Below, one piece after another: positions 1-64,000 of a DNA stretch of 64,000 bases. Source of the DNA: Geodermatophilus sabuli (lineage in GTDB: Bacteria > Actinomycetota > Actinomycetes > Mycobacteriales > Geodermatophilaceae); the NCBI RefSeq assembly GCF_010686765.1, contig NZ_JAAGWF010000010.1, forward strand, positions 186,001-250,000, read 5' to 3'. Positions within the stretch are counted from its first letter, which is position 1; each line of letters opens with the position of its first letter. The notes beneath the pieces were generated by a model, which had not been told where the DNA came from, did no database searches, and worked only from the letters and a program-made list of their open reading frames with translations. The position numbers were made by a program, and so were the translations under genes.

Positions 1-1
1 C

Positions 2-976
2 GAGCGCACCGACCTCCACACCCACGAGCCGGTCCGGGGCGACGCGCCGGTCGGCCAGGAGGAGGTGCGGGACTGGGCCCAGGGCCTCGACATCCCGATC
101 GGCGGCGAGACGGTCCTGTTCGTCGACTGCGAGGCGGCGTTCTACCGGACGTCGGTGCCGCGTGCGGTGGCCCAGATGCTGCAGCTGGCCGGCTACGAGT
201 TCGGCCTGATGGGCGAGCAGTGGTGCTGCGGCGGCCCAGCCGCCGAGATGGGCTACGCCGAGCAGGCCCAGCGCTTCGCCCGCCACAACCTGGACGACTG
301 GCGGAAGACCGGCACCAAGCGACTGCTGGTGCTCGACCCGCACGACTACATCAGCTTCACCGAGGACTACCCGAAGTACTTCGGCGAGGAGTTCGACATC
401 GAGGTCGTGCTGGTCATCGAGGTGCTGGCCCAGCTGCTCCGGGAGGGCCGGTTGACCCCGTCGGTGGGAGTGGACCGCGCGATCACCTACCACGACCCGT
501 GCCGGCTGAACAAGCGCAAGGGCATCTGGGCGGAGCCACGCGAGCTGCTCCGGGCCATCCCCGGCCTGCGGTTCGAGGACGTCGACCGGGTCACCCAGTG
601 GTCCTACTGCTCCGGCGGTGGCGGCGGGCTGCCGGTCGAGAAGCCGGAGCTCACCGCCAAGATCAGCGCCCTGCGACTGGAGCGGGCCGCGGAACTCGAC
701 GTCGACACGCTGGTCAGCGCCTGCCCGTGGTCGGAGCGCCCGCTGTCGGAGGCCGGCGACGCGGAGGACATCGACGTCGTCGACCTGCACGAACTGTTCG
801 CGCAGTCGCTGGGGATCACCGTGGGCGGGTCCCGCGGCGACGTCGGCGACCGCCGGCTGGCGCAGGAGCGGACCGGCGTCCCCGGCCGCGCCCGGCGGAC
901 CCGCGGCGGTGGCGGTGGCTGCGGGGGCGGCGGCTGCGGCAACGGCTCCGGTGGCTGCGGGTGCGGAGGCCACTGA
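2..976 (+). CDS. (Fe-S)-binding CCG-domain oxidoreductase subunit, 5'-truncated by window edge
   Basis: The frame is open from the first bases of the window, so this is the C-terminal part of a longer protein; the GTG at 65 is probably internal. Two CCG-type cysteine modules, as in HdrD/GlcF/LutA proteins, are visible: WCCGG (221-235) and HDPCR (491-505), then a YCSGGGGG stretch (about 604) and ACPW (719-730). Such subunits ligate a 4Fe-4S cluster and pass electrons from a flavoprotein. The next gene, 2 bp downstream, is a GlcD-like FAD oxidase, so the two probably form one membrane-associated dehydrogenase. Odd: the last 25 or so residues are a Gly/Cys tail with four cysteines and a terminal His. 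The substrate cannot be read from sequence. Confidence 0.85.
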   Translation, partial: ERTDLHTHEPVRGDAPVGQEEVRDWAQGLDIPIGGETVLFVDCEAAFYRTSVPRAVAQMLQLAGYEFGLMGEQWCCGGPAAEMGYAEQAQRFARHNLDDWRKTGTKRLLVLDPHDYISFTEDYPKYFGEEFDIEVVLVIEVLAQLLREGRLTPSVGVDRAITYHDPCRLNKRKGIWAEPRELLRAIPGLRFEDVDRVTQWSYCSGGGGGLPVEKPELTAKISALRLERAAELDVDTLVSACPWSERPLSEAGDAEDIDVVDLHELFAQSLGITVGGSRGDVGDRRLAQERTGVPGRARRTRGGGGGCGGGGCGNGSGGCGCGGH

Positions 977-978
977 CC

Positions 979-2532
979 ATGACGATGACCGAACCGGCGC
1001 CCTTCACCCGGGAGCCGCTGGACGACGCCGCCCTCACCACGCTGGTGACGGCGCTGCGGCCGGTGCTGGCCGACGACCAGATCCTGCTGGGCAAGGCCGA
1101 CCGCTACAACCGGGCCCGGGTGCCGGCGCCCTTCCCCGTGCACCGGTGGTCGGAGCGGGTGCCCGACGTGGTGGTCATGCCCACCTCCACCGAGCAGGTG
1201 GCCGCGGTCGTGCGGATCGCCAACGACCTGCGGATCCCCGTCGTCCCCCGCGACGGCGGCACCGGGCTCACCGACGGTGCGGTCCCCCACCGCCGCGGCA
1301 TCGTCGTCGACGTCAAGAAGATGAACCAGGTCCACGAGCTGGACCTGGTCAACCGCACCGTCACGGTCGGCACCGGCATCAACATGCTCAAGCTCAACGA
1401 GCGGCTGGCGCAGCACGGGCTGTTCTACCCGGACGACCCGGCGTCCTACCCGTGCTCGCTGGTCGGCGGGCGGATCGGGACCAGCGGCTGGTCCCTCATC
1501 GGCTCCCGGTACGGGCACACCCGCGACCTGGTGCTGAGCTTCGACCACGTGCTGCCCACCGGCGACGTCCTGCACGTCGGCGACGGCATCGGCCACAAGA
1601 TCAGCAAGTCCTCCAGCGGCTACCAGCTCAAGCACCTGTTCATGGGTCACCAGGGCACGCTGGGCATCGCGACCAGGGCGACGCTCAAGCTGTTCCCCAA
1701 GCCGGAGGCCGAGCTCTCCCCGTTCTGGGCGTTCGACTCCTACGACGCGGCGCACGCCTGCACCGGCGCGCTGGCGCGGGCGGGGGTGGCCACGTTCGCC
1801 GGCGCGGTCCTGTTCGACGAGCACAAGGTCGCCTACCTGCGCCGGGACGACGAGGCCTACATCCCGCAGCCGGCCGACGTCCGCGCGCTGGTCTGCGCGG
1901 TCATGTACGGCTACGAGGACGAGGTGCGGGCCGGCGGCAAGCGGCTCTTCCGGATCGCCAAGGAGCACGGCGCCCGCTACCTCGGCGACGAGATCTCCGA
2001 GGGCGACTGGGCGGCCCGGCACGACCGGTACGCCACCCCCCTGCACGGGCGCACCAAGGAGGGCCAGGTCATCCCGATGTCCTGGCACTGCGAGGACGCC
2101 GCGGTCAACTTCTCCGCCGTCCCCGCCGTCAGCCGGGCCTGGCACGAGATCCTGGCCGACCTCCGCCGCAGGACCGACGTCTTCGACGACTGGGGCATGT
2201 TCGCCTACACCTCGGCCGCCACCGGCGTCGACTACCTGACCGAGATCGACGTCGGCATCTGGGAGCAGCGGCTCGACGACGCCGCCTGGGACGCCTGGGT
2301 GCAGGCCAAGCGGGACATCGCCGCGGTGGCGCTGGCGCACGGCGGCTCGATGAGCGCCTGCCACGGCTCCTGCCGCGAGGGCGAGGTCGACCTCGTGCCC
2401 CAGGAGCTGGGCCGTGGCTTCGACGTGATGCTCGACGTCAAGCGGGCCCTGGACCCGAACAACGTCATGAACCCGGGCAAGTACCTGCTCGACCGCGCCT
2501 ACGGGAGGGACACGACCGATGAGGGACGTTGA
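979..2532 (+). CDS. FAD-binding oxidase, GlcD/vanillyl-alcohol-oxidase type
   Basis: 517-residue flavoprotein starting at ATG 979, two bases after the Fe-S subunit stop. The N-terminal half is a PCMH-type FAD-binding domain (VVVMPTSTEQVAAVVRIAND, then PRDGGTGLTDGA and SLVGGRIGTSGWS), and the C-terminal half is a FAD-linked oxidase C domain ending in the family-typical ALDPNNVMNPGKY. Enzymes of this fold oxidise 2-hydroxy acids or aromatic alcohols. Pairing with a CCG Fe-S protein suggests a glycolate/lactate-type dehydrogenase feeding electrons to the respiratory chain. The exact substrate is unknown. The stop overlaps the next gene by 14 bp, indicating translational coupling. Confidence 0.88.
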   Translation: MTMTEPAPFTREPLDDAALTTLVTALRPVLADDQILLGKADRYNRARVPAPFPVHRWSERVPDVVVMPTSTEQVAAVVRIANDLRIPVVPRDGGTGLTDGAVPHRRGIVVDVKKMNQVHELDLVNRTVTVGTGINMLKLNERLAQHGLFYPDDPASYPCSLVGGRIGTSGWSLIGSRYGHTRDLVLSFDHVLPTGDVLHVGDGIGHKISKSSSGYQLKHLFMGHQGTLGIATRATLKLFPKPEAELSPFWAFDSYDAAHACTGALARAGVATFAGAVLFDEHKVAYLRRDDEAYIPQPADVRALVCAVMYGYEDEVRAGGKRLFRIAKEHGARYLGDEISEGDWAARHDRYATPLHGRTKEGQVIPMSWHCEDAAVNFSAVPAVSRAWHEILADLRRRTDVFDDWGMFAYTSAATGVDYLTEIDVGIWEQRLDDAAWDAWVQAKRDIAAVALAHGGSMSACHGSCREGEVDLVPQELGRGFDVMLDVKRALDPNNVMNPGKYLLDRAYGRDTTDEGR

Positions 2533-2848
2533 CGACGGTCCTGACGGCGACCCGGGGCCGGCCGCGACGGCGCCGTACCGCTTCGCCGAGCAGCACACCC
2601 CGCCGCCGGCGGTCCGGGTGAGCGAGGTGGCGCAGACCACCTTCGAGCACGTCTACGAGGTCGACCCGCGGCTCATGGAGGAGCACGTCCTCCAGCAGGT
2701 GTTCCCCAACTGGGACACGCTGCGGATCATGCGCAGCCGGCACGACCACCTGTCCTGGATGCACCAGCACTTCGCCGAGAAGGTGGTCACCGGCTCGGAG
2801 ATCCTGGCCGAGGTGGAGCGGGAGGCCTCGACCCCGCCGCCCCCGTGA
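2519..2848 (+). CDS. hypothetical protein coupled to FAD oxidase
   Basis: 109-residue soluble protein that I do not recognise. ATG at 2519 lies inside the last 14 bp of the FAD oxidase gene. The N-terminus is acidic and Pro-rich and likely disordered. Residues about 35-100 look folded and helical, with several His, Trp and Met residues (for example LRIMRSRHDHLSWMHQHF). It has no signal peptide or membrane segment and ends in a Pro run. A strong hairpin follows the gene, so it is the last gene of the Fe-S/FAD oxidase operon. A role as an accessory or assembly protein for that complex is inference from position only. Confidence 0.65.
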   Translation: MRDVDDGPDGDPGPAATAPYRFAEQHTPPPAVRVSEVAQTTFEHVYEVDPRLMEEHVLQQVFPNWDTLRIMRSRHDHLSWMHQHFAEKVVTGSEILAEVEREASTPPPP

Positions 2849-2874
2849 GACCGCCCCGCAGGACCGACCGACCG

Positions 2875-2910
2875 CCCGGCCGGGAGCCGCCTCAGGCGCT
2901 CCCGGCCGGG
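2875..2910 (+). terminator. strong hairpin terminator after Fe-S/FAD oxidase operon
   Basis: 13-bp perfect GC-rich stem (2875-2887 with 2898-2910) with a short inner GCCT/AGGC pairing in the loop, 26 bp after the stop at 2848. There is no T-tract, as is common in high-GC actinobacteria. Confidence 0.7.
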
Positions 2911-2969
2911 GCACGTCCCCGACCAGACCCCCGTGCGGAGCGCACGGACCCCGGACGAGAGGGATCTCC

Positions 2970-4415
2970 ATGAGCGAGGAGCTCGAGTTGCGCAACGTGG
3001 TCGGCGGCGAGCACGTCGACACCGCCGACGGCCACCGCACGGACCTGGTCGACCCCAGCACCGGCGAGGTGTTCGCCTCCGCACCCGTCTCCGGGGCCGA
3101 GGACGTCGACCGGGCCTACCGCGCGGCCGCCACCGCGTTCGAGGGCTGGCGGGACACCACGCCGTCCGAGCGGCAGCGGGCGCTGCTGCGGCTGGCCGAC
3201 CTGGTCGAGGAGCACGCCGAGGAGCTCGTCGCCCTGGAGAGCCGCAACACCGGCAAGCCGATCGGGCTGACCGCCAGCGAGGAGATCCCGCCGATGGTCG
3301 ACCAGATCCGCTTCTTCGCCGGGGCCGCCCGCACCCTCGAGGGCAAGGCCGCCGCGGAGTACATGGCCGGGCACACCTCGTTCGTCCGGCGGGAGCCGAT
3401 CGGGGTGGTCGGCCAGGTCACGCCGTGGAACTACCCGATGATGATGGCGGTCTGGAAGATCGCGCCGGCCATCGCGGCGGGCAACACCGTCGTCCTCAAG
3501 CCGAGCGACACCACGCCGGTGACCACGCTGCGGCTGGCCGAGCTGGCCGCCGAGGTCATGCCGCCCGGCGTCCTCAACGTCGTCTGCGGCGACCGCGACA
3601 CCGGCCGGGCCCTGGTGGAGCACCGCACCCCGCAGCTCGTGGCCATCACCGGGTCGGTCCGGGCCGGCATGGAGGTCGCCGGCGCCGCGGCGCGCGACGT
3701 CAAGCGGGTGCACCTCGAGCTGGGCGGCAAGGCGCCGGTCGTCGTCTTCGACGACGCCGACCTCGAGGCCGCCGCCGAGGCGATCGCCGTCGCCGGGTAC
3801 TTCAACGCCGGGCAGGACTGCACCGCCGCCTCCCGCGTACTGGCCGCCCCTGGCATCCACGACGACTTCGTCGCCGCCCTCACCGAGCAGGCCCGCAGCA
3901 CCGCGACCACCTACGCCAAGGGCGCCGAGGACGAGGACGCCCTGGTGCCGCCGGTGAACAACGCCGACCAGCTGGCCCACGTCACCGGCTTCCTCGACCG
4001 CGCCCCCGCGCACGCCGAGGTGACCACGGGTGGCCACCGCCAGGGGGACCGCGGGTTCTTCGTCGAGCCGACCGTCGTGGCCGGCCTCCGGCAGGACGAC
4101 GAGATGGTGCAGCGGGAGATCTTCGGCCCGGTCATCACCGTGCAGCGGTTCAGCGACGAGGACGAGGCGGTGCGCTGGGCCAACGGCGTCGAGCTGGGCC
4201 TGGCCTCCAGCGTCTGGACGAAGGACTTCGGCCGGGCGATGCGGATGAGCAAGCGGCTGGACTTCGGGTGCGTGTGGATCAACACGCACATCCCGCTGGT
4301 CGCCGAGATGCCGCACGGGGGCTTCAAGCACTCCGGCTACGGCAAGGACCTCTCCCTCTACGGCCTGGAGGACTACACCCGCATCAAGCACGTGATGGCC
4401 AACATCGAGTCCTGA
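2970..4415 (+). CDS. aldehyde dehydrogenase, gamma-aminobutyraldehyde/betaine-aldehyde type
   Basis: 481 residues, normal length for the NAD(P)-dependent ALDH superfamily. Visible motifs are TPWNYP (151-156), the cofactor-binding Lys in LKPSD (176-180), ITGSV (226-230), the general-base Glu in ELGGK (E250) and the catalytic Cys in GQDCTAAS (C284). Overall the sequence resembles PatD/YdcW-like aminobutyraldehyde dehydrogenases, which oxidise 4-aminobutanal to GABA in putrescine degradation. ALDH subfamilies are hard to separate by eye, so the substrate is tentative. ATG at 2970 is preceded by GAGAGGGA. A terminator separates it from the upstream operon, and it is convergent with the next gene. 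Confidence 0.88.
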   Translation: MSEELELRNVVGGEHVDTADGHRTDLVDPSTGEVFASAPVSGAEDVDRAYRAAATAFEGWRDTTPSERQRALLRLADLVEEHAEELVALESRNTGKPIGLTASEEIPPMVDQIRFFAGAARTLEGKAAAEYMAGHTSFVRREPIGVVGQVTPWNYPMMMAVWKIAPAIAAGNTVVLKPSDTTPVTTLRLAELAAEVMPPGVLNVVCGDRDTGRALVEHRTPQLVAITGSVRAGMEVAGAAARDVKRVHLELGGKAPVVVFDDADLEAAAEAIAVAGYFNAGQDCTAASRVLAAPGIHDDFVAALTEQARSTATTYAKGAEDEDALVPPVNNADQLAHVTGFLDRAPAHAEVTTGGHRQGDRGFFVEPTVVAGLRQDDEMVQREIFGPVITVQRFSDEDEAVRWANGVELGLASSVWTKDFGRAMRMSKRLDFGCVWINTHIPLVAEMPHGGFKHSGYGKDLSLYGLEDYTRIKHVMANIES

Positions 4416-4447
4416 GCCCCCGGTCCGGCTTCGATGGCCGGCCGCTC

Positions 4448-5335
4448 TCAGCCGGTGGCGTCGGCCGGCTGGGAGCGTCGGCCGGCCAGGAGCACGGACA
4501 CGAAGGCGGCGACCACCACCGCCGCCACCCACGGCGCCAGGTGCCGGACCAGCGGCGAGGCGGACAGCCAGAGCACCTGCCAGGCGCCGGACAGCGCGTC
4601 GCCGAGGCCCCGGGGCAGCCCCGCCCCGGGTCGCAGCGACGGCTCGAGGTAGCCGACCGCCGTCAGCACCGGCCCGACGGACCAGGCGACCAGCACGACC
4701 AGCGGCCACCACCCCAGCCGGGCAGCCGGCCGCACGCCGACGGCCACCAGCGCACCGGCCAGCGCGGCCGCCTGCACCCACGCCAGCGCCGTCCCGCCGA
4801 ACCCCCCGGACAGCAGGGCCGAGGGCAGGAGGGAGGACAGCCAGCCGGGCAGGACGCCGGCGAGCAGGCCGAGCGCGACCCCGGCGCCGGGACGCCCGGC
4901 CAGCGCCAGCGAGCCGGCCGCCCAGGCCAGCGCGGTCGTCGCGACGGCCACCGCGCACAACCCGACGAGCACGCGGCTGTCGGCGTCGAACCCCGAGCCG
5001 CGGCCCGCCGCCGCCACTGACTGGCCCAGGGTGGCCAGCAGCGCCAGGCCCGTCCCGGCCCCGGTGGCGAGCAGCGCCCGCGCGCGCCGGCCGGACCGGC
5101 CGAGCAGTCCCGTCAGCCCGCCGAGGACGCCGCCGACCGCGGCGCCCAGCACCAGCAGGGTCAGGGACCCGGCCCGCAGGGGCAGCGCCAGAGGCGCAGC
5201 CCGGCCGGCGCCCTCCAGCAGCCACGGCAGGAAGCCGCACACCCAGAAGACCAGCGCCGAGACCGGCACCAGTGCCCACGACGGCAGCCGGGGAACGGTC
5301 CGGGGTGGTGCGGTCGCCGCGGTCGAGTCGAGCAC
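4448..5335 (-). CDS. polytopic integral membrane protein, unknown function
   Basis: About 295 residues, Ala/Leu/Gly/Val-rich, with roughly seven or eight hydrophobic segments separated by short Arg-containing loops; no family motif that I recognise. I chose GTG 5335, which has an AGGA eight bases upstream and lies just outside the preceding aminotransferase gene (stop at 5346). A further in-frame GTG at 5365 would overlap that gene. The 3' end converges on the aldehyde dehydrogenase with 32 bp between them. Function cannot be inferred. Confidence 0.7.
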   Translation of the reverse strand: MLDSTAATAPPRTVPRLPSWALVPVSALVFWVCGFLPWLLEGAGRAAPLALPLRAGSLTLLVLGAAVGGVLGGLTGLLGRSGRRARALLATGAGTGLALLATLGQSVAAAGRGSGFDADSRVLVGLCAVAVATTALAWAAGSLALAGRPGAGVALGLLAGVLPGWLSSLLPSALLSGGFGGTALAWVQAAALAGALVAVGVRPAARLGWWPLVVLVAWSVGPVLTAVGYLEPSLRPGAGLPRGLGDALSGAWQVLWLSASPLVRHLAPWVAAVVVAAFVSVLLAGRRSQPADATG

Positions 5336-5345
5336 GGCGACAGTC

Positions 5346-6437
5346 CTACCGCCCCAGCACCTCACGGAGGGCGGCGAGGACCAGCGCCACCGTGTCCGGT
5401 CGCGCGTTGTGCCCCATCAGCCCGATCCGCCACACGCTCGCCGCGTAGGACCCGGCGCCCGCCCCGATCTCCAGGTCGTAGCGCTCGAGCAGCTCCTTGC
5501 GGACCGCCGCGGAGTCCACGCCGTCGGGCACCCGCACCGTGGTGAGCTCGGGCAGGCGGTGACCCTCCGCGGCGAACAGCTCGAGCCCGAGCTCGGCCAG
5601 TCCGGCGTGCAGCAGCCGGCCGGCCTCGGCGTGCCGGGCGTGCACCGCGTCCAGGCCCTCCTCCAGGATCCGGCCGAGCCCCGCGTGCAGGGAGACGACC
5701 ATCCCGGTCGGCGCGGTGTGGTGGTACGTCCGCCCGCCGGAGCCGGCGGCCTCCCCCGCGTACCCACCGAGCATGCCGAGGTCGAGGTACCAGCTCTGCG
5801 GCTTCTCGATCCGCCGCTCCCACGCCCGCTCGTTGATCGTGAAGGGGGCCAGCCCCGGGGCGACCCCGAGGCACTTCTGCGACCCGGAGTAGGCGAGGTC
5901 CACGCCCCACTCGTCCAGCCGGACGGGGATGCCGCCCAGCGACGTCACGCAGTCGGCCAGCAGCAGCGCGTCGCCCTTGCCGGCGGCCAGCGGTGCGAGG
6001 TCGGAGAGGACCCCGGTCGAGGTCTCGGCGTGCACCGCGGCGATCAGCTTGGGGGCGGGATGCGCGGCCAGCACCCGCTCCGCGTCGACCGGCTGCCCCC
6101 ACTCGTGCTCGACGGCGACCACCTCGGCGCCGCAGCGGGAGGCGACGTCGACCATGCGCTGCCCGAACAGGCCGTTGACCGCGACGACGACCGCGTCGCC
6201 CGGGCCGACGGTGTTGACGAAGGCCGCCTCCATGCCCGCCGAGCCGGTGGCCGACAGCGGCAGGGTGCGCCGGTTCGCCGTCCCGAAGACCTGGCGCAGC
6301 CGGTCGGACGTCTCGTCGAGGATGCCCAGGAACACCGGGTCGAGGTGGCCCAGCAGCGGCTGGACGAGGGCGACCGTCGCCTCGGGATAAGGGTTGGAGG
6401 GGCCGGGTCCGAGCAGGGTGCGGGCGCGCAGCGGCAT
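5346..6437 (-). CDS. class V PLP aminotransferase, alanine-glyoxylate/serine-glyoxylate type
   Basis: 363 residues from ATG 6437, which begins directly with the family N-terminus LLGPGPSNPYPEA. The PLP lysine is in SGSQKCL (K188) and the ring-contacting Asp in ADCVTS (D162). The C-terminal RIGLMGHNA segment is characteristic of alanine-glyoxylate/serine-glyoxylate/2-aminoethylphosphonate aminotransferases. The predicted reaction is amino transfer to glyoxylate, giving glycine. The neighbouring FAD oxidase and aldehyde dehydrogenase could supply glyoxylate or aldehydes, but that link is only suggestive. Longer in-frame starts up to 6533 exist but add non-homologous Arg-rich residues. Confidence 0.87.
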   Translation of the reverse strand: MPLRARTLLGPGPSNPYPEATVALVQPLLGHLDPVFLGILDETSDRLRQVFGTANRRTLPLSATGSAGMEAAFVNTVGPGDAVVVAVNGLFGQRMVDVASRCGAEVVAVEHEWGQPVDAERVLAAHPAPKLIAAVHAETSTGVLSDLAPLAAGKGDALLLADCVTSLGGIPVRLDEWGVDLAYSGSQKCLGVAPGLAPFTINERAWERRIEKPQSWYLDLGMLGGYAGEAAGSGGRTYHHTAPTGMVVSLHAGLGRILEEGLDAVHARHAEAGRLLHAGLAELGLELFAAEGHRLPELTTVRVPDGVDSAAVRKELLERYDLEIGAGAGSYAASVWRIGLMGHNARPDTVALVLAALREVLGR

Positions 6438-6550
6438 GTCCAGCAAACTACCGGCGTGACCCCCGACCAGCCGGGCGACCTCGACCGCGCGGCGACGGAG
6501 GCGATGTGCCGGCAGGGTTCTCGTCGGAGGCACCTGCCAGCCTGCGCGGC

Positions 6551-7033
6551 ATGAGGACTCCAGGCGCCGACGGGTTCGACCTCGTCTTCGGCCGGTGGCA
6601 GGTGCACGACCGCCAGCTGCGCGACGACACCGACCCCGTCTGCGAGGAGTGGGTCGAGTTCGACGCCACCAGCGAGGCGTTCCCGGTGCTGCACGGCCTG
6701 GGCCACGTCGACCGGATCACCGTGCCGGACCCGCCGGAGGGGCCGGCCTTCGAGGGCATGACCCTGCGGCCGTTCGACCCGTCGACCAGCACCTGGAGCA
6801 TCCACTGGAGTTCCACCCGCACGCCCGGCCGGCTCGACCCACCGGTGGTGGGCCGGTTCACCGACCGGCTCGGCGTCTTCGAGGGCGAGGACGTGCTGGC
6901 CGGCCGGCCGGTGCGGCTGCGCTTCGAGTGGCGCGTCGACGCCGACCGGCCCAGCTGGCACCAGTCCTTCTCCTGGGACGGCGGCGGGACCTGGAGGGAG
7001 AACTGGACGATGACCCTCAGCCGTGCCGGGTGA
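6551..7033 (+). CDS. conserved hypothetical protein (DUF1579-like)
   Basis: 160 residues, rich in Trp and acidic residues, no signal peptide. The pattern of a beta-rich protein with repeated WxxxW/F segments (FDLVFGRWQVHDRQL, STWSIHWSS, WENWTMTL-like end) resembles small DUF1579-type proteins of unknown function. ATG 6551 is preferred because upstream residues from the GTG at 6506 look non-coding. It is divergent from the aminotransferase and converges on aspS, whose stop is 3 bp away. Confidence 0.65.
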   Translation: MRTPGADGFDLVFGRWQVHDRQLRDDTDPVCEEWVEFDATSEAFPVLHGLGHVDRITVPDPPEGPAFEGMTLRPFDPSTSTWSIHWSSTRTPGRLDPPVVGRFTDRLGVFEGEDVLAGRPVRLRFEWRVDADRPSWHQSFSWDGGGTWRENWTMTLSRAG

Positions 7034-7036
7034 GCC

Positions 7037-8818
7037 TCAGCGCGTCGGGTCGGTCGGCCCCGGGGCGCCGGGCTCCCCGGGCAGGGCCGGCTCCTCGGGC
7101 TTCGCGTCGATGCCGGCTTCCTTCCGCTGCGCCTCGGTGATCGGCGTCGGCGCGCCGGTCAGCGGGTCGAACCCGGCGCCGGTCTTGGGGAAGGCGATGA
7201 CCTCGCGGATGGAGTCGACGCCCGAGAGCAGCGCGGACAGGCGGTCCCAGCCGAGCGCGGCGCCGGCGTGCGGCGGCGGCCCGTAGGCGAAGGCCTCGAG
7301 GAAGAAGCCGAACCGCTCGCGGGCCTCCTCACGGGACATCCCGAGGGTCTCGAACACCCGCTCCTGCAGCTCGGCGTCGTGGATGCGCACCGAGCCGCTC
7401 ATCACCTCGTTGCCGTTGACCACCATGTCGTAGGCGTCCGACAGCGCGGCGCCCTTGTCCTCGGCGAACCGGTCGCGCCACTCCGGGGTGGGCGAGGTGA
7501 ACGGGTGGTGCATGAAGGTCCAGTCGCCGGTCTCGGTCTCGGTCTCCTCGAACATCGGGAAGTCGACGACGAAGAGGAACGACCAGGAGCCGGGCTCGAT
7601 CAGCTCCAGCCGCCTGGCGATCTCGTTGCGCGCGGCCCCCAGCAGTTCCTGCGAGGTGCGCCGGGCGCCGGCGGCGAAGAAGACGCAGTCCCCCGGCTGG
7701 GCGCCGACGGCAGCCACCAGGCCGGCGCGCTCGGCGTCGGAGATGTTCTTGGCGACCGGCCCACCGAGGGTGCCGTCCTCGGCGATGGTCACGTAGGCCA
7801 GCCCGCGGGCGCCCCGCGACTTCGCCCAGTCCTGCCACGCGTCGAACGCCCGCCGCGGCTGGGAGCCGCCGCCGGGCATGACCACGGCGCCGACGTAGGG
7901 CGCCTGGAAGACGCGGAACGGCGTGTCCGCGAAGTAGGAGGTGAGCTCGGTCAGCTCGACGCCGAAGCGGAGGTCGGGCTTGTCGGAGCCGAACCGGTCC
8001 ATCGCCTCCCGGTAGGTCATCCGCGGGATCTCCGGGACGTCGTAGGACGCCAGCTCCCGCCACAGCGCCCGGACGACGTCCTCGGCGATGGCGAGCACGT
8101 CGTCCCGGTCGACGAAGCTCATCTCGAAGTCCAGCTGGGTGAACTCCGGCTGCCGGTCGGCGCGGAAGTCCTCGTCCCGGAAGCAGCGGGCGATCTGGTA
8201 GTAGCGCTCCAGCCCGCCGATCATGAGCAGCTGCTTGAACAGCTGCGGCGACTGCGGCAGCGCGTACCACCGGCCCGGCTGCAGCCGGACGGGGACGACG
8301 AAGTCGCGCGCCCCCTCGGGGGTCGACCGGGTCAGCGACGGGGTCTCGACCTCGACGAAGCCGTGGCCGGCCATGACGCCGCGGGCGATCCGGTTGACCT
8401 CCGAGCGCAGCCGGATGGCCCGGGCGGGGCCCTGCCGGCGCAGGTCGAGGTAGCGGAACCGGTAGCGGACGTCGTCCCCGGCAGCGGCGTCGGTCTCGAT
8501 CGGGAACGGCAGCGGGGCGGCCGAGGAGAGCACCCGCAGCTCGGCGGCGGCCACCTCGACGTCGCCGGTGGGCAGCTCCGGGTTCTCGTTGCCCTCGGGC
8601 CGGCGGCGCACCTCGCCGGTCACCAGCACGCAGAACTCGTTGCGGAGGGCGTGCGCCTCCTCCTCGCGGACGACGACCTGGACGTAGCCCGAGGCGTCGC
8701 GCAGGTCGACGAAGACGACTCCGCCGTGGTCGCGGCGGCGGGCGACCCAGCCGGCGAGGGTGACCGTGGAGCCGGCGTCCGAGGCGCGCAGCGTCCCGGC
8801 GTCGTGGGTGCGGAGCAC
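7037..8818 (-). CDS. aspS: aspartate--tRNA ligase
   Basis: 593 residues, normal for bacterial AspRS. N-terminal OB-fold anticodon-binding domain (about 1-110, [19 protein letters not shown]), class II catalytic core with motif 2 ([18 protein letters not shown]) and motif 3 ([10 protein letters not shown]), and a central GAD-type insertion (about 300-410) typical of bacterial enzymes. It charges tRNA-Asp with aspartate in the cytoplasm. GTG start at 8818 with AGG upstream. The C-terminal tail is Pro/Glu-rich. It lies in the same region as hisS, as in other actinobacteria. Confidence 0.97.
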
Positions 8819-8860
8819 GTCAGTGCCTTTCGGTGGGGTGGGTGGCGGGCCGGACGACGC

Positions 8861-9862
8861 TCACCAGCGGTCGTGCACGAAGGCGCGGATGCGCTCGTCG
8901 TACAGCCGCTCCAGGTCGGCCAGCTGGGTGTCGGTCAGGGGCGGGAGGGAGGCCGCGGCGACGTTGTCCAGCGCCTGGCGGACGTTGCGGGCGCCCGGGA
9001 TGACGGCGGTGACGCCGGGCTGGTCGATGACCCAGCGCAGGGCGAACGCGGCGGTGGACACGTCGGGCCCGGCGATCTCGGCCACCTCGCGGGCCGCGGC
9101 GACGCCGGCCTCGAACGGCACGCCGGCGAAGGTCTCCCCGACGTCGAAGGCCTCGCCGTTGCGGTTGAACGTCCGGTGGTCGTCCGCGGCGAACGTCGTC
9201 GACTCGTCGTACTTCCCGGTGAGCAGGCCGCTGGCCAGCGGCACGCGGGCGAGGATGCCCACGCCGGCCTGCCGGGCGGCGGGCAGCAGCTCCTCGAGCG
9301 GCTTGCGCCGGAAGGCGTTGACGATGACCTGGATCGTCGCGACACCGGGGTGCTGCAGCGCCGTCAGCCCCTCGGCGACGGTCTCCACCGAGACGCCGTA
9401 CGCGGCGATCGCGCCGTCCGCCACGAACGAGTCGAGCGCGTCGTAGACCCGCTGGTCGTCGTAGACCGCCGGCGGCGGGCAGTGCAGCTGCACCAGGTCG
9501 AGCGTCTGGACGCCCAGGTTGCGGCGGGACCTGTCGATCCAGGCCCGCAGGTTCTCCGGCGTGTACTGCGCGGCCTCGAACGGATCGGCCCGGCGGCCGG
9601 CCTTGGTGGCCACGAAGGGACGCTCGCCGCGGGCGGCCAGCGCGCGGCGGATCCGCTCCTCCGACCGCCCGTCGCCGTAGACGTCGGCGGTGTCGAGCAG
9701 CGTGACCCCGGCGTCCAGCGCCGCGTCGAGCACCGAGCCGGCGTCCTCCTCCGACACGTCGCCCCAGTCCCCACCGAGCTGCCACGTGCCCAGGCCGACG
9801 ACGGAGACGTCGGCGCCGGTGCGGCCCAGGGGCCGGGTCTCGAGCGGGGTCGACGCGGTCAT
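8861..9862 (-). CDS. aldo/keto reductase
   Basis: 333 residues, (alpha/beta)8 AKR superfamily. The catalytic tetrad is visible: Asp57 and Tyr62 in LLDTADVYG, Lys87 in VATKAG and His127 in LVQLHCPP. C-terminal NADPH-binding residues occur in the [10 protein letters not shown] segment. It is predicted to reduce aldehydes or ketones with NADPH; the physiological substrate is unknown. ATG 9862 overlaps the hisS stop by 4 bp (ATGA), so it is translated with hisS. Confidence 0.9.
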
Positions 9863-11121
9863 GAGCCCACCGTCGCACGCACGCGGTCGAACAGCTCACC
9901 CAGGGGGACGGCGGACTGCTCGCCGGTGCGGAGGTCCTTGAGCTGGCCGACGCCGGCGGCGAGGTCCCGCTCCCCGACCACCACCGCGTGCGAGGCGCCG
10001 GACCGGTCGGCGGCCTTCATGGCGCCCTTGAGCCCGCGGTCGCCGTAGACGGTGTCGGCGGCGATCCCGGCCGCCCGCAGCTGCCCCACCAGGCGGACGG
10101 CCACCCGCTTCGCCTCGGCGCCGAGGGGGACGACGAACGCCTGCACCCCGGCGCTCGCACCGACGTCCAGCCCCTCCGCCGCGACGGCGAGCAGCGTCCG
10201 GTCCACCCCGACGGCGTAGCCGATCCCCGACACGTCCGGGCCGCCCAGGGCAGCCGACAGCCCGTCGTAGCGGCCCCCGCCGCCGATCGCCGACTGCGCA
10301 CCCAGGCCGCGGTGGACGAACTCGAACGTGGTCTTCGTGTAGTAGTCCAGCCCGCGGACCAGCCGGGGCGCCTCGGTCCAGTGCACCCCGAGGTCGGTCA
10401 GGTGCTGGCGGACGGCGTCGTAGTGCGCCCGGGTGGAGTCCGACAGGTGGTCGACCATCAGCGGCGCGTCGTCCAGCTGCGCCTGCACCTCCGGGCGCTT
10501 GTCGTCCAGCACCCGCAGCGGGTTGATCTCCGCCCGGCGCCGGGTGTCCTCGTCGAGGTCGAGCTTCTCGAGGAACGCCACCAGCAGCTCGCGGTACTGC
10601 GGCCGGCAGGTCGCGTCGCCCAGGGAGGTGAGCAGCAGCTCGAAGTCGGTCAGCCCCAGGTCGCGGAACCCCTGCACGCCCAGCGCGACCACCTCGGCGT
10701 CCAGCGCCGGGTCGTCGGCGCCGAGCGCCTCCATGTCGACCTGGGTGAAGTGCCGGTACCGGCCGGCCTGCGGGCGCTCGTACCGGAACGCCGACCCGAC
10801 CGTCCACAGCTTCACCGGCAGCGCGGCGTCGTAGAGCCGGTGCTCGATGAACGCGCGCATCAGGCCGGCGGTGAGCTCCGGGCGCAGGGTGAGCGACCGG
10901 CCGCCGCGATCGTCGAAGGTGTACATCTCCTTGGTGACGACGTCGGTGGACTCCCCCACACCGCGCGAGAAGACGGCGGTCTCCTCGAACACCGGGGTCT
11001 CGACGTAGCCGTAGCCCGCCCGCCGCAGCGGCGCGGTCAGGGTGTCCCGGACGGCGAGGAAGCGCGCGGAGTCCGGGGGCAGCGTGTCGAAGGTCCCCTT
11101 GGGCGCGGTCAGCCCGCTCAC
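9859..11121 (-). CDS. hisS: histidine--tRNA ligase
   Basis: 420 residues from GTG 11121. Class II synthetase with N-terminal [13 protein letters not shown], the motif 2 region [18 protein letters not shown], the HisA motif [13 protein letters not shown], glycine-rich [15 protein letters not shown] and a C-terminal anticodon-binding domain. It charges tRNA-His. The start overlaps the MBL hydrolase gene by 4 bp (GTGA) and the end overlaps the aldo/keto reductase by 4 bp, forming a tight three-gene unit. Confidence 0.97.
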
Positions 11122-11813
11122 AGCCCGCGGCCTCTCGGAGCCGGACCCGCACCGGCGGCCGCCTCGGCCAGGTAGGGGTTGGTCGCCCGCTCCCGGCCGA
11201 TCGTCGTCGCCGGGCCGTGGCCGGGCAGCACCACCGTCTCGTCGTCCAGCGGCAGGACGACGTCGCGCAGCGAGGTGAGCATCGCCTCCCAGGACCCGCC
11301 GGGCAGGTCGACCCGGCCCACGGAGCCCGCGAACAGCACGTCCCCGGCCAGCAGGCCCGGGGCCTCCCCCAGGTCCACGGAGAACACCACCGAGCCCTGG
11401 GTGTGACCGGGCGCGTGCCGGACGGTCAGCTGCACGCCGGCCAGCGACAGCACCGCGCCGTCGTCGAGGGCGCGCACCTCCGACGGGTCGGGCAGCCGGA
11501 CGCCGGCGATCAACGGGGCCAGCTGCGGACCGTGCCAGCGGGCAGGGTCGGACAGCATGCCCGAGTCGGCCGGGTGCAGGTAGGCGGGGATGTCGTACCC
11601 GTCGCAGACCGGCAGCACGGAGAACGTGTGGTCGAGGTGGCCGTGGGTGAGCACGACGGCCACCGGCTTGAGCCCGTCCTCGGCCAGCATCGCGGCCAGC
11701 GGCTCGACGGCGTCCATGCCGGGGTCGACCACCACGCACTCCTGGCCCCTCCCGGGGGCCACGGCGTAGCAGTTGGTGCCGAACGCGCCGGCGGGGAACG
11801 AGCGGATGAGCAC
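11118..11813 (-). CDS. MBL-fold metallohydrolase, glyoxalase II-like
   Basis: 231 residues with the complete metal site of the metallo-beta-lactamase fold: HGHLDH (H57, H59, D61, H62), GHT (H136), GD (D158) and GHG (H199). This is the glyoxalase II/hydroxyacylglutathione hydrolase-like subgroup, which hydrolyses thioesters. Actinobacteria lack glutathione, so the substrate may be a mycothiol or other thioester (inference). The same gene precedes hisS in mycobacteria. ATG at 11813; the C-terminus is Gly/Pro/Arg-rich and overlaps the hisS start. Confidence 0.9.
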
Positions 11814-11981
11814 CCGTGCAGGCTACGCGGGGCCTCCCCGGCGCTCCGGGGCTTCCCGTCAACAGGGGACGGCCAGGTTCGCCACCTAGACTCGCGCACC
11901 GACCCGCGGTGCGGAGGCGCGGCCGCGGAGCAGTCCGGCCGTGCCCCGCCGCAGCAGCCGTTCCCACGAGGAGTTCCACCC

Positions 11982-12815
11982 GTGCCGACCAACAAGCAGC
12001 GGCGGCAGGCCGCCCAGCGGCGCCTCCAGCGTCAACTCGAGCGACGTGCCGAGCTGAACCGCAGGCGCCGCCGCAACGTGCTGACCGTGGTCACCGCGGT
12101 CGCCGTGCTGCTCGTCCTGGGCGCGGTGTGGCTGGTCACCCAGGGCGGGGACGACGACCCCACCGCCGCGGCCGACCCCTCCGCCGCCCCCAGCAGCAGC
12201 GCGGCCGCCACGACCAACGCCGACGGCACCGTCACCTGCAGCTACACGCCCGACCCGTCGGGCAACCCGAACCTCGTCGACGCCGGCACCCCGCCCTCCC
12301 CCGAGGCGACGCCCACCGAGGGCACGGTCAGCCTGCTGATGAGCACCAGCCAGGGCGACGTCCCGCTCACCCTCGACCGCGCGACCGCCCCGTGCGCCGC
12401 GGCCAGCTTCACCTACCTGGCCCAGCAGGCCTTCTTCGACGGCAGCCCCTGCCACCGCATGGTGAACGGCGACGCGTTCGGCGTCCTGCAGTGCGGCGAC
12501 CCCTCCGGCACCGGGCAGGGCGGGCCCACCTACAAGTTCGCCGAGGAGGTCACCCCGGAGACGACCTACCCGCGCGGCGCCATCGCCATGGCCAACAGCG
12601 GCAGCCCCGGGTCGACCGGGAGCCAGTTCTTCCTCGTCTTCACCGACTCGCAGCTCTCGCCGGACTACACCGTCGTCGGCACGGTGGACGAGGCCGGGCT
12701 GGCGGTGCTCGACCAGATCGCGGCGGCCGGCAACGACGGCTCGTTCGAGCCCAGCCCCGGCGGCGGCGCACCCAACACCCCGGTCACCATCGAGTCGATG
12801 ACCGTCGTCTCGTGA
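11982..12815 (+). CDS. membrane-anchored cyclophilin-type peptidyl-prolyl isomerase
   Basis: 277 residues from GTG 11982 with GAGGAG 10 bp upstream. A very basic cytoplasmic N-terminus (1-32) is followed by one transmembrane helix (33-53), an Ala/Ser/Thr linker and an extracytoplasmic cyclophilin domain (about 115-277). Catalytic Arg159 sits in CHRM, and the MANSG...GSQFFLVF core is intact. Four cysteines (86, 138, 157, 171) could form two disulfides in the oxidising exterior. It is predicted to assist folding of exported proteins. In mycobacteria a single such gene lies next to relA; here a second copy follows with a 4-bp overlap. Confidence 0.92.
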
Positions 12816-13531
12816 CCTCGTGGCTCCGGGCCGCCGGGCTGGGCGGGCTCCTGCTCGCGCTGACCGCCTGCGCGGGCGGCGGGGACGACGCCGGCCCGGA
12901 GGCGGGCCCGGGCACCGGCTCCGGCGGCGGCGCCGCGGCGGTCTCCGGCACCGGCGCCAGCTGCGAGTGGTCGACCGCGCCGTCGGCCAACCCCTACCTC
13001 ATCGAGGTGGACCCGCCGGCCGCGGAGGTCCCCGCCGAGGGCACCACGGACCTGCTGATGACGACCAACCTCGGTGACCTGCAGCTCACCGTCGACCACG
13101 AGCGCACGCCGTGCGCCGCGGCCAGCCTGGTGCACCTGGCCGAGGTCGGCTTCTTCGACGACTCCCCGTGCCACCGGCAGACCGACAGCGCCGGGCTGCA
13201 GGTCCTGCAGTGCGGCGACCCGACCGGCACCGGGGCGGGGGGCCCGACCTACACCTCCCCCACCGAGGTGACCGGCGAGGAGACCTATCCCCGCGGCACC
13301 GTCGCCATGGCCAACAGCGGCCAGGGGGTCGACGGCAGCCAGTTCTTCCTCGTGTGGGGCGACAGCCGGCTGCCGCCGGACTACACCGTGGTCGGCACGG
13401 TGGACGACGCAGGGCTGGCGGTGCTCGACGCGGTCGCCGCCAACGGCAACGACGGGTCGCTGGACCCCAGCCCGGGCGGCGGCGCCCCGACCGTCCCGGT
13501 CACCGTGGAGTCGGTCACCGTCGCCGGCTGA
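12812..13531 (+). CDS. cyclophilin-type peptidyl-prolyl isomerase lipoprotein
   Basis: 239 residues from GTG 12812, overlapping the upstream cyclophilin by 4 bp. Type II signal peptide with lipobox LTAC (lipidated Cys20), a Gly/Ala linker, then a cyclophilin domain clearly paralogous to its neighbour: CHRQ keeps the catalytic Arg (R122), GSQFFLVWGDS and [17 protein letters not shown] are nearly identical between the two. The same four cysteines (51, 101, 120, 134) are kept. The local duplication therefore gave one helix-anchored and one lipid-anchored isomerase on the outer face of the membrane. The 3' end converges on relA. Confidence 0.92.
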   Translation: MTSWLRAAGLGGLLLALTACAGGGDDAGPEAGPGTGSGGGAAAVSGTGASCEWSTAPSANPYLIEVDPPAAEVPAEGTTDLLMTTNLGDLQLTVDHERTPCAAASLVHLAEVGFFDDSPCHRQTDSAGLQVLQCGDPTGTGAGGPTYTSPTEVTGEETYPRGTVAMANSGQGVDGSQFFLVWGDSRLPPDYTVVGTVDDAGLAVLDAVAANGNDGSLDPSPGGGAPTVPVTVESVTVAG

Positions 13532-13570
13532 GGCCACGGCGACGGCCGCCACCGACGTCGCCCGAAGGTC

Positions 13571-13627
13571 GCCCCGTCCCGGGTCCCGCCCTGAGCCTGC
13601 GAAGGGTGGGGAGGACGGGGTCCTCTC

Positions 13628-13629
<2 letters not shown>
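13571..13629 (-). repeat. dispersed intergenic hairpin repeat, copy 1
   Basis: About 59 bp, sense on the minus strand and beginning inside the relA stop region. The core GAGGAC-CCC-GTCCTC is a perfect 6-bp hairpin. It is followed by a CACCCTTCGCAGGCTC segment and a GGGACCCGGGACGGGGC end. Related copies lie at 22811-22873, 42838-42893 and 57236-57294. It occupies the convergent gap between the second cyclophilin and relA, where it may also terminate transcription. Confidence 0.75.
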
Positions 13630-16084
<2,455 letters not shown>

Positions 16085-16173
16085 GGCAACTCCTGCAGGC
16101 CGGCGGAGCAGGGACCCTCTCATGTTAGTCGGGCGGGGGTCGCCGCGGCCCGGCCGGGACGGTCATGTCCCTC

Positions 16174-16776
16174 TCAGGTGCTCCAGAGGGAGTGCACGGT
16201 GTGGGGGGCGATCCGCTGCCGTCCGCCCAGGGCGGCGAGCTCGACGACCACCGACACCGCCGTCACGATGCCGCCCAGGCCCTCGACGAGGGTGATCGCG
16301 GCGGCCAGCGTGCCGCCGGTGGCGAGCACGTCGTCGACGACCAGGACCCGCTGACCGGGCCTGATCGAGTCGGTGTGCACCTCGAGCGTCGCGGTGCCGT
16401 ACTCGAGGCTGTAGTCGGCCGAGAGCCGCTCGCGCGGCAGCTTGCCGGCCTTGCGGACCGGCACCACGCCGAGACCGGTGTCCAGCGCCACCGCGGCGGC
16501 GAGCAGGAAGCCGCGGGCCTCGACGCCGACGACAAGGTCGTAGCCGGGGCCCGCGCCACCGGCGGCCAGGGCCGCGGCGCGCGGGTCGACCAGCGACGGC
16601 GCGGCCAGGCCCTCGACCACCCGGCGGAACGCCGGACCGTCGGCGAACACCGGGGTCAGGTCACGGAAGACCACGCCCGGACTCGGGAAGTCGGGCACGT
16701 CGACGGCGAGGTCGGCGATGAGCGCGTCGAGGGACGGGTCACCGGCGCCGGCCGGCACGGCCGCGCCGCCGCTCAC
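16174..16776 (-). CDS. apt: adenine phosphoribosyltransferase
   Basis: 200 residues. Type I phosphoribosyltransferase with the PRPP-binding loop VLVVDDVLATGGTL, VEARGFLLAAAVA and the substrate hood FPSPGVVFRDLTPVF. It salvages adenine to AMP using PRPP in the cytoplasm. GTG at 16776 overlaps the secF stop by 4 bp. The relA gene follows after 89 bp. The Ala/Gly-rich N-terminal extension (about 15 residues) is typical of actinobacterial Apt. Confidence 0.95.
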   Translation of the reverse strand: MSGGAAVPAGAGDPSLDALIADLAVDVPDFPSPGVVFRDLTPVFADGPAFRRVVEGLAAPSLVDPRAAALAAGGAGPGYDLVVGVEARGFLLAAAVALDTGLGVVPVRKAGKLPRERLSADYSLEYGTATLEVHTDSIRPGQRVLVVDDVLATGGTLAAAITLVEGLGGIVTAVSVVVELAALGGRQRIAPHTVHSLWST

Positions 16777-18191
16777 CGGCGCTTCGTGCTGCTGGCGCTG
16801 CTGCCGCCGGGACGGCGGCCACCGGGTCGCTGCGGACGGGCTCCCGGCCGCGGCGCCGACGTGCCGCCGCGGGGCCGGGCCGGTGCCTCCGCCGTGTCCG
16901 GACGCACCGAGTCCGGCGACTCGACCACGACGTCGGCCTGGGCCGGCCCGAGGTCGTCCTCGCGCTCGGCCACGGCCACACCGCCCGTGCGCCGGGCGGT
17001 GCCGGCAGCCCGCCGGGCGCTGGCCACCGGCCCCGCCGGACGGGCGCCGCCCTGACGTGCCTGCGACGAACGGCGGGCGAGGACGCGCCTGCGCAGCGCC
17101 GCGACCTCCGGCTCGCGCTCCTTGAGGTCGGCCACGATGGGGGTGGCCAGGAAGATCGACGAGTAGGTGCCGGCCGCCAGGCCGACGAACAGCACCAGCG
17201 CCAGGTCCTTGAGCGTGCCGACGCCGAGCAGCCCGGCGCCGACGAACAGCAGCCCGGCGACCGGCAGCAGCGCGATCACGGACGTGTTGATCGACCGCAT
17301 GAGCGTCTGGTTGACGGCCAGGTTGGCCGCCTCGCCCCAGGTCATGCGGGCGCTCTTGTCGATGTCACGGGTGTTCTCGTCGACCTTGTCGAAGACGACG
17401 ACGGTGTCGTAGAGCGAGAAGCCGAGGATGGTGAGGAAGCCGATGACCGTCGAGGGCGTCACCTCGAAGCCGATGAGCGCGTAGATCCCCGCGGTCAGCA
17501 CGATGTCGTGCGCCAGGGCGGCCATCGCGCCGACGGCCATCTTCGGTTGGAAGCGGACGGCGAGGAACAGGACCACCGCGACGAGGAAGACGACGAGGGC
17601 CACCAGTGCCTGGTCGGTGATGTCCCGGCCCCACTCGGCGCTGACCGACTCGGGGCTCACCTGGCCGGCGTCGATGCCCGCGGCGCCGGCCACCGCCTCG
17701 ACGACCGCGCGCTCCTGCTCGTTGTCCAGCTGGCCGGTGCGCAGCAGGATCGTGTTGCCGCCGACGATCTGCGCGCTGGCGACCTCGGCTCCGGTGTCCT
17801 CGGCCGCCTCCTGCACGGCGGTGAGCTGCTCGCTGGTGCCCGGCATCCGGAAGCTGTTGCCCCCGGCGAAGTCGATGCCGAAGTTGAACCCCCGGAACAC
17901 CATCGCGGCCAGGCAGAGCAGCACGATGACGGCGGTGACCTTGTAGATCAGCCGGCTGCGGCCGACGACGTCGAGCCCGGCCTCGCCGTTGTAGAGCCGG
18001 TGGGCCAGCGAGGCGCGCCGCGCCGGGGTGGGAGCCGCTGCCGCACCGCCCTCCGCCGGGAGCCCGGCGTCGGCGAGCGCCGCGTCGTCCGCGGCCGCGG
18101 CGGCGTCGATGGCGGCGTGCCCGGGGCCGCGCGCCTCGTCGGCGTCGGTGCCCAGCGGCAGGTCGTCGTCCCGCGTGTCGCGGCCGGTCAT
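16773..18191 (-). CDS. secF: protein translocase subunit SecF
   Basis: 472 residues from ATG 18191. N-terminal acidic/Ala-rich extension (about 1-85), first transmembrane helix, then the SecF signature FGIDFAGGN, a periplasmic domain and five further helices with the family motifs DIVLTAGIYAL, GFSLYDTVVVFDKVDEN and NQTLMRSINTS. A long basic, Pro/Arg-rich C-terminal tail (about 100 residues) ends in KRR. With SecD and YajC it uses proton motive force to help Sec export. It overlaps secD by 4 bp and apt by 4 bp. Confidence 0.96.
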   Translation of the reverse strand: MTGRDTRDDDLPLGTDADEARGPGHAAIDAAAAADDAALADAGLPAEGGAAAAPTPARRASLAHRLYNGEAGLDVVGRSRLIYKVTAVIVLLCLAAMVFRGFNFGIDFAGGNSFRMPGTSEQLTAVQEAAEDTGAEVASAQIVGGNTILLRTGQLDNEQERAVVEAVAGAAGIDAGQVSPESVSAEWGRDITDQALVALVVFLVAVVLFLAVRFQPKMAVGAMAALAHDIVLTAGIYALIGFEVTPSTVIGFLTILGFSLYDTVVVFDKVDENTRDIDKSARMTWGEAANLAVNQTLMRSINTSVIALLPVAGLLFVGAGLLGVGTLKDLALVLFVGLAAGTYSSIFLATPIVADLKEREPEVAALRRRVLARRSSQARQGGARPAGPVASARRAAGTARRTGGVAVAEREDDLGPAQADVVVESPDSVRPDTAEAPARPRGGTSAPRPGARPQRPGGRRPGGSSASSTKRR

Positions 18192-19855
18192 GAGGTGCTC
18201 CTGTCCTGGGCGCTGGTCCCGCTGCCGGCGCCGACGAGCTCGCGCTCGCCGGCCGTCCGGCGGGGGCCGGAGGCCGCCCCGGGACGGTCCAGGCTGCGGC
18301 CCAGACCGGAGAAGCGGCTGGTGCCGAAGGCCTTGAACCGGGCCAGCACCGCCATGAGCGGGTGGGTGAAGAGGAAGACGACGACCAGGTCGAGGACCGT
18401 GGACATGCCCAGCGTGAAGGCGAAGCCCTTCACGTCGCCGATCGCCAGGAAGTACAGGATCGCCGCGGCCAGGAAGCTCACCGCGTCGGCGGAGAGGATC
18501 GTCCGCCGCGCGCGGACCCACGCCCGCGGCACCGCCGAGCGCAGGGTCCGGCCCTCGCGGATCTCGTCCTTGAGTCGTTCGAAGTAGACGACGAAGGAGT
18601 CCGCGGTGATGCCGATCGACACGATGAACCCGGCGATGCCGGCCAGGCTGAGGGTGAAGCCGATCTGCCGGCCCAGCAGCACCAGGCAGGCGTAGACGAC
18701 CACCGCGGAGAGGATCAGGCTGGCGATCATCACCAGCCCGAGCAGCCGGTAGTAGAGCAGCGCGTAGACGAAGACCAGCGCGATGCCGATGGCGCCGGCG
18801 ATCAGCCCGGCTTCGAGCTGCTCGGCACCGAGCTCGGTGGAGATCGACTGCGCGGTGGCCTGGGTGAAGGTCAGCGGCAGCGCGCCGTAGCGGAGCTGGT
18901 TGGCCAGCTGCTCGGCGCTCTCCTGGTCGAACTGACCGGTGATGGTGGTCTGGCCGTTGATCGCCCCCTGGATGGTCGGCGCGGAGACGACCTTGCCGTC
19001 GAGGGTGAAGGCGACGTTCTTGCCGACGTTGGCCGCGGTGTAGGCGGCCCAGGTGGCCCGGCCCTCGGAGTTGAAGTCGAGCAGCACGACCCACTCACCG
19101 GTGGCCTGCTGCGTGCCGGCGCTGGCGTCCACGATGTCGGTGCCCTCGAGGATCGCCGGGCCCAGCACGTACTTGAACTCACCGTCGTCGGAGCAGACGG
19201 CGACGTGGTCCTCGGACCGGTCGACCGCGCCCTCGGTGTTCCCGGTGTCACAGGTGAGGGTCAGGAGCGCGGCCTGCGCCTCCTCCAGGGTCACCGGCGG
19301 CGCGTCGGGGTCGGGCAGCGAGGGGTCGGGGACGGCGCCGTCCCCCTCGGCCGCGTCCGTCGGGGTGGCGCCGTCGGTCGGGGCGGCGCCCTCGGCCGCT
19401 GCCGCCCCGTCGGCCGGGGCCGCCTCGTCGGGGGCGGCGCCGTCGGTGGGAGCGGCCGGGTCCTCCGGGGCGGCGGTGGCCGGCTGGGGACCGGCCAGGA
19501 CCGGCCGGAAGCGCAGCTGCGCGGTCTGACCCAGCTCGCGGGCCTGCTCGCCGTCGTCGCCGGGGACGGAGATGACGATGTTCGAGTCGCCCTCGGTGAC
19601 CACCTCGGCCTCGGCGACGCCGAGGCCGTTGACCCGCTGCTCGATGATCTGGCGGGCCAGCTCGAGGTCCTCGGGGTCGGGTGCCTGACCGTCGGGGGTG
19701 CGGGCGGCCAGCGTCACCGTCGTCCCGCCGCGCAGGTCCAGACCCAGCTGCGGCGTGCGGGTGTCACCGGTGAGGAAGATCAGGCCGTACAGGAGGGCCA
19801 TCAGCAGGACGAAGGCGCCGAAGTAGCGACGCGCGGGCAGCTGGCGTTGGGCCAC
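18188..19855 (-). CDS. secD: protein translocase subunit SecD
   Basis: 555 residues from GTG 19855. First helix at about 12-29, then the conserved LGLDLRGGTTVTL (37-49), a large periplasmic P1 region, and a five-helix bundle (about 345-505) with IGITADSFVVYFERLKDE and RTILSADAVSFLAAAILY. Residues about 124-186 are an Ala/Pro/Thr/Asp low-complexity stretch with repeated GAAPTDGA-like units inserted in P1. It works with SecF and YajC in protein export. A basic, disordered C-terminal tail follows the last helix. Confidence 0.96.
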   Translation of the reverse strand: MAQRQLPARRYFGAFVLLMALLYGLIFLTGDTRTPQLGLDLRGGTTVTLAARTPDGQAPDPEDLELARQIIEQRVNGLGVAEAEVVTEGDSNIVISVPGDDGEQARELGQTAQLRFRPVLAGPQPATAAPEDPAAPTDGAAPDEAAPADGAAAAEGAAPTDGATPTDAAEGDGAVPDPSLPDPDAPPVTLEEAQAALLTLTCDTGNTEGAVDRSEDHVAVCSDDGEFKYVLGPAILEGTDIVDASAGTQQATGEWVVLLDFNSEGRATWAAYTAANVGKNVAFTLDGKVVSAPTIQGAINGQTTITGQFDQESAEQLANQLRYGALPLTFTQATAQSISTELGAEQLEAGLIAGAIGIALVFVYALLYYRLLGLVMIASLILSAVVVYACLVLLGRQIGFTLSLAGIAGFIVSIGITADSFVVYFERLKDEIREGRTLRSAVPRAWVRARRTILSADAVSFLAAAILYFLAIGDVKGFAFTLGMSTVLDLVVVFLFTHPLMAVLARFKAFGTSRFSGLGRSLDRPGAASGPRRTAGERELVGAGSGTSAQDRSTS

Positions 19856-19869
19856 GGGATCGCTCCGGC

Positions 19870-20217
19870 TCAGAGGGTGCGGTCGGTCGGGCCGCCGTCG
19901 GACGGGCCGGTGGCGTCGTCCCCCGGGACGGCGGGGCCGGAGCCCACGGCCGGACCGGCGGGCTTGCGCACCTCGAGGATGGCCTGCCGGGCGAACGTGA
20001 CCACGACACCGGGGGCGATCTCCAGGTCCACCGTGCCCTCACCCAGGCCGGCGACCGTGCCGTGCAGGCCCGCGGTGGTCATGACCGGCGTGCCCGGGGT
20101 CAGCGACTCCTGCATCGCCTGCGCCTGGGCCTGCACCCGCTTGCGCTGCCGGGCCGGCAGCACGATGAGCAGGACGAAGGCCAGGGCCAGGAGGACGAGC
20201 GGGAAGTACTGCTCCAC
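19870..20217 (-). CDS. yajC: preprotein translocase subunit YajC
   Basis: 115 residues from GTG 20217. One N-terminal transmembrane helix (about 3-20, FPLVLLALAFVLLIVLPARQ) is followed by the small YajC domain with LTPGTPVMTTAGLHGTV and a disordered Pro/Gly/Asp tail. It is an accessory subunit of the SecDF complex. It lies 14 bp upstream of secD and downstream of ruvB across 163 bp, so the yajC-secD-secF unit may have its own promoter in that gap. Confidence 0.94.
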   Translation of the reverse strand: MEQYFPLVLLALAFVLLIVLPARQRKRVQAQAQAMQESLTPGTPVMTTAGLHGTVAGLGEGTVDLEIAPGVVVTFARQAILEVRKPAGPAVGSGPAVPGDDATGPSDGGPTDRTL

Positions 20218-20380
20218 GACTGATGAGCCTCTCTACCGCGCGGTCGTGCCGCGGTGGGTGCGGTCCGGGACGGGACCGCTCGGGTACGGCGACTGTGGCA
20301 CGCGGCGACATCCGGGCAGGACGCCCGGGCGGGACACGCGCGACCGCAGCCGGACGGGTTGCGCGCCAGCGTTTCGCAGT

Positions 20381-21508
20381 CTAAGCGTCGAACAACGTCT
20401 CTGACGACGACCCCGGGGCGGATGGGTCTGCTGTGACCCGCCCGAGAGGAACCCCACCCCGCGGGACCGCCAGTCCCAGGTGCCGCCACGCGGCCTCGGT
20501 CGCCACCCGGCCGCGCGGGGTGCGGGCGAGCAGGCCGGCGCGCACCAGGAACGGCTCGCAGACCTCCTCGACGGTGTGCGGCTCCTCCCCCACGGCGACG
20601 GCCAGCGTCGCCACCCCGACCGGTCCGCCACCGAAGCGGCTGACCAGCGCGTCGAGCACCGAGCGGTCCAACCGGTCCAGCCCGAGGTCGTCGACGTCGT
20701 AGAGCGCCAGCGCGGCGCGGGCGACCTCCAGGGTGACGCGCCCGTCGGCGCGTACCTCGGCGTAGTCGCGGACCCGGCGCAGCAGCCGGTTGGCGATCCG
20801 GGGCGTGCCGCGCGACCGGCCGGCGATCTCGGCGGAGCCCTCCGCGGTCAGCTCGACGCCCAGCAGGTCGGCGCTGCGGGCCAGCACCCGCTCCAGGTCG
20901 GCGGTCTCGTAGAACTCCATCTGGCCGACGAAGCCGAACCGGTCGCGCAGCGGACCGGTGAGCAGGCCGGCCCGGGTGGTGGCGCCGACCAGGGTGAACG
21001 GGTTGATCTCCAGCGGGATGGCGGTGGCCCCGGGGCCCTTGCCGACGACGACGTCGACCCGGAAGTCCTCCATCGCCATGTAGAGCAGTTCCTCGGCGGG
21101 GCGGGCGATCCGGTGGATCTCGTCGATGAACAGCACGTCACCGTGTCCGAGGTTGGACAGCATGGCGGCGAGGTCGCCGGAGCGCTCGATCGCCGGGCCA
21201 CTGGTGATCTTCACCGAGGTGCCCAGCTCGGACCCGATGATCAGCGCCAGGCTGGTCTTCCCGAGCCCGGGCGGGCCGGACAGCAGCACGTGGTCCGGCG
21301 GCCGGCCCCGGCGCTTGGCCCCCTCGAGGACGAGGTCCAGCTGGCGGGCGACCTTCGGCTGGCCGATGAAGTCGGCCAGCGAGTGCGGCCGCAGCGCCGA
21401 CTCGACGACCCGTTCCTCGTCCCCGGCGCGCGGGTCGACGGCGTCGTCGGGCAGCCGCCCGGGCCCGGCGTCGGCGGCCGGCAGCCCGCGGTCGAAGGGC
21501 GAGCTCAC
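20381..21508 (-). CDS. ruvB: Holliday junction branch migration ATPase RuvB
   Basis: 375 residues from GTG 21508, preceded by GGAGG. AAA+ ATPase with Walker A GPPGLGKT (78-85), Walker B LFIDEIHR (D129, E130), sensor 1 GATTRAGLL, the arginine-finger region PLRDRFGF and a C-terminal winged helix ([12 protein letters not shown]...RTPRGR). It drives branch migration at Holliday junctions with RuvA. The gene is 10 bp after ruvA in the ruvC-ruvA-ruvB order. Confidence 0.97.
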
Positions 21509-21518
21509 GGGGCCTCCT

Positions 21519-22157
21519 TCACGGCCGGCCCAGCAGGCGCAGTGCCTGCCGCAGCAGGACGGCGACCTCGACCGAGCCGGTGGCGACGACCTGCTCGTCG
21601 GCGATCGGGGCGAGCTGGGCGACCGCGCTCTCGGCCTCCTTGCCGGTCCAGCCGAGGCTGACCAGCGCGGCGGTCAGCTGGTCGCGCCACGGTGCCACGG
21701 GGGTGACCGAGCCCAGACCCGCGGGTGCGGGTCCGTCGAGCGAGGTGTCGGAGGTGGTGCTGCCCAGCCGGTCGCGCAGCTCCAGCACCAGCCGCTCGGC
21801 GCCCTTCTTGCCGATCCCCGGCACCTGCATGAGCGCCTTGAGGTCGCCCATGGACACCGCACGGCGCACCTCGCGCGGCGGGTGGATGGCGAGCACCGCC
21901 TGCGCCAGCCGCGGCCCCACGCCGTTGGCGGTCTGCAACAGCTCGAACAGCTGCCGCTCGTCGTCGTCGGCGAAGCCGTAGAGGGTGAGGGAGTCCTCGC
22001 GGACGACGAGGCTGGTGGCCAGCCGGGCCTGCTCCCCCACCGCGAGCCGGGCGATCGTGCCGGGGGTGCACTGCACCGACAGCCCGATCCCGCCGACCTC
22101 CACCACGGCGCCCTCCGGGGACACCGCAGCCACCCGGCCGTCCACGCTGGCGATCAC
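21519..22157 (-). CDS. ruvA: Holliday junction DNA-binding subunit RuvA
   Basis: 212 residues from GTG 22157. N-terminal OB fold beginning [12 protein letters not shown], helix-hairpin-helix motifs ([12 protein letters not shown] and [16 protein letters not shown]), an acidic/Gly linker and the C-terminal RuvB-interacting domain ([15 protein letters not shown]). It tetramerises on Holliday junctions and loads RuvB. The start overlaps ruvC by 4 bp. Confidence 0.96.
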
Positions 22158-22720
22158 CGGGACACCCCCGTCCAGCGCGGCAGGGTGGTGGACCGGACCG
22201 GCGCGCCGATGCCGCCGGCCAGCGCGGCCACCCGCAGCCGCTGCTGGGCCGGACCGCGCCAGACGTGGCAGACGGCGAGCGCCAGCGCGTCGGCGGCATC
22301 GGCCGGCTTCGGCGGCGTCGCCAGCCCCAGCACGCGGGTGACCATGAGGGTGACCTGCTCCTTGTCCGCGCGCCCGCTCCCGGAGATGGCGGCCTTGACC
22401 TCGCTGGGCGTGTACCAGGCGACCGGCCGGTCGGCCTGGGCCGCGGCCAGCGCGGCGACGCCGGCGGCCTGGGCGGTGCCGGTGGCGGTGCCCTTGTTGT
22501 TCTGGGTGAACACCCGCTCGATCGCCACCACGTCGGGACGGTGCTCGCGCAGCAGGGCGGTGACGGACGTGTGCAGCTCCAGCAGCCGCAGCTCCAGGTC
22601 GAGCTCGGCCGACGTCCGGACGACGCCGACGCCCACCGCGGCCGGCCGTGCGCCCGGCCGACCGTCGACCACGCCCCATCCGCACCGGGTCAGGCCCGGG
22701 TCGATGCCGAGCACCCGCAT
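22154..22720 (-). CDS. ruvC: crossover junction endodeoxyribonuclease RuvC
   Basis: 188 residues from ATG 22720 with a GGAGGGG Shine-Dalgarno. RNase H-like fold with the four metal-binding acidic residues present: D7 (GIDPGL), E68 (AIERVF), D141 and D144 ([11 protein letters not shown]). It resolves Holliday junctions by paired nicks. First gene of ruvCAB. A 234-bp gap holding a dispersed repeat lies upstream, between ruvC and yebC. Confidence 0.96.
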
Positions 22721-22810
22721 GAAGAGCCCCTCCGCCAGCCGAACGCTTGTTCGACCCACGCTAACCGGCAGAGCCGACACGATCGCGCCGACACGCCACC
22801 AGCGGACCCG

Positions 22811-22873
22811 GCCCCGTCCCGAGGCCCGCGCCGGGCGTGCGAGGGGTGAGTGAGGACGACGGGGTCCTCTCTC
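22811..22873 (-). repeat. dispersed intergenic hairpin repeat, copy 2
   Basis: About 63 bp in the ruvC/yebC gap, sense on the minus strand. The hairpin arms GAGGAC and GTCCTC are kept although the loop is longer (CCCGTC) than in copy 1, so pairing is conserved while the loop varies. The distal part has GCCCGGCGCGGGCC and ends GGGACGGGGC. The rest of 22721-22954 shows no gene. Confidence 0.75.
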
Positions 22874-22954
22874 AGCCGACCTCGTCCACGGGTCGGCGTC
22901 CGCCACCGGTCCGCTCCTCGCTCGCCGGCGCTCGCTGCGATGCTCCCGGCGGCG

Positions 22955-23703
<749 letters not shown>

Positions 23704-23707
<4 letters not shown>

Positions 23708-24366
23708 GACTTACCCCTCTCGTTCCCGGCGACTGCGCCGGCCTGCTGGGCCAGGTGCTCGCGGACGATGTCGACGAACAGCGCGTGCACCCGGCGGTCC
23801 CCGGTCAGCTCGGGGTGGAAGCTGGTGGCCACCAGGTGCCCCTGGCGGACGGCGACGATCTTACCGTCGGCCGGCCCACCGACGACGCGGCCGAGGACCC
23901 GTACCTCGGGGCCGGCCTCCTCGACCCACGGGGCCCGGATGAAGACCGCGTGCAGAGGACCGCCGGCGATCCCGTCCAGGGCCACCTCCGACTCGAAGGA
24001 GTCCACCTGCCGGCCGAAGGCGTTGCGCCGCACCGTCACGTCCAGCCCACCGACGGTGACCTGGTCGGCGGGCGCGTCGAGCAGCCGGTCGGCGAGCATG
24101 ATCATCCCGGCGCAGGAGCCGTACGCGGGCAGTCCGCCGGCGATCGCCGCGCGCAGCGGCTCGAGCAGCTCGAAGCGGGCGGCCAGCTTGGCCATCGTGG
24201 TCGACTCCCCGCCGGGCACGACCAGGCCGTCGATCCGGGCGAGCTCCGCGGGCCGCCGCACGGTCACCGCCTCCGCGCCCTGGGCCCGCAGCGCGGCCAG
24301 GTGCTCCCGGACGTCGCCCTGCAGGGCCAGCACGCCGATCACGGGGACGGCGGGGTTCTCGCGCAC
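23704..24366 (-). CDS. pdxT: pyridoxal 5'-phosphate synthase glutaminase subunit PdxT
   Basis: 220 residues from GTG 24366; a shorter start at GTG 24342 would begin at the family N-terminus [10 protein letters not shown]. Class I glutamine amidotransferase with oxyanion strand PGGEST (51-56), nucleophile Cys85 in GSCAGMI and the His184/Glu186 pair in SFHPEL. It supplies ammonia from glutamine to PdxS for PLP synthesis. Overlaps yebC by 4 bp. Confidence 0.95.
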
Positions 24367-24377
24367 GGCGGACCAGG

Positions 24378-25529
24378 CTACGGCGCTGACGGCTCCGGCC
24401 CGGCGGCCCGGTGGGAGCTCCAGGTCAGCAGCCGCTCCAGGGGTCCGCGGCCCATGCGCAGCCGCCAGGCCGTCGCCACGACGAGGGCGGTGACGGTGAA
24501 CCGGGCCCAGACGTCCCACCCCGGGGCGAAGGGCAGGTCCAGCAGCCAGATCGCGACGATCTGGGCGGTGTAGACCGACAGCGCCAGCGCGCCCACCGCC
24601 GCCACCGGGTAGGTGACCCGCGGCAGCCGGTCGGCCAGGACGAGGCACACGCCGATCACCGCCACGGCGACGCCGCAGGAACCGATCAGCTCGAACGGCG
24701 TCCCGCTGTGCGGTTGGGCACCGGCGAACCAGGCGGGGTCCCAGGCGTCCTCCCGGCGGAAACCGATCCGCAGGCCCTCCAGTCGCCGTCCCCGCCCGGC
24801 CAGCCCGGCGGTCACCCAGCCACCGAGGTAGCCGAGGACGGCGGCCGCCGTCCCGCCGGCGACCAGAGCCAGCCGCACCCGGGCCGCGCCCAGGTCCAGC
24901 CGGCCGACGGCCAGTCCGACGAGGACGAAGGCCCACCAGACCAGCGCCGGGTAGGAGCCGGTGGTGGAGAGCAGGACGAACGGCGAGGACGCCTCGTCCC
25001 GCGCGGTCGCGTACTGCCCCACCTCGACGACGGCGAACGGGCCGGCCACGGCGATGCCGGCCGCCAGCAGCAGGAGCCGCCCCGGCGGCCACCGGAGGAA
25101 GGGGAGGGCGAGGACGAAGAGCACGGCGTAGACGCCGAGGATGATCGCGACGAACGTGCTGAGCACCTCGAGCACGCCGCCGATCGCGAACACCCAGGCC
25201 GCGCGCACCAGGACGCGGGTGCGGGCCCGGCCCAGGGCGGCTCCCTCGACGGGTCGCGCTCCGCCGGACAGGAGCGCGATGGACACCCCGGCGAGGGTGG
25301 CGAACAGGATCGACGACCGGCCCTCGACGACCGCGCCCCAGGTCGAGGGATCCCCGCCCAGGTCGGCGGTGGGACCGAGGTGGGCACCGAACATGCCCAG
25401 CACGGCGAGCCCGCGCGCGACGTCGAGCCCGGCGATGCGCGGCCTCTCCCCGGCGCGCAGGGTCCCGGCTCCGGCGTCCTCCGCCGGTCGGGCGGTCACC
25501 GCCGGGGGGCGGCCGGGCAGCGGGCTCAC
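24378..25529 (-). CDS. multi-pass membrane protein, acyltransferase-like (DUF1624/DUF418-type)
   Basis: 383 residues with about ten transmembrane segments. The N-terminal [23 protein letters not shown] is typical of DUF418/HGSNAT-like membrane acyltransferase proteins (R-x-x-G-x-D-x-x-R-G pattern), and the [13 protein letters not shown] segment near the C-terminus fits DUF418. The substrate is unknown. It sits between pdxS (4-bp overlap) and pdxT (11-bp gap), so it is co-translated with PLP biosynthesis genes. In mycobacteria a tesB-type gene occupies this slot. A link to PLP metabolism is not evident from sequence. Confidence 0.8.
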
Positions 25530-26440
25530 CAGCCGCGGGTCGCGTACCGCTCGCTGTCGGGCAGCGTGGCCACGTTGATGCCCACCATCGCCTCGCCGAG
25601 CCCGCGGGAGACCTTGGCGACCACGTCGGGGTCGTCGTGGAACGTGGTCGCCTGGACGATGGCGGCGGCCCGCTGGGCCGGGTCGCCGGACTTGAAGATC
25701 CCGGAGCCGACGAAGACGCCCTGGGCGCCCAGCTGCATCATCATCGCGGCGTCGGCCGGCGTGGCGATGCCACCGGCGGTGAAGAGCACGACCGGCAGCT
25801 CGCCCCGCCGCGCCACCTCGACCACGAGGTCGTGGGGGGCGCGCAGCTCCTTCGCGGCGACGAACAGCTCGGTCTCGTCGAGGGTGCCCAGGTGCCGGAT
25901 GCCGGCCCGGATGGCGCGCATGTGCCGGACCGCCTCGACGACGTTGCCCGTGCCCGCCTCACCCTTGGAGCGGATCATGGCCGCGCCCTCGGAGATCCGG
26001 CGGAGTGCCTCACCCAGGTCGGTGGCCCCGCACACGAACGGCACGGTGAACGCGCTCTTGGCGATGTGGTGCGCCTCGTCGGCGGGGGTGAGCACCTCGG
26101 ACTCGTCGATGTAGTCCACGCCGAGGCTCTGCAGCACCTGCGCCTCGACGAAGTGCCCGATCCGCGCCTTGGCCATGACCGGGATGGAGACCGCGCCGAT
26201 GATGCCCTCGACCATGTCGGGGTCGCTCATGCGCGCGATCCCGCCCTGGGCGCGGATGTCGGCGGGCACCCGCTCGAGCGCCATGACCGCGACCGCCCCG
26301 GCGTCCTCGGCGATCTTCGCCTGTTCCGGGGTGACGACGTCCATGATCACCCCGCCCTTGAGCTGCTCGGCCATGCCGCGCTTGACGCCCTCGGTGCCGG
26401 TGGAGACGGGGGTGCTGTGCTGTGCGTCGTGCGCTGCCAC
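25526..26440 (-). CDS. pdxS: pyridoxal 5'-phosphate synthase lyase subunit PdxS
   Basis: 304 residues from GTG 26440 with a GAGGCAG Shine-Dalgarno. (beta/alpha)8 barrel with the two substrate-binding residues visible: Asp34 in VIMDV and the Schiff-base Lys91 in MAKARIGH. Further motifs are [10 protein letters not shown] and [17 protein letters not shown]. It condenses ribose 5-phosphate, glyceraldehyde 3-phosphate and ammonia (from PdxT) into pyridoxal 5'-phosphate. The stop overlaps the membrane acyltransferase-like gene by 4 bp. Confidence 0.97.
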
Positions 26441-26493
26441 GGGAGACTGCCTCGGGATCGACGGGAAGGGCGGGCGGCCCATCCTACGGCCGA

Positions 26494-27042
26494 TCAGGAC
26501 CGTGGCCGGCCCGCACCGACGCTGCCGGTGAGCTCGTGCAGCCCGTCCTCGATGTCGAAGAACCGGGGCATCGGGTGCGAGGCGTGCAGGCGCAGCAGGC
26601 TGGGCAGACGTCGGGTGCGCAGCGCGTGGGTGTCCCGGACGGCGTCGTTGTAGAAGCGCCGGGCCAGCCCGATCCGCGTCCACGTGCCCTCCAGGTCCGC
26701 CCGCAGCGCGGCCGGCACCCCGGGCAGCTCGTCGGGCAGCTCGCGCAGCTCGCGGCCCAGCGCGTTCTCGGCCAGCTCCCGGTCGCGGGTCCAGGGGGCG
26801 CGGGCCTCCCGGGCCACCGCCGCCAGACGCCGGGCCCGCTCCTCCCCCATGGCGGCGGCGTGGTCGCGGGCGAGCTCGGCGGCCAGCCCGGCCCTGCGCC
26901 GCAGCTGGGTCTCCAGCGCCGTCCAGGCCCGGTCGACGCGGGACTCGAGCCGGCCCAGCCGGGTCACCGTCCACAGCGACCACGCGGCCAGGACCAGGGC
27001 GACGGCGGCGAGCGCGAGCAGCAGCCAGACGTCGGGGGTCAC
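26494..27042 (-). CDS. LemA-like membrane-anchored protein
   Basis: 182 residues from GTG 27042. One N-terminal transmembrane helix (about 5-28) is followed by an Arg/Ala/Leu-rich coiled-coil region (about 28-135) and the segment [24 protein letters not shown], which resembles the LemA-family signature. The topology fits a membrane-anchored helical bundle on one side of the membrane. Function unknown. It lies 11 bp after pimA and 53 bp before pdxS. Confidence 0.72.
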
Positions 27043-27053
27043 GGCGGGTCAGG

Positions 27054-28283
27054 CTAGCGCTGCACCCACCGCCGCAGGGCCGACCGGAGCGGGGCGTCCC
27101 CGGTTTCGCCGTCCGGGACCGGGCGCAGCTCGGCCGGCCCGTCGTACTCGGCGGCCGTGACGGCGCCGCTGCCCGGCGGGACGACGGTCTCGTACACGGC
27201 GAGGATGCGGCGGGCGATCTGCGACCAGTCGTAGCCGGCGGCCACCTGGGCGCCGCGGGTCGACAGGTGCGCCCGCCGTTCCGGATCGGAAAGCAGGTCG
27301 ACGAGGGCACGGGCCAGCTCCCGGGGGTCCCCGCGACGGACCAGCACGCCGGCCGCGCCGTCCTCGAGCACCGAGGCGAACGCGTCGAGGTCGCTGGCCA
27401 CGATCGGGGCGCCGGCCGCCAGGGCCTCGATGAGGATGATCCCGAAGGACTCCCCCAGCAGGTTGGGCGCGCAGTAGACGTCGACCGACCGGAGGAAGGC
27501 CGCCTTGTCCTCCTCCGACAGCGTGCCGAGGAGCGTGACGTGCGCCCGCAGGTCGTCGCCGAGCAGCTCGTGCACCGCGTCGGGGTCACCCCGGCCGGCG
27601 ATGAGCAGCTGCGCGCCCGGATGGTGCCGGACCACGGTCCGCATCGCCTCGAGCAGCACGGGCAGGCCCTTGCGCGGCTCGTCGTAGCGCCCCAGGAAGC
27701 CGATCGTCGGGCCGTCGACACCGCGGGCCCGGCCGGGCAGCGCCGGCCCGTGCGCGAAGGCGTCGACGTGCACGCCGTTGGGGATGATCACCGCGTCGCC
27801 CCCGAGGTGCTCGACCTGCACCCGCCGGGCGAAGTCGCTGACGGCGATGCGGCCGCTGATCCGCTCCAGCCAGGGGCGGACCACCGGCCCCCAGGCCGCC
27901 AGCCACTTGGACCGGATGGTCGCGGCGTGGAACGTGGCGACGATCGGGCCGGTGGCGATCATGCAGACCAGCAGGCCGATCGAGGGCGGCGCCGGGTCGT
28001 GCACGTGGACGACGTCGAAGGCGCCCTCGCGCAGCCACCGGCGCACCCGCGCGGCCGAGACCGGCCCGAACTGCACGCTGGCCATCGACCCGTTGTAGGG
28101 GATCGGCACGGTCCGCCCGGCCCACGTGACGTGCCGGGCCGGCAGTGACTCCTCGTGCTCGGCCGGGGTGAGCACCTCGACGTGGTGCCCCATCCCCCGG
28201 AGCGTGTCGGCGAGGTCGCGCACGTGGTACTGGACGCCGCCGGGGACGTCCCACTGGTAGGGGCAGACCAGGCCGATCCGCAT
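27054..28283 (-). CDS. pimA: phosphatidylinositol alpha-mannosyltransferase, PimA-type GT4
   Basis: 409 residues from ATG 28283. GT-B glycosyltransferase with N-terminal [25 protein letters not shown] and [18 protein letters not shown], and the nucleotide-sugar binding [22 protein letters not shown] segment. PimA transfers mannose from GDP-mannose to phosphatidylinositol at the inner membrane face, the first step of phosphatidylinositol mannoside synthesis. Assignment rests on order: pgsA, acyltransferase and this gene are contiguous as in mycobacteria. Stop/start fusion with the acyltransferase (TGATG). Confidence 0.92.
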
Positions 28284-29302
28284 CAGCCCGGCTCCGGCCC
28301 GGTCCGGCTCGGCGAGCTCGCCGGAGCGGCCCCGGGGTCGGGCGGCACGTCGGCCCAGATCCGGCCCAGCACGTGCCAGTCCTCCGGTCGCCGCGCGATG
28401 CCGTCGGCGAACGCGTCGGCGACCCCCTGCATCGCGGCACCGACCCGGTCGCGCAGCCGGCCGGAGCCGCCGACGGGCACCTCCGGGGAGAAGGTCAGCC
28501 GCCAGCCGCGGTCGGTGAACTGGCACACGGTCGGGATCAGGGCGGCGCCGGTCTGCGCCGCCAGCAGCGCCGCGCCGCCGGGCATGGTCGCGGTCCGGCC
28601 GAAGAAGGAGACCGGCACCCCGCCCGTGCCGAGGTTCCGGTCGACGAGCAGGCACGTCACGCCGCCGTCGGCCAGCCACTCGCGGAGCACCTCCGTGCTC
28701 GGCCGCGGCCCGCCGGTCAGCGGCACGACCCGCATGCCGAGCGACTCCCGGTAGGCGAGGAACCGGCGGTAGAGGGACTCCGGGCGCAGCCGCTCGGCGA
28801 CGGTCAGGAACGGGCCGCCGAGGAAGTCGACGAACCAGACGCCGGCGGCGTCCCAGTTCCCGCTGTGCGGCAGGACCATCACCAGCCCCCGGCCCTCGTC
28901 GCGCGCCCGCCGGACGTGGTCGGCGCCGACGACCTCGGTGCCGGCCACGATCCGGTCGCTGCGCAGGCGCGGAAGCCGGAACGCCTCCTGCCAGTAGCGG
29001 GCGTAGGAGCGGACGGCCCGCCGGGTGAGCGCGTCCAGTTCGCCCTCGGTCAGCCGGCCGCCGGTGACCACCCGCAGGTTGGCCCGCAGCTGGCGGACAC
29101 CGCGCCCGTCCCGGCCGGCGGCCCACCGGCCGGCGGCGTCGAACCCGCCGCGGGCGACCGGCTCGGGCAGGAGCTTGACCGCGCCCCAGCCGGCGGCGAA
29201 GCCGAGGTCGGTGGCCCACGCCGCCGTCCGCGCCCGCAGGCCCGGTCCCGGCGGGACGGCGGTCGACCCCGCGTCCGCCGGAGCGACCGGCTCGGCGCTC
29301 AC
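28283..29302 (-). CDS. phosphatidylinositol mannoside acyltransferase, PatA/HtrB-type
   Basis: 339 residues from GTG 29302. LpxL/HtrB acyltransferase fold with the catalytic HX4D motif HSGNWD (H146, D151), then LRPESLYRRFLAYRESLGMRVVPL and LLVDRNLGTGGVPVSFFGR. In the phosphatidylinositol mannoside pathway this enzyme acylates the mannose of PIM at the cytoplasmic face of the membrane. The start overlaps pgsA by 4 bp and its stop shares one base with the pimA start, so the three genes are translationally linked. Confidence 0.92.
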   Translation of the reverse strand: MSAEPVAPADAGSTAVPPGPGLRARTAAWATDLGFAAGWGAVKLLPEPVARGGFDAAGRWAAGRDGRGVRQLRANLRVVTGGRLTEGELDALTRRAVRSYARYWQEAFRLPRLRSDRIVAGTEVVGADHVRRARDEGRGLVMVLPHSGNWDAAGVWFVDFLGGPFLTVAERLRPESLYRRFLAYRESLGMRVVPLTGGPRPSTEVLREWLADGGVTCLLVDRNLGTGGVPVSFFGRTATMPGGAALLAAQTGAALIPTVCQFTDRGWRLTFSPEVPVGGSGRLRDRVGAAMQGVADAFADGIARRPEDWHVLGRIWADVPPDPGAAPASSPSRTGPEPG

Positions 29303-29943
29303 GGCGCGTCGCCCGCCGGTGGCACCGACGACGGCAGGGCGCGGCCCCGGGACTGGCGGTGCACCTCGGCGAACCGCTGCCCGACGGTGACCGCGCTGCC
29401 CACGAGCAGCACCCACAGGCAGACGTGCAGCGCGTACGGGATGCCGAGCCCGGTGAAGCCGGTGCCGACCAGCACCAGGATCAGCCGCTCGGTGCGCTCG
29501 ACGACCCCGACGTCGCAGCGCAGCCCCATGCCCTCCGCCCGCGCCTTGACGTAGGAGGTGAGCACGCCCAGGACCAGGCAGACCAGGGCGAGGAACACGA
29601 TCAGCCGGTTGTCCCCGCCGTCGGAGAACCACCACGCCAGCGCGCCGAAGACCGCCGCGTCGGCCGCCCGGTCCCCGGTGGAGTCCAGGACGGCGCCGAA
29701 CACCGTGCCACCGCCGCGGGCCCGGGCCAGGGCGCCGTCGAGCATGTCCAGCAGCACGAACGCGGTGACGGTGACGGCCCCCCACCACAGGTGACCGGTG
29801 CCGATCAGGGCCGCCGCGCCGGCGACCGCGCCGAGGGTGCCGGTGACCGTCACCATGTCGGCCGTCACCCCGGCCCGGACCAGCCGGCCGACCACGGGCG
29901 CCCAGAACCGACCCACGGCGGCGCGGGCGTTGACGCCGAGCAC
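29299..29943 (-). CDS. pgsA: phosphatidylinositol phosphate synthase, CDP-alcohol phosphotransferase
   Basis: 214 residues from GTG 29943, about six transmembrane helices. The complete CDP-alcohol phosphotransferase motif is present: D66, D69-G70, A73-R74, G83, D87 and D91 with canonical spacing. Next to PIM genes it most likely condenses CDP-diacylglycerol with inositol phosphate, as actinobacterial PgsA1 does. The HIT gene lies one base upstream and the acyltransferase overlaps downstream. Confidence 0.93.
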   Translation of the reverse strand: MLGVNARAAVGRFWAPVVGRLVRAGVTADMVTVTGTLGAVAGAAALIGTGHLWWGAVTVTAFVLLDMLDGALARARGGGTVFGAVLDSTGDRAADAAVFGALAWWFSDGGDNRLIVFLALVCLVLGVLTSYVKARAEGMGLRCDVGVVERTERLILVLVGTGFTGLGIPYALHVCLWVLLVGSAVTVGQRFAEVHRQSRGRALPSSVPPAGDAP

Positions 29944-29944
29944 G

Positions 29945-30532
29945 TCAGTCCTCCCGCGCGGCGCCGGCGGCGACCGGCCACTGCCCGGCCAGCAGCGCCC
30001 GGGTCTCCCGCAGCACCTCGGGCAGCACCCGGGTCAGCCCGATGACCGGCATGAAGTTGGTGTCCCCGCCCCACCGCGGCACCGCGTGCTGGTGCAGGTG
30101 GTCGGCGATCCCGGCCCCGGCCACCGACCCCTGGTTCATGCCGATGTTGAACCCGTGCGCGCCGCTGACCGCCCGCACGGTCCGCATCGCCGCCTGGGTG
30201 AACGACCCGAGCTCGGCCACCTCGGCGACGGTGAGGTCGGTGTAGTCGGGCACGTGCCGGTAGGGCACGAGCATCAGGTGGCCGGCGTTGTACGGGTAGA
30301 GGTTCAGGACGGCGTAGACGCGCTCCCCCCGGGCGACGACCAGCCCCTCCTCGTCGTCCATCTGCGGGATCAGGCAGAACGGGCAGTCGTGCTCGCCGGT
30401 GGGCTTGCCCTCCCCGCGGATGTAGGCCATCCGGTAGGGCGTCCACAGGTGCTCGAAGACCGTCGTCGGCCCGCCGTCGTCGCTGGAGACGGCGACCCGG
30501 ACGTCCGGCTCGTCGGTGGTCCCGGCACTCAT
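29945..30532 (-). CDS. HIT-family nucleotide hydrolase/phosphorylase
   Basis: 195 residues from ATG 30532. Histidine-triad motif HLHQHAVPR (H145, H147, H149) and an N-terminal zinc-type CPFC (50-53), as in Ap4A phosphorylase-like HIT proteins. The Mycobacterium gene in the same position acts on diadenosine polyphosphates. Predicted cytoplasmic enzyme clearing dinucleoside polyphosphates or adenylylated by-products; adjacency to thrS (4-bp overlap) fits, since synthetases make Ap4A. Confidence 0.92.
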
Positions 30533-32556
30533 CCGGCCACCAGCGCGTCGGCGGTGGGGTCGACGTTGGCGCGGCTGCCGACCCACTGCGCGATCGCGGT
30601 GACCGCCTGGTCGACCGGGACGCCGTTGTGCTGGCTGCCGTCGCGGAAGCGGAAGGACACCGCCCCGGCCTCGGCGTCGGTGGCGCCGGCGATGAGGACG
30701 AAGGGCACCTTCTGCTTGCTGGCGGTGCGGATCTTCTTCTGCATGCGGTCGTCGGAGTCGTCGATCTCGACCCGGATGCCCCGGGCGCGCAGCTGCAGCG
30801 CCACGTCGGCCAGGTACGGCACCTGCTCGTCGGTGATCGGGATCCCGACCACCTGCACCGGCGCCAGCCAGGCCGGGAACGCGCCCGCGTAGTGCTCGGT
30901 GAGGACGCCGAAGAACCGCTCGATCGACCCGAACTTCGCCGAGTGGATCATCACCGGCTGCTGGCGGGTGCCGTCGGCGGCGCTGTACTCCAGACCGAAG
31001 CGGGCCGGCTGGTTGAAGTCGTACTGGATGGTCGACATCTGCCAGGTGCGCCCGATCGCGTCGCGGGCCTGCACGGAGATCTTCGGCCCGTAGTAGGCCG
31101 CCCCACCCGGGTCGGGCACGAGCTCCAGGCCGGTCTCCCGGGCCGCCTCCTCGAGCACCCGGGTGGCGACCGCCCACTCCTCGTCCGACCCGATGAACTT
31201 GGGACTCTCGTCGCGGGTGGAGAGCTCCAGGTGGTAGTCGTCGAGGCCGAAGTCGCGCAGCAGGCCGAGCACGAAGGCCAACAGGTGCCGGATCTCGCCG
31301 GGTGCCTGCTCCGGGGTGACGTAGCTGTGCGAGTCGTCCTGGGTGAGCCCACGCACGCGGGTCAGGCCGTGGACGACGCCGGACTTCTCGTACCGGTACA
31401 CCGAGCCGAACTCGAAGAAGCGCAGCGGCAGCTCGCGGTAGGACCGCCCGCGCGACCGGAAGATCAGGTTGTGCATGGGGCAGTTCATGGCCTTGAGGAA
31501 GTACTCGCTGTTCTCCAGCTCCATGGCCGGGAACATCGTGTCCTCGTAGTAGGGCAGGTGCCCGGAGGTCTCGAACAGGCCGCGCTTGCTGATGTGCGGC
31601 GTCCCGACGTAGTCGAAGCCCTCCTCGAGGTGCCGCGCGCGGACGTAGTCCTCCATCTCGCGCTTGACGACGCCGCCCTTGGGGTGGAACACGGCCAGCC
31701 CGGAGCCGATCTCGTCCGGGAAGCTGAACAGGTCCAGCTCCACCCCGAGCCGGCGGTGGTCGCGGCGCTCGGCCTCGGCCAGCTGCTCCAGGTGGGCCTT
31801 GTGCGCCTCCTTGCTCTCCCAGGCCGTGCCGTAGACGCGCTGCAGCTGCGGGTTCTTCTCACTGCCCCGCCAGTACGCGGCGGCCGACCGGGTGAGGCTG
31901 AACGCGGGGATGGCGTTGGTGCGCGGCAGGTGCGGGCCCCGGCACAGGTCGGTCCAGACCCGCTCGCCGGTGCGCGGGTCGAGGTTGTCGTACATGGTCA
32001 GCTGCGCGCCGCCCACCTCGACGGAGGCCCCGTCGTCCTCGGACGGGGCCTCGCCCCCCTTCAGGCCGATCAGCTCGAGCTTGTAGGGCTCGGCGGCGAG
32101 CTCGGCCCGCGCGTCGGCGTCGCTGACCTCCCGCCGGGCGAAGTGCTGCCCCGCGCGGACGATCTCGGTCATCTTCTTCTCGAGGGCGGTGAGGTCCTCG
32201 GGGGTGAAGGGCCGCTCGGGGTCGAAGTCGTAGTAGAAGCCGTTCTCCACCGGCGGCCCGATGCCCAGCCGGGTGCCCGGGAACAGTGCCTGCACCGCCT
32301 GGGCCAGCACGTGCGCGGTGGAGTGCCGGATCACCGCCCGGCCCTCGGGGCTGGCGGCGGGCACCGGTTCGACCTCGACGTCGGTCTCCGGGGTCCACGC
32401 GAGGTCCCTCAGCTCACCGGTGGCGGGATCGCGGACGACGACCGCGCCGTCGGCGCCCTTGAGCGGGACCCCGGCGTCCTTGAGCGCCTGCTGCGCCGTC
32501 GTCCCGGCCGGCACCCGGACCGGACCGTCGGCGGTGGGCGAGGGCGGGGTCGACAC
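30529..32556 (-). CDS. thrS: threonine--tRNA ligase
   Basis: 675 residues from GTG 32556. N-terminal TGS domain (about 5-75), editing/SAD domain ([18 protein letters not shown]), class II core with the zinc ligand in [11 protein letters not shown], motif 2 [21 protein letters not shown] and a C-terminal anticodon-binding domain ([18 protein letters not shown]). It charges tRNA-Thr and edits Ser-tRNA-Thr. First gene of the minus-strand supercluster that continues to relA. The 101-bp gap upstream holds a terminator for the neighbouring MOSC gene. Confidence 0.97.
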
Positions 32557-32620
32557 GGAGGCGCTCCAGGGTGGTGAGGGACGGACCCCCCGAGCCTAGT
32601 GCGACCCGGCGCTGCCCCCG

Positions 32621-32650
32621 GGAGGACGGCCGGACCGGCGGCCGTCCTCC
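32621..32650 (-). terminator. hairpin terminator after MOSC gene
   Basis: 11-bp perfect stem (32621-32631 with 32640-32650) and 8-nt loop, 7 bp beyond the MOSC gene stop on the minus strand. It marks the left edge of the tRNA/MOSC/HNH zone. Confidence 0.6.
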
Positions 32651-32657
32651 GGCGAGG

Positions 32658-33215
32658 TCAGGGACCGACCAGCTCGACGGGGTCTCCCGTCCGCACCGTG
32701 CCGGCGGAGCGGACCTCGGCGTAGACGCCGAGGCAGTGCTTCGGCGTCCGGGTGACGTGCACCTCGACCTCCCCCAGGCGCAGCGTGCGGCCGACCCAAC
32801 TGCGTTCGTCCGCCCCGTCGGGCAGGTCGAGGACGACGTTGGCGCGGGGGTCGTCGGCCGAGCACCCCTCGGGCACCTCCCCCGCGGCGGCCCGGTCGAC
32901 GGCCGCCCGGCTGACCAGGTGCACCGCGGCGGCGCCGGGCTGCGGAGCCCCCGCGCGCGCCAGCCGCACCGGACGGCCGAGCACCGCGGCGAGGGTCGCC
33001 GCGTCGGCCTCGCCGTCCCCCGTGGCGACCACCTCCGCCATCGCCGGCGAGGCCTTGACCGTCACCCGCTCGCCGGTGGCCGGGTCGACCACGATCCAGG
33101 CCCGATCCCCCGCCAGACCCGCGGGCCCGACCTCGGCCGCGCCCACGGTGCGGCCGGCGAGGCTCTTCACCGGGTAGACGCTCAGCTGCGCCACGGAACC
33201 CACGACGTCGGTCAC
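32658..33215 (-). CDS. MOSC domain protein, short form
   Basis: 185 residues. N-terminal beta-barrel start LSVYPVKSLAGRTV and AGLAGDRAWIVVDPATG are typical of MOSC_N; the C-terminal CSADDPRANVVLDLPDG and TPKHCLGVYAEVRSAG belong to the MOSC core with a conserved Cys. Such proteins bind or transfer sulfur for molybdenum cofactor enzymes (mARC/MoaD-associated sulfurtransfer). It is shorter than the usual 250-280 residues of YcbX-type members. GTG 33215 overlaps the HNH gene by 4 bp. Confidence 0.85.
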   Translation of the reverse strand: MTDVVGSVAQLSVYPVKSLAGRTVGAAEVGPAGLAGDRAWIVVDPATGERVTVKASPAMAEVVATGDGEADAATLAAVLGRPVRLARAGAPQPGAAAVHLVSRAAVDRAAAGEVPEGCSADDPRANVVLDLPDGADERSWVGRTLRLGEVEVHVTRTPKHCLGVYAEVRSAGTVRTGDPVELVGP

Positions 33216-33670
33216 GAGGCGACGCTACGACGGGGCGGGGTGGCGACGCCCGGGGCCCGGCGCCGCAGCCGGCGCAGCTGGGCGTCGAGGTAGGGGCGGG
33301 CGCGCCGCTGCCCGCCCTCCCGGGCGATCGCCGCCTCCAGGGCGCCCAGCGCCCGCAGCAGCCGGCCCGGGTCCGGCGCCCAGCCCCGCCGTTCGCACTC
33401 CTCCAGCCAGTCCACCGGTGTGCGGTGCCCCCGCTCGGAGTTGCACCGGCGGCAGGCGGCCAGCTCGTTCTCCGGCCAGGAGGGCCCGCCCTTCACCCGG
33501 GGGACGACGTGCTCGGTGGTGGGCGGCACGAGGCGGTCGAAGGCGCGGCCGCACCAGGTGCAGGTGCCGCCGTCCCGCTCCAGCACCTGGGCCAGCCGCT
33601 CGGCGCGGCCGGGGCGCCGCACGGCGGCGGGCGGGTCGACCGGGGCGGGGCGGCGGGACATCCCCGTCAT
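33212..33670 (-). CDS. small HNH endonuclease
   Basis: 152 residues. HNH/McrA-type nuclease with structural zinc pairs CTWC (37-40) and CRRC (73-76), catalytic EHVVPR (53-58), Asn68 and the NSERGH end. Start uncertain: ATG 33670 has a GAGGGGG very close, and ATG 33661 (MSRRP) is the alternative. A free-standing HNH nuclease of this size could act in DNA processing or restriction. It lies directly downstream of a tRNA-Val gene in the same orientation and overlaps the MOSC gene by 4 bp. Confidence 0.83.
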   Translation of the reverse strand: MTGMSRRPAPVDPPAAVRRPGRAERLAQVLERDGGTCTWCGRAFDRLVPPTTEHVVPRVKGGPSWPENELAACRRCNSERGHRTPVDWLEECERRGWAPDPGRLLRALGALEAAIAREGGQRRARPYLDAQLRRLRRRAPGVATPPRRSVAS

Positions 33671-33706
33671 CGTCCCCCTCGCCGGCGGGCGGCGCCCGGA
33701 ACACCG

Positions 33707-33738
33707 GAGGCCCGGCCCGCGTGAGCGGACCGGGCCTC
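33707..33738 (-). terminator. hairpin terminator after tRNA-Val(CAC)
   Basis: 9-bp outer stem GAGGCCCGG/CCGGGCCTC with further inner CGC/GCG pairing, starting 10 bp after the tRNA 3' end on the minus strand. Confidence 0.6.
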
Positions 33739-33747
33739 GGCAGGGGG

Positions 33748-33819
33748 TGGGCGATACTGGGTTCGAACCAGTGACCTCTTCGGTGTGAACGAAGCGCTCT
33801 ACCACTGAGCCAATCGCCC
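33748..33819 (-). tRNA. tRNA-Val (anticodon CAC)
   Basis: 72 nt cloverleaf. Acceptor GGGCGAT/ATCGCCC, discriminator A, D arm GCTCAGTGGTAGAGC, anticodon stem CTTCG/CGAAG with loop TTCACAC (anticodon CAC, reads GUG), T arm CTGG-TTCGAAC-CCAG. The 3' CCA is not encoded. Apart from the anticodon stem-loop it is almost identical to the tRNA-Val(GAC) at 36731 in the opposite orientation. Confidence 0.96.
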
Positions 33820-33845
33820 GCGCGTCTCCACATCCTGCCAGACGC

Positions 33846-34310
33846 TCACCGCCAGAGCGGCACCCACCCCGGCATCCAGTCGGGCACGCCCATGAGGTGC
33901 AGGGTGACCACGAGGACGCCGTAGACGAACGCGGCCGTGACGGCCGCCACCGCCAGGCGCACCCAGATCGGCTGCCGGCCGAGCCAGTCGGTCCAGGCCG
34001 TGACGTGCTTCTTCGTGAACTCCAGCAGCCGCTCGGCCCAGAAGAACTCGGTGGCCAGCACGAACAGGCCGGCGATGACGGTGAGCCAGCCCGGGCCGGG
34101 CAGGGGGATGGTCGCCAGGCCGACGGCCACGATGAGGCCACCGACGATGCCGACGCCGATCCGGTAGGCGGAGTCCAGCGACCGGCGGGCGGCCAGCCGC
34201 TGCCGCCAGTGGGTCTCGGCGATCCGCTCGCGCAGGCTGTGGTGACCGTCCTCGGCGAAGTGCTCGCGCCGCTGGTCGCGGGTCGGGCGACGTCCGCCGG
34301 GCGGCGCCAC
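33846..34310 (-). CDS. TIGR02611-type PGPGW membrane protein
   Basis: 154 residues from GTG 34310. Charged N-terminus (DQRREHFAEDGHHSLRERI), transmembrane segments at about 51-69, 75-92 and 116-140, and the hallmark IPLPGPGWLTVIAGLFVLATEF (PGPGW at 71-75) of a small actinobacterial membrane family of unknown function. An in-frame CTG at 34328, 4 nt after a perfect GGAGGTGA, overlaps the anti-sigma stop and could be a rare alternative start. It follows the sigma/anti-sigma pair. Confidence 0.82.
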   Translation of the reverse strand: MAPPGGRRPTRDQRREHFAEDGHHSLRERIAETHWRQRLAARRSLDSAYRIGVGIVGGLIVAVGLATIPLPGPGWLTVIAGLFVLATEFFWAERLLEFTKKHVTAWTDWLGRQPIWVRLAVAAVTAAFVYGVLVVTLHLMGVPDWMPGWVPLWR

Positions 34311-34324
34311 GGTCTCCTGATCGG

Positions 34325-35206
34325 TCAGCTGGTCACCTCCCCGCTCGCGACGACGTCCGTCGGTGTCGACGGAGCCTGGCGGCCGGGCTCGAGGCTGATG
34401 GCGTAGCCGGTGTAGTCGTCGAGCCCGGACGACGCGGAGCTTACGGTCCGGAGGCCCATCTGGGGGGAGATCACGTCGAAGGTGCCCAACGGCACCGGGG
34501 CGTCCGCGGTGGTGCCCCAGACCACGTAGGTCTGGTCGTCCACGCTGTTGGCCGACAGCCCGTGGTTCACCACCTGCACCTCGCCGTCGCGCGCGACGAC
34601 GGTGGCCAGCGGTGCGCCGTCGTCCCCGGACAGCGGGGCGACGGTGGCCCGGCCCGGCGTGAGCAGCCCGTTGACGATCTCGGCCTGCTGCGCGGCGACC
34701 GCCTGCGCCCGGTCCCGCGCCGAGCTGAGGACGACGTTCCAGGTGCCGAGGGCGAGGATCGCCGCGACCCCCGCGGCGACGAGTGCGTTGGGCAGCACGC
34801 GGCGCCACGGGGTCGGCGGCGGCACGGCGACGACCGGCGCCGGCGGCCGGTGCTCCGGGGCCGGGGGGAGGTCGGTGCGGCGCCGGCCGCCCGGCGCCGC
34901 CAGCTCCGCTGCCGGGCGGACCGGCTCCTCCTGCGCGGCCGGTACCTGCCCGGTCTCCTGCACCGCCGCCCGCAGTCGCTCCCGCAGGCGGTCGGGCGGT
35001 GCGGCGACCGGCGGGTCGCTCGCCAGCGCGCCCATGACCTCGGTCGTCTCCGCGACGGTGCGACGGCACCGGGGACATCCGGGCAGGTGGGCGGCGAAGA
35101 GGGTCTCGTCCTCGGGCTCGAGCGCGGCCAGCGCCCACCCCACGGCCAGCTCGTCGTAGGTCTCGTGCTCGTCCCGCCGCGGCGCGGCGCCCCGGGGGCC
35201 GCTCAC
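34325..35206 (-). CDS. zinc-type anti-sigma factor, RskA family
   Basis: 293 residues from GTG 35206. N-terminal cytoplasmic anti-sigma domain with the HX3CX2C zinc motif (H40, C44, C47; AAHLPGCPRC), a Pro/Ala linker, one transmembrane helix (about 139-160) and an extracytoplasmic RskA domain (about 165-293, with YVVWGTTADAPVPLGTF). It should hold the adjacent ECF sigma factor inactive at the membrane until regulated proteolysis. The start overlaps the sigma gene by 4 bp. Confidence 0.92.
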   Translation of the reverse strand: MSGPRGAAPRRDEHETYDELAVGWALAALEPEDETLFAAHLPGCPRCRRTVAETTEVMGALASDPPVAAPPDRLRERLRAAVQETGQVPAAQEEPVRPAAELAAPGGRRRTDLPPAPEHRPPAPVVAVPPPTPWRRVLPNALVAAGVAAILALGTWNVVLSSARDRAQAVAAQQAEIVNGLLTPGRATVAPLSGDDGAPLATVVARDGEVQVVNHGLSANSVDDQTYVVWGTTADAPVPLGTFDVISPQMGLRTVSSASSGLDDYTGYAISLEPGRQAPSTPTDVVASGEVTS

Positions 35207-35850
35207 CGGCCCGTCCCGTCGACCGGTGCCACGTCGTCGAGTGCGCTGCCCGGTGCGGCCGCGGGGCCGCCGAGCTCCTCGCGCAGCCGGCGCATGCCGG
35301 CCAGCATCCGCGTCTTGACCGTGCCCAGCGGAGCGCTGGTCAGGGCGGCCACCTCCCGCTGGGTGTACCCGCCGTAGTAGGCGAGGGTCAGCGCCTCGCG
35401 CTGGACGTCGGGCAGCGCGCCCAGCGCGCTGCGCACGCTGGCGGAGACGACGCCCCGCCACGCCTCCTCCTCGACGTCCCGGGTGGACGTCGGGAGGTCC
35501 AGGGCGAGCTCGTCCTGCGCCCGCCCCTGCCGGCGCCGGTGCGACTCCTCCCGGCGGACCGCGTCCACGGCCTTGTGGTGGACCATCGCCAGCAGCCACG
35601 AGCCGACGCTGCCGCGGCTGCGGTCGTAGGCGCCGGGATCGCGCCACACGGCGAGGAAGACGTCCTGCAGCACGTCCTCGGCGAGGGTGTCGTCGGCCAG
35701 GATGCGCCGGGCCAGCGTGAAGGCGGGCCGGCTGAAGCGGTCGTAGAGGTCGTCGACGGCACCCCGGTCCCCCGCATGCATGCGCAGCAGGATGTCGGCG
35801 TCCGCGGAGTCGTCCGCGACCCGCCGTGCCGGACGGCTCACGGCTCCCAT
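35203..35850 (-). CDS. ECF RNA polymerase sigma factor, SigK-like
   Basis: 215 residues from ATG 35850. Sigma region 2 (about 28-100: DLYDRFSRPAFTLARRIL, DVLQDVFLAVWRDPGAYD, SVGSWLLAMVHHKAVD) and region 4 (about 145-200: ALPDVQREALTLAYYGGYTQREVAAL, GTVKTRMLAGMRRLRE). Paired with an RskA-type anti-sigma (4-bp overlap), as in the mycobacterial SigK-RskA system. Regulon unknown. The 129-bp divergent gap to the SsgA-like gene should hold its promoter, but I cannot pick one confidently. Confidence 0.93.
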   Translation of the reverse strand: MGAVSRPARRVADDSADADILLRMHAGDRGAVDDLYDRFSRPAFTLARRILADDTLAEDVLQDVFLAVWRDPGAYDRSRGSVGSWLLAMVHHKAVDAVRREESHRRRQGRAQDELALDLPTSTRDVEEEAWRGVVSASVRSALGALPDVQREALTLAYYGGYTQREVAALTSAPLGTVKTRMLAGMRRLREELGGPAAAPGSALDDVAPVDGTGR

Positions 35851-35979
35851 CGTCACACGCGGTCTTCGCTGCCGGGAGCAGAAGCGGTTCAGGACGCTCC
35901 CGAAGGGGCACACAAGGGGACGACACGCCCGGGGACGGCCCCGGCGTGACCTCGCTCCAGGAAGGTCGTTGTCCGGAAC

Positions 35980-36429
35980 ATGATCAGCCGCTCCGCGCCC
36001 GGGTACTCCTGCCCCACGACCCTCCACCTCGTCGGACCGCAGTCCTGGACCGAAGTCCCCGCGTTGCTCCGTTACGACGTCAGCGACCCGTTCGCGGTGC
36101 GGATCACGTTCGGTGAGACCGCCGCCGACGAGGAGGACGGCATCTCCTGGCTGCTCGGCCGGGAACTGCTCGCGGCCGGCCTCGACCGGCCCGCCGGCGA
36201 CGGGGACGTGCGGCTGTGGCCGTCGCGCACCTCCGGCGACGTCCTCTACCTCCACCTCCGCGCCCCCTCCGGCGAGGCACTGTTCGAGGTGTCCCGGGGC
36301 ACGGTGGCCGGGTTCCTGCAGATGACCGAGAACCTCGTCCCGGTCGGCGACGAGTCCTCGATGCTGGCCGTGGACAGCGAGCTGGCGGCCCTCCTGTCCA
36401 ACGGTGGCGCCGATCCGACCGGCCGCTGA
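35980..36429 (+). CDS. SsgA-family sporulation/cell-division protein (SsgB-like)
   Basis: 149 residues. SsgA-like fold with the family pattern VPALLRYDVSDPFAVRITF, WLLGRELLAAGL, GDVRLWPS and FLQMTENLVPVGDESSML. In Streptomyces SsgB recruits FtsZ to sporulation septa. Relatives in non-filamentous actinobacteria presumably help position division. It is divergent from the ECF sigma/anti-sigma pair. ATG 35980 lacks a strong Shine-Dalgarno nearby (GGAAGG lies about 15 bp upstream). A tRNA cluster follows. Confidence 0.88.
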   Translation: MISRSAPGYSCPTTLHLVGPQSWTEVPALLRYDVSDPFAVRITFGETAADEEDGISWLLGRELLAAGLDRPAGDGDVRLWPSRTSGDVLYLHLRAPSGEALFEVSRGTVAGFLQMTENLVPVGDESSMLAVDSELAALLSNGGADPTGR

Positions 36430-36451
36430 CCCGCGCAGGGGACCCCCCTCC

Positions 36452-36479
36452 TCGACCCCGTCGAGGCGTCGGTTAGAGT
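36452..36479 (+). promoter_or_regulatory. candidate sigma-70 type promoter of tRNA cluster
   Basis: TCGACC (36452-36457) and TAGAGT (36474-36479) with a 16-bp spacer, placing a start about 10 bp before tRNA-Gly at 36498. It matches actinobacterial housekeeping promoters only approximately. Confidence 0.4.
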
Positions 36480-36497
36480 TCTCCCCGTAACACCAAC

Positions 36498-36570
36498 GCG
36501 GACGTGGCTCAGCTGGTAGAGCATCACCTTGCCAAGGTGAGGGTCGCGGGTTCGAATCCCGTCGTCCGCT
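36498..36570 (+). tRNA. tRNA-Gly (anticodon GCC)
   Basis: 73 nt. Acceptor GCGGACG/CGTCCGC with discriminator T, D arm GCTCAGCTGGTAGAGC, anticodon stem TCACC/GGTGA with loop TTGCCAA, T arm GCGGG-TTCGAAT-CCCGT. No encoded CCA. First of three tRNAs on the plus strand. Confidence 0.97.
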
Positions 36571-36611
36571 CGGGACCTCGAGTGCTGGTCGCCAGACCAG
36601 CGCCGGTGTGC

Positions 36612-36682
36612 GGTGGAGTGGCCGAGAGGCGAGGCAACGGCCTGCAAAGCCGTCTACACGGGTTCAAATCCCGTCTCCACCT
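36612..36682 (+). tRNA. tRNA-Cys (anticodon GCA)
   Basis: 71 nt. Acceptor GGTGGAG/CTCCACC with discriminator T, anticodon stem ACGGC/GCCGT with loop CTGCAAA, T arm with TTCAAAT loop. No encoded CCA. It lies 41 bp after tRNA-Gly. Confidence 0.96.
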
Positions 36683-36730
36683 CGGCTCTCGCCGACTGCG
36701 GTGGGAGCGGGCCGGCCGGCAGGCCGGATC

Positions 36731-36805
36731 GGGCGATTGGCTCAGTGGTAGAGCGCTACCTTGACACGGTAGAGGTCACTGGTTCGAACCCAGTATCGCC
36801 CACCA
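36731..36805 (+). tRNA. tRNA-Val (anticodon GAC), CCA encoded
   Basis: Acceptor GGGCGAT/ATCGCCC, discriminator A at 36802 followed by genomic CCA (36803-36805). Anticodon stem CTACC/GGTAG with loop TTGACAC. Arms other than the anticodon arm match tRNA-Val(CAC) at 33748-33819 on the other strand. The cluster ends in a strong palindromic terminator. Confidence 0.97.
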
Positions 36806-36807
36806 GA

Positions 36808-36843
36808 CAGCAGAGCCCCGGGCCGCGGCCCGGGGCTCTGCTG
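36808..36843. terminator. perfect 36-bp palindromic bidirectional terminator
   Basis: The 36 bases read identically on both strands (arms CAGCAGAGCCCCGGGCC around a central GC). It sits 3 bp after the encoded CCA of tRNA-Val and 22 bp before the coaE stop, so it can serve both converging transcripts. Confidence 0.8.
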
Positions 36844-36864
36844 CGTCGCGGGGGCGGGCCGCGG

Positions 36865-37461
36865 TCAGCGCAGGGCCGGCGCCACGCGCTCGGTCCAGAA
36901 GCGGTCCACCTGCGTCTCGAGGCCGGTGAGCGGGCCGCTGTTGTCGAGGACGACGTCGGCGACCGCGCGGCGCTGCTCATCGGTGGCCTGGGCCGCGATG
37001 CGGGCACGGGCGTCGTCCTCGGCGACCCCCCGCTGGGCGAGCCGCGCCAGCCGGGTGTCCAGGTCGGCCTCGACCACGAGCACGAGGTCGTAGCGGGCCG
37101 ACTGACCGGTCTCCACGAGCAGCGGCACGTCCTGGACGACGACGGCGTCCTGCGGCGCCTCGGCGACGAGCTCGGCGGCGCGGGCGCGGACGAGCGGGTG
37201 CACGATCCCGTCCAGCCGTGCGCGGGCAGCGGGATCGGCGAAGACGATCGCGGCCAGCGCCGGCCGGTCCAGCGTCCCCTCGGGGGTCAGCACGCCTGCG
37301 CCGAAGGCCTCGACGACCGCGGCCAGCCCGGGCGTGCCCGGCTCGAGGACCTCCCGCGCGATCCGGTCGGCGTCGACGACGTGCGCCCCCCGCGCGGCCA
37401 GCAGGCCGGCCACCGTGCTCTTGCCCGATCCGATCCCGCCGGTCAGCCCGATCCGCAGCAT
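36865..37461 (-). CDS. coaE: dephospho-CoA kinase
   Basis: 198 residues. P-loop GGIGSGKS (8-15), then the CoA-binding [26 protein letters not shown] and [18 protein letters not shown] motifs of CoaE. It phosphorylates dephospho-CoA to CoA, the last step of CoA synthesis. Many mycobacteria have a longer CoaE with a C-terminal UPF0157 domain; this is the short form. Located next to rpsA as in other actinobacteria. Confidence 0.96.
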
Positions 37462-37605
37462 GCGCGGAGGGTAGTCAGCGCGCGCCCGTGATCACGGACC
37501 GGTAACACCCGTCCACCCTGCCCGGCGCGTCGCTCCAGTCACACCAGCCCCGTGGATAACGTCCGCCTCGGCGATCTCCCCCCGCCGAGAGAGGCAGAAC
37601 CCACC

Positions 37606-37881
37606 ATGTCCCGTCCCGCCCACGCCGCCCCCGCGTCCTCCCCCGCAGCAGCCCGACGCGGGCCCGGCCGGCACCGGTCCGGCCGTCCCGCCGGTGTGCG
37701 GTGCAGCGACCTGCCGGCCGTGCGCGCGCGGCTGGAGCGCGCCGAGACGCAGGCGCGTCCGCGCAACGCGTTCATGCGCTGGCTGTCGGCCACCGCACCC
37801 GCAGGCCGGCACACCTGGCAGTTCCTCGCCACCTCCGGCGGCCGGCCGCGCACCGCGTTCGCCATCATCCTCAGCCTCTGA
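37606..37881 (+). CDS. small basic hypothetical protein
   Basis: 91 residues from ATG 37606 with AGAGAGG about 12 bp upstream. Ala/Pro/Arg-rich N-terminus, then a folded-looking C-terminal half (DLPAVRARLERAETQARPRNAFMRWLSAT, ending TAFAIILSL). Not recognised; no membrane segment or signal peptide. It is followed by a strong hairpin, so it looks like an independent transcript between coaE and rpsA. GTGGATAAC about 55 bp upstream could be part of its promoter. Confidence 0.6.
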   Translation: MSRPAHAAPASSPAAARRGPGRHRSGRPAGVRCSDLPAVRARLERAETQARPRNAFMRWLSATAPAGRHTWQFLATSGGRPRTAFAIILSL

Positions 37882-37926
37882 GGAAGAACCCCGTCCCACC
37901 CGGACGGGGCCGCGGCAGAGGCGGCC

Positions 37927-37959
37927 GAGAGGCCCGTGGACGTCGTCCGCGGGCCTCTC
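37927..37959 (+). terminator. hairpin terminator after small protein gene
   Basis: 15-bp stem with a single G-T pair (37927-37941 with 37945-37959) and a 3-nt loop, 46 bp after the stop at 37881. Confidence 0.65.
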
Positions 37960-37992
37960 CTCGTGCCCGGAGGACCACCCGGGGACAGGCCA

Positions 37993-38023
37993 GAGGCCCA
38001 GGACCGGGACGGTCCTGGGCCTC
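37993..38023 (-). terminator. hairpin terminator after rpsA
   Basis: 13-bp perfect stem (37993-38005 with 38011-38023) and loop of 5 nt, 25 bp beyond the rpsA stop on the minus strand. It is independent of the neighbouring hairpin at 37927. Confidence 0.65.
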
Positions 38024-38048
38024 CGACGTCGAGCCGTCTAGCGGGAGG

Positions 38049-39515
38049 TCACTCCCCGCCGGCCAGCTTGGCCCGCAGGGCGGCGAGCGCCTCGTCGCTG
38101 GCGAGGGTGCCGCCGGAGGTGGTCTCCGGACCGGCCTCCACGTCACCGCTGGAGTAGCTGCCGCCGGCAGCCGCCTCGGCGTCCGCTGCGCGGGCGTCGG
38201 CGATCTGCTTGCGGTGCGCCTCGAAGCGGGCCTGGGCCTCGGCGTACTGCCGCTCCCAGGTCTCGCGGGCCTCGTCGAAGCCCTCGCGCCACTCCCCGGT
38301 CTCCGGGTCGAAGCCCTCGGGGTAGATGTAGTTGCCCTCGGCGTCGTAGGACGCGGCCATGCCGTAGGCGGCCGGGTCGAACTGGTCCTCGTCGCCGACG
38401 ACACCCTCGTTGGCCTGCTTGAGCGAGAGCGAGATCCGGCGGCGGTCCAGGTCGATGTCGATGACCTTGACCAGGATCTCGTCGCCGACCTGCACGACCT
38501 GCTCGGGGATCTCGACGTGCCGCTCGGCCAGCTCGGAGATGTGCACCAGGCCCTCGATGCCCTCGTCGACGCGCACGAACGCACCGAAGGGGACGAGCTT
38601 GGTGACCTTGCCGGGGACGACCTGCCCGATCTGGTGCGTGCGGGCGAACTGACGCCACGGGTCCTCCTGCGTCGCCTTCAGCGACAGGGAGACCCGCTCG
38701 CGGTCCAGGTCGACGTCGAGAACCTCGACGGTGACCTCCTGGCCCACCTCGACGACCTCGGACGGGTGGTCGATGTGCTTCCACGACAGCTCGGAGACGT
38801 GCACCAGGCCGTCGACGCCGCCCAGGTCCACGAACGCACCGAAGTTGACGATCGAGGAGACGACGCCCGTGCGGACCTGGCCCTTGGCGAGCTTGTTGAG
38901 GAACTCGCTGCGGACCTCGGACTGGGTCTGCTCCAGCCACTGGCGGCGGGAGAGGACGACGTTGTTGCGGTTCTTGTCGAGCTCGATGATCTTCGCCTCG
39001 AGCTCGCGGCCGACGTAGGGCTGCAGGTCGCGGACGCGGCGCATCTCGACCAGCGAGGCGGGGAGGAACCCGCGCAGGCCGATGTCGAGGATGAGGCCAC
39101 CCTTGACGACCTCGATGACGGTGCCGGTGACGACCTCGTCGGCTTCCTTCTTGGCCTCGATCGTGCCCCAGGCGCGCTCGTACTGGGCGCGCTTCTTGGA
39201 GAGGATCAGCCGCCCTTCCTTGTCCTCCTTCTGGAGGACCAGGGCTTCCACCTCGTCGCCGACCTTGACGACCTCGTTGGGGTCGACGTCGTGCTTGATG
39301 GAGAGTTCACGCGAGGGGATGACGCCCTCGGTCTTGTAGCCGATGTCCAGCAGCACCTCGTCCCGGTCGACCTTGACGATGACGCCCTCGACGATGTCGC
39401 CATCGTTGAAGTACTTGATCGTCTGGTCGATCGCCGCGAGGAAGTCCTCGGCGGAGCCGATGTCGTTGATGGCGACCTGGGGAGTGCTGGAAGGACGGAC
39501 CTGGGTGGAGGTCAT
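38049..39515 (-). CDS. rpsA: 30S ribosomal protein S1
   Basis: 488 residues from ATG 39515, typical of the actinobacterial four-S1-domain form. Repeated S1 motifs are visible: [83 protein letters not shown], and [29 protein letters not shown]. It has an acidic, Gly/Ser C-terminal tail. It recruits mRNA to the 30S subunit. The 212-bp gap upstream has a candidate promoter TGGACC-18-TACCAT on the minus strand near 39650-39680 (weak). Confidence 0.97.
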
Positions 39516-39727
39516 GTGGTCGAGTGCTCCGGACGGGGGGTGCGTAGGGACAGGGAGCCCCGCGGCCGGGTGACCGCAGGGAGCGGGGAGAGCCGGCGCG
39601 CGCCGAACCCGATGGGACCAGCACAGACAGACCTCTGGCGCATTCCCATGGTACGTAGCCTGCGGCAATCGGGTCCACCTGGGTCTGCCGCCGTCCCGAG
39701 GGTGCGGCGTGTCACGATCGGCGTGTC

Positions 39728-40567
39728 ATGAGCGGCCCGAGAAACCTCCCCCTCGGCAGTGACGGCTACCCGGCTCCCAGCGGGGTGTCCCGCCGGCCGG
39801 CGGGCGCGGCGGAGTCCGCCCGCGCCAACCGTCGCTGGTGGGACGCCGCGGCCCCCGCCTACCTGGCCGAGCACGGCCGCGACCTGGGGGACGTCGACTT
39901 CCTGTGGTGCCCGGAGGGTCTCCGGGAGGGCGACGCGCACCTGCTGGGCGACGTCGCCGGGCGGCGGGTGCTCGAGGTGGGCTGCGGATCGGCGCCGTGC
40001 GCGCGGTGGCTGCGCCGCGCGGGGGCCGACGTCGTCGCGCTGGACCTGTCCGGCGGGATGCTGGCCCGGGCCGCCCAGCTCAACCGCGCCACCGGCATCG
40101 ACGTCCCGCTGGTCCAGGCCGACGCCGGCGCGCTGCCGCTGGCCTCCGCGAGCGTGGACCTGGCCTGCTCGGCCTACGGCGGGCTGCCCTTCGTCTCCGA
40201 CGTCGGGACGGCGCTCGCCGAGATCGCCCGCGTGCTGCGTCCGGGGGGCCGCTTCGTGGCGTCGGTCAACCACCCGATGCGCTGGCCCTTCCCCGACTCC
40301 CCCGACCCCGAGGACCTGCGGATCGTCTCCTCGTACTTCGACCGGCGGCCCTACGTGGAGACCGACGACGACGGCCGGGCGGTGTACGTCGAGCACCACC
40401 GCACCGTCGGCGACTGGGTCCGGGCCGTCGTCGGCGCCGGCCTCGTGCTCGAGGACCTGGTCGAGCCCGAGTGGGCACCGGGCCGCACCCAGGAGTGGGG
40501 GCAGTGGTCCCCGGCCCGCGGCGCGCTGGTGCCGGGGACGCTCGTCCTGGTCACCCGCCGCGCCTGA
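39728..40567 (+). CDS. class I SAM-dependent methyltransferase
   Basis: 279 residues. SAM-binding motif I VLEVGCGSAP (81-90), motif II VVALDLSGGML, then ADAGALPLASASVDLACSAYG and LRPGGRFVASVNHP. The overall pattern matches UbiE/Methyltransf_11-type small-molecule methyltransferases. The N-terminal NRRWWDAAAPAYLAEH is common in actinobacterial homologues next to rpsA. Substrate unknown. It is divergent from rpsA and converges on the alpha/beta hydrolase. Confidence 0.9.
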   Translation: MSGPRNLPLGSDGYPAPSGVSRRPAGAAESARANRRWWDAAAPAYLAEHGRDLGDVDFLWCPEGLREGDAHLLGDVAGRRVLEVGCGSAPCARWLRRAGADVVALDLSGGMLARAAQLNRATGIDVPLVQADAGALPLASASVDLACSAYGGLPFVSDVGTALAEIARVLRPGGRFVASVNHPMRWPFPDSPDPEDLRIVSSYFDRRPYVETDDDGRAVYVEHHRTVGDWVRAVVGAGLVLEDLVEPEWAPGRTQEWGQWSPARGALVPGTLVLVTRRA

Positions 40568-40579
40568 GGAGCATCGACC

Positions 40580-41584
40580 TCAGGTCGAGGGTGAGCCCGC
40601 TGTGGCCGTACCGATCCACTCGGCGACCAGGGCCCACGACTCGGCGTTGTTCGCCTCGGCCGCCAACCCGTGCCCGTTGCCGCGCACCCCGTGCGCGGCG
40701 AGCTCCAGGTGGTCGACGCGCGCGCCGCCGTCACGCAGGTGGGCCACCGTGGCCCGGTCGGCAGCCAGCCGGCCGGAGGCCTCGCCGGTGACCACGCACA
40801 CCGGGAGGCCGGCCAGCCGGGTCGGTCCTCCGGCGGCGGACCGGGCGAGGGGAACCGCGGTCAGCCCGTCGGACAGCCGGCCCAGCGGACCCAGCTCCAG
40901 GTAGGGCGGACCCAGCGGCTCCAGGGCCACCACCGCCGTCACCAGGCCGGGGGCGCGGTCGGCGGCCAGCCAGGCGGCCGGCGCACCGGCGGACGCCGCG
41001 ACGACGACGGCCGGTCCGGTGCGGAGCAGCAGGTCGACGAGCCGGCGGGCGTCGAGGTCCTGCCCCAGTGCCATGTCCAGCAGCAGCCCCGAGGACGAGG
41101 CCACCTGCGCGTCGGCGTGCGGTGTGCCCGCCGTCCGCGCCCAGGGCCAGGCGGTGTGCGCGGCCGCGCGCTCGCCGTCACGGGGCACCAGGAAGTCCAG
41201 CCCCGCGTGGTCGGGGAACGGGGTCCGCAGCCCGAGGCGCGCCGGGTCCCAGGGCGAGCGACCGTGCCCCGGCCGGTCGAGCAGGTAGACCGGGTGGCCG
41301 TCCCGGACGGCCAGCTCGGCCCATCCCGCGTCGGCGCCGGTCGTCCCCAGCCAGTCGGTGGACTGGCTGCCCCCGCCGTGCACCAGCACCAGCGTCGGCC
41401 GGCCGGCCGGCTCGGCCGGCGCCTCCCACTGCACCCACGCCGGGCCGAGCTGCCAGGGACCGCGCTCGTCCTCCCGCAGGTCGCCGGGCAGCCAGAAGGC
41501 ACCGCGCCGCCGGTGCGCGGGGACGGCGTCCTCGTGCGGCGCCCGGGCACCGGCGGCCCGCTCCACGCCGTCGGCCGCGGTCAC
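40580..41584 (-). CDS. alpha/beta hydrolase
   Basis: 334 residues from GTG 41584, overlapping the monooxygenase stop by 4 bp. Oxyanion-hole strand LVLVHGGGSQSTDWLG (66-80), then DRPGHGRSPWDP. The nucleophile elbow appears as VVAASAGAPAAW, an A-S-x-G variant of GxSxG, and a late His is in the AAHGVRGNGHG region. No signal peptide. Co-translated with a flavin monooxygenase, so the pair may hydroxylate and then cleave an aromatic or ester substrate (inference). Confidence 0.83.
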   Translation of the reverse strand: MTAADGVERAAGARAPHEDAVPAHRRRGAFWLPGDLREDERGPWQLGPAWVQWEAPAEPAGRPTLVLVHGGGSQSTDWLGTTGADAGWAELAVRDGHPVYLLDRPGHGRSPWDPARLGLRTPFPDHAGLDFLVPRDGERAAAHTAWPWARTAGTPHADAQVASSSGLLLDMALGQDLDARRLVDLLLRTGPAVVVAASAGAPAAWLAADRAPGLVTAVVALEPLGPPYLELGPLGRLSDGLTAVPLARSAAGGPTRLAGLPVCVVTGEASGRLAADRATVAHLRDGGARVDHLELAAHGVRGNGHGLAAEANNAESWALVAEWIGTATAGSPST

Positions 41585-42780
41585 CGGGCGCCGATCAGCG
41601 ACGGCGTCTCCATCGCCTTGGTCGCCATGAGCCGCGCGATCAGCGCCTCGCGGTCGGAGGCCAGCCGGCGCAGCCCGGCCAGCTGTCGCTCCAGCTCGTC
41701 CGGGTCCCCCGTGTGGAAGATCATCTTCTTGATCGCGGTGGCCACCGGGTCCACCATCTCGACGAAGACCCGGCGCCGCTCGCGGGCGTAGGCGTCCAGC
41801 ACCGAGTCGTCGGCCGCGCCGTGGACGACGGCGGCCAGTGCCTCGGTGAGGACGAAGGTGTCGAACAGGCCGCCGGTCAGGCCCAGCCCACCGGAGGGGT
41901 TCGTGACGTGGGCGGCATCGCCGGCCAGCAGCACCCTGCCCTCGCGGAAGCGGGGCACGACCCGCTGGTGCATGCGGTAGGGAGCCCACTCCACGACCTC
42001 GACGTCGTCCGGCGTGGGCAGGACCGCCCGGTGGAACGCCGGCATCCGCGCGAGGACGCCGTCCTCGGGCTGGTCCACGGACTCGCAGTAGGTGTAGCGC
42101 CACAGCCCCGGCCCGCCGCTGTCGTCGAGCTTGGCGACGACCGCCCCGTAGACGTCGTCGACGATGAAGGTGTTCTGCGCGAAGCCGTGCTCGCCGAACG
42201 GGTAGCGGATGTTCGTGGCCACGAAGCGCTCGGGCCAGGTGAACCCCTCGAACGGCAGCCCGAGCGCGGCGCGGACGGCACTGGAGGCCCCGTCGGCGCC
42301 GATCACCCACGCGGCGCGGAAGGTCTCGGCGCCGGACGGGGTGTCGACCGTGAGCGTGACGCCCGCGTCGTCCTGCATCACGGCGCGGACGGCGTGCTGC
42401 CACAGCACCCGCACGGACGGGTGGGCGGCCAGCTCGTCGAGGGCGAGCTGGACGAGGGCTCCCTGACCCAGGTGCAGGTTGTAGGGGCGGGCGACCAGCC
42501 CCTCGAGGGAGTCGAGGCCGAAGCGCACCCGCTCGCCGGTGCGGTGGGCCCGGTACTCGTAGTCCTGCTTGAGGAGACCGCGGGCCGCGGCCTGCTCGTA
42601 GATGCCGAGCCGGTCGAGGCCCTCCAGGACCGCCCAGTGGTAGATCGCCGCCCGTGGCGACCAGGACACCCCGGGAGCGCGGTCGAGCACGGTCACCGGG
42701 ACGCCGGCCCGCGCCAGCCCGAGGGCGTTGAGGATCCCCACCGGCCCGGCGCCCACCACCAGCACTGCGTCGTCGCTCAT
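41581..42780 (-). CDS. FAD-dependent aromatic-type monooxygenase
   Basis: 399 residues from ATG 42780. Group A flavoprotein hydroxylase with the GXGXXG Rossmann motif VVGAGPVG (8-15), the DG motif GADGASSAVRAAL and the GD motif LLAGDAAHVTNPSGGLGLTGG. Closest in style to MhpA/PcpB-like phenol or hydroxyphenylpropionate hydroxylases that use NAD(P)H and O2. The substrate cannot be assigned. It forms a two-gene unit with the alpha/beta hydrolase. Confidence 0.88.
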   Translation of the reverse strand: MSDDAVLVVGAGPVGILNALGLARAGVPVTVLDRAPGVSWSPRAAIYHWAVLEGLDRLGIYEQAAARGLLKQDYEYRAHRTGERVRFGLDSLEGLVARPYNLHLGQGALVQLALDELAAHPSVRVLWQHAVRAVMQDDAGVTLTVDTPSGAETFRAAWVIGADGASSAVRAALGLPFEGFTWPERFVATNIRYPFGEHGFAQNTFIVDDVYGAVVAKLDDSGGPGLWRYTYCESVDQPEDGVLARMPAFHRAVLPTPDDVEVVEWAPYRMHQRVVPRFREGRVLLAGDAAHVTNPSGGLGLTGGLFDTFVLTEALAAVVHGAADDSVLDAYARERRRVFVEMVDPVATAIKKMIFHTGDPDELERQLAGLRRLASDREALIARLMATKAMETPSLIGAR

Positions 42781-42837
42781 GGCCTGGACGCTGCCCCTCC
42801 CACCCACGGCGATCAACCGCGCGTCCGCCTGGCGGCA

Positions 42838-42893
42838 GAGAGGACCCCTTCCTCCCCACCACTGGCACGCTCGCGGCGGGCCCTGGAGGGGCC
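42838..42893 (+). repeat. dispersed intergenic hairpin repeat, copy 3
   Basis: About 56 bp with sense on the plus strand, ending 3 bp before the polA stop codon. Starts GAGAGGACCCCTTCCTC (5-bp hairpin GAGGA/TCCTC), continues CCCACCACTGGCACGCTCGC and ends in a GGGCCCTGGAGGGGCC hairpin-like segment. Confidence 0.75.
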
Positions 42894-42895
42894 GC

Positions 42896-45634
42896 TCAGT
42901 GGGCGGCGGCGTCCCAGCTGGCCCCGAAGCCCACGGAGACCTCCAGCGGGACCGAGAGCTGGGCGGCGCCGGCCATCTCCCGGCGGACCAGCGCCTCCAG
43001 GGTCTCCCGCTCGCCCGGGGCGACCTCGAGCACCAGTTCGTCGTGGACCTGCAGCACCATCCGCGACCGCAGGCCCTCGGTCGCGATCGCCTTCTCCACG
43101 CCCAGCATCGCGACCTTGATGACGTCGGCCGCGGAGCCCTGGATGGGGGCGTTGAGCGCCATCCGCTCGGCCATCTCGCGGCGCTGCCGGTTGTCGCTGG
43201 TCAGGTCGGGCAGGTAGCGGCGGCGGCCGAGCGTCGTCTCGGTGTACCCGGTCTGCCGGGCGTCGTCGACCACGCCGTCGAGGTAGTCGCGGATGCCCCC
43301 GAAGCGCTCGAAGTAGGCGTGCATCTGGCCGCGCGCCTCCTCGGGGGTGATCCGCAGCTGCTGCGCCAGGCCGTAGGCCGACAGCCCGTAGGCCAGGCCG
43401 TAGCTCATCGCCTTGATCCGGCGGCGCATCTCGGGGTCGACGTCCTCGATCGGGATGTCGAAGGCCTTGGACGCGACGAAGGAGTGCAGGTCCTCCCCGG
43501 ACATGAAGGCCTCGATCAGGCCCTCGTCGCTGGAGAGGTGGGCCATGATCCGCATCTCGATCTGGCTGTAGTCGGCCGTCATCAGCGACTCGTAGCCGGC
43601 CCCCACGACGAACGCCTGGCGGATGCGGCGGCCCTCGGCCGTGCGGATCGGGATGTTCTGCAGGTTCGGGTCGGTCGAGGACAACCGGCCGGTGGCGGCG
43701 ATCGTCTGCTGGAACGTGGTGTGGATCCGCCCGGCGTCGTCGACCATCGGGATCAGGCCGTCGATGACCGTGCGCAGCCGGGTGACGTCCCGGTGGCGCA
43801 GCAGGTGCTCGAGGAACGGGTGGCCGGTGGCGGCCAGCAGCGAGGTCAGCGCCTCGGCGTCGGTCGTGTACCCGGACTTGATCTTCTTCGTCTTGGGCAG
43901 GCCCAGCTCGTCGAACAGCACCGCCTGCAGCTGTTTGGGCGACCCGAGGTTCACCTCGCGGCCGATCACCGCGTAGCACTCGGCCGCGGCGTCGGCGACG
44001 CCCTCGGCGAACTCCTGCTGCAGCTGCAGCAGGAAGTCCAGGTCCGCGGCGATGCCCCGGTACTCCATGGCGGCCAGCACCCGCGTCAGCGGCAGCTCGA
44101 TCCCGCCCAGGAGGGCGTCGCCGCCGCGTTGGCCGAGCACGCTCTCCAGCGCATCGGAGAGGTCGTTGACCGCGACGGCCTTGAGGACGTCGGCGTGCGC
44201 GGCCTCGCGGGCGACGTCCTCCTCCGAGGGGCCCATCCCGTCGAGGGTGAGCTGGGCGTCGGGAGCGGCGTCGTCCTTGAGCTCGCGGCGCAGGTAGCGG
44301 ACGGCGAGGTCGCCGAGGTCGAACGAGCGCTGGCCGGGCAGGGCCAGGTAGGCGGCGAGCGCGGTGTCGCTCACCATGCCCTCGAGCTCCCAGCCGCGGG
44401 CCCACACGGCCAGCAGCGGCCCCTTCACCTCGTGCACGACCTTGGGGGTGGACGGGTCAGCCAGCCAGGCCGCCAGCGCCTGCTCGTCGGCGACGTCCAG
44501 CCCGGGGCCGAGGTCGACGAACGTGGTGTGGTCGTCGGCCGCGGCCAGCGCCAGGCCGGTCAGCTCACCGGTCCCCCGCCCCCAGGTGCCGCGGAAGACG
44601 ACGCCGGTGCGCCCCGTCCGGGCGTGCGCACCCAGCCAGTCGGCCAGCCCGCCCGCGGGCAGCTCGTCGACGGTGACGTCGAAGCCCCCCTCGACCTCCG
44701 GCTCGGCGCTGGTGAGGGTGGCGAACAGCCGGTCGCGCAGGACGCGGAACTGCAGGTTGTCGAAGAGGGTGTGCACCTCGTTGCGGTCCCACGCGCGGAC
44801 GGCGAGGTCGGCCGGGCCCAGCTCCAGCGGCACGGCGCGGTCCAGCTCGGTCAGCAGGCGGTTCTGGAGCACCGAGGACAGGTGCTCGCGCAGCTTGTCG
44901 CCGACCTTGCCCTTGACGGTGTCGACCTGGTCGACCAGCGCGTCCAGGGAGCCGTACTCGCGGACCCACTTGGCCGCCGTCTTCTCCCCCACGCTCGGGA
45001 TGCTGGGCAGGTTGTCGCTGGGGTCGCCGCGCAGGGCGGCGAAGTCCGGGTACTGCGCCGGGGACAGCCCGTACTTGGTCTCGACCTCCTCCGGCGTGAA
45101 CCGGGTGAGGTCGGAGACGCCCTTGCGGGGGTACAGCACGGTGACGTGCTCGTTGACCAACTGGAGCGCGTCGCGGTCGCCGGTGCCGATCAGCACGTCC
45201 ATGCCCTGCTCGACGGCCTGCACCGTGAGGGTGGCGATGACGTCGTCGGCCTCGTAGCCCTCGGCGGTGATGACCGGCACCCGCAGTGCGCCGAGCACCT
45301 CCTGGATGAGGCTGACCTGGCCGCGGAAGTCCGTCGGGCTCTCGGTGCGGTTGGCCTTGTACTCGGCGTAGATCTCGCTCCGGAACGTCTTGCGGCCGAC
45401 GTCGAAGGCGACGGCGAGGTGCGAGGGCTGCTCGTCGCGCAGGATGTTGATGAGCATCGACGTGAAGCCGTAGACCGCGTTGGTCGGCTGCCCGGTGGTC
45501 GTGGAGAAGTTCTCCACGGGCAGCGCGAAGAACGCGCGGTAGGCCAGCGAGTGGCCATCGAGGAGGAGCAGCCGGGGGCGGACTCCCGGCGTGGCGGGGG
45601 CGGCGTCGACGGCGCTGGGCGCGGGAGCGGACAT
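42896..45634 (-). CDS. polA: DNA polymerase I
   Basis: 912 residues from ATG 45634. N-terminal 5'-3' exonuclease domain (LLLDGHSLAYRAFFALP, VAFDVGRKTFRSEIYAEYKANR, GTGDRDALQLVN), a central 3'-5' exonuclease-like domain that probably lacks the full acidic site, as in other actinobacterial PolA, and a C-terminal polymerase domain with motif A MTADYSQIEMRIMAHLS, motif B RRRIKAMSYGLAYGLSAYGLAQQL and motif C LQVHDELVLEV. It works in repair and Okazaki fragment processing. Confidence 0.97.
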   Translation of the reverse strand: MSAPAPSAVDAAPATPGVRPRLLLLDGHSLAYRAFFALPVENFSTTTGQPTNAVYGFTSMLINILRDEQPSHLAVAFDVGRKTFRSEIYAEYKANRTESPTDFRGQVSLIQEVLGALRVPVITAEGYEADDVIATLTVQAVEQGMDVLIGTGDRDALQLVNEHVTVLYPRKGVSDLTRFTPEEVETKYGLSPAQYPDFAALRGDPSDNLPSIPSVGEKTAAKWVREYGSLDALVDQVDTVKGKVGDKLREHLSSVLQNRLLTELDRAVPLELGPADLAVRAWDRNEVHTLFDNLQFRVLRDRLFATLTSAEPEVEGGFDVTVDELPAGGLADWLGAHARTGRTGVVFRGTWGRGTGELTGLALAAADDHTTFVDLGPGLDVADEQALAAWLADPSTPKVVHEVKGPLLAVWARGWELEGMVSDTALAAYLALPGQRSFDLGDLAVRYLRRELKDDAAPDAQLTLDGMGPSEEDVAREAAHADVLKAVAVNDLSDALESVLGQRGGDALLGGIELPLTRVLAAMEYRGIAADLDFLLQLQQEFAEGVADAAAECYAVIGREVNLGSPKQLQAVLFDELGLPKTKKIKSGYTTDAEALTSLLAATGHPFLEHLLRHRDVTRLRTVIDGLIPMVDDAGRIHTTFQQTIAATGRLSSTDPNLQNIPIRTAEGRRIRQAFVVGAGYESLMTADYSQIEMRIMAHLSSDEGLIEAFMSGEDLHSFVASKAFDIPIEDVDPEMRRRIKAMSYGLAYGLSAYGLAQQLRITPEEARGQMHAYFERFGGIRDYLDGVVDDARQTGYTETTLGRRRYLPDLTSDNRQRREMAERMALNAPIQGSAADVIKVAMLGVEKAIATEGLRSRMVLQVHDELVLEVAPGERETLEALVRREMAGAAQLSVPLEVSVGFGASWDAAAH

Positions 45635-45714
45635 CGGGGCCCAGCTTAGGGGCGCCCACCGACACCCCAGCAGGGCGCGACGGGCGGGCCCAGGCCGCTG
45701 GTTACCGTGCCGGG

Positions 45715-46119
45715 GTGACCCTCGCCCGACCCGACTGGCTCCCCGCCGGCCACTCCAGCCCCCTCGACGACAAACTGGGCATCGAGATCACCGACTACGA
45801 CCCCGACCACCTCGTCGCCCGGATGCCCGTGGACGGCAACCAGCAGCCGATGGGGCTGCTGCACGGCGGGGCGACGTGCGCGCTCGTGGAGACGGTCGGC
45901 TCGTGGGCCGCCGCGCTGGGCGCCGGTCCCGGCCGCCGCTGCGTCGGGGTGGAGCTCAACGTCAGCTACCTGCGCGCGGCGACCTCCGGCGTCGTCACCG
46001 CGGTCGCCACGCCGGTCCGGCGGGGACGCACGCTGGCCACCTTCCGGGTGGAGGTCAGCGACGAGCGGGGACGGCCGACGGCGACCGCGCGACTGACCTG
46101 CATGCTGTCCTCCACCTGA
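45715..46119 (+). CDS. PaaI-type hotdog-fold thioesterase
   Basis: 134 residues from GTG 45715. Hotdog fold with the PaaI/YbdB signature: MPVDGNQQPMGLLHGGATCALVETVGSWAA, including the HGG turn and downstream catalytic Glu, then VGVELNVSYLRAATSGVVTAVATPVRRGR. It is predicted to hydrolyse small acyl- or aryl-CoA thioesters. It is divergent from polA, an arrangement also present in other actinobacteria. Confidence 0.92.
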   Translation: MTLARPDWLPAGHSSPLDDKLGIEITDYDPDHLVARMPVDGNQQPMGLLHGGATCALVETVGSWAAALGAGPGRRCVGVELNVSYLRAATSGVVTAVATPVRRGRTLATFRVEVSDERGRPTATARLTCMLSST

Positions 46120-46275
46120 GCCGCAGCGGCCCTCGACGGCACCCGGCGGCGCACCACCCGATGGGATGACGAGGCGCCACGGCGTGTCGCGGAAAGGTCA
46201 CAGCTCACCGCTCGGCGATCGGCTGGCAACAGAGGCGGGTTAGGGTCCTGCCCACTCAGACGCCAGGGAGGTCGA

Positions 46276-47649
46276 GTGACGCACGCTCCAGACCGGGTTC
46301 GACGCCGCGGTCGACGGTCCGGTCCGGGGGACCCCCGTACCGGCCCACCGGCCACCGGCTCCGGCCGTTCCCGCCCGGTGCTGCTCCTGCGACTGTTCCT
46401 CGTCGCCCTCTTCACGGCGGGCATCGCCGCGCTGGGCGCCGGCACCGCGTCGGCCCAGCCCGAGGAGACCGGTCCCACGGAGCAGGTGCTCGGGACCCTG
46501 CAGACCAGCCGCAGCGGCCCCATCGAGGGCGTGCAGGTCACGGTCACGACGGCGGACGGCGACGAGGTCGACGAGGTCGAGACCGACGAGGAGGGCCGCT
46601 GGGCGGTCGAGGTCCCGGGTCCCGGCCAGTACGTCGTCACGATCGACGCCGACGACCTGCCCGACACCGTCGAGCTGGCGGGCGAGGACAACCGCACCGT
46701 CACCGTCGACGAGGGCCGCCGCCAGGCGGTCATCATCGGTCTCGAGGACGGCAGCCGCGGCTCCGGCGGCGGCACGGTCCGGGCCGTCCAGCTGCTGGTC
46801 GACGGCATCCGCTTCGGCCTGCTGATCGCGATGGCCGCCGTCGGCCTCTCCCTGATCTTCGGGACGACGGGGCTGACCAACTTCGCGCACGGCGAGCTGG
46901 TCACCATCGGCGCCATCGCCGCCTGGTACGTCAACGTGCAGGGCGGGGTGTCGCTGATCCCGGCGACCATCATCGCGATGGTGGTCGGTGCCGCGGTGGG
47001 CGCGATCAGCGAGCTGGGGCTCTGGCGGCCGCTGCGCCGCCGGGGCACCGGCCTGGTCGCGGCCCTGGTCATCTCGATCGGCCTGTCGCTGCTGCTGCGC
47101 TACCTGATCCAGATCGTCTACGGCGGGCGGTCCAGCCCCTACGACTTCCCGACCGGGCGGGCGGTGGACTACGGCCTGTTCACGCTGACCAACCGGTCGC
47201 TGGCCTCGATCATCATCTCGATCGTCGTCCTGGTCCTGGTCGCGGTCATGCTGCAGCGCACCAAGATCGGCAAGGCCATGCGTGCGGTCTCCGACAACCG
47301 CGACCTCGCCGCCTCGTCCGGCATCGACGTCAACCGGGTCATCCTGGTCGTGTGGATGATGGGCGGCGCCCTGGCCGCGCTCGGCGGCGTCCTCCTGGGC
47401 CTGTCGGACCAGGTGCAGTGGGACATGGGCTTCCGCCTGCTGCTGCTGATGTTCGCCGGCGTCACCCTCGGCGGCCTCGGGACCGCCTACGGCGCCCTGG
47501 TGGGCAGCCTCATCGTCGGCGTGTTCGTGCAGATGTCGACCCTCGTCATCCCGAATGACGTGAAGTACGTCGGAGGGCTCCTGCTCTTGATCGTCATCCT
47601 CGTCATCCGGCCCCAGGGCATCCTGGGCAGCCGCGCACGGATCGGCTGA
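46276..47649 (+). CDS. livH: branched-chain amino-acid ABC permease LivH with N-terminal secreted domain
   Basis: 457 residues, about 160 longer than a normal LivH. Residues 1-34 are basic, 35-60 form a signal-peptide-like helix ending ASA|QPEE, 70-155 look like a small beta-sandwich (GPIEGVQVTVTTADGDEV...TDEEGRWAVEVPGPGQYVVTID, resembling a carboxypeptidase regulatory-like domain), and a Gly-rich linker leads to the LivH permease (about 168-457: SLIFGTTGLTNFAHGELVTIGA, PQGILGSRARIG). Start GTG 46276 has GGGAGG upstream. First gene of livHMGF. The extra domain would sit outside the membrane, near where LivK docks. Interpretation of the domain is tentative; the permease call is firm. Confidence 0.9.
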   Translation: MTHAPDRVRRRGRRSGPGDPRTGPPATGSGRSRPVLLLRLFLVALFTAGIAALGAGTASAQPEETGPTEQVLGTLQTSRSGPIEGVQVTVTTADGDEVDEVETDEEGRWAVEVPGPGQYVVTIDADDLPDTVELAGEDNRTVTVDEGRRQAVIIGLEDGSRGSGGGTVRAVQLLVDGIRFGLLIAMAAVGLSLIFGTTGLTNFAHGELVTIGAIAAWYVNVQGGVSLIPATIIAMVVGAAVGAISELGLWRPLRRRGTGLVAALVISIGLSLLLRYLIQIVYGGRSSPYDFPTGRAVDYGLFTLTNRSLASIIISIVVLVLVAVMLQRTKIGKAMRAVSDNRDLAASSGIDVNRVILVVWMMGGALAALGGVLLGLSDQVQWDMGFRLLLLMFAGVTLGGLGTAYGALVGSLIVGVFVQMSTLVIPNDVKYVGGLLLLIVILVIRPQGILGSRARIG

Positions 47650-47653
47650 CCCC

Positions 47654-48652
47654 ATGGGAGACCTCCTCAACGCACTGGCCGTCGCCGGCAAGTCGGCGCT
47701 GGGCTTCCAGGCGATCTTCTTCGCGCTGCTGGCCGTCGGCATCAACGTGCAGTTCGGCTACGCCGGGCTGCTCAACTTCGGCCAGATCGCCTTCGCGCTC
47801 CTCGGCGGGTTCGGCATCGCCATCTCGGTCAGCCAGTGGGGCCTGCCCTTCTGGGTCGGCGTGCTGGTCGGGCTGCTGGCCGCCGTCGTCCTCGCCCTGC
47901 TGCTCGGCCTGCCGACGCTGCGCCTGCGTGCGGACTACCTGGCCATCGCGACCATCGCCACGGCGGAGGGCCTACGGCTGCTGTTCCGGTCGGTGTCGGC
48001 CACGCCGGTCACCAACGGCACCCGCGGCCTGTCGGCCTTCAACGGCGACTTCATCGGGCTCGCGCCCTGGGCCACGAACGAGCGGTACCGGATCCTCGGC
48101 ACCACCTGGTCCGGCGGCGAGCTGTGGGTCGCGCTGGTCGGCTGGGTGATCGTGGTGCTCTCCGGGCTGCTGATCTGGGCGCTGATGCGCAGCCCGTGGG
48201 GCCGGGTCCTGAAGTCGATCCGCGAGGACGAGGACGCCGTCCGCTCACTGGGCAAGAACGTCTACGTCTACAAGATGCAGGCCCTGGTGCTCGGCGGGAT
48301 CCTCGGTGCCCTGGGCGGCATGGTGTACGCCGTCGGCACCGGGTCGGCGGTCCCCGACCAGTACCAGAACGCCAACACGTTCCTGGCCTACGCGGCCCTG
48401 ATCCTCGGCGGTGCCGCGCGGGTGCTCGGCCCGGTCGTGGGCGCCATGATCCTGCTGTTCATCCTGCAGTTCGCCGACACCGGCCTCCGGCTGCTCATCG
48501 ACAACGGCATCATCCCCGAGGGGCTGCTGTCCTCCACGGACGTCGCGCAGATCCGCTTCGTGCTCGTCGGCGTGGGTCTCATGCTGTTGTTGATCTTCCG
48601 GCCGCAGGGCATCTTCGGTGACCGACGAGAGGTGATGCTCGATGCCCGCTGA
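47654..48652 (+). CDS. livM: branched-chain amino-acid ABC permease LivM
   Basis: 332 residues with about eight to ten transmembrane helices. NVQFGYAGLLNFGQIAFALLGGFG, LPTLRLRADYLAIATIATAEGLRL and the EAA-like loop WGRVLKSIREDEDAVRSLGKNVYVYKM identify LivM. It pairs with LivH to form the membrane channel. Begins 4 bp after livH and overlaps livG by 11 bp. Confidence 0.95.
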   Translation: MGDLLNALAVAGKSALGFQAIFFALLAVGINVQFGYAGLLNFGQIAFALLGGFGIAISVSQWGLPFWVGVLVGLLAAVVLALLLGLPTLRLRADYLAIATIATAEGLRLLFRSVSATPVTNGTRGLSAFNGDFIGLAPWATNERYRILGTTWSGGELWVALVGWVIVVLSGLLIWALMRSPWGRVLKSIREDEDAVRSLGKNVYVYKMQALVLGGILGALGGMVYAVGTGSAVPDQYQNANTFLAYAALILGGAARVLGPVVGAMILLFILQFADTGLRLLIDNGIIPEGLLSSTDVAQIRFVLVGVGLMLLLIFRPQGIFGDRREVMLDAR

Positions 48653-49688
48653 CCCGACTCCGCACGGGGCCACCGCCTCCGGTGCGGGCACGCCGCCCGA
48701 GCAGCCCCCGGCCCAGGCGTGGCAGAGCGGGGACGCCCCGCAGCGGCGGGCCCAGGCGGCACTGCGCGACCTGCCCTGGGAGGTGGGCGTCGCCAAGCCC
48801 GACGCCGCCGTCGTCGTCGACGGGGTCACCCGCACCTTCGGTGGGCTCACGGCCGTCTCGGTCGACCACCTGGAGATCCAGCGCGGCGGGATCACCGGCC
48901 TGATCGGTCCCAACGGTGCCGGCAAGACGACGCTGTTCAACCTGCTCACCGGGTTCGACCAGCCCAACACCGGCACCTGGTCGTTCAACGGCCGACCGCT
49001 CGGCAAGCTCGCCCCGCACCAGGTGGCCCGGCTCGGCGTCGTGCGCACCTTCCAGCTCACCAAGGCGCTCTCCCGGCTCACCGTGCTGCAGAACATGCTG
49101 CTCGGGGCCCAGGGGCAGCGTGGCGAGAGCTTCCTGCGCGCGCTGGTGCCCGGCACCTGGCGCACGCAGGAGAAGGAGAACACCGAGAAGGCGATGGACC
49201 TGCTCCGGCGGTTCAAGCTGGACACCAAGAAGGACGACTTCGCCGGCACCCTCTCCGGCGGTCAGCGCAAGCTGCTCGAGATGGCGCGGGCGCTCATGAG
49301 CGACCCGCAGGTGGTCATGCTCGACGAGCCGATGGCCGGGGTGAACCCGGCGCTGACGCAGAGCCTGCTCGGGCACGTCAAGGACCTCCGCGAGCAGGGC
49401 ATGACGGTGATCTTCGTCGAGCACGACATGGACGTCGTCCGCGACATCAGCGACTGGGTCGTCGTCATGGCCGCCGGCAAGATCATCGCCGAGGGTCCCC
49501 CGGAGTCGATCAGCCAGAACCAGGCCGTGGTCGACGCCTACCTCGGCGCCCACCACGACGCCCCGCTGACCGTCGAGGAGGAGGACCGCGTCCTCGCCCA
49601 GGCCGAGCAGGCGATCGCGCGCGAGGAGAACGCCGACGGCGACGTCCTCGACTCCACGCCCCACCGGAAGGGACCGACCGATGAGTGA
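48642..49688 (+). CDS. livG: branched-chain amino-acid ABC ATPase LivG
   Basis: 348 residues. An Ala/Pro-rich N-terminal extension (about 1-55) not found in typical 255-residue LivG precedes the ATPase domain: Walker A GPNGAGKT (89-96), signature LSGGQRKLLEMARAL, Walker B VVMLDEPMAGVNP, H-loop VEHDMDVV. A further 60-residue acidic C-terminal tail follows. It energises LivHM transport. Overlaps livF by 8 bp. Confidence 0.95.
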   Translation: MPADPTPHGATASGAGTPPEQPPAQAWQSGDAPQRRAQAALRDLPWEVGVAKPDAAVVVDGVTRTFGGLTAVSVDHLEIQRGGITGLIGPNGAGKTTLFNLLTGFDQPNTGTWSFNGRPLGKLAPHQVARLGVVRTFQLTKALSRLTVLQNMLLGAQGQRGESFLRALVPGTWRTQEKENTEKAMDLLRRFKLDTKKDDFAGTLSGGQRKLLEMARALMSDPQVVMLDEPMAGVNPALTQSLLGHVKDLREQGMTVIFVEHDMDVVRDISDWVVVMAAGKIIAEGPPESISQNQAVVDAYLGAHHDAPLTVEEEDRVLAQAEQAIAREENADGDVLDSTPHRKGPTDE

Positions 49689-50532
49689 CCCGCTGTTCGA
49701 GGTCGACGAGTCGGGCGAGGACCTGACCCGCGCCGACACGGCCGTCGCCGCGCAACTCTCCCCCGCCGAGAAGGCCGCCACCCGCGAGGAGCACGTCCGG
49801 CTCGCCGAGGGTGCCCTCGTTCGGGGCGACGACCTCGTCGCCGGCTACGTGCCCGGGGTCAACATCCTCCGCGGCTGCGACTTCTACCTGCAGGACGGCG
49901 AGCTCGTCGGGATCATCGGGCCGAACGGGGCGGGCAAGTCCACCCTGCTCAAGACGCTGTTCGGGCTGATCCCCGTGCGGTCGGGCTCGGTGACCCTGCG
50001 CGGGGAGGACATCACCTCCGCCCCCGCCCACCGGCTGGTGTCCCTGGGCGTCGGCTACGTCCCCCAGAACAACAACGTGTTCCCCTCGCTCACCATCGAG
50101 GAGAACATGCAGATGGGCGTCTACCTGCGGCCGAAGACGTTCAAGGAGCGCTTCGACTACGTCATCGACCTCTTCCCGCTGCTCGGCGAGCGGCGCAAGG
50201 GGAAGGCCGGCGCCCTGTCCGGTGGCGAGCGGCAGATGGTCGCGATGGGCCGGGCACTGATGATGGACCCGTCGGTACTCCTGCTCGACGAGCCCTCGGC
50301 CGGCCTCTCCCCCGCCTACCAGGACGAGGTGTTCATCCGCTGCCGGCGGATCAACGCCACCGGCGTCTCGATCATCATGGTCGAGCAGAACGCCCGCCGC
50401 TGCCTGCAGATCTGCGACCGCGGCTACGTGCTCGACCAGGGCCGCAACGCCTACACCGACACCGGTGAGTCGCTCATGCACGACCCCAAGGTCATCGAGC
50501 TCTACCTCGGGACGCTCGCCAAGACGACCTGA
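49681..50532 (+). CDS. livF: branched-chain amino-acid ABC ATPase LivF
   Basis: 283 residues. An acidic N-terminal extension (about 1-48) precedes the ATPase core: Walker A GPNGAGKS (80-87), GYVPQNNNVFPSLTIEENM, signature LSGGERQMVAMGRAL, Walker B LLLDEPSAGLSP, H-loop-equivalent VEQNARR. Forms the ATPase heterodimer with LivG. Last gene of the plus-strand liv operon; a 17-bp hairpin follows. Confidence 0.95.
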   Translation: MSDPLFEVDESGEDLTRADTAVAAQLSPAEKAATREEHVRLAEGALVRGDDLVAGYVPGVNILRGCDFYLQDGELVGIIGPNGAGKSTLLKTLFGLIPVRSGSVTLRGEDITSAPAHRLVSLGVGYVPQNNNVFPSLTIEENMQMGVYLRPKTFKERFDYVIDLFPLLGERRKGKAGALSGGERQMVAMGRALMMDPSVLLLDEPSAGLSPAYQDEVFIRCRRINATGVSIIMVEQNARRCLQICDRGYVLDQGRNAYTDTGESLMHDPKVIELYLGTLAKTT

Positions 50533-50548
50533 GCCCCTCGGGACGCCG

Positions 50549-50588
50549 CGACGGCGCCGCCACCCTCCCGTGGGTGGCGGCGCCGTCG
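50549..50588 (+). terminator. strong hairpin terminator after livF
   Basis: 17-bp perfect stem (50549-50565 with 50572-50588) and loop of 6 nt, 16 bp after the livF stop. The remaining 50589-50711 shows no gene. Confidence 0.75.
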
Positions 50589-50711
50589 TCGTTGCCGGAG
50601 GGAGTCGCTCACACCCCCCGGTCGCCCGCCCCGGAGCACCCCTCGTCCGCGGGGGCCCGCCGACCGGCCGCCCCCGACCGCACCGGCAGGGCCGGCCTGC
50701 CCGGGACGCGA

Positions 50712-50747
50712 CAGTGGCCCGGCACCGTCGCCGGTGCCGGGCCACTG
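50712..50747 (-). terminator. strong hairpin terminator after livK
   Basis: 16-bp perfect stem (50712-50727 with 50732-50747) and TCGC-type loop, 65 bp past the livK stop on the minus strand. With the livF hairpin it insulates the two convergent liv transcripts. Confidence 0.7.
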
Positions 50748-50812
50748 CCCTGCCAACTCAGTGCTGTGGGTCCACAGCCTCTCGGCGCTGCAGCATCACA
50801 GCGCCTCGTACC

Positions 50813-52147
50813 TCAGCGCTGCGGGCCGATGCCCTGGTCGTTGAGGCCCTGCAGGATCCGAGAGGACTCCTCGAACCCGATGACGACGATCGCGTCGGGG
50901 TTGAACTCCACCATCTGCTGGACCTCGGCGTCGAAGTTCGCCGCCTGCGGGTCGTAGGTGATGCTCACGATGTCGTCCTCGGAGAGGCCGGCGTCGACGA
51001 GGTTGTTCAGGGTGTTCTCCGCGAGGCCCGTGCCGTACGGGTCGTTCAGGGCCAGGATCCCCACGGTGTTGTTGCCGTCGGCGATGATCAGGTCGGCCAG
51101 CGCGCGGGCCTGCAGCGTGTCCGGGGGCGCGGTGCGGAAGTACAGCCCGTTGTCGTTGTAGGCGGTGAACTGGTCCGACGTGTTCGCCGGCGAGAACTGC
51201 ATGACACCGGCGCCGGTGATGGCGTCGATGACCGTGAGGCTCACGCCGGAGGACGCCGCGCCGATGATCGCGTTGACGCCCGACTGCAGCAGGCGGTCCA
51301 CGGTCTGGGTGGCGGTGTCGGTCGAGGCGTCACCGGAGTCACCCTCGACCAGCTGGACCGGGGCGCCCAGCACGCCGCCCGCGGCGTTGATGTCGTTGAC
51401 GGCCAGCTTCGCGCCGGCCACCTCGGGCGGGCCGAGGAAGGCCAGGTTGCCGGTCAGCGGCAGCAGCGTGCCGATCACCAGCGGGCCGCCGGTCGCGCCG
51501 GGCGGCGCGTACGCCGGGCCCTCGTCGGACGTGGCGCCCGACTCGTCGCCGGCCAGGACGTACTCGGTGGCGTCGTTGTCGAGGGCGTTGTCGTCGCCGA
51601 ACTGCAGGAGACCGAAGCTCGCCTGGGCCGGCTCACCGGCATCGGCGAAGCTCAGCGGACCGGAGATGCCGTCGTAGTCGACGTTCCCGCCGCTGTTGAT
51701 GAGCTCCAGGCAGGCGGCGAAGTCGGTGCAGGTGTCTCCGCCGGTGGTGATGCCGTTGACGTACGCCTTGAAGACGTTGGCGTCGTTGGTCCCGGCCGCC
51801 TGCGCCGCGAGCGCGGTGATGATGATCGCGTCGTAGGTCTCACCGGCGTAGTTGTAGTCCTGCAGCGCCGGGTCGATCTCCAGGAGGCGGTCGGTGAAGT
51901 CCGACCCGAGCTCGGTGAGGGGCGTGGTGCCCTTCATCCCGGCCAGGGCGCCGTTCTCGGTGAAGTCCTCACCGAGGGCGTTGCCCATGTTGCCGTCGGT
52001 GCCGTAGATGTTGACCTGCTTCTCGCCACCGCCACCGCCGTCGCCCTCGGCGGCGGCCCCTTCGTCGTCGCCACCGCCGCATGCGGTGAGGACGAGCAGG
52101 GCCGCGGCCGACACGGCGGCGCTCCGCGCGAGGATGCCAGTGCGCAT
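50813..52147 (-). CDS. livK: branched-chain amino-acid ABC substrate-binding lipoprotein LivK, apparently circularly permuted
   Basis: 444 residues from ATG 52147, with GGGAG 8 bp upstream and lipobox LTAC (Cys23). The order of segments is unusual. Residues 43-200 (VNIYGTDGNMGNALGEDF ... DPALQDYNYAGETYDAIIITALAAQ ... GISGPLSFADAGEP ... DATEYVLAG) match what is normally the C-terminal portion of a Peripla_BP_6 protein. A linker rich in Gly/Ser/Pro/Ala (about 201-221) follows, and residues 222-444 (PLVIGTLLPLTGNLAFLGPPEVAGAKLAVNDIN ... GAASSGVS ... VGILALNDPYG ... AIVVIGFEESSRILQGLNDQ) are the normal N-terminal portion. The frame is intact throughout and total length is normal, so the protein should fold and bind ligand. 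Convergent with livF. Confidence 0.9.
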   Translation of the reverse strand: MRTGILARSAAVSAAALLVLTACGGGDDEGAAAEGDGGGGGEKQVNIYGTDGNMGNALGEDFTENGALAGMKGTTPLTELGSDFTDRLLEIDPALQDYNYAGETYDAIIITALAAQAAGTNDANVFKAYVNGITTGGDTCTDFAACLELINSGGNVDYDGISGPLSFADAGEPAQASFGLLQFGDDNALDNDATEYVLAGDESGATSDEGPAYAPPGATGGPLVIGTLLPLTGNLAFLGPPEVAGAKLAVNDINAAGGVLGAPVQLVEGDSGDASTDTATQTVDRLLQSGVNAIIGAASSGVSLTVIDAITGAGVMQFSPANTSDQFTAYNDNGLYFRTAPPDTLQARALADLIIADGNNTVGILALNDPYGTGLAENTLNNLVDAGLSEDDIVSITYDPQAANFDAEVQQMVEFNPDAIVVIGFEESSRILQGLNDQGIGPQR

Positions 52148-52333
52148 CAAGCAACTCCCACTGTTTCGGTCGTGCACGCGGTCAACCCAGGCGGGCTGAC
52201 CCGATCAGTGGGGGGAAGGTAACCGCTGGGATCGGGCCCCGAAGAGGGGTCGACCGGACCGTGATGGGGTTGTGACCTCCAACGACGGACTTCAGCACAA
52301 CGGGCGACAGAACTGACTCCGGCGGGAGTGGCC

Positions 52334-52939
52334 TCACCCTCGGTCCGGAGGCACCTCCGCCGCGGCCTCCGGCTGGAGGATCCGCTGCGCCAGCGCCTTC
52401 ATCGACGTCCGCTCGTTCATCGCCGACCGCTGGATCCAGCGGAACGCCTCGGCCTCGGTCATGCCCTGGTCGGCCATGAGCCGGCCCTTCGCCTGCTCGA
52501 CGACCTTGCGGGTCTCCAGCCGCTCCTCGAGGGTGCGGACCTCGCCGTCCAGAGCGGTCATCTCGGCGAACCGCGCTCGGGCCACCTCGATGGCCGGCAC
52601 CAGATCGTTCTTGGAGAAGGGCTTCACGAGGTAGGCCATGGCGCCCGCGTCCCGTGCCCGCTCGACCAGCTCGCGCTGGCTGAAGGCGGTCAGGACGATC
52701 ACCGGGGCGATCCGGGAGCCGGCGATCTGCTCGGCGGCCGACAGCCCGTCGAGGACCGGCATCTGGATGTCCAGCACCACCAGGTCCGGCCGTAGCTCCG
52801 TCGCCCGGTCCACGGCCTGCTGCCCGTCGCCGACCTCGGCCACGACGGTGTACCCCTCCTCCTCCAGCATCTCCTTGAGGTCGAGGCGGATCAGCGCCTC
52901 GTCCTCGGCGATGAGGACCCGGATCGTCTCGGTGCTCAC
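52334..52939 (-). CDS. ANTAR-domain response regulator, PdtaR-like
   Basis: 201 residues from GTG 52939. Receiver domain with acidic pair E12/D13, phospho-acceptor Asp57 (VVLDIQMPVLDG), Thr84 and Lys106 (LVKPFSK), then a helix and the RNA-binding ANTAR domain (about 137-192: EERLETRKVVEQAKGRLMADQGMTEAEAFRWIQRSAM). Such regulators bind paired hexaloop RNA hairpins and antiterminate transcripts. Mycobacterial Rv1626 (PdtaR) occupies the same neighbourhood near polA and tesB. Its histidine kinase is not in this window. Confidence 0.95.
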   Translation of the reverse strand: MSTETIRVLIAEDEALIRLDLKEMLEEEGYTVVAEVGDGQQAVDRATELRPDLVVLDIQMPVLDGLSAAEQIAGSRIAPVIVLTAFSQRELVERARDAGAMAYLVKPFSKNDLVPAIEVARARFAEMTALDGEVRTLEERLETRKVVEQAKGRLMADQGMTEAEAFRWIQRSAMNERTSMKALAQRILQPEAAAEVPPDRG

Positions 52940-52999
52940 GCGCGGAGCCTAGCGATGCCGGAGCCGGGGGGACGCCCACGTAGGCTGCTCGGGCAGCCG

Positions 53000-53073
53000 G
53001 CCCCCGTACCCCAATCGGCAGAGGGAGCGGATTCAAAACCCGCGCAGTGTGCGTTCGAGTCGCACCGGGGGCA
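53000..53073 (+). tRNA. tRNA-Leu-like (anticodon CAA) with short, class-I variable loop
   Basis: 74 nt. Acceptor GCCCCCG/CGGGGGC perfect, discriminator A, D arm CCC/GGG with GG in the loop, anticodon stem GCGGA/CCCGC with an A31-C39 mismatch, loop TTCAAAA (CAA at 53034-53036), 5-nt variable loop GCAGT, T arm GTGCG-TTCGAGT-CGCAC perfect. No CCA encoded. Bacterial tRNA-Leu normally has a long variable arm, which is missing here. Aminoacylation identity is therefore uncertain. Confidence 0.8.
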
Positions 53074-53184
53074 CGCAGTCCGGTGCGGCGTGACGGCACG
53101 ACACGCGGACACCACCTCGGTGCCGCCTCCCCGGGCCGGAGACCGGTCGGACCCGGCCCGGCGGCCCGCCATACGGTGGGCACC

Positions 53185-54846
53185 GTGAGCGAGCCGAGCA
53201 CCCCGCACATGACCCCCGAGCAGTTCCGCCGGCACGGCCACGAGGTGGTCGACTGGATCGCCGACTACTGGACCCGCATCGGCTCCTTCCCCGTCCGCTC
53301 CCCCGTCGCCCCGGGTGACGTCCGGGAGGCCCTGCCCGCGTCGGCCCCGGAGCAGGGCGAGCCGATCTCCGCCGTGCTCGCCGACCTCGACCGGGTCGTC
53401 CTCCCCGGGGTCACGCACTGGCAGCACCCCGGGTTCTTCGGGTACTTCCCGGCCAACACCTCGGGCCCGTCGGTGCTCGGCGACCTGGTGTCGGCCGGCC
53501 TCGGCGTGCAGGGCATGTCCTGGGTGACCAGCCCCGCCGCCACCGAACTCGAGCAGCACGTCCTCGACTGGTTCGCCGAGCTGCTGGGGCTGCCGGAGTC
53601 CTTCCGCTCCACGGGCACCGGCGGTGGCGTCGTCCAGGACTCCAGCTCCGGCGCCAACCTGGTCGCCCTGCTCGCCGCACTGCACCGGGCCAGCGGCGGC
53701 GCGACCGTCCGCGACGGCGTGCGCCCCGAGGAGTACACCGTCTACGTCTCCGCCGAGACGCACTCCTCCATGGAGAAGGCGGTCCGCATCGCCGGCCTGG
53801 GCACCGACGCCGTCCGCATCGTCGAGGTGGACGGCGACCTGGCCATGCGGCCGGCGGCGCTCGAGGCGCGGCTGGTGCGCGACACCGCGCGTGGCCTGAA
53901 GCCGGTGCTGGTCTGCGCGACGGTCGGGACGACGTCGACCACCGCGATCGACCCGCTCGCCGCGCTGGGTCCGATCTGCCAGAGGCACGGCGTCTGGCTG
54001 CACGTGGACGCCGCCTACGCGGGGGTGAGCGCGGTGGCGCCCGAGCTGCGCGAGCTGCAGGCCGGCGTCGAGTGGGCCGACAGCTACACCACCGACGCGC
54101 ACAAGTGGCTGCTCACCGGCTTCGACGCCACCCTCTTCTGGGTCGCCGACCGGGCCGCGCTCACCGGGGCGCTGGCGATCCTGCCCGAGTACCTCCGCAA
54201 CTCCGCCACCGACGCCGGCGCCGTCGTCGACTACCGCGACTGGCAGATCGAGCTCGGCCGCCGGTTCCGCGCCCTCAAGCTGTGGTTCGTGCTGCGCTGG
54301 TACGGCGCCGAGGGGCTGCGGGCGCACGTGCGCTCCGGCGTCGCGCTGGCCCAGGAGCTCGCCGCCTGGGCCGGGGCCGACGACCGCTTCGAGGTCGCCA
54401 CCCCGCATCCGCTGTCCCTGGTCTGCCTGCGCCCCCGCTGGCCCGCCGACGTGGACGCCGACGTGGCCACGATGACCCTGCTGGAGCGGCTCAACGACGG
54501 CGGCGAGGTGTTCCTGACCCACACGACCGTCCGCGGCCAGGTGGTGCTGCGGGTGGCCATCGGCGCCCCGACCACGACGCGGCCGCACGTGCAGCGGGCG
54601 TGGGCACTGCTGTGCGACGGCCACGACTGGCTGGCCGCCGACTTCGCCGAGTCCGCCGCCGAGCGCGCGCGGCAGGCCGCCGCGCTGCGGGCCGCCGGCG
54701 CCGCGCCCGCTCCGGTGGCGGTGCCCGAGCCGCCCCCGCACGAGACGCCGCTCCCGGAGGTCCCGGCGGCCCAGGACGAGACCGCCACCCAGGTGGACGC
54801 GCAGGAGGAGCTGGCGGCCGGCGAGGGCACCGCGGCCTCCCGGTAG
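53185..54846 (+). CDS. PLP-dependent group II decarboxylase, aromatic-L-amino-acid type
   Basis: 553 residues from GTG 53185 (another GTG at 53176). Strong similarity in pattern to DOPA/tryptophan decarboxylases: THWQHPGFFGYFPANTS, the PLP-stacking His193 in ETHSS, WLHVDAAYAG (D275), the Schiff-base lysine in DAHKWLLTGFD (K307), and EYLRNSATDAGAVVDYRDWQIELGRRFRALKLWFVLRWYG. It is predicted to release CO2 from aromatic amino acids to give amines. The last 50 or so residues form an Ala/Pro/Glu-rich acidic tail absent from typical enzymes. No linked transporter or pathway gene is present. Confidence 0.92.
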   Translation: MSEPSTPHMTPEQFRRHGHEVVDWIADYWTRIGSFPVRSPVAPGDVREALPASAPEQGEPISAVLADLDRVVLPGVTHWQHPGFFGYFPANTSGPSVLGDLVSAGLGVQGMSWVTSPAATELEQHVLDWFAELLGLPESFRSTGTGGGVVQDSSSGANLVALLAALHRASGGATVRDGVRPEEYTVYVSAETHSSMEKAVRIAGLGTDAVRIVEVDGDLAMRPAALEARLVRDTARGLKPVLVCATVGTTSTTAIDPLAALGPICQRHGVWLHVDAAYAGVSAVAPELRELQAGVEWADSYTTDAHKWLLTGFDATLFWVADRAALTGALAILPEYLRNSATDAGAVVDYRDWQIELGRRFRALKLWFVLRWYGAEGLRAHVRSGVALAQELAAWAGADDRFEVATPHPLSLVCLRPRWPADVDADVATMTLLERLNDGGEVFLTHTTVRGQVVLRVAIGAPTTTRPHVQRAWALLCDGHDWLAADFAESAAERARQAAALRAAGAAPAPVAVPEPPPHETPLPEVPAAQDETATQVDAQEELAAGEGTAASR

Positions 54847-54872
54847 GGCCCGGCGGGAGCCGACGCGCCACG

Positions 54873-54894
54873 GAGGGCAGCAGGCTGCTCCCTC
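54873..54894. terminator. imperfect hairpin between converging decarboxylase and tesB
   Basis: GAGGG-C-AGCA, 3-nt loop, TGCT-CCCTC with one bulge, overlapping the tesB stop codon. Weak candidate bidirectional terminator in a 46-bp convergent gap. Confidence 0.35.
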
Positions 54895-55804
54895 AGCCCT
54901 CCGCGGCCCGCAGCAGACCCTCCTGGGCGACCGTGGCCACGTGCGTCCCGTCGGCCGACCAGATCCGCCCGAAGCACAGCGCCAGGCCCCCGGAGGCCGC
55001 CGGGCTGTCGGTCTCGTAGAGGAACCACTCGTCGGCCCGGACCGGAGCGTGGAACCACACCGCGTGGTCGAGGCTCGCGCCGGAGTACCGGTCACCCCAG
55101 CCGCCGACCCGCGCCAGCCCGGCGCCGAGCAGGGTCAGGTCACTGACGAAGGTCAGCGCGGCCGCGTGGACGGCCGGGGCGTCGGGCAGCCGACCGGCCA
55201 CCCGCATCCAGACCCGGGTGGCGGTGTCCGGCGGCTGCTTGCTCCGGCCCTCGAACGGGTCCTCGAGCAGTCGCTGCTCGACCGCCCGGCCGATCTCCAG
55301 AGCCCCCGAGGCACGCTCCCCGTGGCGGACGGCGACGTCGGCGAGCGAGGGCAGCTCGTCCGGGCCCGGCACCTCCGGCATCGGCAGTGCGTGCTGCACC
55401 ACGGCCGGCTGCCCGGCGTGGAAGTCGGCCGTCAGCGCGAAGATGGCGACGTCCTCGCCCTTGCGGTGCTGCCAGGCCAGCACCCGGCGGGTGGTGAACG
55501 ACCGGCCGTCCCGGATCCGGTCGACGGCGTAGCGGATCTCCTCCTGCGGGTCGCCGGGGCGCAGGAAGTAGGCGTGCATCGAGTGCACGCCCCGCTCGGG
55601 CGGCACGGTCCGCCCGGCGGCCATCAGCGCCTGGCCGGCGACCTGGCCGCCGAAGATGCGCTGCATCCGCGTGGCGGGCGTCTGCCCGACGAAGACGTCG
55701 GGCTCCCGCTCGTCGAGGTCGAGCACGACCATCAGCGCCGCCGCCTGGCTGTCGCCGTCCCCCGGGGTCGGGGCCCGGCCCGCCGGCTCGCTCATGACGC
55801 TCAT
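54893..55804 (-). CDS. tesB: acyl-CoA thioesterase II
   Basis: 303 residues from ATG 55804; another ATG at 55795. Double-hotdog TesB fold: N-terminal half with RIFGGQVAGQALMAAGRTVPPERGVHSMHAYFLRPGDP and RSFTTRRVLAWQHRKGE, C-terminal half with the second hotdog SLDHAVWFHAPVRADEWFLYETDSPAASGGLALCFGRIW. Hydrolyses medium and long acyl-CoAs. The start overlaps pyk by 4 bp, the same pairing seen near pykA in mycobacteria. Confidence 0.95.
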   Translation of the reverse strand: MSVMSEPAGRAPTPGDGDSQAAALMVVLDLDEREPDVFVGQTPATRMQRIFGGQVAGQALMAAGRTVPPERGVHSMHAYFLRPGDPQEEIRYAVDRIRDGRSFTTRRVLAWQHRKGEDVAIFALTADFHAGQPAVVQHALPMPEVPGPDELPSLADVAVRHGERASGALEIGRAVEQRLLEDPFEGRSKQPPDTATRVWMRVAGRLPDAPAVHAAALTFVSDLTLLGAGLARVGGWGDRYSGASLDHAVWFHAPVRADEWFLYETDSPAASGGLALCFGRIWSADGTHVATVAQEGLLRAAEG

Positions 55805-57216
55805 GAGTCGGTGCCCACCTCGTGCACGCGGATGAGGTTGGTGGACCCGACGGTGTTGGGCGGGCTGCCGGCGACGACGACGACCCGGTCGCCCTCGCGG
55901 AGCCGGCCGATCGAGAGCAGCGAGAAGTCCACCTGCCGCACCATGTCGTCGGTGTGCTGCACCGAGGGCACGAGGAAGGTCTCCACGCCCCACGACAGCG
56001 CCAGCTGGCTGCGGACCCGCGCGTCGACGGTGAAGGCCAGCAGCGGCTGCCGCGGGTGCAGCGCGGCGAGCCGGCGGGCGGTGTCCCCCGTCTGGGTGAA
56101 CGTCGCGAGCGCCTTGACGTCCATGAGCTCGCCGACGTCCCTGGCGGCGCGCACGATCGCCCCGGACCGCGACCGCGAGACCCGGACCAGGTCGGGGACG
56201 CCGACGTGGGCGCTCTCGACCGCGTCGATGATCCGCTCCATCGTGCGCACCGCGGCGATGGGGTACCGGCCCACCGACGTCTCGCCCGACAGCATGACCG
56301 CGTCGGTCCCGTCCAGGACGGCGTTGGCGACGTCGGAGGCCTCGGCGCGCGTGGGCCGCGAGGCGCTGATCATCGACTCGAGCATCTGGGTGGCGACGAT
56401 GACCGGCTTGTTGCGCTCGCGGGCCGCCTGCACCGCCCGCTTCTGCACCAGCGGCACCTGCTCCAGCGGCAGCTCCACGCCGAGGTCGCCGCGGGCCACC
56501 ATGATCCCGTCGAAGGCCTCCACGATCGCCTCGAGGTTCTCCACCGCCTCCGGCTTCTCCAGCTTGGCGATGACCGGGACGGAGACGTCCTCCTGCCGCA
56601 TGATGTCGCGCACCAGCTCGACGTCCCGGGGGGAGCGGACGAAGGACAGCGCGATGAAGTCCACCGAGAGGTGCAGGGCGAAGCGGAGGTCCTCCTCGTC
56701 CTTCTCGGACAGGGCGGGCACGCTCACGGCGACGCCCGGCAGCGACAGGCCCTTGTTGTTCGACACCTCGCCGCCCTCGATGACCAGGCACCAGACGTCC
56801 GGGCCGTCGACGCCGACCACCGAGAGCGCCAGCTTGCCGTCGTCGACCAGCAGCCGGTCACCGACGCGGACGTCGGCGGCCAGGCCCTTGTAGGTGGTGG
56901 AGACCCGCTCGGCGGTGCCCGTCACGTCGTCGACGGTGATGCAGACGCGGCTGCCGGTCTCCCACGTGACCGGGCCGTCGGCGAAGGTGCCCAGCCGGAT
57001 CTTGGGCCCCTGGAGGTCGGCCAGGATGGCCACCGCGTGGCCGGTGCGGTCCGATGCCTCACGCACCAGCTGGTAGGCCCGTTCGTGGTCGGCGTGGGAG
57101 CCGTGGCTGAAGTTCAGCCGGGCGACGTCCATCCCGGACTCGACGAGGGCGGTGACCTGCTCGAGGGAGCCGGTCGCCGGTCCCAGCGTGCAGACGATCT
57201 TGGCGCGGCGCGACAT
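55801..57216 (-). CDS. pyk: pyruvate kinase
   Basis: 471 residues. N-terminal RRAKIVCTLGPATGS and ARLNFSHGSH, B domain (about 70-165), catalytic VIAKLEKPEAVENLEAI and MVARGDLGVELPLEQVPLVQK, substrate and K+ site VATQMLESMISASRPTRAEASDVANAVLDGTDAVMLSGETSVG, and a C-terminal allosteric domain. Converts phosphoenolpyruvate and ADP to pyruvate and ATP. ATG at 57216 (CGACAT on the plus strand). Co-translated with tesB. Confidence 0.97.
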   Translation of the reverse strand: MSRRAKIVCTLGPATGSLEQVTALVESGMDVARLNFSHGSHADHERAYQLVREASDRTGHAVAILADLQGPKIRLGTFADGPVTWETGSRVCITVDDVTGTAERVSTTYKGLAADVRVGDRLLVDDGKLALSVVGVDGPDVWCLVIEGGEVSNNKGLSLPGVAVSVPALSEKDEEDLRFALHLSVDFIALSFVRSPRDVELVRDIMRQEDVSVPVIAKLEKPEAVENLEAIVEAFDGIMVARGDLGVELPLEQVPLVQKRAVQAARERNKPVIVATQMLESMISASRPTRAEASDVANAVLDGTDAVMLSGETSVGRYPIAAVRTMERIIDAVESAHVGVPDLVRVSRSRSGAIVRAARDVGELMDVKALATFTQTGDTARRLAALHPRQPLLAFTVDARVRSQLALSWGVETFLVPSVQHTDDMVRQVDFSLLSIGRLREGDRVVVVAGSPPNTVGSTNLIRVHEVGTDS

Positions 57217-57235
57217 GTCCTGAACGCTAGTGGTT

Positions 57236-57294
57236 GAGAGACCTCGTCCTGCTCACCCCCTCGCAGGCCCGGCGGCGAGCCCCCGGACGGGGGC
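57236..57294 (+). repeat. dispersed intergenic hairpin repeat, copy 4
   Basis: About 59 bp in the pyk/gltD gap, sense on plus. Begins GAGAGACCTCGTCCTGCTC, where the first hairpin is degenerate, continues CACCCCCTCGCAGGCCC and ends with a perfect GCCCCC-GGAC-GGGGGC hairpin (57279-57294). Confidence 0.72.
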
Positions 57295-57308
57295 GCACGG
57301 ACCGAACT

Positions 57309-57340
57309 GGGAGCCGGACCCGCGGACGGGTCCGGCTCCC
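57309..57340 (-). terminator. strong hairpin terminator after gltD
   Basis: 14-bp perfect stem (57309-57322 with 57327-57340) and loop CGGA, 7 bp after the gltD stop on the minus strand. Confidence 0.75.
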
Positions 57341-57347
57341 GGCCCCG

Positions 57348-58830
57348 TCAGCGGAGCGCGACCGCGGTGGGGGTCACCGGCCGGGGCAGCAGCGAGGCCC
57401 CCGTCAGCCAGGTGTCGACGGCGCCGGCGGCGGCCCGGCCCTCGGCGATCGCCCACACGATGAGCGACTGGCCACGGCCCATGTCGCCGGCGACGAAGAC
57501 CCCGGGGACGGTCGACATGAACTCCCCGTCCCGGGCGACGTTGCCGCGCCCGTCGATCTCCACACCCAGGCCCTCGAGCAGGCCCTCGCGCTGCGCGCCG
57601 GTGAAGCCCATGGCGAGGAAGACCAGGTCGGCCGGGAGCTCGCGCTCGCTGCCCTCGATCTTCTGGAACCGGCCGTCGACCCGCTCGACCTCGTGCAGCA
57701 GCAGCGCCCGCACGGTGCCGTTCCCGTCATCGATGAACCGCTCGGTGTTGACCGAGTAGAGCCGCTCGCCGCCCTCCTCGTGCGCGCTGGAGACCCGCAT
57801 GATCATCGGGTAGGTCGGCCACGGGTTGCTGAGCGGGTCCCGCTGGTCCGGCGGGGCCGGCATGATCTCCAGCTGGGTCACCGAGGCCGCGCCCTGGCGG
57901 TGGGCGGTGCCCAGGCAGTCGGCGCCGGTGTCACCGCCGCCGATGATCACGACGTGCTTGCCCCGGGCGTTGATCGGCGGGTCGTCGAGCTCGCCGAGGG
58001 CCTGCCGGTTGCCGAAGGGCAGGTACTCCATCGCCAGGTGGATGCCGGCGAGCTCCCGGCCCGGTGCCGGCAGGTCGCGGCCCACGGTGGCACCGCCGGA
58101 GAGGACGACGGCGTCGTTGTCGGCCCGCAGCTGCTCGACCGACAGATCGCCCTCGGCACCGCCACCGACCTCGACGCCGGTCACGAACCGCGTCCCCTCG
58201 GCCCGCATCTGGTCCAGCCGCCGGTCGAGGACGGCCTTCTCCATCTTGAACTCGGGGATGCCGTAGCGGAGCAGCCCGCCCACGCGGTCGGCCCGCTCGT
58301 ACACGGTCACGTCGTGCCCGGCGCGGGTCAGCTGCTGGGCGGCGGCCAGCCCGGCCGGGCCCGAGCCGACGACGGCGACCTTCTTGCCGGTGTGCTCCTG
58401 CGGCGGCACCGGGGTGACCAGGTCGCGCTGGAACGCCTGGTCGATGATCTCCCACTCGATCTGCTTGATGGTGACCGGTGACTCCTGCAGGTTGAGCACG
58501 CAGGAGCCCTCGCACGGCGCCGGGCACAGCTTCCCGGTGAACTCCGGGAAGTTGTTGGTCGCGTGCAGCCGCTCGACCGCCTCGGTCCAGTCGTCCCGGC
58601 GCGCGAGGTCGTTCCACTCCGGGATCAGGTTGCCCAGCGGGCAGCCGTGGTGGCAGAACGGGATGCCGCAGTCCATGCACCGGGCGGCCTGCTGGCGGAT
58701 CGCGGTCACCGGGAAGACGGCGTCCTCACCGGTCTCGCGGGTGAGGTAGACGTCCTTCCAGTCCAGGAGCCGGATGTCGACCGGCCGGCGCGGCGGCAGG
58801 GCCCGGTCGTACTTGAGGAACCCGGTCGAG

Positions 58831-58838
<8 letters not shown>
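57348..58838 (-). CDS. gltD: glutamate synthase (NADPH) small subunit
   Basis: 496 residues from GTG 58838, overlapping gltB by 8 bp. N-terminal 4Fe-4S region [17 protein letters not shown] and [10 protein letters not shown], then FAD-binding [37 protein letters not shown] and NADPH-binding [18 protein letters not shown]. Passes electrons from NADPH to the large subunit. The order gltB-gltD, read right to left, is standard. Confidence 0.97.
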
Positions 58839-63522
<4,684 letters not shown>

Positions 63523-63841
63523 GTCACTCCCGTCGTCGGCGCGCCGTCCGGCCGTCGTCGTCGACGGGGCGGGCGGGGGGCGTGGGCCCGGGCCGGTGGT
63601 CAGAGGCGGAGGGGGCGGCACTGCGGGAGAGCCATGAGCGGCGGTGGTCCGAGGATCACCGCTGCCGCTCGGGCTCGCGAGTCCAGGAGGGGTGGTGCCT
63701 CCTGGACTGTCGTCCGCGGGGCGGCACTGGCCCGGTTCCGACGCGTGGGACCCCGCCAGGATCACTGGGAGGTCTGGGGGGAAGGGTACACAGCCGTAAC
63801 CGCGGGTTCATCCGGCTTCTGCGGCGCCTCCTCCTCCCCTG
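63523..63841 (-). other. gltB leader/intergenic region with stem-loop
   Basis: 319 bp without a convincing gene. An 11-bp perfect stem (63680-63690 with 63698-63708, 7-nt loop) lies about 160 nt upstream of gltB; each arm contains GGAGG/CCTCC. A mini-frame of 11 codons (63600-63635, [11 protein letters not shown]) has no Shine-Dalgarno. TGTGTACCCTT near 63785 on the minus strand could be a promoter -10. The region may hold the gltBD promoter and a leader element; nothing firmer can be read. Confidence 0.45.
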
Positions 63842-64000
63842 TCAGGGTCTCTCGCGCCGCCGGACGTCGCCGTCACCTGCGGATTCGTCGCGGACGTCGT
63901 CCCCGGTGGGGGTCGCGACCGGAGGTGCGGCCGCTGCCGTCGTCTCGTCGGCGCCGTCCCTGTCGCTCGCGTCACGTCCGCGGGTGATCACCTCGCGGGG
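63842..64000 (-). CDS. C-terminal tail of an unidentified protein, possibly Lgt; 5' part outside window
   Basis: A minus-strand frame is open from the window edge to a TGA at 63842-63844, encoding 52 residues: REVITRGRD followed by an Asp/Ala/Arg-rich disordered stretch ending VRRRERP. Actinobacterial prolipoprotein diacylglyceryl transferases have such charged C-terminal tails, and lgt lies near pyk in mycobacteria, so lgt is a guess from position. The fragment alone has no diagnostic motif. Confidence 0.45.
   Translation of the reverse strand, partial: PREVITRGRDASDRDGADETTAAAAPPVATPTGDDVRDESAGDGDVRRRERP

What the first reader, a model, noticed from the sequence alone, without database searches (positions are those of the whole stretch)
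50813..52147. Circularly permuted branched-chain amino-acid binding protein (LivK)
Seen: an intact 444-codon frame with signal peptide and lipobox in which the segment order is swapped. Residues 43-200 (starting VNIYGTDGNMGN and including DYNYAGETYDAIIITALAAQ and GPLSFADAGEP) are the usual C-terminal portion of a Peripla_BP_6 protein. Residues 222-444 start with the usual mature N-terminus (PLVIGTLLPLTGNLAFLGPPEVAGAKLAV) and end at SSRILQGLNDQGIGPQR. Joining the end (GIGPQR) to residue 43 (KQVNIYGTDG) restores the normal order without a gap, and a 20-residue Gly/Ser/Pro/Ala linker joins the old C- and N-termini. Known: natural family members have the other order. Inference: a duplication-and-trim or domain-swap event made a true circular permutant that is still exported. 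I know of no description of this for LivK.
Basis: partly seen in the sequence, partly recalled or inferred. Interest (0 to 1): 0.85.

Follow-up and report, generated by a model that had tools for sequence, protein, structure and literature searches.

The report
Repeatedly circularly permuted amino-acid-binding lipoprotein
A nutrient-catching lipoprotein of soil actinobacteria has its two halves in swapped order, and the same kind of rearrangement seems to have happened about five separate times in its relatives, a natural repeated experiment in protein rearrangement.

Summary
On the minus strand (50816-52147) lies a 444-residue lipoprotein whose Peripla_BP_6/LivK halves are swapped; rejoining them extends the Pfam match from profile 2-217 to 2-310 of 343. 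It is no misassembly: 23 of 24 same-genus genomes share the full-length order, as do 44 of 50 loci from named records. The gene lies tail-to-tail with livHMGF; relatives of ordinary order (N part mostly 50-66% identical) occupy the same kind of locus. The permuted state needs five changes on trees of the protein and of the transporter genes; one clade is rejected for all permuted proteins and for each breakpoint class. Only two breakpoint loops are seen, used three and two times. One genus holds both orders. Tandem copies (L194) and a fused double (L184) are the steps expected for permutation by duplication. Untested: structure (prediction switched off) and ligand binding. A natural permuted Type I binding protein is known (T. 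pallidum MglB-2) with another breakpoint. New variant of a known kind.

The parts
50816..52147 (-). Permuted LivK-type substrate-binding lipoprotein, 444 aa (stop codon 50813-50815)
   Evidence: Intact ORF; full-length relatives of the same order in 23 of 24 same-genus genomes
52082..52147 (-). Signal peptide, residues 1-22, ending in lipobox LTA-C
   Evidence: Sequence; lipobox pattern in 69 of 69 A1 proteins
52079..52081 (-). Lipobox Cys23, predicted lipid anchor
   Evidence: Sequence
52022..52078 (-). Gly/Glu/Asp-rich tether, residues 24-42
   Evidence: Sequence
51548..52021 (-). Segment that is C-terminal in ordinary relatives, residues 43-200
   Evidence: Residues 46-199 are 50% identical to the C-terminal part of L078; Pfam continuity after rejoining
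51989..51997 (-). Asp51-Gly52-Asn53, just after the new N-terminus; Asp aligns with the Asp of 4gnr_A
   Evidence: Invariant in 37 of 37 class A proteins; alignment
51485..51547 (-). Linker joining old C- and N-termini, residues 201-221
   Evidence: comparison with tails and leaders of ordinary relatives
50816..51484 (-). Segment that is N-terminal in ordinary relatives, residues 222-444; new C-terminus GIGPQR
   Evidence: Peripla_BP_6 profile 2-217
46276..47649 (+). livH permease with an N-terminal CarboxypepD_reg domain
   Evidence: Pfam BPD_transp_2 and PF13620
47654..48652 (+). livM permease
   Evidence: Pfam BPD_transp_2
48642..49688 (+). livG ATPase
   Evidence: Pfam ABC_tran and BCA_ABC_TP_C
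49681..50532 (+). livF ATPase
   Evidence: Pfam ABC_tran
52334..52939 (-). ANTAR response regulator, conserved upstream neighbour
   Evidence: Pfam Response_reg and ANTAR; present on the same strand in 44 of 44 named permuted loci

Best explanation
This is most likely a working, lipid-anchored substrate-binding protein of a LivHMGF-type amino-acid importer, in which the ordinary LivK gene was circularly permuted in place. Most likely route: tandem duplication of livK; fusion of copy 1's C-terminus to copy 2 (which lost its signal peptide); deletion of the first N-part and the last C-part. The retained signal peptide and lipobox now lead into the old C-terminal part. Shown: order, conservation, shared kind of locus, linker make-up, five changes of state on the trees, two breakpoint loops, tandem and fused-double relatives. 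Inferred: that the chain folds into the usual two-lobed clamp; that it binds an amino acid between the lobes and hands it to LivH/LivM; that the lipid tether moved from lobe 1 to lobe 2; that the changes of state are mostly gains; the steps of the route.
For: Order by Pfam, PDB and ordinary relatives. Conservation. Third codon positions differ most, and 80-90% of residues are kept in five relatives compared. Synteny: LivF convergent with the gene in 40 of 44 named permuted loci, the other 4 (contig-end or short loci) showing no Liv gene; convergent too in ordinary-order L078, L206, L208, L209, L211, L212 and in 10 ordinary plus 5 permuted loci of one genus. Trees: 5 changes on 68 rows (starred branches force 5; none of 200 bootstrap trees has one), 87 rows (force 5) and LivHMGF on 38 rows (force 5); AU p 9.7e-7 all permuted, 8.8e-6 class A, 0.0015 class B. 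Linkers resemble an ordinary tail and, in four of the five lineages, end like an ordinary leader, such as GDGV. Fused double L184, tandem L194.
Against: No structure: prediction was never accepted (nine busy replies, then switched off). No ligand data. Five changes could include reversals. Single-half trees give 6 changes each, but starred branches force only 4 (N part) and 2 (C part); in the 104-row quick tree they force only 4. No remnants of deleted copies at E<=0.01 within 1.5 kb. The fused double lies on a long branch and is not a direct ancestor. No liv genes were found in the 19.5 kb around one f16 copy (L205), and in B1 (L200, L201) the gene is divergent from the liv genes. At least 5 genomes of the window's family lack a match at E<=1e-20, and 1 of 24 of its genus lacks the gene. 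The lipobox pattern was found in only 9 of 12 B2 proteins.
Confidence: 0.85

Rival explanations
1. One ancient permutation, then several reversals to the ordinary order and some horizontal transfer, explains the scatter.
For: On an unrooted tree changes can be gains or losses; class A and class B breakpoints lie only about 20-25 residues apart.
Against: AU tests reject one clade for all permuted rows, for class A and for class B; the transporter-gene tree shows five changes too; a reversal would have to remake ordinary termini and leader.
Confidence: 0.12
2. Fission into two genes and fusion in the other order, not duplication, made the permutants.
For: General model described in PMC3320104 (passages). 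I did not search specifically for split-gene relatives.
Against: Tandem copies and a fused double exist; linkers combine what looks like old tail and leader, as a tail-to-head fusion predicts.
Confidence: 0.12
3. The halves come from different LivK paralogues (domain shuffling).
For: Both halves occur in many LivK proteins; congruence of the two half-trees was not tested directly.
Against: N-part and C-part trees each give few changes, 6 and 6 against shuffled means of about 21, and ordinary relatives match both halves in one gene at the same kind of locus.
Confidence: 0.03
4. Assembly artefact at the junction.
For: The window lies in a draft of 122 contigs.
Against: Same order in many assemblies, including single-contig genomes.
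Confidence: 0.01

Closest known systems
LivK / Peripla_BP_6 branched-chain amino-acid-binding proteins (e.g. 4gnr, 3ipc, 1z15 chains)
   Same: Both halves homologous, lipoprotein, next to livHMGF, Asp aligned with the Asp of 4gnr_A
   Different: Segment order swapped; new termini in the region that I recall as lobe 2; linker between old termini
Treponema pallidum Tp0684 (MglB-2), 'Type Ic / Cluster Bc' (PMC4990184, passages read)
   Same: Natural circular permutation of a tethered Type I ABC binding protein that still binds its ligand
   Different: Sugar binder; there the first N-lobe strands moved to the C-terminus, and the permuted part was poorly conserved. Here the breakpoints lie elsewhere, and both parts keep clear identity to ordinary relatives (N part mostly 50-66%; C part about 31-57%)
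Naturally permuted C5 DNA methyltransferases (PMC5944983, passages read)
   Same: Permutation thought by the authors to have occurred several times, at one kind of site, with duplication and truncation proposed
   Different: Unrelated enzymes; no replacement of an orthologue at a conserved locus was described in the passages read

Membership tests
Peripla_BP_6 / LivK | Both parts of the domain homologous to the family | tested here: met
   118.5 bits as is, 130.6 bits rejoined, cut-off 31.7
Peripla_BP_6 / LivK | Ordinary N-to-C order of segments | tested here: not met
   Profile 2-217 lies at residues 223-442; the rest precedes it
Peripla_BP_6 / LivK | Exported lipoprotein | tested here: met
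   Signal peptide and lipobox by sequence pattern only
Peripla_BP_6 / LivK | Partner LivHMGF importer genes nearby | tested here: met
   Pfam of neighbours; synteny
Peripla_BP_6 / LivK | Acidic residue at the ammonium site of amino-acid binders (role recalled) | tested here: met
   Asp51 invariant in 37 of 37, aligned with Asp of 4gnr_A; its role was not tested
Peripla_BP_6 / LivK | Binds a branched-chain or other amino acid | not testable with these tools
   No assay
Naturally circularly permuted proteins | Relatives whose halves align only after swapping, old termini joined by a linker | tested here: met
Naturally circularly permuted proteins | Same fold despite permutation | not tested
   Structure prediction not accepted
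Type Ic / Cluster Bc (TpMglB-2-like) | First strands of the N lobe moved to the C-terminus | tested here: not met
   By sequence only: here about 220 residues form the new C-terminal part; compared with passages of PMC4990184
Permutation by duplication | Fused tandem duplicate among relatives | tested here: met
   L184: NT-CT-NT-CT in one frame, about 792 residues from the likely Met; not a direct ancestor

The most novel reading that the evidence does not exclude
In one orthologous LivK locus of Actinomycetota, circular permutation by tandem duplication has been fixed at least five times at only two adjacent loops, because moving the lipid anchor from one lobe of the clamp to the other is advantageous for docking on LivHM: a natural, replicated case of convergent evolution of protein topology.
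Probability: 0.35. Interest if true: 0.85.

Novelty: new variant of a known kind. Interest (0 to 1): 0.72.

Why it matters
Natural circular permutations are often known only as old, finished events (recalled). Here one orthologous locus seems to hold five changes, the same two breakpoints used repeatedly, both orders within one genus, tandem copies, and a fused double. That makes the duplication route, the choice of breakpoint and the functional cost or gain of permutation directly testable. It also shows that a linear profile reports such a protein as half-matched.

Tried and rejected
Misassembly: rejected by many assemblies. Single origin: tested by AU and rejected. Domain shuffling: the half-trees do not favour it, though their congruence was not tested directly. 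Remnants of deleted copies: no hit at E<=0.01 in flanks of 1.5 kb (234 flank sequences made, those over 60 bases searched). An apparent tandem in G450 (match across 3 stops) was dropped: only one copy shows in the fetched 19.5 kb (L211). Repeats in 50300-52600: the direct repeats found are 14-32 nt and imperfect; none was seen to explain the junction. Promoter and terminator scans found nothing.

Literature: ten searches. In the listings (titles and starts of abstracts; several were cut to the first 10-25 papers) I saw no paper describing a permuted LivK/Peripla_BP_6 protein. CIRPIN (PMC12667903) has no occurrence of periplasmic, substrate-binding, branched-chain, ABC transporter or lipoprotein. 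Only open-licence PMC papers are held, so this is weak evidence of absence.

Rows dropped: 36 of 104 rows (long branches and near-duplicates) before the 68-row tree; the 104 rows were themselves a choice, with most near-identical family rows and a few others left out, and the two halves of L184 added as ordinary rows. Identical rows were counted once, and ORFs with N-part score under 100 or C-part under 40 bits were left out. The script labelled L184 as class B; I count it apart as the fused double. In one search one row (L035) was given class A by default; its order is permuted.

Full report
WHAT IS THERE. The gene is on the minus strand of the window: ATG at 52147, coding to 50816, stop at 50813-50815, 444 residues. 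Residues 1-22 are a signal peptide ending in a lipobox (LTA-C23). Residues 24-42 are a Gly/Asp/Glu tether. Residues 43-200 correspond to the C-terminal part of a LivK-type protein, 201-221 are a linker, and 222-444 correspond to the N-terminal part. Peripla_BP_6 matches only residues 223-442, profile 2-217 of 343 (118.5 bits). Swapping the halves back gives one continuous match to profile 2-310 (130.6 bits), and ANF_receptor then covers 6-350 of 353. The PDB chain 4gnr_A then aligns over 10-301. A profile of 37 permuted proteins finds 110 PDB sequences at E<=1e-5; in the 60 listed, the best stretch always lies within profile positions 203-442, so no permuted member was seen among those solved structures. 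In the window's genome 6 of 8 Peripla_BP_6 matches run from profile 1-3 to 290-339; this one stops at 218, and one is weak, 11-253.

NOT AN ARTEFACT. Among 41 genomes, the window's own and 23 of 24 same-genus genomes have a full-length match in this order (75-90% identity in the 23); G021 has only distant matches; one genome of another family, G039, has the same order at 45%. In the collection of named genomes, 44 of 50 loci have the permuted order: 43 titled Geodermatophilus, Blastococcus, Klenkia or Modestobacter and one titled Bacillus sp. AZ43. Four others (one Acidimicrobiales MAG, three Bifidobacterium) have the ordinary order, and two match only part of the N part. In a draw of 298 genomes of the order, 46 genomes coded f1 (the window's family) have the match and at least 5 f1 genomes have none at E<=1e-20, so it is widespread, not universal. 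Against close relatives (L006, L007, L008) third-position differences (81-99) exceed first and second ones (32-38 and 23-24), as expected for a protein under constraint.

SAME LOCUS. The gene lies tail-to-tail with livHMGF (46276-50532, plus strand) and beside an ANTAR response-regulator gene (52334-52939, minus). Of the 44 named permuted loci, 44 have the ANTAR gene on the same strand, 40 show LivF on the opposite strand and 39 show all four liv genes; the four without any Liv gene (L039, L045, L056, L067) are short or contig-end loci. The convergent layout also holds for ordinary-order L078, L206, L208, L209, L211 and L212, and for permuted L197-L199 and L202-L204; the ANTAR neighbour was found in only some of these (L197, L199, L206, L208, L211). 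Exceptions: L200 and L201 are divergent from liv genes, the Bifidobacterium loci have SBP and liv on one strand, and L205, L207 (short) and L210 show no liv genes.

FAMILY AND BREAKPOINTS. Further relatives came from 298 (order), 394 (class) and 396 (phylum) genomes, with 125, 151 and 70 matching at E<=1e-20, from 345 genomes of another class, 102 matching at E<=1e-40, and from 35 genomes of family f68, 4 matching at E<=1e-60, of which 2 are permuted and 2 ordinary. From the 196 loci then held I extracted 158 distinct proteins over the cut-offs: 76 permuted at breakpoint A (as in the window), 14 at breakpoint B, 67 in ordinary order, and one fused double (corrected). Breakpoint A lies in the loop between ...QGIGP and xYGTDGN; breakpoint B about 20-25 residues further on, between ...DGNMGNALGENFDAG and xLEGMKGT. 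In 102 distinct permuted proteins the linker between profile envelopes is 31-50 residues; a lipobox pattern was found in 69 of 69 A1, 6 of 6 A2, 13 of 13 A3, 2 of 2 B1, 9 of 12 B2 and 72 of 76 ordinary proteins. Linkers contain a piece like an ordinary C-tail (IDDSLTEFREAEI in L133 against IDDSLTEFRLAEL in ordinary L144) and, in lineages A2, A3, B1 and B2, often the end of an ordinary leader (GDGV or similar). This is what fusion of a whole copy to a second copy without signal peptide would leave.

HOW OFTEN. With the permuted proteins put back into ordinary order for alignment, a 68-row careful tree (16 A, 10 B, 42 ordinary) needs 5 changes between permuted and ordinary; starred branches force 5 and none of 200 bootstrap trees has the ordinary rows as one side. 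A 104-row quick tree also needs 5, with at least 4 forced; an 87-row tree with more of one genus needs 5, with 5 forced. AU tests reject one clade for all permuted rows (p 9.7e-7) and class A (8.8e-6), and class B (0.0015). Trees of each half alone need 6 changes each, but starred branches force only 4 and 2. A separate tree of LivH, LivM, LivG and LivF from 38 loci needs 5 changes, 5 forced; one row there (L236) is a fragment on a very long branch and L203 is long. The five lineages: A1 (the window's family with f16 and f13 genomes; its union has support of only 83/73), A2 (f39, f49), A3 (genus g113), B1 (f68 g278) and B2 (f81, f122 and others). Reversal cannot be excluded, but gains are simplest because the distant LivK proteins seen are in ordinary order. 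If breakpoints were uniform over 380 positions, five events falling in two 10-residue windows would have probability about 0.001; over 10 equal loops about 0.014. This is illustrative, since viable loops are unknown.

BOTH ORDERS IN ONE GENUS. Of 176 genomes of genus g113, 60 matched at E<=1e-60: 17 span both halves in permuted order (one cut by a contig end) and 43 match only the N part at that threshold. I fetched 10 of those 43 and all 10 have the ordinary order; 5 of the 17 were fetched with flanks; all 15 have the SBP gene convergent with LivF. In the 87-row tree 10 permuted g113 rows form one group (99*) inside a 20-row g113 group with 10 ordinary rows (99*).

INTERMEDIATES. L194 has two ordinary copies about 1.1 kb apart. 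L184, in genome G1303, is an open frame of 989 codons, about 792 residues from the likely Met, with one signal peptide and the order N-C-N-C, and a third copy lies next to it (L210). These are the steps that permutation by duplication predicts (PMC3320104, passages read). They are relatives, not ancestors. No decayed remnants were found beside permuted genes.

HOW IT PROBABLY WORKS. By homology the two lobes should close on an amino acid; Asp51 in the moved segment is invariant in 37 of 37 class A proteins and aligns with the Asp of 4gnr_A. That this position binds the ligand's ammonium group is recalled, not shown here. By the recalled topology of LIV-binding protein, both breakpoints lie in lobe 2, so the lipid tether would move from lobe 1 to lobe 2. 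For T. pallidum MglB-2 the authors also raise tethering as a possible reason (PMC4990184, passages). The fold itself was not modelled because prediction was not accepted.

COMPARISON AND NOVELTY. T. pallidum MglB-2 is the nearest precedent found: a permuted Type I binding protein that binds glucose, with a different breakpoint. Several occurrences of permutation, with duplication and truncation proposed, have been argued for C5 DNA methyltransferases (PMC5944983, passages). What seems new is repeated in-place permutation of one transporter-binding orthologue at two shared breakpoints, with both orders in one genus and a fused double in the family. In the listings of ten searches of the held library I saw no description of it, but that library is partial. 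I file it as a new variant of a known kind.

Noticed in passing
window 46276-47649 (+): LivH carries an N-terminal extension with a CarboxypepD_reg domain (residues 71-149 of 457) before the permease domain; possibly an extracytoplasmic part that meets the binding protein.
   Followed up: no
L184 / L210 (G1303:C20): Fused double binding protein (N-C-N-C, one signal peptide, about 792 residues from the likely Met) with a further ordinary copy beside it; no liv genes found on the 15 kb fetched.
   Followed up: partly
L038: Record titled Bacillus sp. AZ43 (marked UNVERIFIED_ORG) holds the permuted gene at 85% identity with the same gene order as Geodermatophilaceae; probably a mislabelled record.
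   Followed up: no
window 50535-50602 and 50712-50747: Two inverted repeats (31-nt arms 81% complementary; 16-nt arms 100%) between the convergent livF and binding-protein genes, perhaps shared terminators; the terminator scan, which asks for a T run, found none.
   Followed up: no
L205 (G203), family f16: Permuted binding protein about 49% identical to the window's with no liv genes found in the 19.5 kb fetched; the partner transporter is unknown.
   Followed up: no
L186 (G149) and G101, G087, G280: Four genomes of the same family hold a second, more diverged permuted copy (63-68% identical).
   Followed up: no
L188 and L189 (G251): One genome holds both a permuted (45%) and an ordinary-order (59% in the N part) relative.
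   Followed up: no
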